Assembly: GCF_000348685.1 (NCBI RefSeq)
Contig: NZ_ANLA01000015.1
Coordinates: 124,001 to 188,000 of the forward strand
From: Xanthomarina gelatinilytica
GTDB lineage: Bacteria > Bacteroidota > Bacteroidia > Flavobacteriales > Flavobacteriaceae
DNA length: 64,000 bases
Direction: 5' to 3'
The translations under genes were made by a program, and so were the position numbers. Below are positions 1-64,000 of the stretch, one piece after another; the first letter of the stretch is position 1, and each line of letters opens with the position of its first letter. The notes under the pieces are model-generated. The model was not told the DNA's origin. It saw only the letters and a list, made by a program, of their open reading frames with translations, and made no database searches.

Positions 1-1041
1 CATTCGTTCACTTCTTATCTGCACTTCAACCCATCGTCCCTTTGGCCCCACAACAGTAATGTGCAAGGCTTCATAACCAGTAGATTTGGGCGAGGAAATC
101 CAATCTCGAAGTCTGGTGGGATTGGGCCTAAAATGGTCTGTTACTATGGAATAAATTTTCCACGCCAGGAATTTTTCGTTTTCAGGTTCGCTTTTATAAA
201 TAATCCTAACAGCAAACTTATCATAAACTTCATCAAAAGAAACACCTTGGTTCTGCATTTTCCTTCTAATGGAAAAAATGGATTTTGGTCTACCTTTTAT
301 GTCATATTCCAACTGCTCTTTGTCCAAAGAGGTTTTAATAACATTTGTAAACTCATTAATATAGGCGTCTTGTTCTTCTTTGCTTTCTTTAATTTTGGTT
401 AAAATATCCTTGTAAACTTCGGGTTCTGTATATTTTAAACCTAAATCTTCCAATTCGGTTTTAATGTTGTAAAGTCCAATTCTATGAGCCAAAGGCGCGT
501 AGATGTATAATGTTTCCGATGCAATCTTCACCTGTTTGTCTGAACGCATGGATTCCATGGTCTGCATGTTGTGGAGCCTGTCGGCAATTTTTATGATTAT
601 TACTCTCACATCATCATTAAGGGTAAGCAACATGCGCCTGAAATTTTCAGCTTGAAGGGACACGTCCATTTCGGTGTCCAAAGATGAGATTTTGGTTAAA
701 CCATCAACTATTTTTGCAACGGTTTCCCCAAACAATTGTTCAATGTCTGCAATGGTATAATCATCGTTATCCTCTACCACATCATGTAAAAGCGCAGCAG
801 CAATGGATGTGGCATCCATGCCAATTTCCTGTGCCACAATTTTGGCAACAGCAATAGGATGGAAGATATAAGCTTCGCCAGATTTCCTGCGTTGGTCTTT
901 GTGTGCATCTACAGCTACGTCAAAGGCTTTTCTGATAAGTTTTTTATCGTCGTCTGAAAGTGTTCTGTAACTCACACGAAGCAATTCTTTGTAAGCTTGT
1001 GTAATGGCAGCATTTTCCTGTTCTAGCTCTAATTCTGTCAT
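1..1041 (-). CDS. rel: RelA/SpoT family (p)ppGpp synthetase/hydrolase, N-terminal part
   Basis: The window edge cuts the gene; about 347 N-terminal residues are visible on the minus strand, starting from the ATG at 1041. The HD hydrolase domain comes first, with FHPIAVAKIVA and the metal-binding HDVVED motif near residues 60-90. The synthetase domain follows, with KGRPKSIFSIRRKM, VYDKFAVRIIY and WISSPKSTGYEALH. Both active sites look intact, which fits the bifunctional Rel/SpoT enzyme that Bacteroidota use to make and degrade the stringent-response alarmone. The TGS and ACT regulatory domains would lie beyond the window. A weak promoter-like element (one mismatch to TAnnTTTG) lies just upstream. 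The family call is very sure; which of several Rel/SpoT paralogues it is cannot be said. Confidence 0.95.
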   Translation of the reverse strand, partial: MTELELEQENAAITQAYKELLRVSYRTLSDDDKKLIRKAFDVAVDAHKDQRRKSGEAYIFHPIAVAKIVAQEIGMDATSIAAALLHDVVEDNDDYTIADIEQLFGETVAKIVDGLTKISSLDTEMDVSLQAENFRRMLLTLNDDVRVIIIKIADRLHNMQTMESMRSDKQVKIASETLYIYAPLAHRIGLYNIKTELEDLGLKYTEPEVYKDILTKIKESKEEQDAYINEFTNVIKTSLDKEQLEYDIKGRPKSIFSIRRKMQNQGVSFDEVYDKFAVRIIYKSEPENEKFLAWKIYSIVTDHFRPNPTRLRDWISSPKSTGYEALHITVVGPKGRWVEVQIRSERM

Positions 1042-1201
1042 AGACTTAAAAATAGTATAATCAAAGCGAATTTACAACCCTTTTGCTTTTTGCAACTGAA
1101 GGAATGGTAAGATTCTAAATCTGTGTGAATTTTTATATAAATATAAGATGTTTCACGTTTTTTATTTCATAAAAAACAAGAAAAGTTTCATGAATTGAAA
1201 T

Positions 1202-2458
1202 TTAAGCCTTTAATTTTAAATTTTTAATTCTTTCCAATAAGGTAGGATGCGAATAGTGCACAAAAACATAGGCCTTATGTGGTGTTAAATTGCTCAAGCT
1301 GTTTTTAGAGAGTTTTTTTAAAGAGCTTATTAAAGGCTGGGCTTTATAGGTTTTTTTGGCGTAATTGTCTGCTTGGTATTCAAAGGTTCTAGAAATCCAA
1401 TTCATGATTAAACTGGTGACTTCTGAAATAGGCGCATACAATAACCCAAAAGCAATAAGCCCAATATGAAAACTGGGGATGTCTACTCCCAAAGCATGTG
1501 AGAGCAATGGATTTGATATGAAAATAGACAAGATATAAAGAGTTAATCCCGTTAGTATAATAGAAGCTGTTAAGTTGAAAATGATGTGTTTTTTCTTGTA
1601 ATGACCAACTTCATGGGCAAGTACAGCCACAATTTCCTCGTCTTCCAAATCGTTTATTAAGGTATCAAAAAGGGTAACACGTTTTTCACTGCCAAAACCT
1701 GAGAAATAGGCGTTGGCCTTGGTGCTTCGTTTGGAACCATCTATGACAAAAATTTTATCTAATTTAAAACCCACGGAATTGGTATAGTTTGAAATTTTGT
1801 CTCGCAATCCGCCAGCATCCAAAGGGGTTTGTTTGTTAAATAATGGTACAATCAGCTTGGCGTAGAACATGTTCATAATGATGGTAAAAACAGTTGTTAA
1901 AGCCCAAGCATACAGCCAGAAATTGTCGCCAGAGAACTGATAAAACCAAATAATAAGTGCCAATATGCCTCCACCTAAAAAAACCATCATAAGCCAGCCT
2001 TTAATTTTATCCATCACAAAGGTTTTTTTAGTGGTTTTATTAAAACCAAAACGCTCTTCTATAACAAAAGTCCTATAGTAAGAAAAAGGCGTGGAGAGGA
2101 TATCGCTTCCAATCATTATTATGCCGAAGAATATAAGCGCAATTATAATTGGGTTTTCAAAATAGCTTCTTGCAATGTTGTCCACATATTCAAATCCATC
2201 GAAAATTAAAAAAATTAGGGTTAAAACCATTGAAAATGAAGAGGTAAGCAACCCGAATTTGTAATTGGTTTTTTTATAGGCCTGAGATTTTTTGTATTCA
2301 GTTTCATCATACACATCTTGAAGCTCATGGGGAATAGGGTCATTAAAATGCTTAGCGTTTAAAGCGTCCAGGGCTTTGTCAATAATAAAATTTACTATTA
2401 ATATGGCTAGGATAATATAGAATAAGGTTGTAGCTGTCATAAAAAAATAAAAATTCAA
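1202..2458 (-). CDS. M48 family metallopeptidase (Ste24/CAAX prenyl protease type)
   Basis: This is a 418-residue integral membrane zinc protease. The HEVGH motif (His282, Glu283, His286) and a downstream EYQAD glutamate near residue 360 form the expected zinc site. Hydrophobic segments at about 8-25, 70-87, 103-120, 155-172, 180-200, 290-310 and 325-345 match the Ste24-like topology with the N-terminal peptidase_M48_N domain. Members degrade or process membrane proteins; bacterial members probably act in membrane protein quality control. It is monocistronic between rel and the TrmH-like gene, all on the minus strand. The length is normal and no key residue is missing. The physiological substrate cannot be read from the sequence. 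Confidence 0.93.
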   Translation of the reverse strand: MNFYFFMTATTLFYIILAILIVNFIIDKALDALNAKHFNDPIPHELQDVYDETEYKKSQAYKKTNYKFGLLTSSFSMVLTLIFLIFDGFEYVDNIARSYFENPIIIALIFFGIIMIGSDILSTPFSYYRTFVIEERFGFNKTTKKTFVMDKIKGWLMMVFLGGGILALIIWFYQFSGDNFWLYAWALTTVFTIIMNMFYAKLIVPLFNKQTPLDAGGLRDKISNYTNSVGFKLDKIFVIDGSKRSTKANAYFSGFGSEKRVTLFDTLINDLEDEEIVAVLAHEVGHYKKKHIIFNLTASIILTGLTLYILSIFISNPLLSHALGVDIPSFHIGLIAFGLLYAPISEVTSLIMNWISRTFEYQADNYAKKTYKAQPLISSLKKLSKNSLSNLTPHKAYVFVHYSHPTLLERIKNLKLKA

Positions 2459-2536
2459 ATATTTAAAGTCCCAAATTCGAAATTATAAAGTGGTTGGTTT
2501 GGAATTTATATTTTGTGATTTGTTTACAGCTAATTT

Positions 2537-3334
2537 TCATAGAAAATTTCGTTGTCTTTTGGCTTCAAAAATAAGGATTCCGGCTGCAACCGATACATTC
2601 ATGGAATCAATTTCACCTTGCATGGGAATAATGATGTTTTGGTTGGAATGTGCTAACCATTCATCGCTTAGACCACTGGCTTCTGTACCAACAACCAAAG
2701 CAGTGGCTTTAGTGAAATCTTGCGTGTGGTAATCTTGACTGGCCTGTAAGGCCGCACAATATATGGATACATTGTTTTCTTTTAAAAACTGAATGATTTC
2801 TGATGTTGTACCCGTGGCAATGTTATTTGTGAAAACACAACCAACACTGGAACGTATAATGTTTGGGTTGTATAAATCGGTTTTAGGATTTGCAATAATT
2901 ACAGCATCTACATTGGCTGCATCGGCAGTACGTAACAGGGCTCCAATGTTTCCTGGTTTTTCAGGAGCTTCGGCCACTAAAATTAATGGGTTTTTAGTTT
3001 TAAAGTTTAAATGTTTTAGAGCACATACTTTAGTTTTTGCTATGGCAATAACACCTTCGGTTGTTGCTCTGTGCGCCAATTTTTGGTATACCTCTTTAGA
3101 AATTTCAATAATGTTTTTAGGTGTTGCATTGAACTGGTTAAGCTGAGATTCTGGAAATAAAGCTGGATAGAATAACAAAGTGTCTATAACATATCCTCCT
3201 TTTATTGCTAACCCAATTTCGCGAACCCCTTCAATTAAAAACAAACCAGATTTTTTACGTTCCCTGGACTTTTCCTTCAGTAGGTACAGTTCTTTTATGT
3301 AAGTGTTTTGACTGCTTGTAATTTGCTTTATCAT
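2537..3334 (-). CDS. TrmH/SpoU family RNA 2'-O-methyltransferase
   Basis: This 265-residue SPOUT-class methyltransferase has an N-terminal substrate-binding domain (about 1-95; EKSRERKKSGLFLIEGVREI). The C-terminal knotted SAM domain carries the three SpoU motifs: EAPEKPGNIGALLRTADA, VVGTEASGLSDEW and IPMQGEIDSMNVSVAAGI. The product should methylate a ribose 2'-OH in tRNA or rRNA, but the target nucleotide is unknown. I place the start at the ATG at 3334. The longer reading frame would begin with a TTG at 3343, which lies inside a promoter-like TAATTTTGC (3348-3340, minus strand) and is therefore unlikely. If that promoter is real, the transcript would begin almost at the start codon. Confidence 0.93.
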   Translation of the reverse strand: MIKQITSSQNTYIKELYLLKEKSRERKKSGLFLIEGVREIGLAIKGGYVIDTLLFYPALFPESQLNQFNATPKNIIEISKEVYQKLAHRATTEGVIAIAKTKVCALKHLNFKTKNPLILVAEAPEKPGNIGALLRTADAANVDAVIIANPKTDLYNPNIIRSSVGCVFTNNIATGTTSEIIQFLKENNVSIYCAALQASQDYHTQDFTKATALVVGTEASGLSDEWLAHSNQNIIIPMQGEIDSMNVSVAAGILIFEAKRQRNFL

Positions 3335-3401
3335 AGATTGCAAAATTAGTTGTTTAGAAATAAATCAGACGAGATTTATCTATTTTCTAAAGGTTTTTTA
3401 T

Positions 3402-4454
3402 TTAAAAATAATTCACTATTAAAGCCACGACATAACTGTAGCTTTTCATGCCATCTACTTGGTTGTTGGCAATTAAATAACTATTGTACGTGCTTTTAAA
3501 CAAGGGTTCTGCTGGGTTTTGATGATGGTCCCAAAAATCCTGAACTTCCTGATAATTTTTTAAAATACCTTTGTTTATGGTTTTTAAGGTTTCAAAATAT
3601 AACTTGTTGTCACGTTTGTAGATTTCCAACAAACAATGTTTCAATAAAAAGGTGTAGCCACTGTAATTAAAATACGTATCCTTATGGTTAATAGCTGCCA
3701 AACCACCTATAAAATTAGCTTCGTTTTCCTTTGCAAAGCCTAATTGATGTGCCACTTCATGAGAAGCAACCACTGGAAACCTATAAGGAACAATTAATCC
3801 GTTTATCTGGGCCTCGTTGGTTAACGGATTTAAATAGCCACTAAATCCCATATATGTTAAGGGCAAGCTAAACAATGATTTTTTTAAACTTTTAGGATGA
3901 TATTCCAAGTGTGGAAATTCTTTCTGTAAAGCTTCAAAACCTTCAGGGACCATCTTTAAAATGTTATTTTTGCTATATGGTAGATCTATCTTTAAGGAAT
4001 CGTTTTTAGCTAATTGCCCATGTAGGGCATTCGATTTTTCAATAAGCATTTGAGTAACAGAAAGAAGTTGCTCAGTTGAATAATCTGCTTCCAGTCCCAA
4101 ACTTTCGTGTAGAGGCAACCTGTGGTAATTCATGGCCCAAAATATATGAAACGCCAGGTAAATGATGGAGATGGCTGCAAATACCTCTATCAACCAATAT
4201 TTGGTGTCCTTAACAATCCGTCTTCGGTTTGCAACAAGCCACTTTATTATATAAATGATGGCAAAACCATAAAACACATCTCCAAAGGAAAACGGAATCC
4301 AGCCTAAAGTAAACCGGAACAAGCTAGAAATAACAGGGTATATGCCCAAACTGTAATAAGTTTCAACTACTTCAGGGAATTGCTTTAGGAGTTTCACTAT
4401 AAGGAACAATGGAACTATGGAAAAGGCTATGTATGGTTTTGGGTTCTTGAACAT
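3402..4454 (-). CDS. DUF3810 family membrane protein with HExxH motif
   Basis: The 350-residue protein has two to three N-terminal membrane segments (about 8-25, 45-72 and 88-110), then a soluble region containing HEVAH at 232-236 and a third candidate ligand in KENEANF near 245. This arrangement is characteristic of DUF3810, a Bacteroidota family that looks like a gluzincin metallopeptidase. Function is not established. The gene is divergent from pepD, with 73 bp between the starts. A TATTTTTG element (4466-4459, minus strand) lies only 5 nt before the ATG, so either the transcript is almost leaderless or the true promoter lies elsewhere. The family call is firm; proteolytic activity is inference from the motif. 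Confidence 0.88.
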   Translation of the reverse strand: MFKNPKPYIAFSIVPLFLIVKLLKQFPEVVETYYSLGIYPVISSLFRFTLGWIPFSFGDVFYGFAIIYIIKWLVANRRRIVKDTKYWLIEVFAAISIIYLAFHIFWAMNYHRLPLHESLGLEADYSTEQLLSVTQMLIEKSNALHGQLAKNDSLKIDLPYSKNNILKMVPEGFEALQKEFPHLEYHPKSLKKSLFSLPLTYMGFSGYLNPLTNEAQINGLIVPYRFPVVASHEVAHQLGFAKENEANFIGGLAAINHKDTYFNYSGYTFLLKHCLLEIYKRDNKLYFETLKTINKGILKNYQEVQDFWDHHQNPAEPLFKSTYNSYLIANNQVDGMKSYSYVVALIVNYF

Positions 4455-4498
4455 CTTTCAAAAATAATCAAATGTTTTAATACTCTATAAGATATAAG

Positions 4499-4506
4499 TA
4501 CCTTTG
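4499..4506 (+). promoter_or_regulatory. Bacteroidota-type -7 promoter element for pepD
   Basis: TACCTTTG matches the Bacteroidota -7 consensus TAnnTTTG, 22 nt before the pepD ATG. No TTG -33 element is seen at 17-23 nt upstream. Confidence 0.55.
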
Positions 4507-4527
4507 TATAACTTTTAAAATATACAT

Positions 4528-5994
4528 ATGAATTCAGAAATTAGAAACCTGGAACCAAAACAACTTTGGAATAAATTTGCCGATTTAAACGCTGTGCCTA
4601 GAGCCTCTAAAAAAGAAGCGCAAGTGATTGCGTTTATGAAAGATTTTGGTAAAAAGCTGAACTTGGAAACCATAGAGGATGAGGTAGGGAACGTGATTAT
4701 AAAAAAACCTGCCACACCAGGAATGGAAGATCGGGAAACGATTGTTATGCAATCTCATTTGGATATGGTACACCAAAAAAATGCTGATACTCATTTTGAT
4801 TTTGAAACACAAGGAATCGAGATGTATGTAGATGGCGATTGGGTTCGTGCAAAAGGCACAACCCTTGGTGCAGACAATGGATTGGGCGTTGCAACCATTA
4901 TGGCTATTTTGGAAAGTACCGATATTCCTCATCCAGCCATTGAAGCGTTGTTTACCATAGACGAAGAAACAGGCATGACAGGAGCTATGGGTTTAAAAGG
5001 GGGTTTGCTTGAAGGCAAAATACTTTTGAATTTAGATACAGAAGAAGATGATGAAATAGGAGTTGGATGTGCAGGAGGAGTAGATGTAACAGCAACCAGA
5101 TCCTATAAGGAAGAAGAAACACCAGAATTTAAAATAGGGTTTTCTGTAACAGTAAAAGGCTTGCAAGGAGGACATTCAGGAATGCAAATCCATGAAGGGT
5201 TGGGTAATGCCAATAAAATCCTAAACCGTTTGTTGTTTGACGGTTTCGAGAATTTTGGCTTGCGTATCTCTGAAATAGATGGAGGTAGTTTAAGAAACGC
5301 CATTCCTAGAGAAAGCAAAGCTTTAGTGGCCATTGATGCCATTCATGAAGAGGCTTTTAAAGCTGAAATGGCAGAGCATGCCAACGAGATTAAAGCCGAG
5401 CTTAAAACCATGGAACCAGATATGGAAATTGTGATTTCTAACATTGAAACACCAAAAAAAGTTATGGATTTGGGAGTTCAAGAAGGTCTAACCAGAGCTT
5501 TGTATGCTGCACTGAATGGCGTATATAGAATGAGTGCAGATATTCCAGATTTGGTAGAAACATCCAATAATATTGCTAGGGTTATTGTAAAAGACGGACA
5601 GGTTAAAATAGCCTGTTTAACACGTTCATCTGTTGAAAGTTCTAAATGGGACTTAGCCAATATGCTTCGTGCCACGTTTGAATTAACTGGTTGCGAAGTT
5701 GAATTTTCTGGAGATTATCCTGGTTGGAAACCTAATATGGATTCGGCTATTTTAAAAGTGTTGGATAATTTATATGAAAAAATGAATGGACAAAAAGCAC
5801 ATGTGGCTGCTTGTCATGCTGGATTGGAGTGTGGTATTCTTGGACAGAATTATCCAGAGATGGACATGATTAGTTTTGGGCCAAACATTAAAGGTGCACA
5901 TTCTCCAGACGAAAGAGCGCAAATATCTTCAGCTCAAAAATACTGGAAGTTTGTGTTAGAAATTTTGAAGCAGATTCCTGAAAAACAAAACTAG
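4528..5994 (+). CDS. pepD: Aminoacyl-histidine dipeptidase, M20 family
   Basis: This 488-residue cytoplasmic zinc dipeptidase is of the PepD (carnosinase-like) class, which hydrolyses Xaa-His and other dipeptides. Metal and catalytic motifs are in order: SHLDMVHQ (His77, Asp79), LGADNGLG (Asp116), TIDEETGMTG (Glu146/147), NLDTEE (about 171) and a C-terminal HAGLECG. The lid/dimerisation insert contains GLQGGHSGMQIHEG. Length is typical of the family (about 480-490). It is monocistronic, with a promoter element just upstream and a strong terminator downstream. The start is the only ATG close to the promoter. Nothing unusual is seen. Confidence 0.95.
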   Translation: MNSEIRNLEPKQLWNKFADLNAVPRASKKEAQVIAFMKDFGKKLNLETIEDEVGNVIIKKPATPGMEDRETIVMQSHLDMVHQKNADTHFDFETQGIEMYVDGDWVRAKGTTLGADNGLGVATIMAILESTDIPHPAIEALFTIDEETGMTGAMGLKGGLLEGKILLNLDTEEDDEIGVGCAGGVDVTATRSYKEEETPEFKIGFSVTVKGLQGGHSGMQIHEGLGNANKILNRLLFDGFENFGLRISEIDGGSLRNAIPRESKALVAIDAIHEEAFKAEMAEHANEIKAELKTMEPDMEIVISNIETPKKVMDLGVQEGLTRALYAALNGVYRMSADIPDLVETSNNIARVIVKDGQVKIACLTRSSVESSKWDLANMLRATFELTGCEVEFSGDYPGWKPNMDSAILKVLDNLYEKMNGQKAHVAACHAGLECGILGQNYPEMDMISFGPNIKGAHSPDERAQISSAQKYWKFVLEILKQIPEKQN

Positions 5995-6009
5995 ATACCT
6001 GCAAACAAT

Positions 6010-6054
6010 AAACCACAATTCCACAAATACATATTATTTGTGGAATTGTGGTTT
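6010..6054. terminator. Bidirectional intrinsic terminator between pepD and the cyclophilin-FKBP gene
   Basis: A 20-bp perfect stem (6010-6029 with 6035-6054) closes a 5-nt loop, CATAT. T-rich sequence follows on the plus side (TTTATTTATTTTTTG), and A-rich sequence on the other side serves the minus strand. It lies between two convergent genes. Confidence 0.9.
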
Positions 6055-6090
6055 ATTTATTTTTTGTTAAAAATTTAAGCTTATAAGCTA

Positions 6091-7251
6091 TTATTCAGCT
6101 AATCCAACAATTTCAAGATCGAAAACCAAGTTACTGTTTGGAGGAATTGGTCCCATACCATTTGCTCCATAACCAAGATAACTAGGAATAAATACACGTG
6201 CTTTATCGCCTACATTCATATTAAGCATTGCTTCTCTAAATCCTGGAACCAGACTTGCAGTTTCGTTATAAATCATAGGGAACGGTTTGTAGCCTCCTTG
6301 GGCATCACGTTGTTCGCTATACACATTGTTTTCTTTGGCAACTTCTGCCCAAGAGGTGTCGAATAAGCGGCCATCTTCAAAATAACCAGCATAGTTAACC
6401 AAAACTTTTTGTGCCGAAGTAGGTTTAACGGCAGCTTCGTCTTGCTTGGTGAAAATCATGACCACTCCAGTATCTAACTTTTTAACTGTGCCACCCAAAT
6501 CAGCATTTTTTGTTATAAAGTTATCTGCAGCAGCTTTGGCATTTTCTTTAAGTTTTTGGTTTTCTTCTTCTTTTAGTTGTTTTTGTCTTTCTTCAACTTT
6601 AGGCAACTCATCAGTATAAACTTTGGCAGCATCAAATGATTCAGCTTCTTGTCCTTTTCTAATAATGTTAATGGTTTCAATAACAACAGGATCCACCGGT
6701 TTGTTGTTCCCTTGACTAACAGCTACATTGGAAATACTGTCCTGTACATCCAAACCAATAACCAATTCGCCAAAAACGGCATGTCTGTTATCTAAATTTG
6801 GGGTAGGCACTTCAGTGATAAAAAACTGACTTCCATTGGTTGCTGGTCCCGAGTTGGCCATGGATAAAATACCTGGTTTATCGTGTTTTAAATCAGGATG
6901 GAATTCATCTAAAAAACGGTAGCCTGGATTACCAGCACCAGAGCCTGTTGGGTCGCCTCCTTGGATCATAAATTTGTCTATAACCCTGTGGAAAGTTGTC
7001 CCATCATAATATCTTTTTCCTTTTAAGGAATCAGGAAGCTTAGGGTGTGTGCCATCTACCAAAGCCACAAAATTTGCCACTGTTACAGGGACTTCCTTGT
7101 AATGTAATTTAGCGACCATAATCCCTTTGTTGGTAACGAATTCAGCATAAAGGCCATCTTCCAAATCTGGGTATTTTTGCTGTTCGCAAGAGGTAAAACT
7201 TACCAAAAGTGCAAGAAATAAAATTTTCATAGTATGTTTTAAAATGTTCAT
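6091..7251 (-). CDS. Lipoprotein peptidylprolyl isomerase: cyclophilin-FKBP fusion
   Basis: The 386-residue exported protein fuses two unrelated proline isomerase folds. A lipoprotein signal ends in LLVSFTSC. A cyclophilin domain follows (about 35-205) with [19 protein letters not shown] and GSQFFITE, then a charged, helical linker (about 210-245; [18 protein letters not shown]). A C-terminal FKBP domain (about 275-385) contains [37 protein letters not shown] and SYLGYGANG. It should catalyse prolyl isomerisation of envelope proteins from a membrane anchor. The next gene, 55 bp downstream on the same strand, is gldI, another FKBP lipoprotein gene, so this reads as an envelope folding locus. 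An internal ATG at 7230 is an equally plausible start and leaves the signal peptide intact. Confidence 0.9.
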
Positions 7252-7306
7252 GAGTAATTAATTTTTCTGTTGTAAAAATAGTGTTTTTTGGAAATTATCT
7301 TTGAGG

Positions 7307-7843
7307 TTATTTATCTATAATGGAGTTTACTGAGACTTCACATTTAATAGGCACATTGATGCCAATTTTATTTTCATCTCCATAATATCCATAAGCTTTT
7401 TGCGATGGAAACATGAATGTTACGGTTTCCCCAGATTTCATAAGTTTTAATCCTTCCCTAAGACCAGAAAACAATTCTTGCTTATCCATAACATAAGTTT
7501 GGGTTTTTAGGTCTTCTTTGGAATAAATAATGTCGTCTGTTAATGTTTTAATGTTGTAATTAAAAGTAACAATATCCCCAAAATCTGGAGACATTAGGCT
7601 GTCGGCTTGTTTGACATTGTAATAATACCAAAACCCGTTTTCTGAAGCAATGTATTCCTGTTCAGGATTTTCTGACATGATTTTTTTAATATAGGCTTGC
7701 TCGCGTTCATTTAATTTAATGTTTCTCTCCACAGATGCATCAATAAAAGATCCGGATTTGGAAGATACAGGTCTTCTTGCTTCAGGCGATTTACAGGCCA
7801 CAAAAAGCAAAGCACATATTAATAAGGCAATTATTCTACTCAT
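7307..7843 (-). CDS. gldI: Gliding-motility FKBP-type peptidylprolyl isomerase lipoprotein GldI
   Basis: The 178-residue protein has a lipoprotein signal (ALLFVACKS) and a C-terminal FKBP domain (about 80-178) with DIVTFNYNI, LFSGLREGLKLMKSGETVTFMFPSQKAYGYYGD. The N-terminal part, with EREQAYIKKIM and NGFWYYYN, is typical of GldI. The Gld proteins of Flavobacterium make up the gliding/type IX secretion machinery, and GldI is its proline isomerase. This is consistent with the T9SS-sorted protease at 9457-12000. The gene overlaps the DHH phosphoesterase start by 8 bp, so the two are probably co-transcribed. The MAYV-type active site is partly degenerate (FMFPS), as is common for GldI. Confidence 0.88.
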   Translation of the reverse strand: MSRIIALLICALLFVACKSPEARRPVSSKSGSFIDASVERNIKLNEREQAYIKKIMSENPEQEYIASENGFWYYYNVKQADSLMSPDFGDIVTFNYNIKTLTDDIIYSKEDLKTQTYVMDKQELFSGLREGLKLMKSGETVTFMFPSQKAYGYYGDENKIGINVPIKCEVSVNSIIDK

Positions 7844-8861
7844 TGTTTAGGGCGTTTTTATAGCTTGGTAAGATACTAATAAAATTTTCAACTGTAGATT
7901 TTAAATCCAAATTGCTTTTTCCTCCGGCAGCATTGGTGTGTCCACCACCTTCAAAATGAGCTCTGGAAAATTCGTTGACCGAAAAACTTCCTTTAGAGCG
8001 TAACGAGATTTTTATAATGTTATTTTGCGTGTCTTCAATAAAAATAGCTGCAAATATGATGTTGTTCAAGGAAAGGCCATAATTAACAAAACCTTCTGTG
8101 TCTCCTTTCTTGAAATTATATTCGTTTAACTCGTCTTGAGTCAAGGTAATGTAAGCTGTTCTGTATTCCGGTAAGACCTTTAGGTTACTTAACGCACGTC
8201 CTAAAAGCTGTAGGCGTTCGTAACTGTTATTGTCGAATATTTGATTGTAAATCTCGGAATGATTGGCGCCTTTATCTATTAAATATCCCGCAACCTCATG
8301 GGTTTTACTTGTTGTGGATGGAAACCTAAAAGAACCTGTGTCTGTTAATATGCCAGCGTACAAACAGCTTGCAATGGCTTCGTTTATAAGGTTTTTGTCC
8401 CCTAGCATATCTATGAAATTGTAAACCATCTCGCAAGTGGAGCTCATACTAACATCAGAATAGCTGTAAACAGCATAATTTTCTGGTTGTTGATGATGGT
8501 CTATCATGATTTTAATGGCGTCACTAGCGCTTAAAGCGTCTTCCATGTCGCCAGTTCTATTTAGGGCATTAAAATCCAAAGTAAAAATAATATCTGCTTT
8601 GGCAATAAGCATGTCGCTTGGTTCTTTTTGCGAATCGTATTTTAAAATTTTAGGTTCTTCAGGCATCCATTTTAAAAAATCAGGATAATCGTTTGGAGCA
8701 ATAACCGTTGCCTGGTGCTTGTGTTTTAAAAGATAATGGTATAAACCAAGTGTTGAGCCAATAGCGTCTCCATCTGGGTTTTTATGAGGTACAATAACAA
8801 TTTGTTTGGGAGTTTCTAAAAGCTGTTTTATGTTTTTTATATCGTCTTTTTTCATAGGCAA
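7836..8861 (-). CDS. DHH/DHHA1 family phosphoesterase (NrnA-like)
   Basis: The 341-residue cytoplasmic protein has the DHH motifs HKNPDGDAIGST (about 24-35), FTLDFNA (about 96) and IMIDHHQQ (about 120), plus the DHHA1 motif GGGHTNAAGG near 310. This is the NrnA architecture: manganese-dependent degradation of short oligoribonucleotides and/or dephosphorylation of 3'-phosphoadenosine 5'-phosphate. Some relatives hydrolyse cyclic dinucleotides. The gene overlaps gldI by 8 bp, an arrangement that implies co-expression but not an obvious shared pathway. A second in-frame ATG two codons in (8855) is a possible start. It is divergent from ndk. Confidence 0.9.
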   Translation of the reverse strand: MPMKKDDIKNIKQLLETPKQIVIVPHKNPDGDAIGSTLGLYHYLLKHKHQATVIAPNDYPDFLKWMPEEPKILKYDSQKEPSDMLIAKADIIFTLDFNALNRTGDMEDALSASDAIKIMIDHHQQPENYAVYSYSDVSMSSTCEMVYNFIDMLGDKNLINEAIASCLYAGILTDTGSFRFPSTTSKTHEVAGYLIDKGANHSEIYNQIFDNNSYERLQLLGRALSNLKVLPEYRTAYITLTQDELNEYNFKKGDTEGFVNYGLSLNNIIFAAIFIEDTQNNIIKISLRSKGSFSVNEFSRAHFEGGGHTNAAGGKSNLDLKSTVENFISILPSYKNALNNE

Positions 8862-8889
8862 CGAAGATACAATTTTTTAATATTGGTTT

Positions 8890-8923
8890 TTGTGGTTTTT
8901 ATAATGAAATACCTTACTTTTGC
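8890..8923 (+). promoter_or_regulatory. Promoter of ndk
   Basis: A TTG (8890-8892) and TACTTTTGC (8915-8923) are separated by 22 nt, within the 17-23 nt known for Flavobacterium promoters (TTG, then TAnnTTTG). The ndk ATG follows 22 nt later. Confidence 0.7.
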
Positions 8924-8945
8924 ACCCAAATTAAAAAAAAATTAA

Positions 8946-9365
8946 ATGGCAACTAACAGAACATTTACAATGCTTAAGCCAGATGCAGTTGAAAAAGGAC
9001 ACATTGGCGCAATTTTAGAAAAAATAAATGCTTCAGGTTTTAGAATCGTAGCAATGAAATTAACACAAATGACAAAAGCAGATGCAGAAGCGTTTTATGC
9101 AATTCACAGTGAAAGACCATTCTTTGGTGAATTGGTAGAATACATGACTCGTGGTCCTATTGTGGCTGCTATTTTGGAAAAAGAAAATGCAGTTGAAGAT
9201 TTTAGAACATTGATTGGTGCTACAAATCCTGCAGATGCTGCCGAAGGAACCATAAGAAAACTTTATGCTGCTTCTATTGGTGAAAATGCCGTTCATGGAA
9301 GTGATAGTGATGAAAATGCTGCCATTGAAGGTGCTTTTCATTTTTCTGGAAGAGAAATGTTTTAG
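8946..9365 (+). CDS. ndk: Nucleoside-diphosphate kinase
   Basis: The 139-residue enzyme transfers the gamma phosphate of ATP to NDPs through a phosphohistidine. It has the N-terminal [10 protein letters not shown] motif, the substrate-binding region [16 protein letters not shown] and the active-site histidine in [12 protein letters not shown] (about His117). Length is normal. It has its own promoter and a clean terminator, so it is monocistronic. Start choice is secure because the promoter element ends 22 nt upstream. Confidence 0.97.
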
Positions 9366-9390
9366 TAAAAACAATCCCAATACATTATAG

Positions 9391-9422
9391 AAAAGCCTGA
9401 AAATTCAATTTTTCAGGCTTTT
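9391..9422 (+). terminator. Intrinsic terminator of ndk
   Basis: AAAAGCCTGAAAA (9391-9403) pairs with TTTTCAGGCTTTT (9410-9422) around a 6-nt loop, followed by T-rich sequence. Confidence 0.88.
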
Positions 9423-9456
9423 TTATTTTAAATTCGCCCAACCTAAATATTTACGA

Positions 9457-12000
9457 ATGAAAAAAACTATCATCCTTTTGCTTGGTTTTCTGTTGTTTAG
9501 CCCTATGGCTTTTTCACAACAAATGCTAAAAGCAATCAAGCAATTGAAAACGGAAACCAACGCGCACATTACTGTAAACTCTAATGGCGTTGCTGAATTT
9601 ATTAAATTTCCAACAAATCAACCTTTAGATTTGGATGGACTTACCATTCAAGCCAAAACAGTATCTTTTTTGCAAACCCATAAAGATTTATTTCCGTTTG
9701 AAACCATTGAAAATACGTTCCTTATTGGAACAGTTAAAGTGGATGTTCATGGGTTCAAGCACTTAACTTTAACACAACATAAAAACAACGTACCAGTATT
9801 TGATGGTCAATTGCGTTTTCATTTTAATACCAACAATCAATTAACAGCCATTAACGGAAATTATATTCCCAATATAAAAAACAATACCAATCCTGTTATT
9901 ACTCCATCAGAAGCAAGTAACATTGCCATAGAAAATGTGACTAAACAGGACAAAAACCATTCTGGAGTAACATTGTTCGCTTTTGATACCATTTTATATT
10001 TGTTTCAAGAGGGATTGATAGACAATTCCTTTGGGGCTACACAATTGGTTTATGAAGTTGAGGTTAGAAACGATGCAGATGTTAGGGAATATGTGTATGT
10101 AAATGCACATTCTGGTAACATTACAGAGCAATTTACAGGAATGGCGCATGCTATGGATAGAATTGTTTATGAGAACAACACCTCAAACATTGTTTGGCAA
10201 GAAGGAGATGCATTTCCAGGAACTTTAAACATTTGGCAAAGAAATGAAGTTGAGGCCTCTGGACATGTTTACAATTTTTTCAATAACGCGTTTGGATATG
10301 TATCTTATAATGGTGCAGATGCTCAAATGAGAACCATAAATAACAACCCAAATGTGTCTTGTCCCAATGCCAATTGGAATGGTGTGACGGCTAATTATTG
10401 CAACGGAACAGCTTCAGATGACGTGATTGCACACGAATGGGGACATGCCTATACAGAATACACAAGTGGGTTGATTTATGCGTATCAATCTGGTGCTATG
10501 AACGAAGCTTTTTCTGATATTTGGGGAGAAACAGTGGATTTGTTGAACAATTATCAAGATGCTGATGATGACCATTCATTAAGGACAGCTTGTAACAGTT
10601 CAGACAGATGGCGAATGGGAGAAGATGCCACAGCTTTTGGTGGAGCCATAAGAGATATGTGGAATCCTCCTTGTAATGGAGACCCAGGAAAATTAACAGA
10701 TGGACAATTTTATTGTGGTGAAGGAGATGGAGGAGGAGTTCATTCAAACTCTGGGATTCCTAACCATGCTTATGCACTTTTGGTTGATGGTGGAACTTAT
10801 AATGGGCAAACCATTACTGGTATTGGCTTTACTAAAGCAGCACATATATTCTGGAGGGCTCAAAGCGAATATTTAACTGCTACCAGCGATTTTTACTCTC
10901 TGGCAGATGCCTTAGAAGCATCTTGTACAGATTTATTTGGTATTAATTTGGAAGGCTTGAGCACAGGAGCTCCTGTAGGTCTTTCCGGTGAAATTATCAC
11001 TGCTTCCGATTTTAATGAACTTTATAAGGTGCTTTTGGCTGTGGAACTGCGCAACGACGATATTTGTGGCTACGAGCCAATTCTCTCAGCAGTAGCAGAC
11101 CCTTGTGCTGCTGCTACTATGGCTCCAATATTTTTTGAAGATTGGGAATCTGGTTTAAACAATTGGACGGTTTCACAAATCGCATCAAATCCTGGAACCT
11201 GGGAGTCTAGGGATTGGGCTGTAGTTTCCAGTTTGCCGGACGGAAGAACAGGTCAGGCTGTTTTTGGAGTCGATCCTATAAATGGAAATTGCACCACATC
11301 TTTACAAAACGGTATTTTAAGATTGGAAAGTCCTGTAATTACCATCCCTAATCAGTTAACGGGAACCTTTGAGATGACTTTTATGCACTATGTCTCTACA
11401 GAAGCAAGTTGGGATGGAACCAATATAAAATACAGTTTGGATGGAAACACCTGGACACTACTTCCGGCAAGTGCTTTTACAGCCAATGGTTATAACGGTT
11501 TTATAAACAATAATGGGAACGACAACCCTTTGGCAGGTGAAGAAGCGTTTACAGGTTCAGATGGTGGTTCTACTTCAGGGAGTTGGGGAAGAAGCTATAT
11601 AGATTTATCTGGTTTGGGAGTTGTTGCCAATTCTACCATTCAATTTAGGTTTGAGGTTGGAACAGATGGTTGTAATGGTCGTGAAGGTTGGTATATTGAT
11701 GACATTTCGGTTTACAACTGCGAAATGAGCCTTTCTGTTGCAGATTTTGAAAGCTTACATAACAGTATCAAAGTGTATCCAAACCCTTCAAACGGAGTTT
11801 ACACACTTAAAAATGTAAACAATATCGAATTGGTAAAAGCAGATATTTTCGATATTAATGGCCGATTGATTAAAACTATCAACCTGTCTAATGGACAGCA
11901 ACTTCAAGCTGTCCATATCACAGAAGTTACAGCAGGCATTTACTTTATGAATGTACATGCTAAAGATGCGACTCAAGTGATTAAGCTTGTAAAGCAGTAA
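9457..12000 (+). CDS. Exported M4 (thermolysin-like) metallopeptidase with T9SS sorting domain
   Basis: The 847-residue secreted protease has, in order: a signal peptide (MKKTIILLLGFLLF..AFSQQ), an FTP/PepSY-type propeptide (about 40-215), and an M4 catalytic domain with HEWGH (His326, Glu327, His330) and third-ligand region NEAFSD (about 349). A VHSNSGIPNHAY motif bears the catalytic-site histidine. A jelly-roll/MAM-like domain follows (about 560-750; FFEDWESGLNNW), and the end is a type A Por sorting domain (KVYPNPSNGVYTL.., GIYFMNV, VIKLVKQ). It should be exported through the type IX system and released or anchored at the surface as a protein-degrading enzyme. It has its own terminator. 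No frame disruption is seen. Confidence 0.95.
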   Translation: MKKTIILLLGFLLFSPMAFSQQMLKAIKQLKTETNAHITVNSNGVAEFIKFPTNQPLDLDGLTIQAKTVSFLQTHKDLFPFETIENTFLIGTVKVDVHGFKHLTLTQHKNNVPVFDGQLRFHFNTNNQLTAINGNYIPNIKNNTNPVITPSEASNIAIENVTKQDKNHSGVTLFAFDTILYLFQEGLIDNSFGATQLVYEVEVRNDADVREYVYVNAHSGNITEQFTGMAHAMDRIVYENNTSNIVWQEGDAFPGTLNIWQRNEVEASGHVYNFFNNAFGYVSYNGADAQMRTINNNPNVSCPNANWNGVTANYCNGTASDDVIAHEWGHAYTEYTSGLIYAYQSGAMNEAFSDIWGETVDLLNNYQDADDDHSLRTACNSSDRWRMGEDATAFGGAIRDMWNPPCNGDPGKLTDGQFYCGEGDGGGVHSNSGIPNHAYALLVDGGTYNGQTITGIGFTKAAHIFWRAQSEYLTATSDFYSLADALEASCTDLFGINLEGLSTGAPVGLSGEIITASDFNELYKVLLAVELRNDDICGYEPILSAVADPCAAATMAPIFFEDWESGLNNWTVSQIASNPGTWESRDWAVVSSLPDGRTGQAVFGVDPINGNCTTSLQNGILRLESPVITIPNQLTGTFEMTFMHYVSTEASWDGTNIKYSLDGNTWTLLPASAFTANGYNGFINNNGNDNPLAGEEAFTGSDGGSTSGSWGRSYIDLSGLGVVANSTIQFRFEVGTDGCNGREGWYIDDISVYNCEMSLSVADFESLHNSIKVYPNPSNGVYTLKNVNNIELVKADIFDINGRLIKTINLSNGQQLQAVHITEVTAGIYFMNVHAKDATQVIKLVKQ

Positions 12001-12020
12001 ACATATTTCCTATTCTTTAT

Positions 12021-12058
12021 AAAAAAGCCTTGTAAACAGAACTTACAAGGCTTTTTTT
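12021..12058. terminator. Intrinsic terminator between M4 peptidase gene and DUF721 gene
   Basis: AAAAAAGCCTTGTAA (12021-12035) pairs with TTACAAGGCTTTTTT (12043-12057) around a 7-nt loop. The T tract on one side and A tract on the other allow it to serve both convergent genes. Confidence 0.9.
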
Positions 12059-12069
12059 TATCGGTTTTA

Positions 12070-12366
12070 TTAGCGTAAAACCAGTTTTTTTATTACTTCT
12101 TTACCAAGGGATTCGTTTAACATGGCGATAATTTTTGCTTTTCCATAACTCAGTTCTTCCCTTAAAACACTGGAGCTTAATTGCACGTAAAGCGTATCGT
12201 TTTTAAGTTGTATGTCTGTTGTGTAATTGTTTACACCATTTCCCATCATGTCCCGCCAAGTATCTTGAACGTTTACAACATCCAAGCCATGTTCAAGTTT
12301 GTTGGTTTCAACAAATTCCTTTAATGCATCTGCAATGCTAATATGTTCGTTATTTCGTTTTGCCAT
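12070..12366 (-). CDS. DUF721 (DciA-like) protein
   Basis: The 98-residue cytoplasmic protein has the DUF721 signature: an N-terminal helix ISIADALKEFVE, a central VQDTWRDMMG and a C-terminal LYVQLSSSVLREELSYGKAKII. The family includes DciA, the ancestral loader of the replicative helicase. Its place in a recF-lipoprotein-DUF721 row agrees with a replication or repair role, although helicase loading by this short form is inference. The three genes are close and on the same strand, so they may form an operon. Confidence 0.82.
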   Translation of the reverse strand: MAKRNNEHISIADALKEFVETNKLEHGLDVVNVQDTWRDMMGNGVNNYTTDIQLKNDTLYVQLSSSVLREELSYGKAKIIAMLNESLGKEVIKKLVLR

Positions 12367-12395
12367 GTTGTCTTTCAGTGAAAATGGAAATCATT

Positions 12396-12830
12396 TTAAT
12401 TAGTAATGTCTATTGGAACAAATTTCTTGTATAAAAATACGGCCTTATTCTTGTTTATAACTTTTAGCTGGTCTTTAGTTGCCATTAAAACAGTTTCTTT
12501 CCAACTGTCAAAAGGGGTTTTGTAATACAAATTTAAGCTGTCGTTTTCAATTTTTATGGTGAATTGTTCCGAATCTTTAGAAGTTTCAAAGGTGCCATCG
12601 AAAACAGGTTTTAATTTTAGCCTGAAACCTGCTAAACTATCAGAGATTTCGATATAATCTACTGTGTCGTTATAAGTGTATTTTTTTTCTGTTCCATCTG
12701 CCATTGTCACTTGATCAATTTCCCAATATCCTTCCAAGTGTTCTATGTATGTTTCTGGGTTTTTCGCACAACTGTTCAGTAACAGAAGGCTAAAGATGAG
12801 TAAAAAATATTTTGAATTCATTAGTTTCAA
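12396..12830 (-). CDS. Small lipoprotein, lipocalin-like fold possible
   Basis: The 144-residue predicted lipoprotein has a signal peptide ending in LLLLNSC, then about 125 residues with repeated beta-type segments (YIEHLEGYWEIDQVTM, FDGTFETSK, LNLYYKTPFDSWKETV). The GYWEIDQV opening resembles the small lipocalin-like lipoproteins common in Flavobacteriia, but I do not recognise a named family. The start could be Met4 (12821), which gives a shorter n-region. It lies between recF and the DUF721 gene on the same strand. It is probably anchored in an envelope membrane; function unknown. Confidence 0.7.
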   Translation of the reverse strand: MKLMNSKYFLLIFSLLLLNSCAKNPETYIEHLEGYWEIDQVTMADGTEKKYTYNDTVDYIEISDSLAGFRLKLKPVFDGTFETSKDSEQFTIKIENDSLNLYYKTPFDSWKETVLMATKDQLKVINKNKAVFLYKKFVPIDITN

Positions 12831-12922
12831 GTGTTAAGAATTATATTTTTTAAATTTTAATTTGTCTGTCTTCCAGCAAGGTATGGAATTTGTAATTTTT
12901 CTCATCCCTCGTTCCTTTTTGG

Positions 12923-14002
12923 TTACAATTTAAATATTTCATACGATTGATGCACTTGTTTTACAGCATTTTCGGTTCTATCGGCATGGGTATCACTAAT
13001 AAACAATTGACCAAAATTTTTGTCGTCAACCAATTTAATAATTTGAGAGACCCTGTTTTCGTCCAGTTTGTCAAAAATATCATCCAATAGTAAAATAGGA
13101 TTCACACCACTTTGTGCTTTAATAAAATCGAATTGCGCCAACTTTAAAGCAATTAAAAAAGACTTTTGCTGTCCTTGACTTCCAAATTTTTTAATGGGAT
13201 GATTGTCAATTTCAAAAACCAAGTCGTCTTTGTGTATTCCCACACTGGTGTATTGTAGCGCCTTGTCTTTGTTGATATTGGCCTTTAAGAGCGATTCTAG
13301 TTTGTCTTCTTTTAAATCGCTGTTGTAAATTAAATTTACAGGTTCGTTACCATTGCTTATAGCTTTATAGCGTTCTTTGAAAATAGGGATGAAAGTTTCT
13401 AAAAAAACTTCCCTTTTTTCAAAAATAACCTGACCATAGGTGTCCAATTGTTTGTTGTAAATGCCCAAAGTGTCTGCATTGAACGTATTGTTTAGAGCAA
13501 AATATTTTAATAAGGAATTTCGCTGAACAAGAATTTTGTTGTAATTTATTAAATGGTCCAGATAGTTTTTATCGCTTTGCGAAATCACGCTGTCAATAAA
13601 TTTTCTTCTAGTGGTGCTGCCTTCAATAATTAAATCCCTATCAGCTGGCGAAATAATAACCAAAGGTAAAAAACCAATATGGTCGCTAAACCTATCATAT
13701 ACTTTATTGTTGCGTTTTATTACTTTTTTCTGACCTTTTTTTAAGCTTACTGCAATCTTTTCGGTTTTGCCGTCTTTTTCATAATCGCCATTTATTACAA
13801 AAAAACTTTCATGATGCTTGATGTTTTGGGAAGCTATGGGATTAAAATAACTTTTTCCAAAGGACAAATGATAAATGGCATCCAGTACATTGGTTTTTCC
13901 AACACCATTGTTTCCTACAAAACAATTAATCCTGTCGTTAAACTCAAAAGACTGACTTTCAAAATTTTTATAGTTTAATAAAGAAAGCGATTTTAAAATC
14001 AT
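12923..14002 (-). CDS. recF: DNA replication/repair protein RecF
   Basis: The 359-residue SMC-like ATPase loads RecA at single-strand gaps together with RecO and RecR. A Walker A motif GNNGVGKTN is at about 30-38; the ABC signature region is [18 protein letters not shown]; Walker B is [12 protein letters not shown], followed by a D-loop (DENRV). The [18 protein letters not shown] segment is a RecF hallmark. Length is normal. The gene is divergent from the TPR gene and first in a probable recF-lipoprotein-DUF721 operon. Confidence 0.96.
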
Positions 14003-14104
14003 AAAAAACTAACTTAAATATGGTTTTGAATTTTTAAAAGAATAAGTTGTGCAAATTATTGAAAAATAACAAATAAATAGGCTTTTATATATGAAGAAAA
14101 ATCA

Positions 14105-14113
14105 TATTTTTGC
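14105..14113 (+). promoter_or_regulatory. -7 promoter element of the TPR-ribH operon
   Basis: TATTTTTGC matches TAnnTTTG(C), 20 nt before the ATG at 14134. It overlaps a TTG codon at 14110 that an ORF caller could choose as start, and so rules that start out. Confidence 0.65.
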
Positions 14114-14133
14114 CACGCATTAATTTAAAATAT

Positions 14134-14904
14134 ATGGCAACTTACAAGAAAAGAGGATACAAACCGACAACGAAAGAAGAAAAAGAGCATGATATTGTTG
14201 ATCACTCTACAACAGCTGAAGTTTTTAACACATTAGACGAATCTGCTTCTAAAACAGAAGATTGGGTTATTGCCAATCAAAAATACATTTTCGTGATTAT
14301 AGGTGTTGTTGCTGCTGTGGTTTTAGGTTATTTAGGTTACAACGAGTTTATAGCAAAACCTAAGCAAAGTGAAGCTATGAACGAAATGTTCCAAGCCCAA
14401 AAATATTTTAACCAAGCTGTAAATGGAACCGAAAAAGACTCCTTGTATACATTGGCCTTAAATGGAGGTGAAGGAAAATTAGGAATGTTGGACATAGCTT
14501 CTGAATACAGTGGCACTCCTGCAGCTAATTTAGCAAACTATTATGCTGGAATGGCTTATTTGAATTTAAAAGACTATAAAAATGCGGTTACTTATTTAAG
14601 TGATTTCTCCAGTGACGATTTGGTTTTAGCACCTATGGCTAAAGGAAGTATTGGTGATGCCTTTGTGCAGTTAAACCAACCTGAAGATGCCTTGGACTAC
14701 TACGAGCAAGCTGCCAAAATGAGAAAGAACGATTTTACAACTCCTTTGTATTTATATAAAGCAGGCGTTATTGCCATGGAACTTGGAAAAGCAGACAAAG
14801 CACTTACGTATTTTAACGATATCAAAGAAAACTATGCGTCTTCTACCGAAGCAACAAACATAGATGTGTTTATAGGTAAAGCACGCGTGTTGGCAAATAA
14901 ATAA
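14134..14904 (+). CDS. Tetratricopeptide-repeat membrane protein (YfgM-like)
   Basis: The 256-residue protein has a cytoplasmic N-terminus with a lysine-rich start (ATYKKRGYKPTTKEEKEHD). One membrane helix follows (about 49-68; YIFVIIGVVAAVVLGYLGY), then a TPR region (about 90-250) with units such as PAANLANYYAGMAYLNLKDY and EDALDYYEQAAKM. The layout resembles YfgM, an ancillary partner of the Sec translocon and periplasmic chaperones, but similarity is by architecture only. The ATG at 14134 is chosen because the longer TTG start lies inside the promoter. ribH starts one base after its stop. Confidence 0.85.
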   Translation: MATYKKRGYKPTTKEEKEHDIVDHSTTAEVFNTLDESASKTEDWVIANQKYIFVIIGVVAAVVLGYLGYNEFIAKPKQSEAMNEMFQAQKYFNQAVNGTEKDSLYTLALNGGEGKLGMLDIASEYSGTPAANLANYYAGMAYLNLKDYKNAVTYLSDFSSDDLVLAPMAKGSIGDAFVQLNQPEDALDYYEQAAKMRKNDFTTPLYLYKAGVIAMELGKADKALTYFNDIKENYASSTEATNIDVFIGKARVLANK

Positions 14905-14905
14905 C

Positions 14906-15397
14906 ATGGCAACAGAAAATAAAAATTTATCAGATTACGATAAAGCTACAATCCCAAACGCGAATGATTTTCGGTTTGGGATTGTTGTTTCAGAATGGAA
15001 CGAATCCATAACAGAAGGCCTGTTTCATGGAGCTTACCAAGCTTTAATGGAAAACGAAGTCTCTTCGAAAAATATCTTGCGATGGAATGTACCTGGAAGC
15101 TACGAGCTTATTTATGGATGCAAAAAAATGCAAGAAACAGGCGTAGATGCCGTTATTGCCATTGGGAGTGTGATTCAAGGGGAAACCAAGCATTTCGACT
15201 TTGTTTGTGAGGCCGTTTCACAAGGGATAAAAGACCTAAATGTTTTACACGATGTTCCTGTTATTTTTTGTGTGTTAACCGATAATAACCTGCAACAAGC
15301 CATAGATCGTTCTGGTGGCAAACATGGCAACAAGGGAACAGAAGCTGCCATTGCTGCCATTAAAATGGCAGCTCTAAACAAAAACTCCAAGTCCTAG
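14906..15397 (+). CDS. ribH: 6,7-dimethyl-8-ribityllumazine synthase
   Basis: The 163-residue enzyme makes the penultimate riboflavin intermediate from 5-amino-6-ribitylaminouracil and 3,4-dihydroxy-2-butanone 4-phosphate. Family motifs are present: VSEWNESITEGL, VPGSYELIYGCKKM, AIGSVIQGETKHFDFV with the catalytic histidine, and GKHGNKGTEAAIAAIKM. It begins 1 nt after the TPR gene stop, so translation is probably coupled. The other rib genes are not in the window, as is usual for Bacteroidota. Confidence 0.96.
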   Translation: MATENKNLSDYDKATIPNANDFRFGIVVSEWNESITEGLFHGAYQALMENEVSSKNILRWNVPGSYELIYGCKKMQETGVDAVIAIGSVIQGETKHFDFVCEAVSQGIKDLNVLHDVPVIFCVLTDNNLQQAIDRSGGKHGNKGTEAAIAAIKMAALNKNSKS

Positions 15398-15506
15398 GTT
15401 TTTACATTTCAATAAAAGGTCTGTCGAGGAAAAGTAAACGTATTTTCAAGTTTTGAATGTTAACAATTTTTGGCATTTCAAAGCCTGTTTTTCTTCCATT
15501 TTTAAG

Positions 15507-15514
15507 TATTTTTG
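15507..15514 (+). promoter_or_regulatory. -7 promoter element upstream of small membrane protein gene
   Basis: TATTTTTG matches TAnnTTTG, 23 nt upstream of a GTG at 15538. It lies inside the longer open frame (from 15457), which favours the internal GTG start. Confidence 0.5.
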
Positions 15515-15537
15515 AAAGATATCAAAGGATTATAATC

Positions 15538-15750
15538 GTGGCATTTTCCAAAAAGCACAGACAATTTAACATCAAGCCTAAATATCAAAACGCAACCGAC
15601 GAAGGTCAAGAGCAAGATATTCAGTCAAAATGGCACGAATTAAAACAATCAAGAACACGAAAGAAAAGTATTTTAACCTCACCATGGTATATGGTCTTGT
15701 TTTTGATAGCTGTATTGGTACTTTGGTATTATTTAAGTGGTTATGAATAG
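15538..15750 (+). CDS. Small basic single-pass membrane protein, uncharacterised
   Basis: The protein has 70 residues when started at the GTG at 15538: a basic N-terminus (AFSKKHRQFNIKPKYQ), a charged middle and one C-terminal membrane helix (about 46-65; PWYMVLFLIAVLVLWYYL). The open frame extends back to an ATG at 15457, but a promoter -7 element at 15507-15514 lies inside that extension. Small proteins like this between ribH and mutL are common in Flavobacteriia and some carry the misleading name 'riboflavin synthase beta subunit'. I see no such domain. Function unknown. Confidence 0.65.
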   Translation: MAFSKKHRQFNIKPKYQNATDEGQEQDIQSKWHELKQSRTRKKSILTSPWYMVLFLIAVLVLWYYLSGYE

Positions 15751-15758
15751 CAGATAGT

Positions 15759-16034
15759 ATGGGGATTTTTAAAACAAGAAAAAATAAAACGTATAGTTAT
15801 ACTCCTAGACATTACAAAGGGGAAGGCAATCCGTATGAAATAAAACATAAGTTCGACGATTTTAGAACGACTGTGGGAAGCAACAAAGGATTGAAAAACA
15901 AATTGGTTACAGCATTAAATGACTATAAGCACAATCAAAATCAATCGGCAAATAAACGGGTTTTGATTATTATAGGAATTTTAATTTTAATCTTCCTGTT
16001 CATTATTGAATTCGATTTATCCATATTCTTTTAA
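15759..16034 (+). CDS. Small membrane protein between ribH and mutL, uncharacterised
   Basis: The 91-residue protein has a basic N-terminus (GIFKTRKNKTYSYTPRHYKG), a polar middle and a C-terminal membrane helix (about 67-86; VLIIIGILILIFLFIIEF). It lies 8 bp after the previous small gene and 8 bp before mutL, so it is almost certainly co-transcribed with both. The two neighbours share the same plan (basic N-terminus, C-terminal helix), suggesting a pair of tail-anchored proteins. No known domain is recognisable. Confidence 0.75.
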   Translation: MGIFKTRKNKTYSYTPRHYKGEGNPYEIKHKFDDFRTTVGSNKGLKNKLVTALNDYKHNQNQSANKRVLIIIGILILIFLFIIEFDLSIFF

Positions 16035-16042
16035 TAGCGCTC

Positions 16043-17896
16043 ATGTCAGATATTATTCAGTTATTGCCAGATCATGTCGCTAATCAAATTGCAGCAGGCG
16101 AAGTTGTACAGCGTCCAGCATCTGTGGTAAAGGAACTTCTTGAAAATGCCATAGATGCCAAAGCAACCACTATAAAACTTCTTGTTAAAGATGCAGGAAA
16201 GACTTTGGTTCAGGTTATAGACAATGGTTCTGGAATGAGTGTTACAGACTCCAGACTAAGTTTTGAACGTCATGCCACGTCTAAAATACGTTCTGCCGAA
16301 GATTTATTTCAACTGCATACCAAGGGATTTCGCGGCGAAGCCCTTGCCAGTATCGCTGCCATTGCTCATGTAGAGTTAAAAACCAGGCAAGCCCATGATG
16401 AGGTAGGTACCCAATTGATTGTAGAAGGCAGTGAAGTGGTTTCGCAAGAGGTGGTTGTAACACCTAAAGGGACGAGTATTGCTGTTAAAAACCTATTTTT
16501 TAACATTCCTGCCAGACGTAATTTTCTAAAATCCAATCAAGTGGAAACCCGTCATATTATAGATGAGTTTCACAGAGTGGCTCTAGCACATCCCAATATT
16601 CAGTTTGTGATGTACCATAATGGAAGCGAGGTGTTTAATCTTCCAGAAAGCAATTACAGACAACGCATTGTAAATATTTTTGGTGCCAAAACCAACGAAA
16701 AACTAGTACCTGTTAACGAAGAAACAGAAGTGGTTAAAATTTCGGGGTTTGTGGGCAAACCAGAATATGCCAAAAAAACCAGAGGAGAACAGTTCTTTTT
16801 TGTAAACGATAGATTTATTAAAAGTGCATACTTGAATCATGCCATTTCCTCAGCGTTTGAAGGACTTTTAAAAGATAGCACACATCCTAGTTATTTCTTG
16901 AATTTAACGGTCGATCCTCAAACCATTGATATCAACATCCATCCAACCAAAACAGAAATTAAGTTTGATGATGAACATACGCTGTATGCCATTTTAAGGG
17001 CTTCTGTAAAGCACAGTTTAGGGCAATTTAATATTGCTCCAGTATTGGATTTTGATAGAGATGCCAATTTAGATACTCCATATGAGTATAAAGATAAACA
17101 CCATCCCAATGTGCCAAATATTGAAGTGGACAGAAGCTTTAACCCTTTTCAGGAAAAACAGGTCTCTGGTAAGCAAACCACTTTTCTTAAAAAACAAACT
17201 TTGGCAAATTGGGATAGTTTGTATGTAGGGCTGGAATCCAAAGGGACTCAAACACAACAGGACTTTACCAGTGTACAGTTTGAAAGCGAAGAGCAAACGG
17301 GCTCTATTTTTAAAGATTCCAATCAAGTGGAAACCAAACAAACCACGTTTCAAATTCAAAATAAATATATAATCAGTACCATAAAATCTGGTATGTTGGT
17401 AATAGATCAGTATCGTGCACATCAACGTGTGTTGTACGAAGATTTCCTGCAACACATCACAGTCAAGGAAAGCATGAGTCAGCAATTGCTTTTTCCTGTG
17501 CAGTTGCATTTTTCCCCTCAGGAAATAGAAATTTTAAGACAAGTAAAAGAAGATTTGGAACACACAGGATTTTTGTTTTCAAATTTCACAAATGATGGAA
17601 TAGAAATTTCTGGTGTACCAGTACATGTTCCAGAAAGTGAGGTTTCGGTTATTTTAGAACAATTGATTAGCGATATTGAAAATGAAGTTCCGGACAGCAA
17701 TTTTAGTCCAACAGATTTGTTGGCAAAATCCATGGCCAAAAGCTTGGCAGTAAAATCGGGTCAAAGCCTTACAGTTACAGAACAGGAACATTTGGTGAAT
17801 AGTTTGTTTGGTTGCAAAGAACCCAACATGTCGCCAACAAATAAATCTACATTTGTAACGTTAAGTGTAGACGAACTGGATAAAAAATTTATATAA
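16043..17896 (+). CDS. mutL: DNA mismatch repair protein MutL
   Basis: The 617-residue GHKL ATPase couples MutS mismatch recognition to strand incision. N-terminal ATPase motifs are intact: AAGEVVQRPASVVKELLENA, DNGSGM and GFRGEALASI. The transducer domain and a variable linker (about 335-440) follow, then the C-terminal dimerisation domain. Where endonuclease-type MutL proteins carry DQHA-x2-E-x4-E, this one reads DQYRAHQRVLYE (about 455-466), so only part of the metal-binding motif is kept. The gene sits in a tight row from the TPR gene to the SMR exporter. It may depend on a separate nicking activity or on an altered metal site. Confidence 0.95.
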   Translation: MSDIIQLLPDHVANQIAAGEVVQRPASVVKELLENAIDAKATTIKLLVKDAGKTLVQVIDNGSGMSVTDSRLSFERHATSKIRSAEDLFQLHTKGFRGEALASIAAIAHVELKTRQAHDEVGTQLIVEGSEVVSQEVVVTPKGTSIAVKNLFFNIPARRNFLKSNQVETRHIIDEFHRVALAHPNIQFVMYHNGSEVFNLPESNYRQRIVNIFGAKTNEKLVPVNEETEVVKISGFVGKPEYAKKTRGEQFFFVNDRFIKSAYLNHAISSAFEGLLKDSTHPSYFLNLTVDPQTIDINIHPTKTEIKFDDEHTLYAILRASVKHSLGQFNIAPVLDFDRDANLDTPYEYKDKHHPNVPNIEVDRSFNPFQEKQVSGKQTTFLKKQTLANWDSLYVGLESKGTQTQQDFTSVQFESEEQTGSIFKDSNQVETKQTTFQIQNKYIISTIKSGMLVIDQYRAHQRVLYEDFLQHITVKESMSQQLLFPVQLHFSPQEIEILRQVKEDLEHTGFLFSNFTNDGIEISGVPVHVPESEVSVILEQLISDIENEVPDSNFSPTDLLAKSMAKSLAVKSGQSLTVTEQEHLVNSLFGCKEPNMSPTNKSTFVTLSVDELDKKFI

Positions 17897-17908
17897 GTAG
17901 CATGCCTT

Positions 17909-18685
17909 ATGATGAATAATATTACAGATACCGTAAAACATTTAATAATAATAAACGTCATTATGTTTGTTGGAACTTTGGCCATTGGTGGTCAAGCTTT
18001 TGGAGAAAATACTTTGTTTTACGACTGGTTTGCCCTACATTTTCCAAAAAATGAAGCGTTTCAAGCTTGGCAAATAATTACACATATGTTTATGCATGGT
18101 GGTTTTATGCATATTTTCTTTAATATGTTTGCCCTTTGGATGTTTGGTACAGCTGTGGAACAACGTTTTGGGGCGAAAAAGTTCTTGTTTTTTTACATAT
18201 CTTCAGGGTTAGGAGCAGCTTTGTGCATGTTAGGTTATTATTATTTTAGGTTCTATACTGGCTTATCTATTTTAAACGAAGCAGGTTTTGATCAAATCCA
18301 AACCTTCGAAACCCTAAAATCTGGTTATGGTGTGTATGATACCCGTTGGAGCCAGTTTTTAAATCAAGACCAACTTCAAAATTTTGTAGGAGTGTTTCAT
18401 AGTACCATGGTAGGAGCTTCAGGAGCTATTATGGGAGTTTTGGTTGCTTTTGGTATGTTATATCCAGAGTCCAAGCTCATGCTAATATTTTTACCTGTGC
18501 CCATTAAAGCCAAGTATTTTATTCCAGGAATCATTGCTTTGGATTTAATTTCTGCCATTACTGGCCAATCCTTTTTCAGTCCTAGCAACACGGCTTATGT
18601 GGCTCACGTTGGAGGAGCTTTAACAGGGTTCCTGATTATGTGGTACTGGAAAAAAACGCAGTTTAATAAAAACCGTTGGGACTAA
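17909..18685 (+). CDS. Rhomboid-family intramembrane serine protease (first of two)
   Basis: The 258-residue polytopic membrane protein has the rhomboid catalytic dyad: serine in GASGAIMG (TM4) and histidine in AHVGGALTG (TM6). The conserved HMFMHGGFMHIFFNMFALW segment in TM2 is present. An insertion of about 45 residues between TM3 and TM4 (about 118-160) is longer than in bacterial GlpG. It should cleave transmembrane substrates within the bilayer. The gene follows mutL by 12 bp and precedes a second rhomboid gene by 2 bp. Confidence 0.92.
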   Translation: MMNNITDTVKHLIIINVIMFVGTLAIGGQAFGENTLFYDWFALHFPKNEAFQAWQIITHMFMHGGFMHIFFNMFALWMFGTAVEQRFGAKKFLFFYISSGLGAALCMLGYYYFRFYTGLSILNEAGFDQIQTFETLKSGYGVYDTRWSQFLNQDQLQNFVGVFHSTMVGASGAIMGVLVAFGMLYPESKLMLIFLPVPIKAKYFIPGIIALDLISAITGQSFFSPSNTAYVAHVGGALTGFLIMWYWKKTQFNKNRWD

Positions 18686-18687
18686 GT

Positions 18688-19557
18688 ATGACAACACTTA
18701 ACAAAGACATACAGGATAAATTACAAAATTTAAACGTGTTTGAAAAACTCATAGGAGTCAACCTCGTTGTTTTTTTTGTTGGATTGATAATTAAAGTGGT
18801 TTTTACCATAGGTTCCAGTCTTAGTTGGTTGGAACTGCCAAGTGAATTTATGGACTTTATTTTAAAACCATGGAGCCTTATCACTTACGGATTTACACAT
18901 TACGATTTTTGGCACATACTCTTTAATATGCTATGGCTTTATTTTATTGGGCAAATGTTTATGAATTTGTTTTCAGTAAAAACAGGGTTGAATGTATATT
19001 TCTTGGGCATCATAACGGGAGGTTTGTTGTTTTTATTTGGTTATAATGTGTTTCCAGGGATTTTTGATGGCAGCAGCCGTTTGGTTGGAGCTTCAGCAGG
19101 AGTAAGGGCCTTGTTAATATTTCTCTGCGCTTACATGCCAACCATGGAAGTACGTTTTTTTACCTTCAATCTCAAACTTTGGTATATAGGTGTTGCCATT
19201 GTAGTTATAGATGTCTTAGGTCTTTTTGGTTTAAATGCTGGAGGTAACCTGGCTCATCTTGGTGGTGCCTTGTTAGGTTATGTTTATGCTGTACGGTTAA
19301 GAAAAGGGACAGATATAGGTAAAGGATTTGAAAAAATAATGGATGGATTTATGGGCTTGTTTAAAAAATCAAATAAATCGCCTTTAAAAACCGTTCATAG
19401 AAAAAAGTCTCAAAAGGTGGCTGGTTATTCCAAAGATGAATTTAATGAGTTCAATAAGCAGAAAAAAATAGACCTTATACTTGATAAAATAAGCAAAAGT
19501 GGTTATGATAGCCTAACCAAGGAAGAAAAAGAGTTTTTGTTCAAAGCAGGTAAATAA
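18688..19557 (+). CDS. Rhomboid-family intramembrane serine protease (second) with C-terminal extension
   Basis: The 289-residue protein has six predicted membrane segments. The catalytic serine is in GASAGVRALL, the histidine in AHLGGALLGY, and HYDFWHILFNMLWLYF supplies the TM2 motif. A soluble C-terminal tail of about 75 residues (KSPLKTVHRKKSQKV.., ending LTKEEKEFLFKAGK) resembles the small domain seen on many Bacteroidota rhomboids. I start at the ATG at 18688, right after the preceding stop (18685); the longer frame would begin with a TTG inside the upstream gene. Substrates are unknown. Confidence 0.9.
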   Translation: MTTLNKDIQDKLQNLNVFEKLIGVNLVVFFVGLIIKVVFTIGSSLSWLELPSEFMDFILKPWSLITYGFTHYDFWHILFNMLWLYFIGQMFMNLFSVKTGLNVYFLGIITGGLLFLFGYNVFPGIFDGSSRLVGASAGVRALLIFLCAYMPTMEVRFFTFNLKLWYIGVAIVVIDVLGLFGLNAGGNLAHLGGALLGYVYAVRLRKGTDIGKGFEKIMDGFMGLFKKSNKSPLKTVHRKKSQKVAGYSKDEFNEFNKQKKIDLILDKISKSGYDSLTKEEKEFLFKAGK

Positions 19558-19569
19558 TAAATTGCACCA

Positions 19570-20595
19570 ATGAAAAACCTAAAGCTTTTCGATAAAATAA
19601 TTTATATGGTTAATGCTTTAGTGGCTACCATGCTTTTGCTTTCTTATGTGCTTCCGTATTTTCCACCTAAAACTTTTGCCTTGCTTTCGGTTTTAAGTTT
19701 GGGAGTGCCATTCTTGATTTTAACCAATGTACTTTTTTTTATTTATTGGTTGATAAAATTAAAAAAACAACTCATTCTTTCCTTATTGGTTTTAACCATT
19801 GGGTATTTTACTTTAGGTTCATTTTATAAATTTTCATCTTCAGATGTGGAGCCGGAAACATCCGATTTGTCTGTTATGAATTACAATGTGCGCTTGTTTA
19901 ATTTATACGAATGGATTCCGGAAAAGGGCATCGAGACCAAAATGGTGGACTTTATAAAAACGAAAGCACCAGACATTCTTAGTTTGCAGGAATACCATCC
20001 TCATAAAAACATCGATTTGTCTTTCTTTAAATATAAGTTTGAAAAGCTTTCAGGAACCAAAGCCAAATACGGACAGGCAATTTTCTCACAATACCCAATT
20101 ATCAACTCAGGTTCTGTGGAGTTTCCCAATACTTCCAATAATGCCATTTTTGCAGATATTGTGATAGAAAAGGATACACTTAGAATTTACAATGTACACC
20201 TTCAGTCCCTGAAAATAGATGCCAATGTTGAAAAACTGAAACAAGAAGACTCTGATTGGATTTTAAAACGTGTGGAACAAACCTTTAAAATGCAACAGGT
20301 ACAAACCGAAATGTTTTTAAAACACAAAGCCGACAGTCCTTACAAAATGATTATTTGTGGCGATTTCAATAATTCGGCGTATTCTTATGTGTACAAAGAA
20401 ATAAAAGGGGAACTCAAAGACGCCTTTAAAATGGCAGGTAATGGCTTTGGGAGGACTTACGATTTTAAATTTTTCCCAATACGAATCGATTTTATTTTTG
20501 CTGAAAAACACTTTGAAGTAACCGATTTTAAAACTTTTGACAATAAGTTTTCAGACCATTATCCCATTTTGGCTACCTTTAAACTTCATCCATAA
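19570..20595 (+). CDS. Membrane-anchored endonuclease/exonuclease/phosphatase family protein
   Basis: The 341-residue protein has N-terminal membrane helices (about 12-32, 38-63 and 70-88) and an EEP domain (about 100-341). Catalytic motifs are in order: MNYNVRLFN, SLQEYHP (Glu), VHLQSL, ICGDFNNS (Asp, Asn), DFKFFPIRIDFIF and a final SDHYPI (Asp, His). The fold covers nucleases, phosphatases and sphingomyelinase-like enzymes, so the substrate cannot be assigned. The active site should face the periplasm or cytoplasm according to the topology. It is part of the mutL-rhomboid row. Confidence 0.9.
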   Translation: MKNLKLFDKIIYMVNALVATMLLLSYVLPYFPPKTFALLSVLSLGVPFLILTNVLFFIYWLIKLKKQLILSLLVLTIGYFTLGSFYKFSSSDVEPETSDLSVMNYNVRLFNLYEWIPEKGIETKMVDFIKTKAPDILSLQEYHPHKNIDLSFFKYKFEKLSGTKAKYGQAIFSQYPIINSGSVEFPNTSNNAIFADIVIEKDTLRIYNVHLQSLKIDANVEKLKQEDSDWILKRVEQTFKMQQVQTEMFLKHKADSPYKMIICGDFNNSAYSYVYKEIKGELKDAFKMAGNGFGRTYDFKFFPIRIDFIFAEKHFEVTDFKTFDNKFSDHYPILATFKLHP

Positions 20596-20604
20596 TGTAT
20601 TGAT

Positions 20605-20931
20605 ATGAACTGGATTTTATTAATTATCGCTGGCCTATTTGAAGTGGCTTTTGCTACTTGTTTGGGTAAAGCCAAAGAAACCTCTGGAACCGAAATGGTA
20701 TATTGGTACCTAGGGTTTTTGGTATGTTTGGCCATAAGTATGTACTTGCTGGTGAAAGTGACACAGGAGCTTCCTATTGGCACTGCTTATGCAGTTTGGA
20801 CAGGAATTGGAGCCGTTGGAACCGTACTTGTTGGGATTCTTGTTTTTAAAGAACCGGCAAGCTTTTGGCGTGTTTTCTTTTTAACTACCTTAATTGCTTC
20901 CATTATTGGTTTGAAATTTGTGTCCAATTAA
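20605..20931 (+). CDS. SMR-family small multidrug/guanidinium exporter (Gdx/SugE type)
   Basis: The 108-residue protein has four membrane helices, a complete SMR unit. The essential membrane glutamate is in IIAGLFEVAFA (about Glu13), and the GTAYAVWTGIGAVGT signature in TM3 is typical of the Gdx/SugE subgroup rather than EmrE. Gdx proteins export guanidinium in exchange for protons. I see no guanidine riboswitch upstream; the gene follows the EEP gene by 9 bp and depends on that operon. Its stop directly abuts the stop of the convergent DUF6122 gene. Confidence 0.9.
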   Translation: MNWILLIIAGLFEVAFATCLGKAKETSGTEMVYWYLGFLVCLAISMYLLVKVTQELPIGTAYAVWTGIGAVGTVLVGILVFKEPASFWRVFFLTTLIASIIGLKFVSN

Positions 20932-21240
20932 TCACATCATTAAGCAATCTACAATATCTGCCAAAATATGGATGATCAAGCCCAAACCTATCAACCTGGT
21001 TTTTTTTGGTATTAACAGTAACACATAGATTCCTATGGCATAATAAGTATGTAGTGGATGAAACTGGATGCTGCACCTGTTTGGATCAAACATGGGGTTG
21101 GCAAATATATGATCCAAATCTATTAACATCCCACTTATCATGATTAAGTACGCAATTTTCCATTGGGTTTTAAAGAATAGAAGCGCTACAGCTAGAGGCA
21201 ATAAAAAATGTATGCCATAATGTAGAAAGGGTTGTAGCAT
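20932..21240 (-). CDS. DUF6122 family membrane protein
   Basis: The 102-residue protein has about four membrane segments and a conserved HYGIHFLLP start, GMLIDLDHIFANPMFDPNRC and FHPLHT motifs. The His/Asp pattern (DLDH..HPLH) recalls the YdjM/DUF457 membrane hydrolases, so metal-dependent activity is possible but unproven. Its ATG overlaps the WbqC gene stop by 1 nt (TAATG), implying translational coupling. Confidence 0.8.
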   Translation of the reverse strand: MLQPFLHYGIHFLLPLAVALLFFKTQWKIAYLIMISGMLIDLDHIFANPMFDPNRCSIQFHPLHTYYAIGIYVLLLIPKKTRLIGLGLIIHILADIVDCLMM

Positions 21241-21860
21241 TATAGGTGTTTGTATTGGTTTTCCAGGTAATTCAAGGCATTTGTGCCTTCGTTGAACAAC
21301 AAGTCCAGAACGCTTAAATTTGAAAGGTATCCATGCTTCTCTTGAAATACTTGTGTGTAAGGGTCAAAATGAAAAGTAGGCTCCTTTCGTGCATTTGCCA
21401 GAAATCTAAAGTCCGTTTTGTCCGTTACGGTTTTCTGATAAACTTCGGTTTTGGAACTTTTGATTTCCATTTGCAAGCAATCGCAAATAACATCCAGGCA
21501 CTTTAAGTTAAAATCTAGAAGATATTTTGCCTTGGTGGTAAACAAAGGTTGGAACTCGTCTTCATAAAACTCGAAAAATGGTGAGGTTCTATAAGCTGTT
21601 TCAAGGGATTTCCAGTGTACAGCTTGCCAGTTTTCAGCATTATGGATTTTTATATCTCTGTATTTTTGTCTTTCATTTTGTGAATGAATTATGGGAATGC
21701 TCAATTGCAACTTGCCATTGGCTCCATAAATATAGGCTCTATTTCTATAGGTTTGCTTCTGGTAATTATCATCCATTTCAAATATTACTTCATCAGCTTG
21801 AACCATGGCAGAAACATGGGCTATGTTTGGAAGATATGTTGGATGGATAAGAGCCTTCAT
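21240..21860 (-). CDS. WbqC-like family protein
   Basis: The 206-residue protein has the WbqC fold signature: HPTYLPNIAHVSAMVQADEV near the N-terminus, NRAYIYGANGKLQLSIPI, and HWKSLETAYRTSPFFEFYED. WbqC-like proteins were first linked to O-antigen biosynthesis clusters and probably act on surface sugars, perhaps in aminosugar modification. In Flavobacteriia they usually sit next to lepB, as here (53 bp apart, same strand), so a role in export-linked surface glycan synthesis is possible. Confidence 0.85.
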   Translation of the reverse strand: MKALIHPTYLPNIAHVSAMVQADEVIFEMDDNYQKQTYRNRAYIYGANGKLQLSIPIIHSQNERQKYRDIKIHNAENWQAVHWKSLETAYRTSPFFEFYEDEFQPLFTTKAKYLLDFNLKCLDVICDCLQMEIKSSKTEVYQKTVTDKTDFRFLANARKEPTFHFDPYTQVFQEKHGYLSNLSVLDLLFNEGTNALNYLENQYKHL

Positions 21861-21912
21861 GTGTTACGTAGAATCATTGCCTTTAGTTAAATATCTTATT
21901 TACACAGCACAA

Positions 21913-23490
21913 TTAGGTGTTTGCTTTTTTACGTTTTCTCCATTGAGCAAATCCAAACCAAGCTGCTAAAGCAATTAAAAAAGGAATTAAATAAGAGACA
22001 GGTTTACCACTACCATGGACGGTTGTAAAGAAACGTTCCCAACGTGGTTTTCCAAATCTATCCCAACTCATCCAGATAAAAACCGGTTTCCCTACCACAT
22101 GATCGAATGGGACAAATCCCCATGATCTGGCATCTTGAGAATTATGACGATTGTCTCCCATCATCCAATAGTAATCTTTTTTAAAGGTATAGGTGTTGGC
22201 TACCTCACCATTAATATATATTTGGTTTCCTTTTATATCAAGAGTATTGTCTTCATATTCTGTAATAAGACGTTTGTACAATGGTAAAACTTCTAGATTT
22301 AAATTAATGGTGGCACCAGCCTCTGGAATGTAAATAGGCCCAAAAAAATCGTTGTTCCAATGGTAATTTGGATCGTGTGGAAACACACTTTTCTCTCGTT
22401 GTCCTGGTTCGCGTTTTAGGGATTCAATGTTTTTTACGTTGGGATGGTTTTTAAACTGACTTAAAGTTTCATCTGTTAAACCAGGAAAATAACTTAAGGA
22501 ATAATCCTGATTGTATTGAGGTAAATCGGTTATACCATATCTTTTGGTTAAATGGTCGTTATTAAAAGGTCCATCGTTGGTTTCAATTTTATACGAAAAC
22601 TGAAGTTTGGCTCTGTCAGGTAATTGGTTTTGTTCTCCATTTATATACACGTAGCCATCTCTTACTTCCAAAGAATCCCCTGGAATTCCAACAGCGCGTT
22701 TTACGTAATTGGTTTTTTTGTCGATAGGTTTGTAATGGTTTCTATCTGTATAGCGCATGTTTAGCATGGTATCCACAGGCCAGTTAAAGACCACAATGTC
22801 ATTACGTTTTATTTTTTGAAACCCTGGTAACCTCAAATAAGGTAAAGACAATTTGTTTACAAAAGCTGTATTCTTTTTTTCTAAATGATCGTTATATAAA
22901 TAAGATTTCTTTTTAATAAAAGGAATGGTGTCATGTACCATTGGAGCAGCAATGGTTGTCATTGGGACACGTGCTCCATAATGAAATTTACTTACAAATA
23001 GGAAATCCCCCACCAATAAGGATTTCTCTAAAGAGGAGGTTGGAATGGTGTAAGGTTGAATAAAATAGGTATGTACAATTGTTGCAGCCACAATAGCAAA
23101 TAAAATGGAGCTAATCCAATCTCCTGCAGCAGTTTTAGGATGTAAACTTCTATCTTTTACATGTTCTATATCTAAGGCATAATTAAGGTAGTAATTATAA
23201 AAGCCTAAAGAGACAATAGCTAAAATGGTATCTGTTGTGGAGTTTTTGCCAAAACTTCTTGCAGTTTCTACCCAAACCACTGGAAACATAATTAAATTTA
23301 CAATAGGTAAGAATAACAAAATGGTCCACCACCAAGGTCTATTGATTATTTTCATTAAAATAACAGCATTGTATACAGGAACAAAAGCTTCCCACGCTTG
23401 CCTGTCAGCTTTTAAGTATAATTTCCAAGTCCCAAGTCCATGAATTATTTGAATAACTATCAGGAAAATAAACAATTGCGTTAATGTCAT
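21913..23490 (-). CDS. lepB: Signal peptidase I (Bacteroidota long form)
   Basis: The 525-residue membrane serine protease cleaves Sec signal peptides. Three N-terminal helices precede the catalytic region: IPTSSLEKSLLVGD (nucleophile about Ser153), NYVKRAVGIPGDSLEVRDG (general-base lysine) and, after a long insertion of about 150 residues, GDNRHNSQDARSWGFVP. The residue after the serine is Leu instead of the Met of the SxMxP consensus. The length and insertion are usual for this phylum. A C-terminal membrane helix (about 498-515) is followed by a basic tail. Downstream genes wbqC and DUF6122 are probably co-transcribed. Confidence 0.94.
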   Translation of the reverse strand: MTLTQLFIFLIVIQIIHGLGTWKLYLKADRQAWEAFVPVYNAVILMKIINRPWWWTILLFLPIVNLIMFPVVWVETARSFGKNSTTDTILAIVSLGFYNYYLNYALDIEHVKDRSLHPKTAAGDWISSILFAIVAATIVHTYFIQPYTIPTSSLEKSLLVGDFLFVSKFHYGARVPMTTIAAPMVHDTIPFIKKKSYLYNDHLEKKNTAFVNKLSLPYLRLPGFQKIKRNDIVVFNWPVDTMLNMRYTDRNHYKPIDKKTNYVKRAVGIPGDSLEVRDGYVYINGEQNQLPDRAKLQFSYKIETNDGPFNNDHLTKRYGITDLPQYNQDYSLSYFPGLTDETLSQFKNHPNVKNIESLKREPGQREKSVFPHDPNYHWNNDFFGPIYIPEAGATINLNLEVLPLYKRLITEYEDNTLDIKGNQIYINGEVANTYTFKKDYYWMMGDNRHNSQDARSWGFVPFDHVVGKPVFIWMSWDRFGKPRWERFFTTVHGSGKPVSYLIPFLIALAAWFGFAQWRKRKKANT

Positions 23491-23554
23491 AATTTGTGTT
23501 TTTGTTTTTTTATTAGTGCAAAATCACTAAAAAAAGTTACTTGTTTGTAAAGTG

Positions 23555-24256
23555 TTAACCAATATTTAACACATCTTTCATACTGAACACTCCAGTCTTG
23601 CCTAGAATCCATTCGGCAGCAACTACAGCTCCAAGGGCAAATCCCTCCCTGGTATGTGCAGTATGGGTAATGTTTATGGTGTCTGTATTGCTTTTGTATT
23701 CTATACTATGTGTGCCAGGCACATTTGCTATGCGTTTGGCAGTTATAGGGATGGTTTGCTTTTTATTTTGGTTTAACAGCCATTTGTTGTATTCGTCATG
23801 TTGCGATATAATCCCTTCTGCTAAGGTAATGGCAGTGCCACTAGGCGCATCGAGCTTTTCGGTATGATGAATTTCTTCAATGGATACATGATATTGTTTT
23901 AGTTGGCTCATCATTTTTGCCAAATGTTTGTTCAATTCAAAAAAAATGTTGACACCTAAGCTAAAATTGGAAGCGTATATGAAAGCGCCATTGTTTTCCT
24001 TGCAAAGTTTTATGGCATGTTCATAATTGTCCAGCCAACCAGTTGTTCCGGAAATAACTGGAACCCCAAGTTTTAAGCATTTTGCTATGTTGAAAAAAGC
24101 AGCTTTTGGGACACTAAAATCTATGGCAACATCTGCTTGGTTAATATCGTAACCTTCTTCTTCGTTGGTTTTTATCACTATTTCATGCCCACGTTCCAAA
24201 GCAATTTTTTCAATTGTTTGTCCCATTTTACCATAGCCAAGTAATGCAATTTTCAT
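23555..24256 (-). CDS. dapB: 4-hydroxy-tetrahydrodipicolinate reductase
   Basis: The 233-residue enzyme reduces the product of DapA on the lysine/diaminopimelate path, which also supplies peptidoglycan. It has the nucleotide-binding LLGYGKMGQTIE start, ISGTTGWLDN, the catalytic segment EIHHTEKLDAPSGTA and the C-terminal REGFALGAV. It is shorter than the E. coli enzyme, as is usual for Bacteroidota. It precedes lepB and follows the DUF5683 gene on the same strand, so parA-parB-DUF5683-dapB-lepB may be one transcription unit. Confidence 0.95.
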   Translation of the reverse strand: MKIALLGYGKMGQTIEKIALERGHEIVIKTNEEEGYDINQADVAIDFSVPKAAFFNIAKCLKLGVPVISGTTGWLDNYEHAIKLCKENNGAFIYASNFSLGVNIFFELNKHLAKMMSQLKQYHVSIEEIHHTEKLDAPSGTAITLAEGIISQHDEYNKWLLNQNKKQTIPITAKRIANVPGTHSIEYKSNTDTINITHTAHTREGFALGAVVAAEWILGKTGVFSMKDVLNIG

Positions 24257-24262
24257 GTTTTT

Positions 24263-24865
24263 TTAAAATTTGAAATTTAATGTTAGACCCAGGTCTCCTG
24301 TGTTGTCAAACTCGTTAAGTTTATAGTGTGGTTTCAGCGATAGGTTATCGTCTACATTATATTGAAGTAAATGCGCATCTACATTGGCATCTATAATATT
24401 TAAAGCGTAAATGGCAAGTGTAACCAGTAAGGAAATTTCCCTGTTTCTGCCAAATTGTTTTTGGGCTTCTTCCAAGCCATCAGTTGTAACGGTTCCATAA
24501 AATTCGTCGTCTTCAAATCCAGCCAAACGCCTTTTATAGGCATCTCTATAACGGTTGTATTCTTTGTTGTTATCTATATAAAAATAAATACCAATACCCA
24601 ATCCGGCATACACTATGGGGATTTTCCAATATTTTTTATTGTAAGCTTGACCCAGTCCTGGCAATACGGCAGAGTAGAAGGCAGCACGTGCTGGAGATAA
24701 AGGGTCTATAGGATCTTTGATTATAGAACCTGCTTCCACTGTCAACTCTTCGGTAGGAACGTTGTTGGGATTCTTTTTTTTATCTTCTTTTTGGTCCTCT
24801 TGGGCTACTGCCGAAAAACAAATGGCTAATAAAAATACAGCTAATATTAAAAATTTATTTGGCAC
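24263..24865 (-). CDS. DUF5683 family exported membrane protein
   Basis: The 200-residue protein has a signal peptide (LILAVFLLAICFSAVA) and a conserved centre, SPARAAFYSAVLPGLGQAYN followed by KYWKIPIVYAGLGIGIYFYI. This is the DUF5683 signature, and two hydrophobic stretches there could be membrane helices. The C-terminus is beta-like (DLGLTLNFKF). The gene overlaps the parB end by 11 bp. The parB-DUF5683-dapB-lepB order recurs in Flavobacteriia as far as I recall. Function is unknown. Confidence 0.85.
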   Translation of the reverse strand: MPNKFLILAVFLLAICFSAVAQEDQKEDKKKNPNNVPTEELTVEAGSIIKDPIDPLSPARAAFYSAVLPGLGQAYNKKYWKIPIVYAGLGIGIYFYIDNNKEYNRYRDAYKRRLAGFEDDEFYGTVTTDGLEEAQKQFGRNREISLLVTLAIYALNIIDANVDAHLLQYNVDDNLSLKPHYKLNEFDNTGDLGLTLNFKF

Positions 24866-25754
24866 TCTTTATTAGTTTTAAAATACGATTAAAATCTTCT
24901 TCGGAATGAAAAGGGATGGTAATGTTCCCTTTTCCATTTTTAGAAACTTTAACGTTGATTTTGTGTCCAAAGTATTCAGAAAAATCTTTAATCCCTTTTT
25001 TTATATATTTTGGGATTTCCTGTTTTTCTGGGACTTTAACCGTTTTATCACTTTGATAAGATTTAACCAAAGACTCTGTGTCTCTAACAGAAAGTTTATT
25101 GCTTATTATTTTTTCGTAAATATCAAGCTGAATGTTTTGGTCTTCAATGTTTATTATGGCTCTACCATGACCCATGGTAATGAAACCATCTCGCATGCCT
25201 GTTTGAATTATGGGATCCAGTTTTAATAACCGTAAATAATTGGCTATGGTGGAACGTTTTTTTCCTACACGTTCGCTCATTTGCTCTTGGGTTAAATTAA
25301 TTTCGTCAATTAACCTTTGGTAAGACAGGGCAATTTCTATGGGATCTAAATCTTGACGTTGAATGTTCTCCACCAATGCCATTTCCAAGGATTCTTGATC
25401 GTTAGCAATGCGAATATATGCTGGAATGGTCTCTAAGCCTATCAGCTTGGATGCTCTAAAACGTCTTTCCCCTGAAACCAATTGGAATTTATTGAATTCT
25501 AATTTTCTTACGGTTATAGGTTGGATAACCCCTAATTCTTTTATGGAAGAAGCCAATTCCAAAAGTGTTTCCTCATTGAAATTGGTTCTAGGTTGGAACG
25601 GGTTTATCTCAATGGATTCAATATCCAATTCTACAATACTGCCTATTACTTTATCTGCATTTTTATCTTGAACAGACGATATGTCGTTACTGGGATCTTT
25701 TAACAGAGCCGACAAACCTCTTCCTAAAGCCTGTTTTTTTGTTGCCTTCGCCAT
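24855..25754 (-). CDS. parB: Chromosome-partitioning protein ParB
   Basis: The 299-residue CTPase/DNA-binding protein loads at parS and recruits SMC. It has the N-terminal ALGRGLSALL, the ParB nuclease-like box with LVSGERRFRASKLIG, and the helix-turn-helix MSERVGKKRSTIANYLRLL followed by GHGRAI. The C-terminal dimerisation region is lysine-rich. Its start lies 3 nt from the parA stop. No convincing full parS site is present in the window. Confidence 0.96.
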   Translation of the reverse strand: MAKATKKQALGRGLSALLKDPSNDISSVQDKNADKVIGSIVELDIESIEINPFQPRTNFNEETLLELASSIKELGVIQPITVRKLEFNKFQLVSGERRFRASKLIGLETIPAYIRIANDQESLEMALVENIQRQDLDPIEIALSYQRLIDEINLTQEQMSERVGKKRSTIANYLRLLKLDPIIQTGMRDGFITMGHGRAIINIEDQNIQLDIYEKIISNKLSVRDTESLVKSYQSDKTVKVPEKQEIPKYIKKGIKDFSEYFGHKINVKVSKNGKGNITIPFHSEEDFNRILKLIKSAK

Positions 25755-25756
25755 TT

Positions 25757-26521
25757 TTAGGAGTTTTTGATAATAAGTTCTTTTGCCAAACTTAAATAAT
25801 TAGTTGCACCTTTACTACTTGCATCATAGTTTATGATACTTTCACCATAACTAGGAGCTTCGCTTAAACGGACATTTCTTTGAATAATGGTCTGGAAAAC
25901 CATATCGTTAAAATGTTTTTGTACCTCTTCAACCACTTGATTCGATAAGCGCAAACGGGAATCGTACATGGTCAATAATAAGCCTTCAATGTCCAGGGTT
26001 TGATTGTGTATTTTCTGAACACTTTTTATGGTGTTTAAAAGCTTTCCCAGACCTTCCAAAGCAAAATATTCACATTGTATTGGAATAATCACGGAATCGG
26101 AAGCTGTTAAAGCATTTAAAGTTAATAAGCCCAAAGAAGGTGCGCAATCTATTAAAATAAAATCGTAATCGTCTTTAATGTCCTGCAATGCTTTTTTAAG
26201 CATATACTCACGTTCATCTTTGTCTACTAATTCTATTTCTATGGCCACTAAATCTATATGCGATGGAATCACGTCTAGATTTGGTGAACTGGTTTTTAAA
26301 ATAGCGTCTTTGGCATTGTTAGTATGTTCTAACAATTGGTAGGTCCCAACGTCTATTGTATCTACATCTAATCCTAATCCAGAAGTAGCATTGGCTTGTG
26401 GATCTGCATCTATTAAAAGTACCTTTTTTTCAAGCACACCTAAAGAAGCAGCTAAATTAACCGAAGTTGTTGTTTTTCCAACACCACCTTTCTGATTAGC
26501 AATTGCTATGATTTTACCCAT
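25757..26521 (-). CDS. parA: Chromosome-partitioning ATPase ParA (Soj)
   Basis: The 254-residue deviant Walker ATPase has MGKIIAIANQKGGVGKTTTS at its N-terminus, DADPQANATSGLG, the IDCAPSLGLLTLNAL Walker B region, and C-terminal NVRLSEAPSYG. I choose the ATG at 26521 because ParA proteins begin directly at this motif; the open frame adds 12 residues upstream that are not family-like. Together with ParB it segregates chromosome origins. Confidence 0.96.
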   Translation of the reverse strand: MGKIIAIANQKGGVGKTTTSVNLAASLGVLEKKVLLIDADPQANATSGLGLDVDTIDVGTYQLLEHTNNAKDAILKTSSPNLDVIPSHIDLVAIEIELVDKDEREYMLKKALQDIKDDYDFILIDCAPSLGLLTLNALTASDSVIIPIQCEYFALEGLGKLLNTIKSVQKIHNQTLDIEGLLLTMYDSRLRLSNQVVEEVQKHFNDMVFQTIIQRNVRLSEAPSYGESIINYDASSKGATNYLSLAKELIIKNS

Positions 26522-26591
26522 TAATTGATTTGGTTTTTTGTAACGGTAAAAATACAATTATTTGTGAGTTTAAAAAACGGAACTTGTTAAC

Positions 26592-26619
26592 AAAAAAAGT
26601 CGCTTGTTAAAGCGACTTT
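26592..26619 (-). terminator. Intrinsic terminator of the 385-residue exported protein gene
   Basis: AAAGTCGCTT (26596-26605) pairs perfectly with AAGCGACTTT (26610-26619) around GTTA. A seven-base tract gives U7 on the minus strand, downstream of the gene ending at 26647. Confidence 0.9.
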
Positions 26620-26646
26620 CATAATAAGGATTGTTTGTATTAATAA

Positions 26647-27804
26647 TTAAAACACATACGTTGCTTTCAATTGAAAACCAGACATCTTGTAATTGCTTTC
26701 TATTCGGCTTAGGTTGTCGGTAGAAACAAGCTCAAATTCATTTTCAGGTTGATACATTATATTGAAATCAATTTTTTGATTCCCTAAATGAATATAAGTT
26801 CCTACATTCAAATTTAAAGCAAGCTTGTTTGTAGACTCAAAATCTATTCTTTGGGCACCAAAAACAGCTTCTTGGGCAGTAACATCAGACATGGAATTAA
26901 AAATAAAACCACCATTAAATCCAAAATAAGGGCTAAAAGTTTTGTTGATGTTATTGAATGTATATCGAGCACCAACCATGGTATTGATATATGATAACTT
27001 AGATTTTAAAATTATGGAATTCTCATTGGAGTTGAATTCTTTTGGAAAAGAATAATCCACTGAAATTAGAAACCCTAATCGCTTCTCTAACATATTTGTG
27101 TTAAAATATACTTGAGCTCCAATTACAGGAGTACCGTATTGGTTGGAAACACCAGGAGATAAATCATCAAATTTTGTGTTTAAAAAACCATAGCCAACAT
27201 TAATGCCAATTTCTAAAAACTCTGAAGGCGCATTTGCAAGGGTTATAATGTTTTCTGCAAATTGTGTGTCATCGCTTAAAACACAAGAGTTATAAGTCTC
27301 TACCACAGATTTAAGAACGCTAATACTAATGGAATTGTTTTTGTTGTAAGCTTCCTCTTGTGCAGCTTTGCACTTGTTAACAAATACAGATAAAGTGGCA
27401 TAGTCATATCTGTTTAAGGTTGTTTGATCAATAATAACTTTTGAAATTTCCCTTAAACCATTTTCATCATTTTCCAAAAAATAATGGGCTCCACTTTTGT
27501 AAAGTGATAATGAACCAACAATAACTTCTTCTAAAAGATACAAGTTTTTTTTGTATTGTTTGGTAACGTGTTTGGTAGTGTTCTCTTTTACGCTAACAAT
27601 GTCAGTTAAATGGTATATGGTTTTATTGTCATCAGCATTTTTAACTTCAACGCCAATAATGTAGTCTTCAGCATTGTTTTCAAATTTAACTTTTTCAAAT
27701 TGTTTGGTAGAGCCATCTTTAAAATAAATGGTTGTGGAATTGTTGTTTTGAGCAAAGAATAGGGTAGTGCTCAAAATAAAAAGTAAAATGATTGGGTGTT
27801 TCAT
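26647..27804 (-). CDS. Exported beta-barrel-like protein divergent from nirK, uncharacterised
   Basis: The 385-residue protein has a signal peptide (HPIILLFILSTTLFFAQ) and an N-terminal domain rich in STTIYFKDGSTKQF-type strands, which resembles periplasmic modules that read a compound-response cue. The C-terminal half has alternating strands and ends in a terminal aromatic residue (FQLKATYVF), typical of an outer-membrane barrel. It has its own promoter and terminator. Its promoter is back-to-back with the nirK promoter, sharing a palindrome midway, so co-regulation with nitrite reduction is likely. I do not recognise the family. Confidence 0.75.
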   Translation of the reverse strand: MKHPIILLFILSTTLFFAQNNNSTTIYFKDGSTKQFEKVKFENNAEDYIIGVEVKNADDNKTIYHLTDIVSVKENTTKHVTKQYKKNLYLLEEVIVGSLSLYKSGAHYFLENDENGLREISKVIIDQTTLNRYDYATLSVFVNKCKAAQEEAYNKNNSISISVLKSVVETYNSCVLSDDTQFAENIITLANAPSEFLEIGINVGYGFLNTKFDDLSPGVSNQYGTPVIGAQVYFNTNMLEKRLGFLISVDYSFPKEFNSNENSIILKSKLSYINTMVGARYTFNNINKTFSPYFGFNGGFIFNSMSDVTAQEAVFGAQRIDFESTNKLALNLNVGTYIHLGNQKIDFNIMYQPENEFELVSTDNLSRIESNYKMSGFQLKATYVF

Positions 27805-27836
27805 GTTAATTTTTTTATTTTATGTTTTTAAAGTTT

Positions 27837-27844
27837 CAAAGATA
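27837..27844 (-). promoter_or_regulatory. -7 promoter element of the gene divergent from nirK
   Basis: On the minus strand the sequence reads TATCTTTG, matching TAnnTTTG, about 33 nt before the ATG at 27804. No TTG -33 box is present at the expected spacing. Confidence 0.6.
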
Positions 27845-27863
27845 TTTAATCTATGAATTAATT

Positions 27864-27881
27864 ACATGACATAAGTCATGT
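27864..27881. promoter_or_regulatory. Perfect 7-4-7 palindrome, candidate CRP/FNR-family activator site
   Basis: ACATGACATAAGTCATGT is a perfect inverted repeat with a 4-nt spacer, the geometry of CRP/FNR-family sites. Its centre is 36.5 nt from the last G of the nirK -7 element and 35.5 nt from that of the divergent gene, so it lies near -41.5 for both. Neither promoter has a -33 TTG, which fits activator-dependent promoters. The regulator itself is not in the window. Confidence 0.65.
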
Positions 27882-27901
27882 TTTTCTTATTGAGTGGCAT
27901 T

Positions 27902-27910
27902 TATATTTGC
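27902..27910 (+). promoter_or_regulatory. -7 promoter element of nirK
   Basis: TATATTTGC matches TAnnTTTG(C). The transcript should begin near 27915, leaving a leader of about 64 nt before the nirK ATG. Confidence 0.65.
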
Positions 27911-27923
27911 ACAGTAACAATTA

Positions 27924-27938
27924 AGATTAATTTATCCG
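27924..27938. promoter_or_regulatory. Candidate Rrf2 operator in the nirK leader
   Basis: AGATTAATTTATCCG fits the pattern GGAY-N6-ATCC(G) also found upstream of rrf2 and ric, with one arm mismatch. It lies just after the inferred transcription start, a position suited to repression. Confidence 0.5.
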
Positions 27939-27978
27939 ATTTAAAATATCGAATTAATAAATCACTAAAATTTTATTC

Positions 27979-29451
27979 ATGAAAACAACCCAAAAATCAA
28001 AAAGAAAATTAAAATTAGTAAAGCATTTAGCTTTACTAATAGCACCTATGTTTTTTGTAGCGTGCTTTAACGACAAAAAAGAGGAAGCTGAAAATGCTGC
28101 CGAAATTCCAGTAAATCAAGAGATGATTGCAGAATTAACAGCACCACCTCATGTGCCAACTCCTGTAGGAACAAGAAAAGCCAAAAAACTTATTGTTAAA
28201 ATGGAAATTCTTGAAGAAGAAGGCGAAATGACAGATGGTGTAAAATATGTTTACTGGACCTTTGGAGGTAGTGTTCCAGGAAGCTTTATAAGAACCAGAG
28301 TTGGAGACGAAGTGGAGTTTCACTTACAGAACCACCCAGATAACAAATTACCTCACAATATCGATTTGCATGCTGTAACAGGTCCAGGAGGAGGAGCAGA
28401 ATCTTCTTTTGTGGCTCCAGGTCACTCTAAGGTATTTTCATTTAAAACCTTAAATCCAGGGTTGTATGTTTATCATTGTGCAACAGCGCCAGTTGGTATG
28501 CATATTGCAAACGGTATGTATGGTCTTATTTTAGTAGAGCCTGCAGGTGGTTTGCCTAAAGTTGATAAAGAATACTATATCATGCAAGGCGATTTTTATA
28601 CAAAAGGAGCCAATGGGGAAAGAGGTTTACAGCCTTTCGACATGCAAAAAGCAGTTGATGAGCACGCTGATTACGTTGTGTTTAACGGTAAAGTAGGAGC
28701 CTTGACAGGAGATAATGCCATTACAGCTAAAGTTGGAGAGACAGTAAGATTGTTTGTTGGTAATGGTGGACCAAACCTTGTATCTTCATTCCATGTTATT
28801 GGTGAAATTTTCGACAAAGTACACGTAGAAGGTGGCGACATGATTAACGAAAATGTGCAAACCACGCTTATTCCTGCTGGTGGAGCAGCCATTGTGGAAT
28901 TTAAGGTTGATGTTCCTGGAACTTTTATTTTGGTTGACCACTCAATTTTTAGAGCTTTTAATAAAGGGGCTTTAGCGATGTTAAAAGTAGAAGGGGAAGA
29001 AGACAAGAAAGTTTATTCTGGTGAAATTAGAGACGATATATATTTACCTGAAGGACCTGGTATCCAAACCATGCCTACAACCGATGAAATTGTAGCTTCT
29101 GAAGTTCCAGCAAAATCCTTCGAAGAACAAATGGAATTTGGTAAACAAGCCTATATGCAAACCTGTTTTGCTTGTCACCAAGGTGAAGGACAAGGGATTC
29201 CAAATGCTTTCCCTCCTTTAGCTAACTCAGATTATTTAAATGCTGATGTTAACAGAGCCATAGACATTGTATTAAACGGTTTAACTGGAGAAATTACTGT
29301 AAATGGTGAGAAATACAACAGTGTTATGACACGTCAGTCTCTGTCTTCAGATGAGGTTGCAAACGTATTGACCTATGTGTATAATTCCTGGGGCAATAAT
29401 GGTACGGTTGTTACCAAAGAAATGGTAGAAAAAGTTAAAAATAAAAAATAA
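27979..29451 (+). CDS. nirK: Copper-containing nitrite reductase with fused C-terminal cytochrome c, lipoprotein
   Basis: The 490-residue enzyme reduces nitrite to nitric oxide in the periplasm. A lipoprotein-type signal ([10 protein letters not shown]) is followed by two cupredoxin domains (about 55-205 and 206-345). Copper ligands are visible: PHNIDLHA (type 1 and type 2 His plus catalytic Asp), [18 protein letters not shown] (Cys, His, Met of the type 1 site), SSFHVIG (active-site His) and LVDHSIF (type 2 His). A class I cytochrome c follows (about 385-475) with CFACHQGEG and an axial Met in VMTRQ. The fusion provides its own electron donor. It is first in a nirK-nirV-SCO-porin row. Confidence 0.95.
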
Positions 29452-29479
29452 TTAATTTTAAACCTTAAAACTTATAAAA

Positions 29480-30259
29480 ATGAAAACCAAAGCCTTCAGT
29501 CTCATTATTTTTTGTTGTGTGTTTCAAACCTTCTTGTTCGCGCAAACTGAAGGCATGGTTTACATTGAAGGCAGCAGGTATTTACCTTTGTATGGTAGGG
29601 ACTCTACAGTAGTGGAAGTAAACGATTTTAAAATGGATGTATATCCAGTAACCAACAAGGAATTTAAACAATTTGTTGAAAAATTTCCAAAATGGCAAAA
29701 ATCAAAAGTCATTAAATTATTTGCCGATGATAGTTACCTAAGTAATTGGAAAAATGATTTAGAGTTGAAAGACACAGAAAATCCAGATAGTCCTGTTACT
29801 TATGTGTCTTGGTTTGCAGCCAAAGCTTATTGCGAATGTCAAGGTAAAAGATTACCCACAGTAGATGAATGGGAGTATGTAGCCATGGCTGATGAAACCA
29901 CCAAAGATGCACGAGTAAAACTATCTTACAACGCTAAAATTCTATCTTGGTACGAAACACCACGTTCAAACGAAAACCTCATTGGCCAAACCCCTAAAAA
30001 CATTTGGGGAGTTTACGACTTGCATGGATTGGTTTGGGAATGGACATTGGATTTCAATTCCGTGTTGATTACTGGTGAATCCAGAAAAGACGTTGATAAA
30101 GACAGTAATCTGTTTTGTGGAAGTGCATCAGTAAACGCAACAGATTTAATGAATTATGCTGCATTTATGCGTTATGCCATTAGAGGCAGTTTAAAAGCAA
30201 AATACGCTATGAAAAATCTTGGCTTTAGATGTGTTCAAGATGTAAACGAAAAAAAATAA
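29480..30259 (+). CDS. nirV: NirV-like formylglycine-generating-enzyme-family protein
   Basis: The 259-residue exported protein has a signal peptide (AFSLIIFCCVFQTFLFA) and an FGE-sulfatase/SUMF1 domain with MVYIEGSRYLPLYGRD, DVYPVTNKEFKQFV, PVTYVSWFAAKAYCECQGKR, DLHGLVWEWTLDF and a final NLGFRCV. NirV is the member of this family encoded next to nirK in many denitrifiers; its exact task is unclear but is thought to be maturation of, or electron supply to, NirK. The gene begins 28 bp after nirK, so both should be on one mRNA. It lacks the cysteine pair of true formylglycine-generating enzymes as far as I can see. Confidence 0.85.
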   Translation: MKTKAFSLIIFCCVFQTFLFAQTEGMVYIEGSRYLPLYGRDSTVVEVNDFKMDVYPVTNKEFKQFVEKFPKWQKSKVIKLFADDSYLSNWKNDLELKDTENPDSPVTYVSWFAAKAYCECQGKRLPTVDEWEYVAMADETTKDARVKLSYNAKILSWYETPRSNENLIGQTPKNIWGVYDLHGLVWEWTLDFNSVLITGESRKDVDKDSNLFCGSASVNATDLMNYAAFMRYAIRGSLKAKYAMKNLGFRCVQDVNEKK

Positions 30260-30350
30260 ATGAAACATCCATGACCAAAAATTTTGTCACACAGCGGAAT
30301 GATTATATGGATGTTACATGTGACCTTTGAAAAACAATAAATATAAACAC

Positions 30351-31079
30351 ATGAAACATTTAAAAATAATTTTCCCTGTCCTTTTATTGATAATGACACT
30401 GTCATCCTGCAATTCCAATAAATCTGATCAAGCATCAGATGATATAGCGGTTTATCAATGCCCAATGAAATGTGAAGGAGAAAAAACATATCCTGAAGCA
30501 GGAAGTTGCCCTGTTTGCAAAATGGATTTGCAACCTATGGAAACTGAAAACTCAAAAGAGTTAAGCGATCAAGACATTTCAGAAGAATCCATTTTCAATT
30601 TAACCTCTAAATGGCATACTGAAGAAGGCAACGAGATTCAACTTGAAGATTTAAAAGGTAAAACCTTGGTAATGGTCATGATCTATACGTCTTGTAAGGC
30701 TGCCTGTCCAAGATTGGTGGCAGATATGCGAAATATTGAGGCTCAAATTCCAGAAGCCAATTTGGATGATTTGCGGTTTGTGCTGGTTAGTATCGATCCA
30801 AAAATAGATACACCAGAGCGATTAAAAGCTTTTGCAAAAGAAAACATGATGGATGGAGAACAGTGGACCTTTTTACAAGGTACAGAAAGTAGCGTTCAGG
30901 AATTTGCCAATGTTTTGGCTGTAAAATACAAGAAAATATCTCCCATAGATTTTTCTCATTCCAACATTATTAGTGTTTTTAATTCTCAAGGCGAATTGAT
31001 CCATCAGCAAGAAGGTTTGGGAGTGGACAACAAAGAAACCGTTGAAGCCATTCTGCAATTAACTCAAGGGCAATCTTAA
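30351..31079 (+). CDS. SCO1/SenC family lipoprotein with N-terminal heavy-metal-binding domain
   Basis: The 242-residue protein has a lipoprotein signal (LLLIMTLSSC), a short heavy-metal-binding domain (VYQCPMKCEGEKTY..CPVCKMDLQPM, about 33-63) and a SCO thioredoxin-like domain (about 80-240). Copper ligands are CKAAC (about 117-121) and the histidine in DFSHSN. SCO proteins deliver copper to CuA or related sites, so a role in supplying copper to NirK or a downstream oxidase is likely from its place. I use the ATG at 30351; the open frame begins eight codons earlier at a TTG. Confidence 0.9.
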   Translation: MKHLKIIFPVLLLIMTLSSCNSNKSDQASDDIAVYQCPMKCEGEKTYPEAGSCPVCKMDLQPMETENSKELSDQDISEESIFNLTSKWHTEEGNEIQLEDLKGKTLVMVMIYTSCKAACPRLVADMRNIEAQIPEANLDDLRFVLVSIDPKIDTPERLKAFAKENMMDGEQWTFLQGTESSVQEFANVLAVKYKKISPIDFSHSNIISVFNSQGELIHQQEGLGVDNKETVEAILQLTQGQS

Positions 31080-31097
31080 AACCTAAAACTATTGAAA

Positions 31098-31111
31098 GCG
31101 TTTTAAAACGC
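31098..31111. repeat. 14-bp perfect palindrome between SCO and porin genes
   Basis: GCGTTTTAAAACGC is fully self-complementary, 24 nt before the porin ATG. It could be a regulator site or a small hairpin; there is no T tract behind it on the plus strand, so it is not a normal terminator. Confidence 0.4.
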
Positions 31112-31134
31112 AAAAAATCTTTAAAATATTACAG

Positions 31135-32412
31135 ATGAAAAAAATACTAGCAATCCTATGTATTGGACTAGGCATGACAAGTTATGCCCAAGAATTTGAG
31201 GTTTCGGCCGAATTGAAACCGAGATTTGAATATAGACACGGATATAAAACCCTAGCAGTGGATTCTGTGGATGCAGCAGCTTTTGTGTCCCAACGAACAC
31301 GCTTAAACTTAGGATATAACAGCGAGACATTCAATGCCTATTTCAGCTTGCAAAACGTAAGGGTTTGGGGAGACGTTGCCACTTTGGCAACATCCGATAA
31401 AAATGGAACTGCCATTCACCAAGCTTGGGCTGAGGTTTTCTTGAACAAACAGTTTTCATTAAAGTTTGGACGTCAAGAGATTTCTTACGACGATCAACGA
31501 ATATTTGGTAGTGTGGATTGGGCGCAACAAGCCAGAAGTCACGATGCCCTTATTGTAACCTACAAACCAAATGTAAACAACAGGATAGATTTAGGTTTGG
31601 CAATCAGTTCTGAAGATGAAACCTTGTTTGAAGCAGATTACACCGTAAATAACTATAAGTCGTTTCAATATGTATGGTATCATACCAATTTAAATGATTT
31701 TGGACTAAGTATTTTGGCACTAAACAATGGGTATGCTTTTTATGACGAAAACTACGAACAGCAAGTGGATTACAATCAAACCTTTGGTACACATGCAACT
31801 TATGGTAAAAACAAAATAAAAGCAGATGCCTCTTTTTATTTCCAAACAGGAAAAATTGCCGATAGGGATTTAAGTGCTTACAACGTAGCCCTAAATTTGC
31901 ATTATGCAATAACACCGGAATTTAATGTAGGATTTGGTGGCGAGTATTTATCTGGAACAGATATGAATGCTACAAACAACAAGTTGGAGTCTTTTAACCC
32001 TTGGTATGGAACCAATCACAAATTTAATGGTTGGATGGATTATTTTTATGTAGGCAATCATATCAATAATGTTGGATTGCTGGATATAAATGCAACCATT
32101 GCGTACCAAAAAAATAAATTTTCGGCCAAACTGGTGCCACATTTCTTTTCTTCGGCAGCTACCATTGTAGATAGTACTGGAGACGAGTTAAGTAATGGTT
32201 TGGGCACAGAAATCGATATGGTTTTAGGCTATAAATTTTCCAAAGACATCCTTTTTCAAGTAGGTTATTCGCAAATGTTTGCTACCGAAAGTATGGAAGT
32301 GATTAAAGGAGGAGATAAAGACGCTACCAATAATTGGGCTTGGGCCATGATTTCGGTTAAACCATCTTTGTTTAAAACGTCTTTTAAGAAAGACGAGACA
32401 ACAAACCCATAA
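31135..32412 (+). CDS. Alginate-export-type outer-membrane porin
   Basis: The 425-residue protein has a signal peptide (ILAILCIGLGMTSYAQ) and a complete beta-barrel pattern with repeated amphipathic strands, for example LKFGRQEISYDDQRIFGSVD, a segment typical of the alginate_exp/porin family in Bacteroidota. The end has aromatic-rich strands (WAWAMISVKPSLF). Porins of this type are often found with nitrate/nitrite respiration genes, and it could pass nitrite or copper across the outer membrane. It follows the SCO gene by 55 bp and is likely the last gene of the nirK unit. Confidence 0.82.
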   Translation: MKKILAILCIGLGMTSYAQEFEVSAELKPRFEYRHGYKTLAVDSVDAAAFVSQRTRLNLGYNSETFNAYFSLQNVRVWGDVATLATSDKNGTAIHQAWAEVFLNKQFSLKFGRQEISYDDQRIFGSVDWAQQARSHDALIVTYKPNVNNRIDLGLAISSEDETLFEADYTVNNYKSFQYVWYHTNLNDFGLSILALNNGYAFYDENYEQQVDYNQTFGTHATYGKNKIKADASFYFQTGKIADRDLSAYNVALNLHYAITPEFNVGFGGEYLSGTDMNATNNKLESFNPWYGTNHKFNGWMDYFYVGNHINNVGLLDINATIAYQKNKFSAKLVPHFFSSAATIVDSTGDELSNGLGTEIDMVLGYKFSKDILFQVGYSQMFATESMEVIKGGDKDATNNWAWAMISVKPSLFKTSFKKDETTNP

Positions 32413-32452
32413 AAATTTAATACTTATTGAAGTTTAAAACCGTAGGTTGATA

Positions 32453-32914
32453 TTATTTCCAAAATTCATCTTCCAGATTGTCTTTAAAAGATTCTGGTTG
32501 ATGAATTTTTTCTATGTGAAGCAATTGCTCTTCACTTGCAACTTTTTGTATTTCAGGAAACAGTACACGTTCTTCAAACCTAATGTGTTGTTCCAGTTCT
32601 TCTTCAATTTTGCTAAGGGTTTTGGGATTGGCTTCCGTTTCAGAAAACAAACGTCTTAAACGTCTGTGTTCTGCCAAGGCACGTTTTATCAATTCGTTAT
32701 CACTTTTCAAAATAGAGAAAATATAATTTTCTTCCATTTCAAAATGTGGTGTTAAATGTGTTTCAAAAAACCAATCCGCATAAATTTTCATGCGTTTAGG
32801 ATCTATATTCTTGTTAAAACCATTTCTAATCTTCCAGGATAATAACAACCCATGGTGATGCTCTCTGCTTAATGGCTGTAACGCTTTATGTCTCTTTAAG
32901 GGTTTTGGTGTCAT
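32453..32914 (-). CDS. Hemerythrin-like domain protein
   Basis: The 153-residue four-helix-bundle protein has histidines and carboxylates at diiron-ligand spacing: PLSREHHHGLLL, FETHLTPHFEMEENYIFSIL, EHRRLRRLF and LEQHIRFEERVLFPEIQ. Such cytoplasmic proteins bind O2 or NO or sense them; in denitrification clusters an NO-scavenging or repair role fits. Its start overlaps the end of the polytopic membrane protein gene by 29 nt, so the two are translated from one message. Its stop is convergent with the porin gene. Confidence 0.85.
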   Translation of the reverse strand: MTPKPLKRHKALQPLSREHHHGLLLSWKIRNGFNKNIDPKRMKIYADWFFETHLTPHFEMEENYIFSILKSDNELIKRALAEHRRLRRLFSETEANPKTLSKIEEELEQHIRFEERVLFPEIQKVASEEQLLHIEKIHQPESFKDNLEDEFWK

Positions 32915-34097
32915 AATTATTAGGTTTTAAAATGTTTAATATAAGGCTTAAAATACCCAATGGCAACAACAAGCTGCTTATAAATAGCAGCAGGTAATAC
33001 TTTGGTATCAAACCAGCTCCAAAGTAAAACAAGCCTCCTTGTACAATTAAAATAAGTTCTGTAAGTACAAAGCCCAAAACAAAAACGTACATGCCTATGG
33101 TAAGGGTTTTATTGAGTTTCACCAATTTGGTTTGAAGGATATATGCAAACAAAAATCCAGAAATAACACCCAACATAGTTAAGTGAATAAAACCTATAAC
33201 CAAATTTCTATGTTGAAAGGCAGTATTGGATATATCTGGAATTAAAGACAAGGTTTGCAGACCTATTTTCAAAATGAAACAAAACATGGCGAATTGGAAC
33301 ATAAATCTGATGAGTTTGTGACTTTGTTTCAAAACAATTTTAAAAGGAGCCTTTATAAGTTTTATGAAAATAAGTAAAGCTGCTATTTGCAATACAACTC
33401 CCAACCCATTTAGCCATAACAAAACAGCATGTGGCACAAACCAATTTACAGGTAGTGCAAAGGTAAGGATGGTTGAGGCAATCAATAATTTAAAAAAACG
33501 TTGAAATTGTTTTGAGTCTGTAAGTTGAAGTTTATGAAAAAAGATAGCCAAAACGGATATCAAAAACCAACCATTAAACTGAAAATGTAAAAAAAACTGG
33601 ATGGCAATTTGATAAAAAGCAGAAGCTTGACCCAAAAGACCAACAGCTGGACCCAAACACCAAACACCTATGGTAGAAATGAGCATGAATAGAAGTGATG
33701 CCTTGAGCAAAAGTTTGGAGGTTGTGGATTGGGTTTTGTGATTTTTCCAAATAAGACGTACAAAATAATAACTGCAAAAAATATGGAGTGTGGAAAATGT
33801 AATGGAAATGGCTGCATATCCTTGAAACGGAAAGCTTAATAACATACCAACCACAGCAATTTGGGTCACCCAAAAAAGGGTATTGTATACCGGTTTTTTA
33901 TTGGGAATAAAATAACGAACAAATAAAGTGTAAATCATTAAATATACCCAGCCCAACATGGCTACATGTGAATGTGCATGCGTTAAAAACCTATAGTTGA
34001 TAGAAATTGGGAATAGGTAGGTATAGCGAAGGGCCAATCCTAAGATGGCAGCAATAAAAAAATTAATTAAGCAAGTAAAAACGAGCTTTTTGGGCAT
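32886..34097 (-). CDS. Polytopic NnrS/heme-copper-oxidase-like membrane protein
   Basis: The 403-residue protein has about 12 hydrophobic segments. Conserved-looking histidines are placed as in heme-copper oxidase subunit I or NnrS: THAHSHVAMLGWVY near the N-terminus, FLHFQFNGWFLIS in the centre, and QHRNLVIGFIHLTMLGVISG in the C-terminal half. This suggests heme or metal binding in the membrane. Its place between a hemerythrin-like gene and ric points to nitric oxide tolerance or reduction, but it is too short for NorB and lacks an obvious quinol or cytochrome module. The assignment is by architecture and context; the family name is uncertain. Confidence 0.65.
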   Translation of the reverse strand: MPKKLVFTCLINFFIAAILGLALRYTYLFPISINYRFLTHAHSHVAMLGWVYLMIYTLFVRYFIPNKKPVYNTLFWVTQIAVVGMLLSFPFQGYAAISITFSTLHIFCSYYFVRLIWKNHKTQSTTSKLLLKASLLFMLISTIGVWCLGPAVGLLGQASAFYQIAIQFFLHFQFNGWFLISVLAIFFHKLQLTDSKQFQRFFKLLIASTILTFALPVNWFVPHAVLLWLNGLGVVLQIAALLIFIKLIKAPFKIVLKQSHKLIRFMFQFAMFCFILKIGLQTLSLIPDISNTAFQHRNLVIGFIHLTMLGVISGFLFAYILQTKLVKLNKTLTIGMYVFVLGFVLTELILIVQGGLFYFGAGLIPKYYLLLFISSLLLPLGILSLILNILKPNNYDTKTLKET

Positions 34098-34135
34098 AAG
34101 GTTAAATTAATAGTTTGGGTAAAAGTAATGAATAA

Positions 34136-34227
34136 AAAAACACTTCTCTTGTATAAAAAACTACATGAACATAAATTTTCTCCTCAACAAATTTAAAACT
34201 ATAATTAATTACTCGAGAAGTGTTTTT
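34136..34227. repeat. 13-bp perfect inverted repeat with 66-nt loop between ric and the membrane protein gene
   Basis: AAAAACACTTCTC (34136-34148) and GAGAAGTGTTTTT (34215-34227) are perfect complements. On the minus strand the downstream arm runs into a T tract. This could be a long-loop terminator, a small RNA or the remnant of a miniature element. Confidence 0.5.
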
Positions 34228-34279
34228 GATAAACAACCATTACTAACATTAAACTATTTTATATATATTTTAAAATCGA

Positions 34280-34302
34280 GGAGCCCTTGGGGAAAAGGCT
34301 CC
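34280..34302 (-). terminator. Weak hairpin downstream of ric
   Basis: GGAGCC (34280-34285) pairs with GGCTCC (34297-34302) around 11 nt, followed on the minus strand by TCGATTTTAAAA. A short T tract makes it a weak terminator candidate for the ric gene. Confidence 0.45.
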
Positions 34303-34341
34303 CAGATTTAATTTAGAAAATATAATTGCTATTAATCATTC

Positions 34342-35073
34342 TTAAAGAAACGCTTTCTCTAATTTTGCAGCTTCAGGGAATAATATGTTATTTTCTAAAT
34401 GGATATGCAAGTGTAAATCTTTTTCAAATTCGTCCAGCATCGCAAACGTAACTCTATAGGTATTGCAAGCATCTGCAGGAGGATTGTAATTGTTTGTCAA
34501 TTCGGCAATTTGTCTAAAACGTTCCCCTTCATTGTCATGCTCTTGCATCATCATGGCAATAGGGTTTTCAACAGTGCCAAATTGTGGTGCTAAAATGGCT
34601 CCTTTGTCTATTTGTGCTTTAACCATTTTTTTAATGAATGGGAATAATATCAACTCCTCTTTTTTCATATGAGCTGCCAATTCCCCAGCAGAAGCTGTAA
34701 ACAATTCGTTTATTTTAAACAGTTCTGGGTGTCTTTCTCCATGAACCTTGCAAAGTTTGTCTAAAAACTGACGTAGTATAGGGATTTTTTCTTCCACATA
34801 TCTGTGATGTTTTTTCTCTATATATTCAGCCAATAGGTCCAAAGGCCAGGATTTGTAATCTATGGATTGGTTTGTGTTGGCAGTCAACACTTTGTCCAGT
34901 TCATTCAAAAGTTCGTTGCTGTCAATATTGTTTTTGGTGCAAACCTCTTCTATGGTTCTGTGCCCTTTACAGCAAAAATCTATGCCATATTTCGAGAATA
35001 CGCCTGCAGTTCTGTAATCTTCGGCAACATACTGTCCTATTTGTTTTTGAGTTTCTTTTCTTAATGTTTCCAT
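34342..35073 (-). CDS. ric: Iron-sulfur cluster repair di-iron protein (Ric/ScdA/YtfE)
   Basis: The 243-residue protein repairs iron-sulfur clusters damaged by NO or oxidants. An N-terminal ScdA_N domain (about 1-65) carries the paired cysteines in YGIDFCCKGHRTIEE. A hemerythrin-like domain follows, with diiron ligands in KKHHRYVEEKIPIL, HGERHPELFKI, AAHMKKEELILFPFI, MMQEHDNEGE and LHLHIHLENNILFPEA. I use the ATG at 35073; the open frame starts two codons earlier at a TTG. A GGAT-N6-ATCC operator-like element lies just upstream. It lies beside the NO-related regulator gene. Confidence 0.94.
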   Translation of the reverse strand: METLRKETQKQIGQYVAEDYRTAGVFSKYGIDFCCKGHRTIEEVCTKNNIDSNELLNELDKVLTANTNQSIDYKSWPLDLLAEYIEKKHHRYVEEKIPILRQFLDKLCKVHGERHPELFKINELFTASAGELAAHMKKEELILFPFIKKMVKAQIDKGAILAPQFGTVENPIAMMMQEHDNEGERFRQIAELTNNYNPPADACNTYRVTFAMLDEFEKDLHLHIHLENNILFPEAAKLEKAFL

Positions 35074-35085
35074 AATCAATTTATT

Positions 35086-35101
35086 CGGATGTTTTTATCC
35101 T
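35086..35101. promoter_or_regulatory. Candidate Rrf2 operator upstream of ric
   Basis: CGGATGTTTTTATCCT has arms GGAT and ATCC separated by 6 nt, the same geometry as the element upstream of rrf2. It lies 13-28 nt before the ric ATG. Confidence 0.55.
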
Positions 35102-35119
35102 ATTTGTAATCAAATTTTT

Positions 35120-35554
35120 TTAAGTCTTTAAAAAAGCGACACCAGATTTTATATCTAGGGCCAACTCTTCTAAGTTGGTATTTTCCAACATGTATTTTAA
35201 TTCGTCCCTAACCGATTTAAACTTATCATGTACAGGACATGGATGTTCTTCATCACAAGTATGTAAGCCCAAACCACAGCCTCTATAAATGCTGTCGCCA
35301 TCAATGGCATTTACAATTTGAGATAATTTAATGCTTGATATGGCATGTTTGTCTATCTCAAAGCCACCATAGGCGCCTTTTACAGAATTTATAATGCTAT
35401 GTCTCGCCAGGTCTTGTAAAATTTTAGCTGTAAATGCTTCTGGTGAATTAATTTCCTTGGCAATAGCTTTAAGGCTTACCCTCTTACCTTCATAAGAGTT
35501 TAGCGCTATAAAAATAGACGCTTTAATACCATATTCGCATGCTTTGGAAAACAT
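35120..35554 (-). CDS. Rrf2-family transcriptional regulator (NsrR/IscR-like)
   Basis: The 144-residue protein has a winged helix (about 1-65; YEGKRVSLKAIAKEINSPEAF, TAKILQDLARHSIINSVKGAYGGFEI). Three cysteines, in CGLGLHTCDEEHPCPVHD, are spaced C-x6-C-x5-C and could bind an iron-sulfur cluster. Rrf2 proteins such as NsrR sense NO through this cluster and derepress detoxification genes. Its position beside ric and the nirK cluster supports that role. The promoter's -33 box lies inside a palindrome of the same type as at ric and nirK, so autorepression is likely. Confidence 0.88.
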   Translation of the reverse strand: MFSKACEYGIKASIFIALNSYEGKRVSLKAIAKEINSPEAFTAKILQDLARHSIINSVKGAYGGFEIDKHAISSIKLSQIVNAIDGDSIYRGCGLGLHTCDEEHPCPVHDKFKSVRDELKYMLENTNLEELALDIKSGVAFLKT

Positions 35555-35574
35555 ATATTAGTTTTTATTTGGTA

Positions 35575-35605
35575 CAAATGTATGACAAAATCTTAATACG
35601 GACAA
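35575..35605 (-). promoter_or_regulatory. Promoter of the Rrf2 regulator gene
   Basis: On the minus strand a TTG (35605-35603), 20 nt of spacer and TACATTTG (35582-35575) fit the Flavobacterium consensus. The ATG follows about 20 nt after the -7 element. Confidence 0.7.
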
Positions 35606-35614
35606 ATTTATCCG
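35599..35614. promoter_or_regulatory. Candidate Rrf2 autoregulatory operator
   Basis: CGGACAAATTTATCCG is an inverted repeat with one mismatched pair, containing GGAY-N6-ATCC. It covers the -33 TTG of the rrf2 promoter, so a bound protein would block transcription. Confidence 0.6.
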
Positions 35615-35880
35615 AATTAAATTATGTTAAATTTTTTTAAATCCAATGTTAGGCTTTTCAATTCTTAAAATAAGGTTAATTACTAAGGAATAGTTTGAGA
35701 TATATCTTTTATTGGTTATGTTAGCAGTGTCATACTTTTAGGGTTTTTTAAAATGATTATTTCTAAATTTAAACATATCATTTGTATACAGATTACATTA
35801 AACGGTGTTTTAACAGACACGTTTAGTTTTTTTAATAAAGTATCCTTTAGAAAATCCAAAATTATCTTCCTGAATTAAGT
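35615..35880. other. AT-rich intergenic stretch, nothing further supported
   Basis: I find no ORF with coding character, no perfect TAnnTTTG element and no strong hairpin here. It presumably holds the promoter and 5' part of the transcript carrying the structured region and the small ORF downstream. Confidence 0.5.
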
Positions 35881-35988
35881 AGCACCAGCGAGTGTGCTCT
35901 AACACCTTATTTTAATCCAATAACATATCAAGTCTTGGCACTATGCCTTGATGGTTACTCGCTTAGGATAAATTTTAAACAATAAGGT
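35881..35988 (+). ncRNA. Candidate structured (pseudoknotted) RNA leader
   Basis: Four perfect helices can be drawn. P1: AGCAC (35881-35885) with GTGCT (35894-35898), enclosing an 8-nt loop. Loop bases AGCGAGT (35887-35893) pair with ACTCGCT (35957-35963) as a pseudoknot. ACCTTATT (35904-35911) pairs with AATAAGGT (35981-35988). Inside that, ATCAAG (35927-35932) pairs with CTTGAT (35947-35952) with three further inner pairs. It lies 45 nt before a 35-codon ORF on the same strand, so it could be a cis-regulatory leader. No known riboswitch class is recognised, and the structure is drawn from one sequence only. Confidence 0.5.
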
Positions 35989-36033
35989 TATGGTCATTAA
36001 TATATTAATAATAATCCTTTAAATAATACTAAG

Positions 36034-36141
36034 ATGGCAAGAGGAAAAAATTTAAAAGCGCCAAAAACTGATTTAAAAGAAAAAAGGCAAGAAAAAATTT
36101 TAAAGAAATTGGAAGAAAAGAAAATGCGTAAACGCAGATAA
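36034..36141 (+). CDS. 35-residue highly basic small protein
   Basis: The ATG at 36034 opens a 35-codon frame ending in TAA at 36141. The peptide starts MARGKNLKAPKTDLKEKRQE and ends KKLEEKKMRKRR; over 40 percent of residues are Lys or Arg, and the middle should be one amphipathic helix. Basic peptides of this kind often bind RNA or ribosomes. The basic N-termini of some flavobacterial cold-shock proteins are similar in composition. Supporting features are the structured leader upstream, a perfect terminator 62 nt downstream and no overlap with another gene. Function unknown. Confidence 0.6.
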   Translation: MARGKNLKAPKTDLKEKRQEKILKKLEEKKMRKRR

Positions 36142-36202
36142 CGATAGTTCGATCAACAAGTTCATGAAAATTGAAATGTTGAATTTTTTAGTTAAGTGTA
36201 AT

Positions 36203-36232
36203 AACCCCTTGAATTGCCATGTTCAAGGGGTT
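36203..36232. terminator. Bidirectional terminator between the small ORF and the SDR gene
   Basis: AACCCCTTGAA (36203-36213) pairs perfectly with TTCAAGGGGTT (36222-36232) around an 8-nt loop, followed by TTATTTTTTATT on the plus strand. It abuts the stop of the convergent SDR gene. Confidence 0.88.
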
Positions 36233-37111
36233 TTATTTTTTATTGGCACGAATCATAGCTTCCAGCTGGTCCCACATTTGTTGAGGGATTTCTTCTAGAA
36301 GATTGAATTGTCCAGCTCCTTTTAGCCACTCGCCACCATCAATGGTAATTACTTCGCCATTTACATAGCTGGAAAAATCGGAAACCAAATATGCTGCCAG
36401 ATTGGCAAGCTCCTGATGTTCTCCCACACGATTTAAAGGTACTTTTTTAGTCATATCAAATTTCTCTTTAAGATCTCCAGGTAAAAGTCTGTCCCATGCT
36501 CCCTTTGTAGGGAAAGGTCCTGGTGCAATGGCATTAAAACGCATGCCATATTTTGCCCATTCCACAGCTAGACTTCTGGTCATGGCCAATACACCAGCTT
36601 TTGCTGTGGCACTGGGAACCACATAAGCAGAACCTGTCCAAGCATAGGTTGTAACAATATTTAAAACTACTGTGTTGGTGTGTTTGCTGTCTATCCAGTG
36701 TTTTCCAAAAGCTAAGGTGCAATTTTTGGTCCCTTTTAAAACAATGTCTATAACCGTATCAAAGGCATTTGCAGACAGACGCTCTGTAGGACTGATAAAA
36801 TTTCCTGCAGCATTGTTCAATAAAATATCTACTTTTCCAAAGCTTTCAAGAACTTGGTTGAGCATGTGTTCCACTTGGTCGTAATGCCTGACATCGCATT
36901 GGATAGCTAGACAAGTACCACTAGTTTCTGTTTCCAATTCTTTAGCAGTTGCCTGTAGTTTCTCTAAATTCCTGGAGGTAATGGCAACTTGTGCACCAAG
37001 TTCCAAAAAATATTTGGTCATTGCTTTTCCAAGACCAGAGCCACCTCCTGTAACTACGATGGTTTTTCCTTTTAAAGCGTTATCGCGAAGCATTTTTGCT
37101 GTGTGGCTCAT
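36233..37111 (-). CDS. SDR-family oxidoreductase, 2,4-dienoyl-CoA reductase type
   Basis: The 292-residue NAD(P)H-dependent reductase has a TGGGSGLGKAM cofactor loop, NNAAGNF and the family segment YVVPSATAKAGVLAMTRSLA followed by YGMRFNAIAPGPF. The VVPSA-x-AKAG pattern replaces the usual YxxxK and is the signature of 2,4-dienoyl-CoA reductases (DECR), which reduce polyunsaturated acyl-CoA during beta-oxidation. Its neighbour is the methylmalonyl-CoA mutase pair, which fits fatty acid and propionate breakdown. Length is normal. Confidence 0.87.
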   Translation of the reverse strand: MSHTAKMLRDNALKGKTIVVTGGGSGLGKAMTKYFLELGAQVAITSRNLEKLQATAKELETETSGTCLAIQCDVRHYDQVEHMLNQVLESFGKVDILLNNAAGNFISPTERLSANAFDTVIDIVLKGTKNCTLAFGKHWIDSKHTNTVVLNIVTTYAWTGSAYVVPSATAKAGVLAMTRSLAVEWAKYGMRFNAIAPGPFPTKGAWDRLLPGDLKEKFDMTKKVPLNRVGEHQELANLAAYLVSDFSSYVNGEVITIDGGEWLKGAGQFNLLEEIPQQMWDQLEAMIRANKK

Positions 37112-37206
37112 GATTTAATGGGTTTTTAATTTTTATTGCAATACAAGTATTCATAAACAGTGAAGAAACAATCACAGTTTTCTGAAAATGCATCCAAACA
37201 GAATAA

Positions 37207-39330
37207 TTAATCTATCAAAATATCTAATATTTGTATGGCTGCATCGCTTATCTTAGTTCCAGGGCCAAAAACAGCTACAGCACCAGCATCAAACAAATAT
37301 TGGTAATCTTGCTTTGGGATTACACCTCCAACAACTACCATAATATCGTCTCTACCATATTTTTTTAGTGCTTCTATAACTTGTGGCACAAGGGTTTTGT
37401 GTCCGGCAGCCAAAGAGGACACGCCAAGAATGTGCACATCATTTTCCACAGCCTGTTTGGCTGCTTCTTCTGGAGTTTGGAAAAGAGGACCAATATCCAC
37501 ATCAAAACCAACATCTGCGTACCCTGTAGCCACTACTTTGGCACCTCTATCGTGGCCATCTTGACCCATTTTCGCAATCATGATTCGTGGTCTTCTACCA
37601 TCTTGCTCGGCAAATGTGTCTGCCAATTGTTTGGCTTTGCTAAATGAGTCGTCGTTTTTAATTTCTTTGCTATACACTCCAGAAAAAGATTTTATTTGAG
37701 CCTTGTAACGTCCGAAAACTGTTTCTAAAGCATCGCTAATTTCACCTAAAGTAGCTCTTTCACGAGCAGCTTCTATGGCTAAAGCTAATAAATTATTTTC
37801 TCCTGAACGAGCAGCTTGAGTTAAATTTGATAAGGTTTGTTTTACTTTTTTGGAATCTCTTTTAGCTTTAATGGTGTTTAATCGTTCTATTTGAGAATTT
37901 CTAACCGTTTGATTGTCTACCTCTAGAGTGGAAATAGGGTCTTCCTTTGCTAATCTATATTTATTGACTCCTACAATAATATCTTCTCCAGAATCAATTC
38001 TTGCTTGTTTTCTTGCGGCAGCTTCTTCAATTCTAAGCTTTGGGATTCCAGCTTCAATGGCCTTGGTCATGCCACCAAGCTCTTCTACTTCTTCAATAAG
38101 CTCCCAAGCTTTTTGGGTAATATCATGTGTTAATTTTTCAACATAGTAACTGCCAGCCCAAGGATCTACGGTTTTGGTGATTTTGGTTTCTTCTTGTAAA
38201 AATATTTGTGTGTTTCTGGCAATTCTGGCAGAAAAATCCGTTGGTAAAGCTATGGCTTCGTCCAAGGCATTGGTATGCAAGGATTGGGTGCCACCAAAAG
38301 CAGCTGCAGCTGCTTCAATACAGGTTCTAGCAACATTGTTGAATGGATCCTGCTCTGTTAAACTCCAACCACTTGTTTGGCAATGGGTTCTTAAAGCTAA
38401 GGATTTGGAGTTTTTTGGATGAAACTGTTTTACCAGTTTGGCCCAAAGCATTCTGGCAGCTCTCATTTTGGCAATTTCCATAAAATGATTCATTCCTATA
38501 GCCCAAAAAAATGATAGTCTAGGAGCAAAGGTGTCAATATCCATGCCTGCTTCCAAACCTTTTCGAATATATTCCAGACCATCTGCCAAGGTATAGGCCA
38601 ATTCAATATCGCAAGTGGCACCAGCTTCCTGCATATGATAGCCTGAAATACTGATACTATTGAATTTTGGCATGTGCTTGCTGGTGTATTCAAAAATATC
38701 CGAAATGATTTTCATGGATGGTGTAGGAGGATAGATGTAGGTATTACGTACCATAAACTCCTTTAAAATATCGTTTTGAATGGTTCCGGCAAGTTGTTCT
38801 GGAGAAACGCCTTGCTCTTCGGCAGCCACAATGTAAAATGCCATAATAGGTAATACAGCCCCATTCATGGTCATGGAAACCGACATTTTATCCAAGGGAA
38901 TTTGGTCGAAAAGAATTTTCATATCCTCAACCGAGTCGATGGCCACACCAGCTTTACCAACATCTCCAACCACACGTTCATGATCTGAATCGTAGCCTCT
39001 ATGCGTTGCCAAATCAAAAGCAACGGATAAGCCTTTTTGGCCTGCAGCCAGATTTCGTCTATAAAAAGCATTGCTTTCTTCAGCTGTTGAAAAACCTGCA
39101 TATTGACGAATGGTCCAAGGTCTTCGAACAAACATCGTGCTGTAAGGTCCACGTAAAAAAGGCGCTATTCCAGCTGCAAAATTTAAATGTTCCAATTCGC
39201 TTAAATCTTCTTTGGAATAGGTGGATTTTACATCAATATTTTCAGCCGTGTTAAAGGTGGTGTTGGAGGTAGCCTTTTCGTTTTTAGAAGCTTTTTTTAG
39301 TGTGATATGTTGAATGTTTTTTCTAGACAT
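37207..39330 (-). CDS. scpA: Methylmalonyl-CoA mutase large (catalytic) subunit
   Basis: The 707-residue adenosylcobalamin enzyme interconverts methylmalonyl-CoA and succinyl-CoA. It has the N-terminal TIM barrel with [20 protein letters not shown] and [16 protein letters not shown]. The C-terminal B12 domain (about 570-707) carries the cobalamin-ligand DGHDRGAKV and [20 protein letters not shown]. In Bacteroidota it serves the succinate-propionate route. The mutase small subunit lies upstream, but a lipoprotein gene is inserted between them. Confidence 0.96.
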
Positions 39331-39350
39331 ATTGGTTGGATATCAAATTC

Positions 39351-40022
39351 TTAACCTTTTTTTTCGCTGTTTAAGATCACGTTTTGAGGTGTGCCTTTTA
39401 CGGCTTTGTTTGTATTGGCCTTGTCTGTTTCAGGTTTTTCGGTTACTGTTGTTGGGTCTACTTGAAACAAACGAGCATAGAATAGGTCCAACGCAATATA
39501 AGCAGCCATGTATCTATCGTCGTGAGCATTTTTCACATGTTTAATTAGTGGTGCACCAAATAAATCTGGGCGCATGCTGTTTGTGGAAACCAAGGCATTG
39601 AATGTGGTTTGTAGGTCTTTGTTTTTGAAATTGCTTGATACGCATTTAAAAATATCAGCATTATAATTAATGCTGTTGTCTGCATTCCAAAGATCCTTAT
39701 CTTGTTTTAAGGCTTCAAAAACCTCCATGGTATGTGGAGATACTATGTCTTGGTAATTAACCCTATTTGCTATGGCATCTCTGGTGAAAAAGGAGTAAGA
39801 TCTGCGTAAATCTTTGTTTTGGGGATTGTATTTATTGGTAATATCATCTTCAAAAGAAAGTAAAGCCTCAAAATACAATTTGGTGTCTAAATTATCGCAA
39901 ACTAAAATATTTTCTTTGTCGGCATATTTGTAATTGGTAAACGAAGCCGATTCATTTTTACAGTTAAAAAGCGTGAAGCATAATGCAATAATTGAAAATT
40001 TTAATAGTGTTTTGCTCATCAT
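39351..40022 (-). CDS. Lipoprotein encoded between the two mutase subunits, uncharacterised
   Basis: The 223-residue protein starts with a lipoprotein signal (LLKFSIIALCFTLFNC). The remainder has no recognisable motif; it is polar, with helical stretches such as YADKENILVCDNLDTKLYFE and RDAIANRVNY, and a low-complexity, charged C-terminus. It lies 19 bp after the small-subunit gene and 20 bp before the large-subunit gene, all on the same strand, so it is co-transcribed. It is unusual for an exported protein to split a metabolic enzyme pair. Codon use looks like that of its neighbours. Function unknown. Confidence 0.75.
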   Translation of the reverse strand: MMSKTLLKFSIIALCFTLFNCKNESASFTNYKYADKENILVCDNLDTKLYFEALLSFEDDITNKYNPQNKDLRRSYSFFTRDAIANRVNYQDIVSPHTMEVFEALKQDKDLWNADNSINYNADIFKCVSSNFKNKDLQTTFNALVSTNSMRPDLFGAPLIKHVKNAHDDRYMAAYIALDLFYARLFQVDPTTVTEKPETDKANTNKAVKGTPQNVILNSEKKG

Positions 40023-40041
40023 TTTAATTTTAAATTGTTAA

Positions 40042-41409
40042 TTATTCGGTTTTTAGTCTGTTTTGTTCTAAGTTTTCAGCCAATCTTTTTTCTATAATGG
40101 GCTCCAAAAGTGTTTTTCGTGGATTTGTTTTTACAAACGGATACAATTCCAATTCGTGTTTCATTTTGTCATTTGGGTTGGGATGTTTATTGGTTCCCAA
40201 CAAAATCTCTTCGCCATTATTGAATTGGTTCTGTTCTCTTTCGGCACTTTCCTTTATTTTCCTTTGGATGATGCCTTCTTTCAATTGTTTTAAAAACCCT
40301 CCATTGGCTTCAATATCTTTAAATAATTCCAGGGCTTTTTCAGCCAATTGCTGAGTGAGGCTTTCAATATAATAAGCGCCATCTGCTGGATTGTTTACTT
40401 TGTCGAAATAACTTTCATGTTTTAAAACCAATAGCTGATTTCTTGAAATCCTACTGCCAAACTCATTGTCTTTATGGTATATGGCATCGTAAGCCAAATT
40501 GTTAATAAAATTTGAACCTCCTAAAATGGCACTCATGCATTCGGTTGTGGTTCGGAGCAGATTGGTATTGTAATCGTATAGTGTTTTATTGCGTTTGGTT
40601 GGTGTTGAAAATATCAGGCACTCGGTTGGTATGTTGTATTCCAAAGCCAATGTTTCCCATAAAACCCTTAAGGCCCTTAGCTTTGCAATTTCAAAGAAAT
40701 AATTGGTGCCCAAGGAAACATTGAAAATTACTTGAAGGGATTGCCTCGTTTCTTTTGCAACAATATCAAGATGATTTAAATATTCGTTAACATGAGCCAT
40801 GGCATAAGCCAATTGCTGCACCATGGTTGCACCAGCGTTTTGGTATAAGGAAGCATCCACGCTCAAGGTTGCCGTTGTGTTTACTATGGTGTCCAATTGT
40901 TTTTGGTCTTCCTGCAAGTTTGCATACCAATTACCTGTTTTGGCCAGATTTCCTATAATATCTGTAAGGATAAAGGTGTTTTTTGTTGAAGTTTTTTCGG
41001 TAAGTATCTGCACATAAGAAGCAGATAAAAACTGAAGTTCAAAAAACAGTTTTGTGTTATTTAAATCAATGTTTTTTAACAGGGTTTCAATTGAAATGTC
41101 TTCGGAAGGGATGATGAATTTTAGACTTTCCGTCCCTTTATTCAACAGCTCTTGTGCTTTGGCATTGGACTTTTCCACATCTGCGACAAAAATGGTTTCA
41201 CAAATGTTCCATTGTGTAGCTTTGGATGACGAAACATTGGGAAGGGAAGAAAACTCATCGGCATGATAAAATGGTTTTACATCAATTCCTTCATTCGATT
41301 TCCAGATTAAGGTGTCGTTATAATCGGCACCTTTTAAATCTGCTTGAATTTTTTGTTTCCATTCTTTGGATGAAACGTCGCTAAATTCCTCAAATAATTT
41401 TTTACTCAT
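40042..41409 (-). CDS. mutA: Methylmalonyl-CoA mutase small subunit
   Basis: The 455-residue protein is homologous to the N-terminal mutase domain (about 1-455) and lacks the B12-binding domain, as usual for short Bacteroidota beta subunits. Conserved stretches include EEFSDVSSKEWKQKIQADLK, MVQQLAYAMAHVNEYLNHLD and ISRNQLLVLKHESYFDKVNN. It supports the catalytic subunit structurally. It overlaps the septum-formation gene by 8 bp. Confidence 0.9.
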   Translation of the reverse strand: MSKKLFEEFSDVSSKEWKQKIQADLKGADYNDTLIWKSNEGIDVKPFYHADEFSSLPNVSSSKATQWNICETIFVADVEKSNAKAQELLNKGTESLKFIIPSEDISIETLLKNIDLNNTKLFFELQFLSASYVQILTEKTSTKNTFILTDIIGNLAKTGNWYANLQEDQKQLDTIVNTTATLSVDASLYQNAGATMVQQLAYAMAHVNEYLNHLDIVAKETRQSLQVIFNVSLGTNYFFEIAKLRALRVLWETLALEYNIPTECLIFSTPTKRNKTLYDYNTNLLRTTTECMSAILGGSNFINNLAYDAIYHKDNEFGSRISRNQLLVLKHESYFDKVNNPADGAYYIESLTQQLAEKALELFKDIEANGGFLKQLKEGIIQRKIKESAEREQNQFNNGEEILLGTNKHPNPNDKMKHELELYPFVKTNPRKTLLEPIIEKRLAENLEQNRLKTE

Positions 41410-41728
41410 TTTTCTTTGCTTTAGCTAGGCTGTCTTGATATTCAATAATGAATATTTCTTCATTGTCCTTTTTCATGTAATATTTTTCGCGAGCCAATTT
41501 TTCCACACCTTCTTCTGTGCTTAATTCTTTAATGGCTTTACGGTCTTTTATAATTTCGTTTTTATAAAATTCTTTTTCGGCTTCCAGTTCTTCAATATCA
41601 GAGTTTAACTCGTTGTGAATTAACCAGGAATTAGCATCGAAAAAAAACATCCAAACAGCAAACACCACGAGTATTAAAACAAAAATGTTTTTAAAGGGTT
41701 TTAAGTATTTGCTTTGTTTTTTTGCCAT
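41402..41728 (-). CDS. FtsB/DivIC-family cell-division protein
   Basis: The 108-residue protein has a short basic N-terminus, one membrane helix (about 12-30; NIFVLILVVFAVWMFFFD) and a coiled coil (about 40-75; LNSDIEELEAEKEFYKNEI). The conserved tail REKYYMKKDNEEIFII is the DivIC/FtsB signature. Such proteins link FtsQ/FtsL to the septal peptidoglycan machinery. The stop overlaps mutA and the start touches the udk stop, so udk, this gene and the mutase genes form one tight unit. Confidence 0.87.
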   Translation of the reverse strand: MAKKQSKYLKPFKNIFVLILVVFAVWMFFFDANSWLIHNELNSDIEELEAEKEFYKNEIIKDRKAIKELSTEEGVEKLAREKYYMKKDNEEIFIIEYQDSLAKAKKNE

Positions 41729-42336
41729 TATACTAAACGATGGTTAATGATGGTTTTAACAATGTCTATAGCCACTGTATTGTATTTATTATTTGGTATA
41801 ATAATATCAGCATATTCCTTCATGGGCTCAATAAACTGCTGATGCATGGGTTTTAAGGTGTTTTGATATCTAGAAAGAACTTCTTCTATATCGCGACCTC
41901 TTTCGGTAATATCACGTTTTAACCTTCTTATTAATCGTTCATCACTATCTGCATGAACAAATATTTTTATGTCGAACATGTCCCTTAATTCAGGATTTGT
42001 TAGTATTAAAATACCTTCAACAATCATTACTTTTCTGGGATGTGTTAAAATGGTGTCTCCAGTTCTGTTGTGTTTTATAAAGGAATATACAGGTTGATGA
42101 ATGTCGTTTCCTTTTCTTAATTCTTTTAAATGGCTTTCCAGTAATTCAAAATCTATGGAACGAGGATGGTCAAAATTAATTTTTACACGTTCATCAAAAC
42201 TTAAGTGGGACGTGTCTTTATAATATGAGTCTTGTGAAATCACACCAACTTCCCCTTCAGGTAATTGGTTTAAAATTTGATTGACCACTGTGGTTTTTCC
42301 ACAGCCTGTTCCACCTGCAATTCCTATAATTAGCAT
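41728..42336 (-). CDS. udk: Uridine kinase
   Basis: The 202-residue enzyme phosphorylates uridine and cytidine in the pyrimidine salvage path. Walker A is GGTGCGKTT at the N-terminus; DSYYKD, NFDHPRSIDFELL, VEGILIL and the lid RRLKRDITERGRD are all present. Length is normal. It leads a tight unit with the DivIC-like and mutase genes. Confidence 0.96.
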   Translation of the reverse strand: MLIIGIAGGTGCGKTTVVNQILNQLPEGEVGVISQDSYYKDTSHLSFDERVKINFDHPRSIDFELLESHLKELRKGNDIHQPVYSFIKHNRTGDTILTHPRKVMIVEGILILTNPELRDMFDIKIFVHADSDERLIRRLKRDITERGRDIEEVLSRYQNTLKPMHQQFIEPMKEYADIIIPNNKYNTVAIDIVKTIINHRLV

Positions 42337-42421
42337 GAATATGTATTTTATTTAAAGCACAAATTTAGTTATTTACATTGGAAATACGAGAGGTATTTAC
42401 GAAACTTACAGGACACTATTT

Positions 42422-43528
42422 TTAATTTTCAGGTAATAGCTTTACAATGCCTAAATTCTCTATTCCAACATAGATATAGCCATCTGGACCTTGTTCAAGG
42501 GAACGAACGCGACCAAGGCCTTCTAAAATTTTTTCTTCTTTAATTACTTTCTTTCCATCCAAAACACACCTGCTTACATATTGAAATTTTAAGGAGCCAA
42601 CCAGTAAGTTGCCTTTCCATTCGGGATACACACTACTGGAAATAAAAGCCATTCCACTAGGAGCAATGGAAGGTACCCAATAATGAATAGGAGGTTCAAT
42701 TCCTGGCAAGGTGGTGTAGTCTGAAATTTTAGTGCCAACATAATTAACGCCGTAAGACACTTTTGGCCAACCGTAATTTTCACCAGCTTTTATAATGTTA
42801 ATCTCGTCGCCACCTTTTGGGCCATGCTCATGAGACCAGATTTCTCCAGTCTCTGGATGAATTTTCATACCTTGAGGATTTCGGTTACCATAGGTGTAAA
42901 TGGCTTTTTTGGCATTTGGGGTATTGTAAAATGGATTATTTTCTGGAATGCGACCATCATCAAAAAGCCTGTAAACCTTTCCACCATCTCTAGTAAGGTC
43001 CTGAGGATTAATGTCTTCTTCGCCTCTGTCTCCAATGGTAAAATACAAATAGCCTTCTTTATCAAACACGATTCTTGAGCCAAAATGATAGCCTACAGAA
43101 GTGTTTGGGTTGGCTTTATAAAGCAGTTCCTTGTTTATAAGTTGGTTGTCTTTTAATTGTGCTCTAATTATGGCAGTGTTGCAACCTTCTTCTTCACCTT
43201 CGGGAGACGCATAGGAAAAATAAATCCAACCGTTGTTTTTATAGTCAGGATGTAATTCAATATCCATAAAGCCACCTTGACCAAGAAGTTCAATTTCAGG
43301 AAGCCCTTCAATAAGGGTTTTTTTCCCATCTTTGAAATGAATCAACTCACCCTTTTTTTCAGTAATCAACATGGCGTTGTCTGGTAAAAAGGCAAAACCC
43401 CAAGGAATGTTCAATTCAGGGACTATAATTTGGTATGTATCTTTGGAAGCCGGTTCTTTTTTTGCTTGCGCACAAGCTAAGATGCTGATAAAACAAATAA
43501 GAATGTAAAGCGAATGACGAATTTTCAT
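42422..43528 (-). CDS. PQQ-dependent aldose/sorbosone dehydrogenase-like lipoprotein
   Basis: The 368-residue exported beta-propeller has a lipoprotein signal (LICFISILAC) and the glucose/sorbosone dehydrogenase (GSDH) fold. Motifs are WGFAFLPDNAMLITEKKGEL, GGFMDIELHPDY, GYHFGSRIVFDKEGYLYFTI, YGNRNPQGM and WSHEHGPKGGDEINII. Members such as YliI oxidise aldose sugars with PQQ in the periplasm. Whether this strain makes PQQ is not visible here. It is monocistronic and lies next to the tRNA-Pro locus. Confidence 0.9.
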   Translation of the reverse strand: MKIRHSLYILICFISILACAQAKKEPASKDTYQIIVPELNIPWGFAFLPDNAMLITEKKGELIHFKDGKKTLIEGLPEIELLGQGGFMDIELHPDYKNNGWIYFSYASPEGEEEGCNTAIIRAQLKDNQLINKELLYKANPNTSVGYHFGSRIVFDKEGYLYFTIGDRGEEDINPQDLTRDGGKVYRLFDDGRIPENNPFYNTPNAKKAIYTYGNRNPQGMKIHPETGEIWSHEHGPKGGDEINIIKAGENYGWPKVSYGVNYVGTKISDYTTLPGIEPPIHYWVPSIAPSGMAFISSSVYPEWKGNLLVGSLKFQYVSRCVLDGKKVIKEEKILEGLGRVRSLEQGPDGYIYVGIENLGIVKLLPEN

Positions 43529-43570
43529 GTTTATAAGGTTTAATCCATAAATTTAAAAAATAAAAGTTGT

Positions 43571-43599
43571 TTGTTGTTAAAGAAAAGCTATATATTTGC
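43571..43599 (+). promoter_or_regulatory. Promoter of tRNA-Pro
   Basis: TTG (43571-43573), 17 nt and TATATTTGC (43591-43599) fit the Flavobacterium promoter consensus. Confidence 0.65.
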
Positions 43600-43621
43600 A
43601 CCTCAAAATTTAGATAACCAA

Positions 43622-43692
43622 TTCGGGGTGTAGCCCCTCGACATTGCTCGGGGTAAACCACACTACGAATTTTACATTTTTCGGGGTGTAGC
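43622..43692 (+). repeat. 13-bp direct repeat of the tRNA-Pro 5' end
   Basis: TTCGGGGTGTAGC occurs at 43622-43634 and again at 43680-43692, where it is the 5' end of tRNA-Pro. The upstream copy is followed by a hairpin-capable stretch with CCCC (43635-43638) and GGGG. It could be a truncated tRNA duplication or a left-over attachment site. Confidence 0.5.
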
Positions 43693-43756
43693 GTAGCCCG
43701 GTTATCGCGCCGCGTTTGGGACGCGGAGGTCGCAGGTTCGAATCCTGCCACCCCGA
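43682..43756 (+). tRNA. tRNA-Pro (anticodon UGG)
   Basis: The acceptor stem CGGGGTG pairs with CACCCCG. The anticodon arm CCGCG-TTTGGGA-CGCGG gives anticodon UGG, and the T arm GCAGG-TTCGAAT-CCTGC is canonical. The discriminator is A, and CCA is not encoded. A spurious protein beginning MAGFEPATSAS is often predicted antisense to such tRNAs. Confidence 0.95.
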
Positions 43757-43885
43757 CTTAATAAGCCAAAAAATCATTTGATATTTTGGCTTATTTTTTT
43801 GGAAAGCAATTTGTTTGCTTTGACAAACAAAACAATCAAAGGTTCCAAAAATTCTTATGCAAAGAATTGGTATTATAAAAAAATG

Positions 43886-44653
43886 TTATTTCCTATTGTT
43901 CCAAGCGCAGCCAAAAACTATATAGTATCCAAAATCGTGATTGGGCCAAACCACATCTATTCCCATTCTAATTTTAAACTTCCTTGCAATTAAATACCTA
44001 AACCCAGTTCCGTAATTATACATCAATACAGGTTGGAATTAGTCGTTTTCTTCAACAGCCTTAGCTAAGAACCAAAACCCTTTAAACTCCACCTTGTGGT
44101 AAATTCAAAACATTGTTCTGTTTCCATTACATAGGTGGATTTGCCTTGATATCGCATTTTTGGTACACCTCGTAGATTTATATAAGGATCTGTGTAAAAA
44201 GGAGCATCCTTGAATTGCATTTCTGAAGCAAGTCGCAGTCCGCTAACCAATTTAGGTGTAAACTGATGGTAATACAATGCAGAAATTTCCAAATTTCCAA
44301 ACGTATAATCGCTTCCTGTCCAATTGGCATTAAAATGATAGGTTGTGTTTATTAAAAATCCTTTATCAGGATTAAAAATATTGTCTCTGTTATCAAACTC
44401 CACTACAAGTCCAGGGCTGCTTAAAATACTTTTCAATGACTTTTATTCAACAAAATCTGGAAGTGTTTCAAATTGAAGGAAAATACAATCCTTTATAGGA
44501 TTCAATAAAAAATCACTGTAATCCAATTTATTGTCCAAAGAATCCCTGAGGGTTTTTTTTTGGTTTGGTAGATTGTGCATAACTTGAAAATGCAAAAACC
44601 AGAGTTGTGATTATTACCAAAACACATTTTAAAATTCTCATACTTCCGTTCAT
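43886..44653 (-). pseudogene. Decayed BamA/TamA-type outer-membrane protein gene
   Basis: Fragments on the minus strand line up with one outer-membrane barrel protein. The first is a signal peptide (RILKCVLVIITTLVFAFSS). A frame shift in an A8 run follows, then a stop and a probable internal deletion. Barrel strands from FDNRDNIFNPDKGF to MRYQGKSTYVMETEQ come next (44065-44436). After another stop, in another frame, the typical end reads GTGFRYLIARKFKIRMGIDV and YYIVFGCAWNNRK. At least two frame breaks and missing middle sequence make it non-functional. It adjoins tRNA-Pro, a common site of rearrangement. Confidence 0.8.
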
Positions 44654-44772
44654 GTTTAAAATAAAAGTAGGTATATTTTTTATGTAATTAAAAAATAGAA
44701 TGTTTTTTTAAGGTATTACGTTAATATTTTAATAACAGTTGTTAGTTTTATGGTATTCCGGGTAATAATTGG

Positions 44773-44781
44773 TAGTTTTGC
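44773..44781 (+). promoter_or_regulatory. -7 promoter element of the SlyD-like gene
   Basis: TAGTTTTGC matches TAnnTTTG(C) and lies inside the longer open frame that begins at 44750, so translation should start at the ATG at 44807. Confidence 0.65.
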
Positions 44782-44806
44782 TCAAATTATTAAAAAACAC
44801 AATTTT

Positions 44807-45235
44807 ATGAGTCATGTAAAAGAGAATGATACGGTTAAAGTTCATTACACAGGAAAATTAAGTAACGGTCAAGTGTTTGACAGTTCTTTGGATAGAGATC
44901 CTTTAGAGTTTACACTTGGTCAAGGTATGTTGATTCCTGGTTTTGAAAAAGCTGTATTGGATATGAAGGTAGCCGATAAGAAAACAGTTGTTATTGCCAA
45001 AGAAGAAGCATATGGTGACGTTAGGAAGGAGTTGTTCCACGAAGTGAAAAAAGAACAATTACCTCAAGATATGGCACCGGAAGTAGGTATGGGATTAGCA
45101 TCAAAAAATCCAGATGGATCTGAAAATCAGTTTCGAGTGGTTGCTGTAAATGAAGATCATATTATTGTTGATGGAAACCACCCTTTGGCTGGTCAAGATT
45201 TAACTTTTGAATTGGAATTGGTTGAAATAAAATAA
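44807..45235 (+). CDS. FKBP-type peptidylprolyl isomerase, SlyD-like
   Basis: The 142-residue cytoplasmic protein has the SlyD plan: an FKBP half (VKVHYTGKLSNGQVFDSSLD), an inserted flap (about 65-120; KEEAYGDVRKELFHEVKK) and a return strand (GNHPLAGQDLTFELELVEI). SlyD proteins combine proline isomerase and chaperone activity. The metal-binding C-terminal tail of E. coli SlyD is absent. The promoter position fixes the start at 44807. It has its own terminator. Confidence 0.9.
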   Translation: MSHVKENDTVKVHYTGKLSNGQVFDSSLDRDPLEFTLGQGMLIPGFEKAVLDMKVADKKTVVIAKEEAYGDVRKELFHEVKKEQLPQDMAPEVGMGLASKNPDGSENQFRVVAVNEDHIIVDGNHPLAGQDLTFELELVEIK

Positions 45236-45255
45236 CAGTTATCCAACATAACCAC

Positions 45256-45283
45256 AAAGCCTGGGAAAACCCAGGCTTTTTTT
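45256..45283 (+). terminator. Intrinsic terminator of the SlyD-like gene
   Basis: AAAGCCTGGG (45256-45265) pairs perfectly with CCCAGGCTTT (45270-45279) around AAAA, followed by TTTTT. Confidence 0.92.
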
Positions 45284-45370
45284 ATGCCTAAATGTTAAAT
45301 TATTTATAATTACTGCCTTAAATTGAAAAATCTATGGTATTATATATTAAATCAACGTGCCGAACTGGTT

Positions 45371-45387
45371 AAAAGTCAAGGACTTTT
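45371..45387 (+). repeat. Small hairpin upstream of stress cassette 1
   Basis: AAAAGTC and GACTTTT flank AAG, a 7-bp perfect hairpin, 22 nt before the operator-like palindrome. Confidence 0.4.
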
Positions 45388-45408
45388 AGTAAATTGCATA
45401 TGTAGATG

Positions 45409-45432
45409 ATACCAATTTGGTATTTAGATTTG
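45409..45432 (+). promoter_or_regulatory. Promoter with adjoining palindrome for stress cassette 1
   Basis: ATACCAA-T-TTGGTAT (45409-45423) is a perfect 7-1-7 palindrome directly followed by the -7 element TAGATTTG (45425-45432). A protein bound to it would meet RNA polymerase, so this is probably an operator. No -33 TTG is found at proper spacing. Confidence 0.55.
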
Positions 45433-45488
45433 TTAGAGAGAAAATCTCACAGATTACTAAAATTATTAACTAAAAAAATTAAATGATC

Positions 45489-45818
45489 ATGGGAAAAGAA
45501 AGTAGTACATTATTGGGAATATTGGCAGGAACTGCCATAGGAGCCACTTTAGGAATTTTGTTTGCACCAGACAAGGGTTCTAAAACCAGACAAAGAATAG
45601 CCGATGAAGCTGCAGCTGCCAGAGATAGAGTGTCTGAAGAAGCACATCACTTAAGGGACAAGGTGGCTCATTCGGTTTCCAGTAAAAAAGAAACCTTGGA
45701 TGAGCAATTGGAAACTATAGTAAGCAATGTAAGCCATAAGACAGAAGACGTAATTACTTCTTTGGAAAAAAAATTAAGCGAACTAAAAGCTAAAAACAAA
45801 AAGTACCAAAAATCTTAA
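45489..45818 (+). CDS. YtxH-domain protein, cassette 1
   Basis: The 109-residue protein has a glycine-rich N-terminal membrane segment (LLGILAGTAIGATLGILFAP), the conserved DKGSKTRQRIADEA and a long helical, charged tail ending ELKAKNKKYQKS. YtxH proteins are general-stress proteins of unclear action. I choose the ATG at 45489, two codons into the open frame, because it aligns with the paralogue at 62766. The next two genes follow at 5 and 3 bp, forming cassette 1. Confidence 0.88.
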   Translation: MGKESSTLLGILAGTAIGATLGILFAPDKGSKTRQRIADEAAAARDRVSEEAHHLRDKVAHSVSSKKETLDEQLETIVSNVSHKTEDVITSLEKKLSELKAKNKKYQKS

Positions 45819-45823
45819 TTTGA

Positions 45824-46174
45824 ATGAACCTTTTTGAATCTATAAACAATACATCTGGCAAGATGGCAGATGCAGGAGAAATTTATGTAAAAAAATCACA
45901 AGAATACATTAAATTAAAAGTATTCCAACAGATTAGTATTTCTGTAAGTTTTTTTGCAAAAGCCCTTATTATTGGAGGTTTGCTATTTGTCGGATTGTTT
46001 TTCTTGGCATTTGCACTGGCTTTGGCTTTAGGCGAATGGCTTGACAGCTTGGCCTTGGGATATTTAATAGTTGCTGCCATTTTTTTAATTGTAACAGCTG
46101 TAGTATATTACAACAGAGCTTTTATTAACAATAAAATTATTAAAAGTCTATCTTCTAAATTTTTTGACACCTAA
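45824..46174 (+). CDS. Holin-like (Phage_holin_3_6 family) membrane protein, cassette 1
   Basis: The 116-residue protein has a polar N-terminus (INNTSGKMADAGEIYVKKSQ) and two membrane helices (about 45-68 and 76-98; LIIGGLLFVGLFFLAFALAL, LGYLIVAAIFLIVTAVVYY). This is the plan of the Actinobacterial Holin-X/DUF1469 class. No phage genes are near, so the phage name is only by homology; in stress operons such proteins are thought to sit in the inner membrane. The paralogue is at 63102-63449. Confidence 0.82.
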   Translation: MNLFESINNTSGKMADAGEIYVKKSQEYIKLKVFQQISISVSFFAKALIIGGLLFVGLFFLAFALALALGEWLDSLALGYLIVAAIFLIVTAVVYYNRAFINNKIIKSLSSKFFDT

Positions 46175-46177
46175 CAC

Positions 46178-46378
46178 ATGAAACAATATCACTCTTTTGA
46201 AGACATAGAAACAGATTTAAAACGTCTGGATTTGGAAAGACATATTGCTTGGGAAGAAATGAAACTTATAAAAAGTGAATTTCAAGAAGAATTAAAACCA
46301 GCAAATTGGTTACAAACTGCACTTAAAATAGCAGGAAAATATGGCTTGTTTTTACTTACTAAGCGTATTTTTAAATAA
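46178..46378 (+). CDS. Small DUF6327-like protein, cassette 1
   Basis: The 66-residue protein has an N-terminal acidic helix (HSFEDIETDLKRLDLERHIA), a WEEMKLIKSEF core and a hydrophobic basic tail (GLFLLTKRIFK). It matches the DUF6327-type small proteins found downstream of YtxH and holin-like genes. It begins 3 bp after the holin-like gene. A paralogue is at 63477-63686. Function unknown. Confidence 0.78.
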   Translation: MKQYHSFEDIETDLKRLDLERHIAWEEMKLIKSEFQEELKPANWLQTALKIAGKYGLFLLTKRIFK

Positions 46379-46398
46379 AACTTATTTCAACAAAGGAT

Positions 46399-46427
46399 AA
46401 AAAGGAATCGTTAAATGGTTCCTTTTT
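46399..46427 (+). terminator. Intrinsic terminator of stress cassette 1
   Basis: AAAAAGGAATC (46399-46409) pairs with GGTTCCTTTTT (46417-46427), one G-U pair, around a 7-nt loop. Confidence 0.88.
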
Positions 46428-46474
46428 AATTTTAAAGTAACTACAGACTTATTTATGTTTTAATATATGCAACT

Positions 46475-46714
46475 ATGGTAAAACTTTACATCATAGGAAT
46501 CAGTATTTTACTGGTTGCCATAATAGCCAATGCAGTAGCCATTAAAATTGGGCTTAAATCCTGGTACGATTTTATACAGTTGTTGAGTGACATAGGGTTA
46601 AGCGCTTTTAGGGAGCTAAACCTGTGGGATTATTTTTGGTTGTTTTTAGGGTATCCTTTAACCTTGGGGTTGGGTTATTTATTGGGAGCCAAACTTTATG
46701 CTATTTTCTTTTGA
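46475..46714 (+). CDS. Small polytopic membrane protein, uncharacterised
   Basis: The 79-residue protein has two membrane helices (about 3-23; LYIIGISILLVAIIANAVAI, and about 53-75; WLFLGYPLTLGLGYLLGAKL) with a short amphipathic stretch between them (SWYDFIQLLSDIGLSAFREL). I do not recognise a family. It lies between cassette 1 and the SYLF gene in a block of stress genes, so a stress role is possible by context only. Confidence 0.6.
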   Translation: MVKLYIIGISILLVAIIANAVAIKIGLKSWYDFIQLLSDIGLSAFRELNLWDYFWLFLGYPLTLGLGYLLGAKLYAIFF

Positions 46715-46868
46715 ATGAAAGAATGAAGATTTACTCTTAATAACACTTTACGTTTTTTATAAAAATTAAAATTTCAGAAACCACATAATGAGATCATAGG
46801 TTTTTGATTTTTAAGGATTTGAGCTAATATTTGAATTTTTTGAGTCAGTCCTTAAAGAGTCAATTAAA

Positions 46869-46876
46869 TATCTTTG
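46869..46876 (+). promoter_or_regulatory. -7 promoter element of the SYLF gene
   Basis: TATCTTTG matches TAnnTTTG and ends just before the GTG at 46878 that starts the longer open frame, ruling out that start. Confidence 0.65.
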
Positions 46877-46901
46877 AGTGAAACTTAAAAACAATACAAT
46901 T

Positions 46902-47435
46902 ATGAAGACTCTTAAAACATTTATGGCAGTATGCCTTCTATTTATAACATTAGGTGTCACTGCTCAAAACGACAAAGACAAAGAAGTAATGGCGCATGCC
47001 GACAAGGCAAAAGCAGCATTATTGGAAAAAGATCCAGGACTGGAGAAATTTTTTGACAGTGCCTCAGGCTATGTTATTTTTCCTACCATAGGAAAAGGAG
47101 CACTGGTTATTGGAGGTGCTATGGGTAATGGTGTGGTGTATGAAAACGGAAACGCCATTGGGATGGCCAACATTAAAAAACTAAGTGTAGGGCTTCAAGC
47201 TGGAGGACAAGCATTAACTGAGGTTATCTTTTTTGAAACAGATGAAGCATTGGAAAAGTTCAAGGAAGGAAATTTTGAATTTGCAGCTCAAGTTTCTGCA
47301 GTGGTTGCAGACAAAGGGGTTTCTGAAGACGCGAATTATAGCGACAATGTTATTGTGTTTGCTATGCCAAAAGCAGGTTTAATGGCCGACACTTCGGTTG
47401 GAGGACAGAAATTTGAATACCATCCATTCAAATAA
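46902..47435 (+). CDS. SYLF-domain (YSC84-like) exported lipid-binding protein
   Basis: The 177-residue protein has a signal peptide (FMAVCLLFITLGVTAQ) and a SYLF/Ysc84 domain with FFDSASGYVIFPTIGKGAL and VIGGAMGNGVVYENGN, LQAGGQALTEVIFF and KAGLMADTSVGGQKF. The family binds phosphoinositides in eukaryotes and probably phospholipids in bacteria; it is common among stress-induced envelope proteins. The ATG at 46902 follows the promoter by 26 nt. It has its own terminator. Confidence 0.9.
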   Translation: MKTLKTFMAVCLLFITLGVTAQNDKDKEVMAHADKAKAALLEKDPGLEKFFDSASGYVIFPTIGKGALVIGGAMGNGVVYENGNAIGMANIKKLSVGLQAGGQALTEVIFFETDEALEKFKEGNFEFAAQVSAVVADKGVSEDANYSDNVIVFAMPKAGLMADTSVGGQKFEYHPFK

Positions 47436-47457
47436 TACAACAAAAAACTATAAATAT

Positions 47458-47489
47458 AAAAGGTTGGCTATTGGTCAGCCTTTTTTTTT
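47458..47489 (+). terminator. Intrinsic terminator of the SYLF gene
   Basis: AAAAGGTTGGC (47458-47468) pairs with GTCAGCCTTTT (47474-47484), including G-U pairs, followed by a T tract. Confidence 0.85.
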
Positions 47490-47561
47490 ATAAATTTAAT
47501 TGAGTTAAGTAAAAGTTGTTTTCAGTTAACCTAATAAGGGATATCATAATAGATTTATATC

Positions 47562-48467
47562 ATGACAGAAGCAAACACAAAAACATTTAAAATACAGGAC
47601 TTGCCTTCATTGATTGTGGATACCTATAAGGCTTGGGATGCCAGTGACCCTTTTAGGTTGAGTGCTGTAGTGGCCTATTACGCCGTACTTTCCATGCCTG
47701 GACTATTGGTTATCATTATTAATTTGGTAGGTTCTGTTTGGGGAGTTGAAATCGTTCAAGGAAAATTAACCGATGAAATATCCAGTGCCTTGGGACGTGA
47801 TGCAGCCGAATCCATTCAGACCATGATGATAGAAACACAAAATGAAAACAAAAGCACCATGGCAACTATTCTGGGTATTGCAACCTTGATTTATGGTGCT
47901 ACAGGAGTTTTTTATCATCTACAATTGTCATTAAATCAAATTTGGCAAGTTGGCTCAGAAAATTCAATGACTTTTTTAAAAATGCTATGGAGCAGAGCCA
48001 GAAGTTTTGCTTTTATTTTGGCCATGGGTTTTTTATTGCTGATTAGTTTTTTAATTACTGCCGCTATTTCGGTTTTAACAGATTACATTCAAAGCTTGTT
48101 CCCAGATTTAATAGTTTACATTGCTTTTGTCATGGATTTTATTGTTTCCGTTGGGATTATAACGGTGTTATTTGCCATGATTTTTAAATTTTTGCCCGAT
48201 GCTAAAATTAGATGGAAAACGGTATGGATTGGTGCTGTTATTACTTCGGTATTGTTTGTTTTAGGAAAATTTTTGTTGGGTCTCTATTTTGGTGAAGCCA
48301 ATCCAGGTTCTACTTATGGTGCAGCAGGTACCATTGTATTGATACTGCTTTGGGTTTCTTATTCTTGCTTAATTTTATTTTTTGGTGCCCAATTTACTTG
48401 GGTCTATGCAGAACGTTATGGTTTGGGAATCCAGCCTAGTTCAAAAAAGGAAAAACTAAAGGCATAA
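47562..48467 (+). CDS. YihY/BrkB family inner-membrane protein
   Basis: The 301-residue protein has six membrane helices and the family motifs FRLSAVVAYYAVLSMPGL near the N-terminus, LIYGATGVFYHLQLSLNQIW and a C-terminal STYGAAGTIVLILLWVSYSC. The name 'virulence factor BrkB' or 'ribonuclease BN' is historical; the actual function is likely envelope-related transport or lipid handling. It fits the surrounding stress genes. Confidence 0.9.
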   Translation: MTEANTKTFKIQDLPSLIVDTYKAWDASDPFRLSAVVAYYAVLSMPGLLVIIINLVGSVWGVEIVQGKLTDEISSALGRDAAESIQTMMIETQNENKSTMATILGIATLIYGATGVFYHLQLSLNQIWQVGSENSMTFLKMLWSRARSFAFILAMGFLLLISFLITAAISVLTDYIQSLFPDLIVYIAFVMDFIVSVGIITVLFAMIFKFLPDAKIRWKTVWIGAVITSVLFVLGKFLLGLYFGEANPGSTYGAAGTIVLILLWVSYSCLILFFGAQFTWVYAERYGLGIQPSSKKEKLKA

Positions 48468-48480
48468 TCTTAACATGTTT

Positions 48481-48924
48481 TTATTTATTTATTTTCAAAT
48501 CCAAATATCCAAAAACCAAGTTTATAATTATAACCAATAAGGTAAGGACTATAAGTTCAAAAAACATGGAAGTGGCAGCCAAACATCCTGCACCTGCACT
48601 GCACCAAACCGTTGCAGCTGTTGTTAATCCTTTTATGGTGTCCTTTTTCTGTAATATCACACCACCTCCTAAAAAACCAATTCCTGTAACCACTTGACTT
48701 AGTACACGTGTTATGTCTGCGTAATCCTCACCTTGAAATTTAAGGGATATCAAAACATATACTGCAGCACCAATGGCTACCAATGCATTTGTTTTTAAAC
48801 CAGCACTTTTGCCTTTATATTCTCTTTCCAAACCAATAAGAAGACCCGAAACTGTGGCTATGCCAATCTTTATGGAAAAATCCAAAACCTCTTTTGCTTC
48901 AAAAGTAAATAACTCAGATATCAT
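48481..48924 (-). CDS. MgtC/SapB family membrane protein
   Basis: The 147-residue protein has four membrane segments and the MgtC core LIGLEREYKGKSAGLKTNAL with VTGIGFLGGGVILQ and GLTTAATVWCSAGAG. Related proteins help survival in low magnesium or acid and can modulate the ATP synthase. The short form without the C-terminal ACT-like domain is typical of SapB members. It is convergent with the YihY gene. Confidence 0.92.
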   Translation of the reverse strand: MISELFTFEAKEVLDFSIKIGIATVSGLLIGLEREYKGKSAGLKTNALVAIGAAVYVLISLKFQGEDYADITRVLSQVVTGIGFLGGGVILQKKDTIKGLTTAATVWCSAGAGCLAATSMFFELIVLTLLVIIINLVFGYLDLKINK

Positions 48925-48947
48925 ATTCTTTTAGTTTAAAAAAAAAC

Positions 48948-48970
48948 ACCTCTAATTGTGTGTTAGAGGT
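48948..48970 (-). terminator. Intrinsic terminator of the CsbD gene
   Basis: ACCTCTAA (48948-48955) pairs with TTAGAGGT (48963-48970) around 7 nt; a T tract follows on the minus strand. Confidence 0.85.
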
Positions 48971-49008
48971 ATTTATTTGGGGTTGGTATTAAAGGTTACA
49001 AGTAACTC

Positions 49009-49194
49009 TTACCAGTTTTCAATTTCATTTTTCAATTTTTCTTTGGTCTTTCCAGTTTTTTCTTGAAGTTTACCTAACATTTCGTCAAATTTACCTTCAG
49101 AATAGGTTAAATCGTCGTCGGTAAGCTTACCGTATTTTTGTTTAAATTCACCTTTAACCTGTTTCCATTTTCCTTCTAATTGATCTTTGTTCAT
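49009..49194 (-). CDS. CsbD-family stress protein
   Basis: The 61-residue protein starts MNKDQLEGKWKQVKGEFKQK and continues with GKLTDDDLTYSEGKFDEML and GKLQEKTGKTKEKLKNEIE, the complete CsbD family pattern of small hydrophilic proteins. CsbD genes belong to the sigma-B general-stress regulon in Bacillus. I start at the ATG at 49194; the open frame runs 14 codons further upstream with a hydrophobic, non-family extension. Confidence 0.93.
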   Translation of the reverse strand: MNKDQLEGKWKQVKGEFKQKYGKLTDDDLTYSEGKFDEMLGKLQEKTGKTKEKLKNEIENW

Positions 49195-49431
49195 GATGTA
49201 TGTTTTTTTAAAAATTAATATTATTTTAATAGTCACAATTTAGGCATACTTAACCTGTGTTATTGACTCAAAAAAATAATTTGTTGCACCAATTAAAATA
49301 GGAGTGTAAGATAGGAGTGTATTTTTTTTGAGAGCAACATTTTTTTGGATTGTGTTAAACATACTAAATGCATTTAATCATATTTGATTGATTTTGTGTC
49401 AGTCATTTAAAAAATTAAATTAATATAGATT

Positions 49432-49671
49432 ATGGACATTCCAAGTATTAAAAACGAAGACCAATACGAAGCCTTAAGAGACAAAGGTTACAGTAAACAA
49501 AAAGCAGCCAGAATTGCCAATTCCCCTAATTCCGGTAAAAAAGGAGGAAAGGCTAAACCCTATGAAGAATGGACTAAAGAAGCGCTGTATGAACAAGCCA
49601 AACAGGTAGATATCAAGGGACGTTCTAAAATGGACAAACAAGAACTTATTCATGCCTTAAGGAACAACTAA
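49432..49671 (+). CDS. DUF7218/Rho-N-like small protein
   Basis: The 79-residue protein has an N-terminal segment KNEDQYEALRDKGYSKQKAA followed by RIANSPNSGKKGGK, and a C-terminal Rho N-terminal/SAP-like helix bundle (YEEWTKEALYEQAKQVDIKG..KMDKQELIHALRNN). The C-terminal fold may bind nucleic acid. It matches DUF7218-type proteins. It is 34 bp before the AI-2E gene, likely on the same mRNA. Confidence 0.82.
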   Translation: MDIPSIKNEDQYEALRDKGYSKQKAARIANSPNSGKKGGKAKPYEEWTKEALYEQAKQVDIKGRSKMDKQELIHALRNN

Positions 49672-49705
49672 AAACCAATCAACTTATAACTACTAAACCA
49701 TAACC

Positions 49706-50722
49706 ATGATCAACGCTAAAATAATACGCCAAATTTTTTTACTTCTATTAATCGTTTTAATAGGAGTCCTTATTTTTAGGGAAATGACACCTTATTTTTC
49801 TGGTGTGTTGGGAGCCATAACCTTGTATGTTTTGCTTAAAAGAAGCATGGTCAAGTTGGTCAATAAAGGCTGGAACCCGAATTTAGCTGCCGTATCATTA
49901 ATGGTCCTGTCATTTTTTTCCATTTTAATTCCCATAGCTGGAGCTGTATTGATGCTGGGAAACAAAATTGGGAAAGCGGCAAACAATTCCGAAAAGGTAA
50001 CGCGAGCCATAAAAACACAATTGGTCGAACTGGAAAGCCGTTTAGGATATGATTTAACTTCCCAGATTGATGCTTCAGCCATTTCCAGTTGGCTTTCCGA
50101 AAATTTGCAGAACTTTGCAGGTGGTACATTTAATACAGCCATAGCCATAGCCATTATGTACTTTCTATTGTTTTACATGTTAACCAATAGAAAACAGCTT
50201 AAAGAATCTTTAATGGAATACATTCCTATTAGTAAAGACAATTTAAAAATATTGGGAAAAGAAACCAGGGAAATGGTACGTGCCAACGCCATTGGCATTC
50301 CTTTGGTAGCAATTGCACAAGGAATTGTTGCATTGATTGGTTTTTTGATTTTTGGTATAGAAAGCCCTTTCTTTTGGGCCATAATTGTTACCATTGGCTC
50401 CATGATTCCCTTTGTAGGAAACCTTTTGGGTACCATTCCGGTGTTTATTTTAACCATCTCCAATGGAGATACGTTTCAAGCTTGGGGAATTTTAATCTAC
50501 GGAATAGTGGTTGTGGGTTCTACCGATAATTTAATCCGTTTATACGTGCTTCAAAAACTGGATAATGTGCATCCATTGATTACTTTAATAGGAGTAATTG
50601 TCGGGATTCCGTTATTTGGGTTTATAGGCTTGATTTTCGGACCTTTATTGGTTAGTTTGTCACTGATAATCGTTCGTATATATAAAAAGGAGTATGCGCC
50701 AAACGAAAAAGATCGACTATAA
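49706..50722 (+). CDS. AI-2E family transporter (permease-type)
   Basis: The 338-residue protein has about eight membrane helices and the family pattern: an N-terminal LVLLLIVLIGVLIF-type helix pair, an external domain (about 85-145), MVRANAIGIPLVAIAQGIVA and ITLIGVIVGIPLFGFIGLIF near the C-terminus. Members export autoinducer-2 or act as Na+(Li+)/H+ antiporters, so the solute is unknown. Its place in a stress block favours ion homeostasis. Confidence 0.88.
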   Translation: MINAKIIRQIFLLLLIVLIGVLIFREMTPYFSGVLGAITLYVLLKRSMVKLVNKGWNPNLAAVSLMVLSFFSILIPIAGAVLMLGNKIGKAANNSEKVTRAIKTQLVELESRLGYDLTSQIDASAISSWLSENLQNFAGGTFNTAIAIAIMYFLLFYMLTNRKQLKESLMEYIPISKDNLKILGKETREMVRANAIGIPLVAIAQGIVALIGFLIFGIESPFFWAIIVTIGSMIPFVGNLLGTIPVFILTISNGDTFQAWGILIYGIVVVGSTDNLIRLYVLQKLDNVHPLITLIGVIVGIPLFGFIGLIFGPLLVSLSLIIVRIYKKEYAPNEKDRL

Positions 50723-50859
50723 TTGATTAGCCATAAAGGCTCTGTTATTGAATTTTTTTCACAAAAAATACCACTCAAACCTTAATTGCATCAAAATTTT
50801 TTTGTTTACGGTTAAGCATTGTTCCATGTAATAAATAATTTGCAGTATAAATTTAAGTT

Positions 50860-51477
50860 ATGATGAATGTAGCAGAACAAATAAGATTGGAAAACATAGC
50901 AGACACCGAATATGAAATATTCGCATTGTTAAAACAAAGATACAGTCCAAGGACTTTTAAAAAGGAATCTATAAAAAGCAGACACCTCAATCAGCTTTTT
51001 GAGGCAGTACGTTGGTCTGCAAGTTCCAATAATTTGCAACCATGGCGTTTTATTTATGCCGAAAAAGGAACGGAAGCCTATAAAAAAATTTACAACTGTT
51101 TAAGCGATTTCAACAAATCCTGGACAGACAATGCACCAGTTTTAATGCTCACTGCTTATAAAGAAAAAACTAAAGATGGTAAAGATAACTTTCACGCTTT
51201 GCACGATTTGGGCTTGAGTATGGGGTCTTTAACCGTTCAAGCGCAATATTTGGGAATAGCTGTTCACCATATGGCAGGAGTGGACTGGCAAAAGGCACAA
51301 AAAGAATTTAACGTTCCTGAAGGATATCATATCTCAACAGCTGTTGCCTTGGGATATTATGGTGGCGATTTGGAAGACCTTCCAGAAGATTTGCAAGAAC
51401 AGGAAACTGCCAAGCGCAATAGGGTTTCACAAGAGGAATTTGCTTTTAAGGAAACATGGAATCCAAAAGAAAAATAA
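50860..51477 (+). CDS. Nitroreductase-family protein
   Basis: The 205-residue FMN enzyme has RYSPRTFKKESI at the N-terminus, FEAVRWSASSNNLQPWRFIY for FMN binding, and HDLGLSMGSLTVQAQYLGIA and VALGYYGGDLEDLPEDL near the end. It should reduce nitro compounds, quinones or similar electrophiles with NAD(P)H. Two adjacent ATG codons open the frame; either could be the start. The F420-type oxidoreductase follows by 22 bp. Confidence 0.9.
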   Translation: MMNVAEQIRLENIADTEYEIFALLKQRYSPRTFKKESIKSRHLNQLFEAVRWSASSNNLQPWRFIYAEKGTEAYKKIYNCLSDFNKSWTDNAPVLMLTAYKEKTKDGKDNFHALHDLGLSMGSLTVQAQYLGIAVHHMAGVDWQKAQKEFNVPEGYHISTAVALGYYGGDLEDLPEDLQEQETAKRNRVSQEEFAFKETWNPKEK

Positions 51478-51499
51478 TCAAACAATAAAAAAAGAAATT

Positions 51500-52141
51500 A
51501 TGAAGATAGGAATAATAGGAAGTGGAAATATAGGAGGAAATTTAGGGAAACATTGGGCAAAAGCAGGACATGACGTGCTGTTTAGCTCCAGGCATCCAGA
51601 GGAACTTAACGATTTGGCTCGTGAAGCTGGCAACAATGCAAAAGCAGTTAGCGTAACCGAAGCCTTTGAAGCCAATGCTGATGCTTATTTGCTGGCAACT
51701 CCATTTAAAGCCATCGATAAAATTTCAGAATTGTATGCTGGCGAATATGGCAACAAAGTGATTATAGATGCTACCAATCCATATCCTGAACGAGATGGCG
51801 AGATGGCTCAAGAAGTAAGGAATGCCAATTACAATGCAACCGAATATACAGCTATGAAATTCAATACGGCAAAAACAGTAAAAGCTTTTAATACCATAAA
51901 AGCTGAAGATTTGCGCGATCGTGCGTTTAGGGAGTATGATAAATTATCTGTGCCTTTTGCAGCTCAAGACGAGGAAAGCAAAGCTGTGGGACAACAGCTT
52001 ATAGAAGATATAGGTTTCGATGCCTTTTACATAGGAAATTTAAGCGATACCAACATCATGGATCCAGATCAGGCAATTTATGGAAAAGCAGTGGAGGTTG
52101 GAAAATTAAAAGAATTGGTAGATGCTACAAGAATTCATTAG
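51500..52141 (+). CDS. NADPH-dependent F420 reductase-like / NAD(P)-binding oxidoreductase
   Basis: The 213-residue Rossmann protein starts MKIGIIGSGNIGGNLGKHWA followed by KAGHDVLFSSRHPEEL, the NADP-binding pattern of the F420-dependent NADP oxidoreductase-like family. VIIDATNPYPERDGEM and TVKAFNTIKAEDLRD are family segments. Bacteroidota are not known to make F420, so another flavin or a metabolite is the likely substrate. I start at the ATG at 51500; the open frame reaches back into the nitroreductase gene. Confidence 0.85.
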   Translation: MKIGIIGSGNIGGNLGKHWAKAGHDVLFSSRHPEELNDLAREAGNNAKAVSVTEAFEANADAYLLATPFKAIDKISELYAGEYGNKVIIDATNPYPERDGEMAQEVRNANYNATEYTAMKFNTAKTVKAFNTIKAEDLRDRAFREYDKLSVPFAAQDEESKAVGQQLIEDIGFDAFYIGNLSDTNIMDPDQAIYGKAVEVGKLKELVDATRIH

Positions 52142-52247
52142 GAATCAAATGAATTTCAAAATATTTTAAAACTATCTCTGCCCAAAACCTCATGTTAATT
52201 TATTAATTTTAAAGAAACAGGAACACCTAACACTAATAAACTAACAG

Positions 52248-54068
52248 ATGAGCTTGGAAATAATCTTAATGTTTACAGTACTACTTCTTACAGTAGTACT
52301 TTTTATGTTTGAGATTTTTCCAATGGACAAAATTGCCTTTTTCATTATTGTATTACTTATTTTACTTGGCTTGGTAACACCAGAAGAAGGTATTAGTGGG
52401 TTTTCAAACAGTGCTACCATTGCTGTATTGGCTCTCATGATTTTGGCTATTGCTATGGAAGAAAATGGAGTCATCAGCTGGTTGACTTCTGGAATGAGCA
52501 AAGTCAAGTCCTTGCCAGTTTTTGTTATGGCACCTATTTTTATGTTTGTAGCTGCAGGCATTTCGGCCTTTATAAGTACCACAGCAGTTGTGATAGTGTT
52601 TATAAAAATGATCAATCAGCTTTCTGAAAAGTATCAAATTCCTCAATCCAAGCTGCTTTTGCCCATCTCTTTTGCTGGTATTTTAGGTGGCTCCTGTACT
52701 TTAATGGGAACTTCAACAAATTTAATAGTGAATTCGGTTTCTAAAAATTTAGGAGCTGAAAAATTGGGGTTTTTTGAATTTACGGAACTGGGTCTTATTT
52801 TTTTGGGAATTGCCATTGTGTATTTAACACTAACCTTGCGTTGGTTGCCTTGGGGAAAGAAACAGAATTTAAATAAAGATTATGAAATTGAAAACTACAT
52901 CACTAGTGTGCGGGTCACACCTAACTCAAAATTGGTTGGAAAAAGAATTGATGATAGTTTTTTGCACGACAATCCTGAAGTCACACTGTTAAGGCTCACC
53001 AGAAACAACCACGCTCACAATTCTCCAGGAAAATACATCACGCTTAAAGCAGGAGACGAGTTGTTGTTAATGTGCGATCTTCAAAATTTATCGCGTATCA
53101 GTAAGTCAGAAAACATGAGCATCATTCATGAAAAAGAGCATTTAAATAAGCAACAAGACAAAACAGGTGCCAATACAAGTGAAATAGAACTGGAGGAAAT
53201 GATTTTTGTGGAACTTCTTATGTTGCCAGGCGCATCGTTGTTGGGTAAAACATTAGGTAACCTTAGGGATTTTATGATACAGGATGCCATTCCCATTGCT
53301 ATTAAAAAACGAAAAACCTTGGTAAATGTTAACGAAAGAATGATTCACAGTAGTAAAGACAAACTAACACTTAAAGCAGGCGATAGATTGTTGGTGGAAA
53401 TATCCAAAGAAAAACTTTACGCTCTGGAAACGATGGAAAATGTAGTGGTTTTGCAACAATTGAATAAAATTGATAAAACCTCAAAAACAAAACGCTACTT
53501 TACGTTTTCTGTACTGTTATTGGTAATTGCATTGGCTGCTTCCGGTTTGTTGTCCATTATGGTAAGTGCCCTAACAGGGATCTGTTTGTTGTTGGTTACC
53601 AAAAATTTAAACCTGAACACGGTTTATAAAAAGGTAAATTGGCAAATATTTTTCTTGTTGGCAGGCATGATCCCTTTGGGTGTGGCCATGCACAATACAG
53701 GAACAGATATGTGGATTTCAGAAAAGTTGCTTGGTTTTTTACACAACCAACCAAACAATATCATTATTGGCACATTGTTTTTGGTTACCATGATAATGAG
53801 TGGTGTGGTTAGCAATAATGCAACTGCCATTATTATGACACCTATTGCCATTTCCTTGGCACATGGTATGGGACTGGATTTTAAACCGTTTATCCTGGCA
53901 GTTATGTTTGCTGCCAATTTTAGTTTTTTTACTCCAGTTGGTTATCAAACAAATGCTTTAATATATGGTATAGGTAATTATCGTTTTCAGCATTTTCTGT
54001 TTATAGGAGGCGTTCTCAGTCTCATATTATGGATAGTTGCCACCTTTTTATTAACCAAAATGTTATAA
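52248..54068 (+). CDS. SLC13-type permease with TrkA-C domains
   Basis: The 606-residue protein has about five to six membrane helices, two cytosolic RCK_C/TrkA-C domains in the middle (about 218-300, VTPNSKLVGKRIDDSFLHDN; and about 308-395, MLPGASLLGKTLGNLRDFMI), then further helices. The two conserved serine/asparagine regions of the DASS/SLC13 family are visible: GGSCTLMGTSTNLIVNSV and SGVVSNNATAIIMTPIAISL. It probably carries dicarboxylate, sulfate or a similar anion with sodium. The mscS gene starts 12 bp after its stop. Confidence 0.88.
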   Translation: MSLEIILMFTVLLLTVVLFMFEIFPMDKIAFFIIVLLILLGLVTPEEGISGFSNSATIAVLALMILAIAMEENGVISWLTSGMSKVKSLPVFVMAPIFMFVAAGISAFISTTAVVIVFIKMINQLSEKYQIPQSKLLLPISFAGILGGSCTLMGTSTNLIVNSVSKNLGAEKLGFFEFTELGLIFLGIAIVYLTLTLRWLPWGKKQNLNKDYEIENYITSVRVTPNSKLVGKRIDDSFLHDNPEVTLLRLTRNNHAHNSPGKYITLKAGDELLLMCDLQNLSRISKSENMSIIHEKEHLNKQQDKTGANTSEIELEEMIFVELLMLPGASLLGKTLGNLRDFMIQDAIPIAIKKRKTLVNVNERMIHSSKDKLTLKAGDRLLVEISKEKLYALETMENVVVLQQLNKIDKTSKTKRYFTFSVLLLVIALAASGLLSIMVSALTGICLLLVTKNLNLNTVYKKVNWQIFFLLAGMIPLGVAMHNTGTDMWISEKLLGFLHNQPNNIIIGTLFLVTMIMSGVVSNNATAIIMTPIAISLAHGMGLDFKPFILAVMFAANFSFFTPVGYQTNALIYGIGNYRFQHFLFIGGVLSLILWIVATFLLTKML

Positions 54069-54079
54069 AATTTATAATT

Positions 54080-54985
54080 ATGGATCAAAATTTTTCTATT
54101 GAAGAAGCTGTAAATAAATTGTGGGATAAAATGGATGGTTGGATGGAAGCCATTATATTGAAATTGCCAAACCTGGTTTTGGCTGTTTTAATCATGATTG
54201 TTTTTTATTTTATAGCTCGAGGTGTAAAGAAGTTGTTCAATAAATTCCTCTTAAATCGAATTAGCCAAAAATCCATTCAGGATATCATTTCCAAAATGAT
54301 ATTTGTAACCGTTATCTTATTTGGGTTTTTTATAGCGCTTGGCGTTATGGAGCTCAACAAGGTGTTAACCAGTATCCTTGCTGGAGCAGGAGTTGTTGGT
54401 TTGGCTGTTGGTTTGGCACTGCAAGGCACATTAAGCAATAGTTTTGGAGGTTTAATCCTTTCGTTTATGCCAAAATTAAAAATAAACGATTATATAGAGA
54501 CAGACAGCGTTAAGGGTTTTGTGTCCGAAATCAGTTTAAGGAACATTGTACTGCGCAGACCAGATAACAATTACGTCATTATCCCAAATTCCAAGTTTGT
54601 GGATAACTCGTTTACCAATTATTCATTAAGTAAAAGAAGCCGGATTGCTGTTTCTTGTGGTGTAGGTTATGAGAGCAATTTACAAGAGGTGGAAGATTTG
54701 GTGGTTAAAATTATTTCTGAAAATTTTGAACAAAAAGAAGGAGAGGAAGTTGAATTTTTCTTTACCGAATTTGGTGACAGCTCCATTAATTTTATGACAC
54801 GCTTTTGGATAGATATGGTAAAAAGCAAAGAAAAACACGCTGAAACACATAAAGCCATAAAACTTATAAAAAGTAATTTTGATAAACATGGCATTAACAT
54901 TCCTTTTCCAATTCGCACCTTGGATTTCAGTAAAAACACCATGCGTATTGAGAACAACAACAGTTCTAAAAATCAACCGGAATAA
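54080..54985 (+). CDS. Small-conductance mechanosensitive channel MscS-type
   Basis: The 301-residue protein has three N-terminal membrane helices. The pore helix AGAGVVGLAVGLALQGTLSN leads into GGLILSFMPKLKINDYIE, the MscS hallmark. The cytosolic beta and alpha-beta domains follow (VVLRRPDNNYVIIPNSKF; INIPFPIRTLDF). It opens on membrane tension during hypo-osmotic shock. Its start (54080) follows the permease gene stop by 12 bp, so the pair is likely co-transcribed; the open frame itself overlaps the permease end. Confidence 0.93.
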   Translation: MDQNFSIEEAVNKLWDKMDGWMEAIILKLPNLVLAVLIMIVFYFIARGVKKLFNKFLLNRISQKSIQDIISKMIFVTVILFGFFIALGVMELNKVLTSILAGAGVVGLAVGLALQGTLSNSFGGLILSFMPKLKINDYIETDSVKGFVSEISLRNIVLRRPDNNYVIIPNSKFVDNSFTNYSLSKRSRIAVSCGVGYESNLQEVEDLVVKIISENFEQKEGEEVEFFFTEFGDSSINFMTRFWIDMVKSKEKHAETHKAIKLIKSNFDKHGINIPFPIRTLDFSKNTMRIENNNSSKNQPE

Positions 54986-55149
54986 TTAAGGGATATTGAA
55001 CCTCAATCCATTGCTTGTGTTTTCCCATACTTGGCTCCTTTAGGCTTTTTTAAGAAAGTTAAAAACTTGCTTTCTAAGCTTATTTATATCAAATAAATGG
55101 TATATCTTTAAAATCCTTTAAAAAAAATTAAGGACCTATTCATTCATTA

Positions 55150-55692
55150 ATGACTTTATTTGTAAAATACGATTTGGATTTGCTCTGCAAAACGCTTTTA
55201 AAAGAACAGCTGGATGCTCAAGATATTTCCTATAGTCTGGGAAGTCTGGGAGAAATTCACATTGAAGGGAAACTATCGCCAGAAAAGCAGGAAAATTTAA
55301 CAGCTGCTTTAAAAAAATATGGCATAGACATTTTATCCAAACAAAAAGTGTCTTTAATAGATAGAATAAAAAATGCCATAGACGATTATTTAAGGAATGA
55401 AGATTTCCGTACAGAAAAACTATCAACTTATCTATCCAATAAGTTGCATTATTCTTATGCGCATTTATCCACTGTTTTTTCAGAAAACACCTATATGTCT
55501 GTAGAAAACTATACCATTCTAAAAAAAATTGATTTGGCAAAAGAACTTATTTGCAATACCAATTTAACCCTTACGGAAATTGCTTTTCGTTTAGATTATA
55601 GTAGTGTGGCTCACTTATCCAGGCAATTTAAAAAAACAACAGGCTTGACACCTAGTGTTTTTCAAAGCATCATGAACAAGAAAAAAAACTAG
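55150..55692 (+). CDS. AraC-family transcriptional regulator with short N-terminal domain
   Basis: The 180-residue protein has a small N-terminal region (about 1-70; VKYDLDLLCKTLLKEQLDAQ..) and a C-terminal AraC double helix-turn-helix (about 80-175; KLSTYLSNKLHYSYAHLSTV, LTEIAFRLDYSSVAHLSRQF and FKKTTGLTPSVFQS). The N-terminus is not the usual cupin; KYDLDLLCKTLLKEQL and the heavy-metal-associated-like beta pattern recall a small ferredoxin-like fold, seen in AraC proteins linked to two-component systems. The response regulator follows by 24 bp, so the three downstream genes look like one signalling unit. Confidence 0.85.
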   Translation: MTLFVKYDLDLLCKTLLKEQLDAQDISYSLGSLGEIHIEGKLSPEKQENLTAALKKYGIDILSKQKVSLIDRIKNAIDDYLRNEDFRTEKLSTYLSNKLHYSYAHLSTVFSENTYMSVENYTILKKIDLAKELICNTNLTLTEIAFRLDYSSVAHLSRQFKKTTGLTPSVFQSIMNKKKN

Positions 55693-55716
55693 CACAAACC
55701 ATCTTATACTAATTAA

Positions 55717-56163
55717 ATGAGTGATAATATACTTAACATAGCTTTAGCAGACGACGACGAGGACGACCGAATGCTATTTAGTGAAGCAATCAACGAAATA
55801 GAGATTAGAACAAAATTGTCGCTCTTTAACCATGGACAAGAGTTAATGGATTATTTAACCTTGCCCAACGTGGTATTGCCAAACCTTATTTTTTTGGACC
55901 TTAATATGCCAATTAAAAATGGACAACAGTGTTTAATGGAAATTCGTAACAATCCAAAACTTAAAGATTTGTGTGTTGCTATTTATTCTACTTCTTCTTC
56001 AGAAAAAGATATAGAAGAAACTTTTTTAAATGGGGCAAACATTTATGTAAATAAGCCCAATAACTTTAGTAAATTGCGGGAAGTGGTAGAGAAGGTGCTA
56101 CAGCTAAATTGGCAATACCATACGTCCAATTTAAATAAAGAGACCTTTCTTTTCCGTATTTAA
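55717..56163 (+). CDS. Single-domain response regulator (Rcp1-like)
   Basis: The 148-residue protein is a receiver domain only: acidic pocket ADDDEDDRMLF, phosphoacceptor in LIFLDLNMPIKNG, YSTSSSEKD and lysine in YVNKPNNF. It has no output domain, like Rcp1 partners of phytochrome-type kinases. It lies 14 bp before the histidine kinase gene and presumably exchanges phosphate with it, possibly feeding the AraC protein or other partners. Confidence 0.9.
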   Translation: MSDNILNIALADDDEDDRMLFSEAINEIEIRTKLSLFNHGQELMDYLTLPNVVLPNLIFLDLNMPIKNGQQCLMEIRNNPKLKDLCVAIYSTSSSEKDIEETFLNGANIYVNKPNNFSKLREVVEKVLQLNWQYHTSNLNKETFLFRI

Positions 56164-56177
56164 AGTTAAATGTTACC

Positions 56178-58772
56178 ATGGATTTTAAGCACGTATATAC
56201 ATCTTCAAAAACGTATATAATTTTATTGATAGTTGCTTTGGGTTTGCTTGTGTTTACTGCAAGTATTACTTATCTGCAAATATTGAACATGCAAAAATCA
56301 TCGGAACTGGTAAAGCATACCTTGCAGGTTTATAATGCCATAGGCGATCTAACAACCCATTATTCTCAAGCAGAATCAGAGGAATTTAGGGAAGAATTGC
56401 TAAAAACAGGAGGTGCTGGAATGGCTTTTAAAAATTATAGGGAAGAAGGCCAGACCATTCTTGATAGCTTAAAAACCCTAACCTCAGACAATAAAGAACA
56501 ATTAGCGCGTTTAGAATCTTTTGAAGTTTTATTGGATAAGTTGTATACACAGCTGCAGCAGTTGGATACCGTGAATTTTAAAAACAGTGAGGAAGCTCTG
56601 TCTTACAGTCAGTCCCAGAAAATGAAAATAAATGGCACCTTGTACCATCTTCGGAATGCCAAAAACGAACTTCTGGCCTACGAACAGCGTTTAATGCAAG
56701 AACGCGAAGTTAATTATAATTCGCATAAATCCTTGGCTCCTTTAACCTTACTGGTGCTTACCTTTTTTGCCTTGTTGGTGTTTGTGCTTTCCTTTATCAG
56801 GATTTATAAAAACAAAAGACGCTTTAGAAAATCGGAGGCCTTTTTAAAAAACGTTCTGTCAACTACCGATAATGTTGTTAATTATTACGAACCCATTTTT
56901 AATAATAATAACGACATCATAGACTTTAAAATTCTCTATGCAAACGATTGTAACAGCGATTATTTTGGCTTGGAACCAGATGAAATGATTGGGGATTCTG
57001 TTTTAAATGTCTTTCCTTTTCTTTCGGAAAATGGCGAGTTTAACAAAATGAAACAGTGTTATCTTGAACAAACCAAAGAAATTTCCGATAGGCAAATAGT
57101 GGTTCAAGACTCCAATATGTGGTTTGAGTCCATTGTAACACCATTAGCAGATGGAATTTTGGAAACAGCTAGAAACACCACAGCAGAAGAAGAAGCCAAA
57201 GAAATTCAATTGGCATTTAAAAAGCGTTTGGAAAGCCAAAATTTAAGATTGTTGGACAACAGGGCGTTTTTAGGAAATATCTTTAAAAGTATCTCTCATG
57301 TAGTTATGCACTTTAAAAGCATTCGCAATACCAAGGGAGAGATTGTAGATTTCAAGATTTTATTTGTAAACGAAAGAATCAATCCAATTACAGGAGATCT
57401 TCCAGAAGAATTAAAAAACAAAAAAGTATCGAAGGTTTTTCCAGATATTTTTAAAAATGGTGTTTTTGAACATCTGGTAAACGCCATAGAGCTTAATAGA
57501 CCTGAAGAATACGAAGTCCCTCACGAAAAAAATGGTAAAACCACTTGGTTTCGTGCAACAGCCATAAAATTAGGGGATGGCGTGACTGTTACCACAAGGG
57601 ATATTACTGAAGAAAAAGAAAAAGCAAATCAGCTTATCAAGTTAAACGAACAGTTGGTTATAAGGAACTCCATTTTAACAGATGCCGAAAAAATAGCTAA
57701 AACTGGTAGTTTTTTATGGTATTTAGAATCTGATATTACCGAGATTTCTGATAATTTCTTTCAGATGTTGGGTTATAAAGCAAATGAATTTAAACCTTCG
57801 CCTGAAACCTATAAGAAATTCATTCATCCAGATGATTTGGAATTGGTGACCGAAAAAACAAAAAAATCCTTAACCACTTTAAAACCTAATGAATACACTT
57901 ATCGTGTTGTTACAAAAAGTGGCCATGTTAAATATTTTAAAACCAATGGACAGTTTATAAACAAAGATGATGAAACAGTCATGATTGGTGTGGTCCAAGA
58001 CGTGACCCAAAGTATAGAAGCCGAAGAGAAGTTGCGAAAAAGCAATTTGGAACTCCTGCAAAGCAATGCCGAATTGGAATCTTTTAATCGTGTGGCCAGT
58101 CATGATTTACAAGAACCACTCCGTAAAATTCAATTGTTTATTTCTAGGATTGAAGATAAAGAGTCCGATCGATTTTCCAATAAAAGTTTGGAATATTTTA
58201 CGAAAGTAAAAAATGCTGGAAAGCGCATGCAATCACTAATTCAGAACTTATTAGCCTATTCCAGAATTGACAGCACTAAAACAGATTTTGAAACAGTGGA
58301 CTTAAATCTGGTATTGGAAAAAGTATTGGACGATTTGGCTACCAACATTAATGAAACCCAAACAAGCGTTCATGCAGATGCTCTTCCGGAAATAAAAGGC
58401 GTCTTTTTTCAAATGGAGCAACTATTTGCAAATTTAATTTCCAATGCTATCAAATATAGAAGTAGCATTGAAACACCTGTAATCCATATTACTTCTGAAA
58501 AAATACATGCTGCCGATATTCCTGAAACATTTTTAAAAACAAGTAAACAATACCATAAAATTTCCGTCATGGACAATGGCATTGGTTTCGATGTTAAATA
58601 TGCCGATAAGATTTTTGAAGTGTTCCAGCGTTTGCACCAAAAAAACGAATACTCAGGAACCGGAATAGGCTTGGCCATTTGCAAAAAAATTGTTGAAAAC
58701 CATAACGGTTACATATTTGCCACAGCAAAACTGGGAACAGGAGCGCAATTCATTATGTATTTACCTGCATAA
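56178..58772 (+). CDS. Multi-PAS sensor histidine kinase
   Basis: The 864-residue kinase has an N-terminal sensor: TM1 (about 11-34), a periplasmic helical domain of CHASE3-like length (about 35-188) and TM2 (about 190-212). Three PAS domains follow (about 222-340, 355-470 and 490-620; the third contains GSFLWYLESDITEISDNFFQ and FIHPDDLELV). HisKA carries ASHDLQEPLRKIQLF (phospho-acceptor His), and HATPase_c has NLISNAIKYRS, MDNGIGFDV and SGTGIGLAICKKIVE. The signal is unknown. It closes the AraC-response regulator-kinase unit. Confidence 0.93.
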   Translation: MDFKHVYTSSKTYIILLIVALGLLVFTASITYLQILNMQKSSELVKHTLQVYNAIGDLTTHYSQAESEEFREELLKTGGAGMAFKNYREEGQTILDSLKTLTSDNKEQLARLESFEVLLDKLYTQLQQLDTVNFKNSEEALSYSQSQKMKINGTLYHLRNAKNELLAYEQRLMQEREVNYNSHKSLAPLTLLVLTFFALLVFVLSFIRIYKNKRRFRKSEAFLKNVLSTTDNVVNYYEPIFNNNNDIIDFKILYANDCNSDYFGLEPDEMIGDSVLNVFPFLSENGEFNKMKQCYLEQTKEISDRQIVVQDSNMWFESIVTPLADGILETARNTTAEEEAKEIQLAFKKRLESQNLRLLDNRAFLGNIFKSISHVVMHFKSIRNTKGEIVDFKILFVNERINPITGDLPEELKNKKVSKVFPDIFKNGVFEHLVNAIELNRPEEYEVPHEKNGKTTWFRATAIKLGDGVTVTTRDITEEKEKANQLIKLNEQLVIRNSILTDAEKIAKTGSFLWYLESDITEISDNFFQMLGYKANEFKPSPETYKKFIHPDDLELVTEKTKKSLTTLKPNEYTYRVVTKSGHVKYFKTNGQFINKDDETVMIGVVQDVTQSIEAEEKLRKSNLELLQSNAELESFNRVASHDLQEPLRKIQLFISRIEDKESDRFSNKSLEYFTKVKNAGKRMQSLIQNLLAYSRIDSTKTDFETVDLNLVLEKVLDDLATNINETQTSVHADALPEIKGVFFQMEQLFANLISNAIKYRSSIETPVIHITSEKIHAADIPETFLKTSKQYHKISVMDNGIGFDVKYADKIFEVFQRLHQKNEYSGTGIGLAICKKIVENHNGYIFATAKLGTGAQFIMYLPA

Positions 58773-58976
58773 AAACTAATTCTTTTTAATTGTTTTTTAT
58801 TCTTTTTTTCTCACCAAGACACCTTAAACAAGCATTTAGGTGACGTTTTAACACATTTTAACTTAAAATCCAATAGTTGTACAACACAATGCCAAAATTG
58901 TGTAATAGGGAAAGCTGCCTAAGTAACGATCTTTACTTTAAATAAAAATCAAACCATACTTTAAAACATAAACCCT

Positions 58977-60005
58977 ATGAAAACTGCATATTTAGAATCA
59001 AATGTTATCAAGACCATGTTAGAACAAATGAAGACTAATTTTGGTGGTAAATTAACAAAGGAATTAAAAGAATATACTTTAGAGATCAATAATGATATAG
59101 GTAAAGGTATCATTAAAGGAATGTCACTTAAAGGAGGGATTTCGTATTTGGAATTTGATATGGTTTTTTATCACGATTTGGAGCTTTCCATCAATACACC
59201 CAACAAAAACCCTATATATTTCACCTATTGTTCAAAAGGAACCTTAACCCATAGTTTTGGACATAAAGGAGAAAAACGTTCTCTGGAAAGTTATCAAACA
59301 GGGATTTTGACCAGTAAGAGAAACGATGAAAACATCTTATATTTTACAAAAGATGAACAGTTGAAAACCACGTTGATTACAGTTCAAACCGGAAAAAAAG
59401 AGAACAATCCAGAAGTGGATGGTTTAAAGGCTAAATTGCGCGAAACGTTCTTTAAAGAGGAAGACTCTGGAAATTTTATCTACATAGGATCACATAATTT
59501 AAAAATTGCAGAAAAAATAGAACAACTAAATGCCATTTCTCAAAAAGGAATTGTAAGAAGTTTGTTAATTCAAGGTCTGGTACATGTTATTTTGGCCTTG
59601 GAGATTCAACAACATAAAGACGACCTTAAAAACCAAAATCTTCAAACAGGTTCTTTAACTCTTAGGGACATGGACACCATAAAAGAAGTGACACAATTTA
59701 TAAACAACAATTCAGAATCTCAAATAACCATTTCGCAACTGTACAGTCAATTCGGGCTTTCACCATCAAAACTACAAGAAGGCTTTAAGTTAATGCATGG
59801 ACACACAGTAACCGAATACATTAGGGAAGTACGTATTAAAAAAGCCGAAGAGCTTATTAAAAATACAGATATGAACATTTCTGAGGTGGTTTATACCATA
59901 GGATTGACAAGTAGAAGTTATTTTTCAAAAATTTTCAAGGAAAAATATAACTGTAGCCCAAAGGACTACAAGTTTGCACAACGTAGTATGGCAATTTCTG
60001 CCTAA
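58977..60005 (+). CDS. AraC-family transcriptional regulator (long form)
   Basis: The 342-residue protein has an N-terminal sensory half (about 1-230) with GGISYLEFDMVFYHDLELS and IYFTYCSKGTLTHSFG, unlike the sugar-binding AraC cupin and closer to PchR-type regulators. The C-terminal AraC HTH region has ITISQLYSQFGLSPSKLQEG and SEVVYTIGLTSRSYFSKIFK with FKEKYNCSPKDYK. PchR-like proteins sense siderophore or stress signals. Downstream lies the copper-binding protein gene, so copper or oxidative cues are possible. Confidence 0.9.
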   Translation: MKTAYLESNVIKTMLEQMKTNFGGKLTKELKEYTLEINNDIGKGIIKGMSLKGGISYLEFDMVFYHDLELSINTPNKNPIYFTYCSKGTLTHSFGHKGEKRSLESYQTGILTSKRNDENILYFTKDEQLKTTLITVQTGKKENNPEVDGLKAKLRETFFKEEDSGNFIYIGSHNLKIAEKIEQLNAISQKGIVRSLLIQGLVHVILALEIQQHKDDLKNQNLQTGSLTLRDMDTIKEVTQFINNNSESQITISQLYSQFGLSPSKLQEGFKLMHGHTVTEYIREVRIKKAEELIKNTDMNISEVVYTIGLTSRSYFSKIFKEKYNCSPKDYKFAQRSMAISA

Positions 60006-60104
60006 TTACCGATAGCGTTAAAACTTTTATTATTAGAATAAATGGTTTTAGAATGCTTGGTTTAACTTCATGCAAATTTAATGTATAATTAAAACCTAAA
60101 AATC

Positions 60105-60422
60105 ATGATACGCAATTATGAAACCTGCATTCAAGCCTGTCAGCAGTGTTTGATAGATTGTCAAAACTGTTTAACTAAAATGGCACCAATGGAAAGCCAC
60201 AATGCTTGTCCAAATTGCTGTGCCCAATGTATAGATGCTTGCTTAATGTGCATAAAGTTTATGGTTGCCGATAGTCCATTTACTAAAGAAGCATGCAAAT
60301 TATGTGCAGACATTTGCAAATGGTGTGCAGAACAATGTCAGCAACACGAACACGATCATTGTCAAGTATGTGCTGCTTCTTGTTTAACATGTGCTGAAGC
60401 TTGTTATCAATATGCTGCATAA
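60105..60422 (+). CDS. Four-helix-bundle copper-binding protein (Csp/DUF326)
   Basis: The 105-residue protein has 18 cysteines, most in CxxxC or CxxC steps along helices: CIQACQQCLIDCQNCL, CPNCCAQCIDACLMCI, CKLCADICKWCAEQC and CQVCAASCLTCAEACY. This is the copper storage protein pattern (Csp family, DUF326), in which thiols inside the bundle bind many Cu(I) ions. There is no signal peptide, so it is a cytosolic (Csp3-like) store. It follows the AraC regulator by 99 bp. Confidence 0.9.
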   Translation: MIRNYETCIQACQQCLIDCQNCLTKMAPMESHNACPNCCAQCIDACLMCIKFMVADSPFTKEACKLCADICKWCAEQCQQHEHDHCQVCAASCLTCAEACYQYAA

Positions 60423-60457
60423 AACCTAAAGTTTAATATCAATAAAAACACAACAAC

Positions 60458-60961
60458 ATGAGTACTGTAAATTATAAAAAAGATACAAAAGGATTTCAAA
60501 AAATAAGAAGCCTTATCAACGAACCAAAAACGGTTATGTTGGCAACCAGATTGCACAAAGCACCTTTTGCTGTTTGTCCCATGACGCTTTTACAAATGGA
60601 TGAACAAGGAGATTTGTGGTTTTTTACTTCTAAAGAAAGTGAGCACTTTACAAATATTGCCCACGACAACCGTGTCCAAATTTTATACACAGACGAACAA
60701 AACCAAACCTATATTTCCATTTACGGAAATGCCACACACATTGTGGATAAAACAAAGGTGGACGAATTATGGAATCCCATGCTCAACAATTGGTTTGAAG
60801 GAGGGAAACAAGATGCCAACCTCGCCTTGCTGAACGTTAATATGGAACAAGCTTATTACTGGGACTCCAAATTGCACAAATTGGTTTCTTTCTTTGAATT
60901 AATAGAAGGAGATACAGCAGATTTAGGCCAAAAAGGCTATGTTAATTTGCAAAGTTATTAA
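60458..60961 (+). CDS. Pyridoxamine 5'-phosphate oxidase-family (general stress protein 26-like) protein
   Basis: The 167-residue split-barrel flavin/heme-binding type protein has VMLATRLHKAPFAVCPMTLL, DLWFFTSKESEHFTNIAHDN and VQILYTDEQNQTYISIYGNA. This is the general-stress (GSP26) branch of the PNPOx-like superfamily, which binds FMN and probably acts on small oxidants, not vitamin B6 synthesis. It is 35 bp after the copper protein gene and shares its mRNA. A perfect terminator follows. Confidence 0.88.
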   Translation: MSTVNYKKDTKGFQKIRSLINEPKTVMLATRLHKAPFAVCPMTLLQMDEQGDLWFFTSKESEHFTNIAHDNRVQILYTDEQNQTYISIYGNATHIVDKTKVDELWNPMLNNWFEGGKQDANLALLNVNMEQAYYWDSKLHKLVSFFELIEGDTADLGQKGYVNLQSY

Positions 60962-60985
60962 TGCCACATAACACATATTTAAACT

Positions 60986-61015
60986 AAAAAAGCGCAACAA
61001 ACGTTGCGCTTTTTT
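60986..61015 (+). terminator. Intrinsic terminator after the PNPOx-like gene
   Basis: AAAAAAGCGCAAC (60986-60998) pairs perfectly with GTTGCGCTTTTTT (61003-61015) around AAAC. Confidence 0.93.
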
Positions 61016-61044
61016 AATGCTCGTTAAAGAAATTGGTTGTTAAC

Positions 61045-61197
61045 TTAAAACCATTTAAAATATAAGCCAGAGGCTACAACTGCAATGGCTAATAAAATTA
61101 AGGTTATTATGATAAATTTAGCACCAAACCTGGTTTTTTTATCATCTTGTAATAAATAATCTTTTCTGTCTGAATCTTCGTCTTTAATTATTGGCAT
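61045..61197 (-). CDS. 50-residue single-pass membrane protein
   Basis: A frame of 50 codons runs from the ATG at 61197 to TAA at 61045. The peptide begins MPIIKDEDSDRKDYLLQDDK, continues KKTRFGAKF, has one membrane helix (IIITLILLAIAVVASGLYF) and ends KWF. It starts 11 bp after the SSADH gene stop on the same strand and may be part of that transcript. I know no family for it; charge distribution suggests the N-terminus stays in the cytoplasm. Confidence 0.6.
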   Translation of the reverse strand: MPIIKDEDSDRKDYLLQDDKKTRFGAKFIIITLILLAIAVVASGLYFKWF

Positions 61198-61207
61198 ATG
61201 TTATTTT

Positions 61208-62572
61208 TTAAAGGTTAATAAATACTGTTTTTCTGTTTACAAATTCATGGATACCTTCTTTTGAAAGTTCCCTTCCAAAACCAGAAGCTTTGGTGCCTCC
61301 AAAAGGTAATCTAGGATCCGATTTCACCAGTTCGTTTATAAAGAAGGCACCATCTGCAATCTCTATAATTTGTTTTCTGGCATCTTCAATATTTTGTGTA
61401 AAAACCATGGTTCCCAGACCAAATTTGGAATGAGAGGCCATTTTATAAGCATCTTCTTTTGTTTTCACCTTTATAATTGCAGCTACAGGTCCAAAGGTTT
61501 CTTCATCAAAAACAGGCATTCCTGGTTTGACATTTGTAAGAATGGTAGGCTCAAAATAGGCTTTATCTGTTTTGTTGCCTGTAATCACTTTTGCACCTTG
61601 ACCTATGGATGTGTCAACTTGCTTTTTTAAGGTCTTAGCCAAATCTTCCCTGGCCAGAACACTCAATTCGGTATTTTTATCAGCAGGATCACCAATGTTA
61701 AGTTTCTTTACTTTGGCTTTAAATTTCTCTAGGAATTCCCCGTAAATGTCTTCAACAACTATAAAGCGTTTGGCAGCAATACAACTTTGTCCTGTATTTT
61801 GCATTCTGGCATGTACCATTGTGTCCAAATGCGCATCCAAATCTGCATCTGCAAGAACAATACAGGCATTATTGCCTCCAAGTTCCAAAACGGTTTTTTT
61901 AAGGTGTTTTCCTGCTGTTTCGGCAATATGCCTTCCAGCTTTTTCACTGCCAGTTAAGGATATAGCTTTAATTCTTGAGTCTGCTATAAGCTGGTCTATT
62001 TGTTCATGATCTGCAATAAGTGTTTGGAAACAGCCTTTTGGAAAACCACTTTCTTCAAATATTTCCTGGATGGCCAAAGCACAACCTGTAACATTGCTGG
62101 CGTGTTTTAAAAGTATCGTGTTTCCTGCTGTAACGGTAGGAATGGCAAAGCGCAATACTTGCCAAAAAGGATAATTCCAAGGCATGATGCCTAAAATACA
62201 ACCCAACGGATCGAAACTGATAAAACTTTCTTCGGCATCGGTTTCTATAAGTTCATCTGCTAAAAAATCATCAGCATTTTTAGCGTAAAAATCCACTAAA
62301 AAACTGCATTTCTCTATTTCTGCCAGACTTTGGCTTATGGGTTTGCCCATTTCCTCAGTCATTAGTTCGGCAAATTTTTGTTTGTTTTTAAGCAGGTTTT
62401 TGGAAAGTGTCTTTAATAGAGTGGTACGTTCCTTAATGTCTGTCTGTTTCCATGTTTCAAAAGTGTTTTCTGAAAGTTCCAAACAAGCCTCTAGTTTCGA
62501 TTTGGTAAACTCTTGATAATTTTTAATGCGATTCCCATTATAAGGATTAATGGTTTCAATTTTAGAAGGCAT
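61208..62572 (-). CDS. gabD: NAD(P)-dependent succinate-semialdehyde dehydrogenase
   Basis: The 454-residue aldehyde dehydrogenase has PWNYPFWQVLRFAIPTV, a cofactor loop GSEKAGRHIA, the catalytic glutamate in LELGGNNACIVLADAD, and the catalytic cysteine in NTGQSCIAAKRF. It ends ELVKSDPRLPFGGTKASGFG. The short N-terminus and these motifs fit the GabD/YneI subgroup, which oxidises succinic semialdehyde in GABA degradation. Substrate specificity is inferred. It sits in the stress block but is a general metabolic enzyme. Confidence 0.9.
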   Translation of the reverse strand: MPSKIETINPYNGNRIKNYQEFTKSKLEACLELSENTFETWKQTDIKERTTLLKTLSKNLLKNKQKFAELMTEEMGKPISQSLAEIEKCSFLVDFYAKNADDFLADELIETDAEESFISFDPLGCILGIMPWNYPFWQVLRFAIPTVTAGNTILLKHASNVTGCALAIQEIFEESGFPKGCFQTLIADHEQIDQLIADSRIKAISLTGSEKAGRHIAETAGKHLKKTVLELGGNNACIVLADADLDAHLDTMVHARMQNTGQSCIAAKRFIVVEDIYGEFLEKFKAKVKKLNIGDPADKNTELSVLAREDLAKTLKKQVDTSIGQGAKVITGNKTDKAYFEPTILTNVKPGMPVFDEETFGPVAAIIKVKTKEDAYKMASHSKFGLGTMVFTQNIEDARKQIIEIADGAFFINELVKSDPRLPFGGTKASGFGRELSKEGIHEFVNRKTVFINL

Positions 62573-62765
62573 AATCTTGTTTTTTTAATGTGAATGTAAG
62601 ATAGTTCTTAAATGGTTTTTCAAGTAACCTATTCAGTAAAACTATTAACTCTTTCACATATTTTGGTTTAGGTCAACATTTTAATTTTTAGCGTTAATGG
62701 AGCTGCTTGTTTTTTCTGAAATTTGAAGTATAACAAAAAAGTTTAACATAAAAATATACAATATC

Positions 62766-63098
62766 ATGACAAATAACGGAAGTACAGGATTAGGAGTTTT
62801 AGTAGGAGCTGCAGCAGGAGCTGTTTTGGGAATCTTATTTGCTCCAGACAAAGGAAGTGTTACCAGACAACGTATTGCAGACCAAGCGCAGTTGCAAAAA
62901 GACAGATTGGCTTCTTCGGCGGCTGATTTAAGGGAAAAAATTGCAGATACCGTAAGTTCTGAAAAAAACACTTTGGAAAACAAGGTGGAAAGTATCGTGT
63001 CTGATGCTAGTTACAAAGCTGAAGATGTAATCTCTACTTTGGAAGCCAAACTTAAAGAATTGAAAGCAAAAAATAAAAAATATCAAAAAGCATCATAA
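62766..63098 (+). CDS. YtxH-domain protein, cassette 2
   Basis: The 110-residue paralogue of the protein at 45489-45818 has the same glycine-rich helix (GVLVGAAAGAVLGILFAPDK) and the same KNKKYQKAS tail. About half of all positions are identical to the first copy by eye, so the cassettes are old paralogues, not a recent duplication. The next gene follows by 3 bp. Confidence 0.88.
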   Translation: MTNNGSTGLGVLVGAAAGAVLGILFAPDKGSVTRQRIADQAQLQKDRLASSAADLREKIADTVSSEKNTLENKVESIVSDASYKAEDVISTLEAKLKELKAKNKKYQKAS

Positions 63099-63101
63099 AC
63101 C

Positions 63102-63449
63102 ATGAATGTTTTCCAATCTTTAGGAGAAACCACAGATAAAGCTACAGATATTGGTGAGGCTTATTTTAAAGCATCTCACCAATATCTTAAGTTAAAAGCA
63201 TTCCAGCAATTAACCCTGTCGGTTAGTATGGTTGCTAAGTTAACAGCCATAAGCTTGTTTGTATTTCTCGGACTTATTTTTTGTGCTGTTGCAACAGCAA
63301 TGGCCATAGGCAATGCTCTAGAAAACCTGCTTTTAGGATATCTTATAGTAGGACTTTTGTTTTTATTGATAGGTCTTGTTATATATTTAAAAAGAGCCTT
63401 TATAAATGCCATTGTAATAAAAAAAATAGGTGCGAAATTTTTCTCTTAA
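63102..63449 (+). CDS. Holin-like (Phage_holin_3_6 family) membrane protein, cassette 2
   Basis: The 115-residue paralogue of the protein at 45824-46174 shares the polar N-terminus (GETTDKATDIGEAYFKASHQ), YLKLKAFQQLTLSVSM, two membrane helices and a GAKFFS end. It preserves cassette gene order. Function in the membrane is unknown. Confidence 0.82.
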   Translation: MNVFQSLGETTDKATDIGEAYFKASHQYLKLKAFQQLTLSVSMVAKLTAISLFVFLGLIFCAVATAMAIGNALENLLLGYLIVGLLFLLIGLVIYLKRAFINAIVIKKIGAKFFS

Positions 63450-63476
63450 CACAAACCATAAACAGTAAAGCATATT

Positions 63477-63686
63477 ATGAAACCATTATATACCAATTTT
63501 GAACAGATTGAAACCGACTTAAGACGTTTTGATTTAGAACGTAAGGTTGCCTGGGAAGAATTGAAATTAATAAAAACAGAGTTTAAAGAAGATTTTAGAC
63601 CCTATAATTGGGTGGAACCTATAATTAAAGGAGCCAGTAAATATGGCGTGTTTATGCTTTTAAGAAAACTTTTCACTAAACGCTGA
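63477..63686 (+). CDS. Small DUF6327-like protein, cassette 2
   Basis: The 69-residue paralogue of the protein at 46178-46378 has the same FEQIETDLRRFDLERKVAWE core (shared pattern IETDL-R-DLER--AWEE-KLIK) and the same hydrophobic, basic end (YGVFMLLRKLFTKR). It lies 27 bp after the holin-like gene, more loosely spaced than in cassette 1. Confidence 0.78.
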   Translation: MKPLYTNFEQIETDLRRFDLERKVAWEELKLIKTEFKEDFRPYNWVEPIIKGASKYGVFMLLRKLFTKR

Positions 63687-63735
63687 TGCCTATTTTTTGG
63701 ATGATTCCATCAAACCATCATCCCATAACCATCAG
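63683..63735 (+). repeat. Nested inverted repeats between cassette 2 and hemerythrin-like gene
   Basis: CTGATG (63683-63688) pairs with CATCAG (63730-63735), and inside it GGATGAT (63699-63705) pairs with ATCATCC (63717-63723). A stem-loop could form between the two genes, covering the stop codon of the small protein gene. Confidence 0.5.
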
Positions 63736-63768
63736 TAAAAGTCTAACCTAAAAAAAAAAACACCAATA

Positions 63769-64000
63769 ATGAACATTTTTGAAGCCATAAGGGAAGATCA
63801 CGACAAGCAACGCGATCTATTGAGTAAATTGGTAGAAACATCTGGAGATTCCAATAAAAGGGATGCCCTTTTTAAAGCTGTTAAAAAACAGCTTCAGGTA
63901 CATGCAGATGCCGAAGAGCGCCATTTTTACAAACCATTGATAAGTAGCGATATGATGCAGGACCATGCCAGACATGGTATTGCAGAACATCACGAAATAG
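63769..64000 (+). CDS. Hemerythrin-like domain protein, partial
   Basis: The first 77 residues are visible; the window end cuts the gene. It starts MNIFEAIREDHDKQRDLLSK and shows diiron-ligand histidines in IREDHDK, VHADAEERHFYKPLI and ARHGIAEHHEI. This cytosolic hemerythrin family binds O2 or NO or senses oxidants, and often accompanies general-stress genes. It is 82 bp after cassette 2, with a stem-loop in between. Confidence 0.85.
   Translation, partial: MNIFEAIREDHDKQRDLLSKLVETSGDSNKRDALFKAVKKQLQVHADAEERHFYKPLISSDMMQDHARHGIAEHHEI

What the first reader, a model, noticed from the sequence alone, without database searches (positions are those of the whole stretch)
35881..36141. Candidate pseudoknotted RNA in front of an unannotated 35-residue basic peptide gene
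Seen in sequence: four perfect helices (5, 7, 8 and 6+3 bp) within 108 nt, one being a loop-to-downstream pseudoknot (AGCGAGT with ACTCGCT). The short ORF at 36034-36141 is over 40 percent Lys/Arg and has its own strong terminator. The rest of the 480-nt gap has no coding features. Inference: a structured leader may control translation of a small RNA- or ribosome-binding protein, or the RNA itself may be the functional product. It does not match a riboswitch class I know. With AT-rich DNA, single 7-bp matches occur by chance, so covariation is needed.
Basis: partly seen in the sequence, partly recalled or inferred. Interest (0 to 1): 0.75.

Follow-up and report, generated by a model that had tools for sequence, protein, structure and literature searches.

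The report
Structured RNA with tiny basic protein
A short folded RNA, followed on the same gene unit by the gene for a tiny, strongly basic protein, recurs in scattered marine bacteria; neither part matches a family in the libraries searched, and the pair is probably a matched RNA-protein module whose job still has to be found.

Summary
The finding is real and larger than reported. The single sequence folds no better than shuffles; comparison settles it. Forty-one loci in named Bacteroidota genomes carry the same RNA: a conserved single strand, hairpin P1, a loop-to-downstream pseudoknot, long-range helices P2/P2b and a variable hairpin P3. P2/P2b covaries: own-partner pairing energy lies about 10 sd below permuted partners, 0 of 100,000 permutations reaching it. 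An intact ORF for a 34-41-aa Lys/Arg-rich protein follows in 39 of the 41; one copy is broken, one cut off by the held stretch. The ORF is under purifying selection and has the A-3/A-12/A-13 start-site signal of F. johnsoniae. In 199 sampled family genomes the strong RNA and protein hits fall in the same 8. The unit usually ends in its own terminator (33 of 40), has mostly different neighbours in different genera, and is patchy, perhaps moving horizontally. No credible Rfam, Pfam, NCBIfam, PADLOC or PDB match. Most likely mechanism (inferred, about 0.4): the basic peptide binds this RNA, giving autoregulation or a small RNP. Riboswitch and dual-function sRNA remain open.

The parts
35851..35873 (+). 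Conserved, apparently single-stranded 5' motif, consensus [TA]AARYNNAAAATYATCTTYCNGA; the most conserved stretch of the unit
   Evidence: Conservation starts sharply at -9 of ATYATC (26 rows); mean pairwise identity 0.83 against 0.51-0.54 in flanks (30 copies). Most copies were found through this motif, which inflates that figure; among 10 copies found through the protein it is 0.78 against 0.67 for the ORF
35881..35898 (+). P1 hairpin (AGCAC / GTGCT) with loop CAGCGAGT
   Evidence: col 31/48 is A-U in 18, G-C in 4, unpaired in 7 of 29; three lineages (L061, L066, L068) seem to use a shifted register and count as unpaired at three other pairs
35887..35893 (+). Pseudoknot strand 1 (AGCGAGT)
   Evidence: pair 38/132 is GC 13, GU 7, AU 6, CG 1, unpaired 2 of 29; pair 43/127 is UA 26, GC 1, unpaired 2; four core pairs never vary; outermost pair 37/133 paired in 10 of 29 only
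35957..35963 (+). Pseudoknot strand 2 (ACTCGCT)
   Evidence: As above; CTCG invariant in 29 of 29 aligned rows although it was not part of the search pattern
35904..35911 (+). P2 5' strand (ACCTTATT)
   Evidence: Alignment-free covariation test of P2/P2b, z about -10.5
35981..35988 (+). P2 3' strand (AATAAGGT)
35915..35918 (+). P2b 5' strand (ATCC); longer in many relatives
35966..35969 (+). P2b 3' strand (GGAT)
35927..35952 (+). P3 hairpin; variable in sequence and length
   Evidence: Mean fold z -2.7 against mononucleotide shuffles; z below -1 in 27 of 29
36018..36033 (+). Translation initiation region: TTTAAA at -16..-11 and A at -3
   Evidence: A at -3 in 37, -12 in 39, -13 in 36 of 40 copies, but at -6 in 19 of 40 only; -3, -6, -12, -13 are positive determinants in F. 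johnsoniae (PMC6847099, passages)
36034..36141 (+). ORF of a 35-aa basic protein (34-41 aa in relatives)
   Evidence: dN below dS in 47 of 47 pairs with finite dS, of 50 computed; same 8 of 199 family genomes as the RNA
36203..36240 (+). Intrinsic terminator closing the unit
   Evidence: terminator-like hairpin within 150 nt of the stop in 33 of 40 copies against 7 of 400 shuffles

Best explanation
This is a self-contained unit of a structured RNA domain (about 140 nt, 130-155 in relatives) and, 45 nt further on, the gene of a 34-41-residue Lys/Arg-rich protein, usually closed by its own terminator. Shown: the conserved fold and its covariation, the linkage of the two parts, selection on the protein, a strong start site, patchy distribution with changing neighbours. 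Inferred: both parts lie on one transcript, and the RNA domain (invariant 5' strand plus P1/pseudoknot) is the binding site of the peptide made from it. The peptide, once abundant, would bind its own 5' UTR and lower expression by changing decay, elongation or ribosome loading, or would stay bound as a small RNP. A closed RNA-peptide circuit that needs no host partner would explain why both parts travel together.
For: Strong hits of RNA and protein fall in the same 8 of 199 family genomes, the window's own included, with a wide gap to the next match (RNA E 1.4e-8 against 1.2e-3; protein 1.9e-13 against 0.016). A scan of named genomes that did not ask for the ORF gave 41 RNA copies (50.3 bits or more; the nine others 19.1 or less), 39 with an intact ORF. 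Covariation of P2/P2b: 0 of 100,000 permutations, reversed and complemented controls z -1.7 and -0.6. The motif is more conserved than the ORF even among copies found through the protein (0.78 against 0.67), as expected of a binding site. 16 of 35 residues are Lys/Arg. Unit terminated in 33 of 40; neighbours mostly differ between genera; X. spongicola has the unit at another place than its congeners, and its copy groups with Altibacter, Confluentibacter and Ulvibacter (99/96).
Against: No binding was tested; basic residues alone do not prove RNA binding. P2 does not reach the start site and no alternative fold touching the ATG was found, so the step from binding to control is a guess. The RNA pattern and model were built from copies first found beside the ORF, so diverged RNAs without the ORF could have been missed. 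One copy keeps the RNA with a broken ORF (L042). Correlated change between peptide and motif was not tested. The 5' end of the transcript is unknown: promoter matches are weak overall (mean score 7.2 against 6.9 in shuffles).
Confidence: 0.4

Rival explanations
1. A metabolite riboswitch that controls one small-protein gene. The invariant 5' strand and the pseudoknot form a ligand pocket, as in the Downstream-peptide motif of cyanobacteria, which was later recognised as a glutamine riboswitch in front of small proteins (that later step is recalled).
For: An invariant unpaired motif plus a pseudoknot is typical pocket anatomy (general knowledge); precedent Downstream-peptide RF01704 listed in PMC2864571 (passages).
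Against: Found in front of one gene family only in the 39 loci with a readable intact ORF; no expression platform seen; no match at gathering score to any Rfam family in the window or 15 relatives, none at E<=5 over the RNA itself.
Confidence: 0.2
2. A dual-function small RNA: the conserved unpaired AUCUUYC motif is a seed that pairs with other mRNAs in trans, and the same transcript encodes a peptide acting on a protein, as with SgrS/SgrT (recalled) or VcdRP.
For: Short unit with its own terminator, a conserved stretch outside the helices and a 35-codon ORF; VcdRP precedent with a 29-aa protein (PMC8672173, abstract).
Against: Dual-function RNAs known to me lack such an elaborate conserved pseudoknot (recalled); targets were not searched; patchy occurrence across families fits a self-contained module better.
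Confidence: 0.22
3. A ribosomal-protein-type leader: the peptide is a lineage-specific ribosome-associated protein and the leader mimics its rRNA site.
For: Size and charge resemble small ribosomal proteins; good start site.
Against: No credible match to a ribosomal protein in Pfam, NCBIfam or the PDB; no strong hit in 191 of 199 family genomes, so not core. rRNA mimicry could not be tested: no rRNA match in the held assembly.
Confidence: 0.1
4. Chance helices in AT-rich DNA with an accidental ORF.
For: Single-sequence fold not exceptional.
Against: The comparative evidence.
Confidence: 0.01

Closest known systems
Downstream-peptide motif RNA (RF01704), cyanobacteria
   Same: Structured, pseudoknotted RNA in front of small-protein genes (fold and gene context recalled; name and taxa from PMC2864571, passages)
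   Different: No covariance match in the window or in 15 relatives; other phylum
Dual-function sRNAs (SgrS/SgrT recalled; VcdRP, PMC8672173 abstract)
   Same: One short unit with an RNA element and a small protein
   Different: No base-pairing target known here; elaborate covarying pseudoknot fold lying upstream of the ORF
Ribosomal protein leaders in Flavobacteria (PMC7247131, passages)
   Same: Structured 5' element before a small basic protein in the same bacteria
   Different: Downstream protein matches no ribosomal protein and gives no strong hit in most family genomes
6S-flavo (RF01685) and Flavo-1 (RF01705)
   Same: Structured RNAs of Bacteroidetes (PMC2864571 table, passages)
   Different: Neither model matched

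Membership tests
Any Rfam 15 family | Covariance-model score above the gathering score | tested here: not met
   Window (only a tRNA elsewhere), 15 of the 41 named copies (only a tRNA elsewhere), permissive E<=5 search of 35555-36240 (five weak hits, none over the RNA domain)
Downstream-peptide / glutamine riboswitch | Match to the RF01704 model | tested here: not met
Downstream-peptide / glutamine riboswitch | Ligand-dependent fold | not testable with these tools
   Needs in-line probing
Ribosomal protein leader | Downstream gene encodes a ribosomal protein | tested here: not met
   No credible ribosomal family in Pfam/NCBIfam/PDB
Ribosomal protein leader | Leader imitates the rRNA binding site | tested here: inconclusive
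   SSU and LSU rRNA not found in the held assembly
Dual-function sRNA | Short stand-alone transcript ending in an intrinsic terminator and holding a translated small ORF | tested here: inconclusive
   Terminator in 33 of 40 and selection on the ORF found; transcript and translation not observed, promoter unclear
Dual-function sRNA | Base-pairing with trans targets | not tested
   No target search made
Type III toxin-antitoxin | Tandem-repeat RNA antitoxin with an endoribonuclease gene | tested here: not met
   One RNA unit and a 35-aa peptide; no PADLOC match for 25 peptides. The definition is recalled

The most novel reading that the evidence does not exclude
A minimal, horizontally mobile ribonucleoprotein: a roughly 140-nt pseudoknotted RNA and its dedicated 35-residue RNA-binding protein, carried on one short cassette, acting in trans on a shared cell machine such as the ribosome or RNA polymerase.
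Probability: 0.25. Interest if true: 0.87.

Novelty: new variant of a known kind. Interest (0 to 1): 0.68.

Why it matters
It adds a structured RNA class and a small-protein family, both without a match in the libraries searched, in Flavobacteriia. The close pairing of one RNA fold with one tiny basic protein, in a cassette that seems to move between genera, gives a compact system for testing how a short peptide recognises a pseudoknot, and whether such RNA-peptide pairs spread as units.

Tried and rejected
Single-sequence folding gave no signal by itself. The RNA model at E<=1 matched 159 of 199 genomes, nearly all as noise; the protein profile at E<=1 matched 26 of 199; only the 8 strong matches of each were counted. 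A second pseudoknot (ACATCC/GGATGT) seen in Aequorivita has no support across lineages (z 0.14). Pairing of the 5' motif with the ORF is no better than in synonymous shuffles (mean z -0.1). Pairing of the 50 nt upstream with the P2 5' strand is above chance (16 of 20,000) and stays unexplained. The strand could not be decided by covariation: the complementary strand scores nearly as well (-386.6 against -396.6); the sense is taken from ORF and terminator. Control (b): sliding by +1 keeps a covariation score of 0.115 (0.128 unslid), though only 34% of cells pair (87% unslid); control (a): 3 of 500 shuffles reach the score. P1/pseudoknot covariation alone is therefore modest; the strong evidence is P2/P2b. 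In one search a copy's own partner ranks first in only 7 of 29; in the window's case 4 others are as good or better. Promoter consensus is weak overall. A first terminator scan limited to loops of 3-8 nt found 12 of 39 (16 of 390 shuffles); the wider scan, written after I had seen long loops by eye, found 33 of 40. No match in viral contigs (exact pattern), plasmids or phages (tblastn, where a low-complexity filter may hide so Lys-rich a query). Nine of the 50 pattern hits (L033, L049, L056, L071, L075-L079; three of them in Bacteroidota bins) were dropped as chance: seven had no basic ORF downstream, L071 and L079 an unrelated one, and with the RNA model they reach 19.1 bits at most against 50.3 or more for the 41 kept (run after the choice; the model was trained on most of the 41). 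Paper searches listed no description of this RNA; I saw listings only, and the library lacks most subscription journals.

Full report
The window lies in a Flavobacteriaceae genome of the genus that holds Xanthomarina spongicola: the window is G000 contig 15, 124001-188000, and a contig of same-genus genome G002 has the same length as the X. spongicola record NZ_QGGP01000005. The feature sits between a divergent Rrf2 regulator with a ScdA-like gene upstream and a convergent short-chain dehydrogenase and a methylmalonyl-CoA mutase downstream.

The helices and the pseudoknot lie at 35881-35988, the 35-codon ORF at 36034-36141 and a strong terminator at 36203-36240. Taken alone the fold is unremarkable: z -0.94, 37 of 200 shuffles as stable. 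Rfam has no match over it.

The ORF is conserved. In 199 family genomes, the window's own included, a protein search finds 8, and a profile of 25 relatives finds the same 8 at E<=1.9e-13, the next match being 0.016. A pattern for the RNA 5' domain finds the same 8 of 199, as does a covariance model of that domain at E<=1.4e-8, the next match being 1.2e-3. Pattern and model were made from copies first seen beside the ORF, so this is not a fully blind test. In a phylum sample 3 of 395 genomes, the own included, have the RNA at E<=1e-4; in an order sample 4 of 196, the own included, have the protein. One of those, G042, is in another family and has the RNA upstream. Another, G500, has both, with three bases of the motif missing, so the strict pattern would not have found it. 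In the same genus 5 of 8 genomes, the own included, have the RNA. The samples overlap.

A scan of named genomes with the pattern, which does not ask for the ORF, returned 50 stretches. Forty-one score 50.3 bits or more with the RNA model and nine 19.1 bits or less. Of the 41, 39 have the small basic ORF starting 155-220 nt after the motif; L042 (Flavivirga) has a broken ORF and L045 is cut off by the end of the held stretch. L070 is labelled Flammeovirgaceae; it is a metagenome bin, so its host is uncertain.

Structure. Folding each of the 40 readable copies (39 plus the window) shows a common plan in most: outer helix P2, inner helix P2b and a variable P3, besides P1 and its loop; L034, L040 and L044, for example, gave other best folds. 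To test it without an alignment I chose 29 of the 40 (11 dropped: L034 and L058 with an insert, the others close relatives of kept rows) and computed duplex energies between the 5' strand region of each copy and the 3' region of every copy. Own partners sum to -396.6 kcal/mol against a permuted mean of -255.9 (sd 13.5), 0 of 100,000 permutations as low. Reversed and complemented controls give z -1.7 and -0.6. The sequence between P1 and the start region is at background identity (0.54; flanks 0.51-0.54) while its helices persist. In the MAFFT alignment of the 29, the pseudoknot pair next to the invariant core reads GC 13, GU 7, AU 6, CG 1 with 2 unpaired, and one lineage has a double change U-A to G-C; two lineages have U opposite U there. 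P3 folds better than mononucleotide shuffles (z below -1 in 27 of 29).

Coding. dN is below dS in the 47 pairs with finite dS, of 50 computed (sums 2.8 and 43.0). Start-site adenines at -3, -12 and -13 occur in 37, 39 and 36 of 40; in F. johnsoniae adenines at -3, -6, -12 and -13 go with efficient initiation (PMC6847099, passages). At -6 adenine is found in 19 of 40 only. No protein library gave a credible match: best E among 25 members 0.016 in Pfam, 0.091 in NCBIfam, 0.041 in PHROGs, none in PADLOC; the PDB gave 0.26 and 1.9 at best, both to designed proteins or the like.

Unit and mobility. A terminator-like hairpin lies within 150 nt of the stop in 33 of 40 copies against 7 of 400 shuffles (see Tried and rejected for the narrower first scan). 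Neighbouring genes are shared within several genera and mostly differ between them, with a few clusters shared across genera. Within the window's genus G000, G001, G003 and G004 share one or both flanks; G005 keeps both sides and G007 the Rrf2 side without the unit; X. spongicola (G002) has it on another contig than its Rrf2 region. In the tree of 42 units X. spongicola groups with Altibacter, Confluentibacter and Ulvibacter (99/96), apart from three congeners (96/95); the window's own row is a long branch with unsure place. This suggests horizontal transfer but does not exclude loss and rearrangement.

Mechanism. The unpaired motif and P1 are the most constrained part (0.83 and 0.74 against 0.67 for the ORF). 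Because most copies were found through that part, I repeated the figure on 10 copies found through the protein: 0.78 against 0.67. The start site is free of conserved helices: P2 ends 30-51 nt before the ATG in 29 copies. The most economical reading is that RNA and basic peptide are partners: peptide binding to its own leader (autoregulation) or a stable small RNP. I put this at about 0.4; riboswitch and dual-function sRNA at about 0.2 each. Nothing here was tested experimentally.

Noticed in passing
L042:518-900 (Flavivirga sp. 57AJ16): RNA domain present but the downstream ORF leaves the family sequence after about 18 codons; a broken copy with the RNA retained.
   Followed up: partly
L034 and L058 (Salegentibacter): About 50 nt of extra sequence with hairpins before P3, including another ACTCG inside its own hairpin.
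   Followed up: no
Aequorivita copies among L036-L081: ACATCC inside P2 and GGATGT just after it could form a lineage-specific second pseudoknot; hardly variable, and without support in other lineages.
   Followed up: partly
50 nt upstream of the motif in 29 copies: Excess pairing with the P2 5' strand (16 of 20,000 permutations); in several Aequorivita a CGGAAA stretch there resembles the P2 3' strand: a possible competing helix.
   Followed up: partly
window:32886-35554: Rrf2 regulator with a ScdA-N/hemerythrin protein and a 403-aa membrane-like protein without Pfam match; resembles a nitric-oxide response cluster (NnrS-like name recalled, not from a call).
   Followed up: no
G000 (whole assembly): No SSU or LSU rRNA match in the held assembly although it is rated 99.98% complete.
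   Followed up: no
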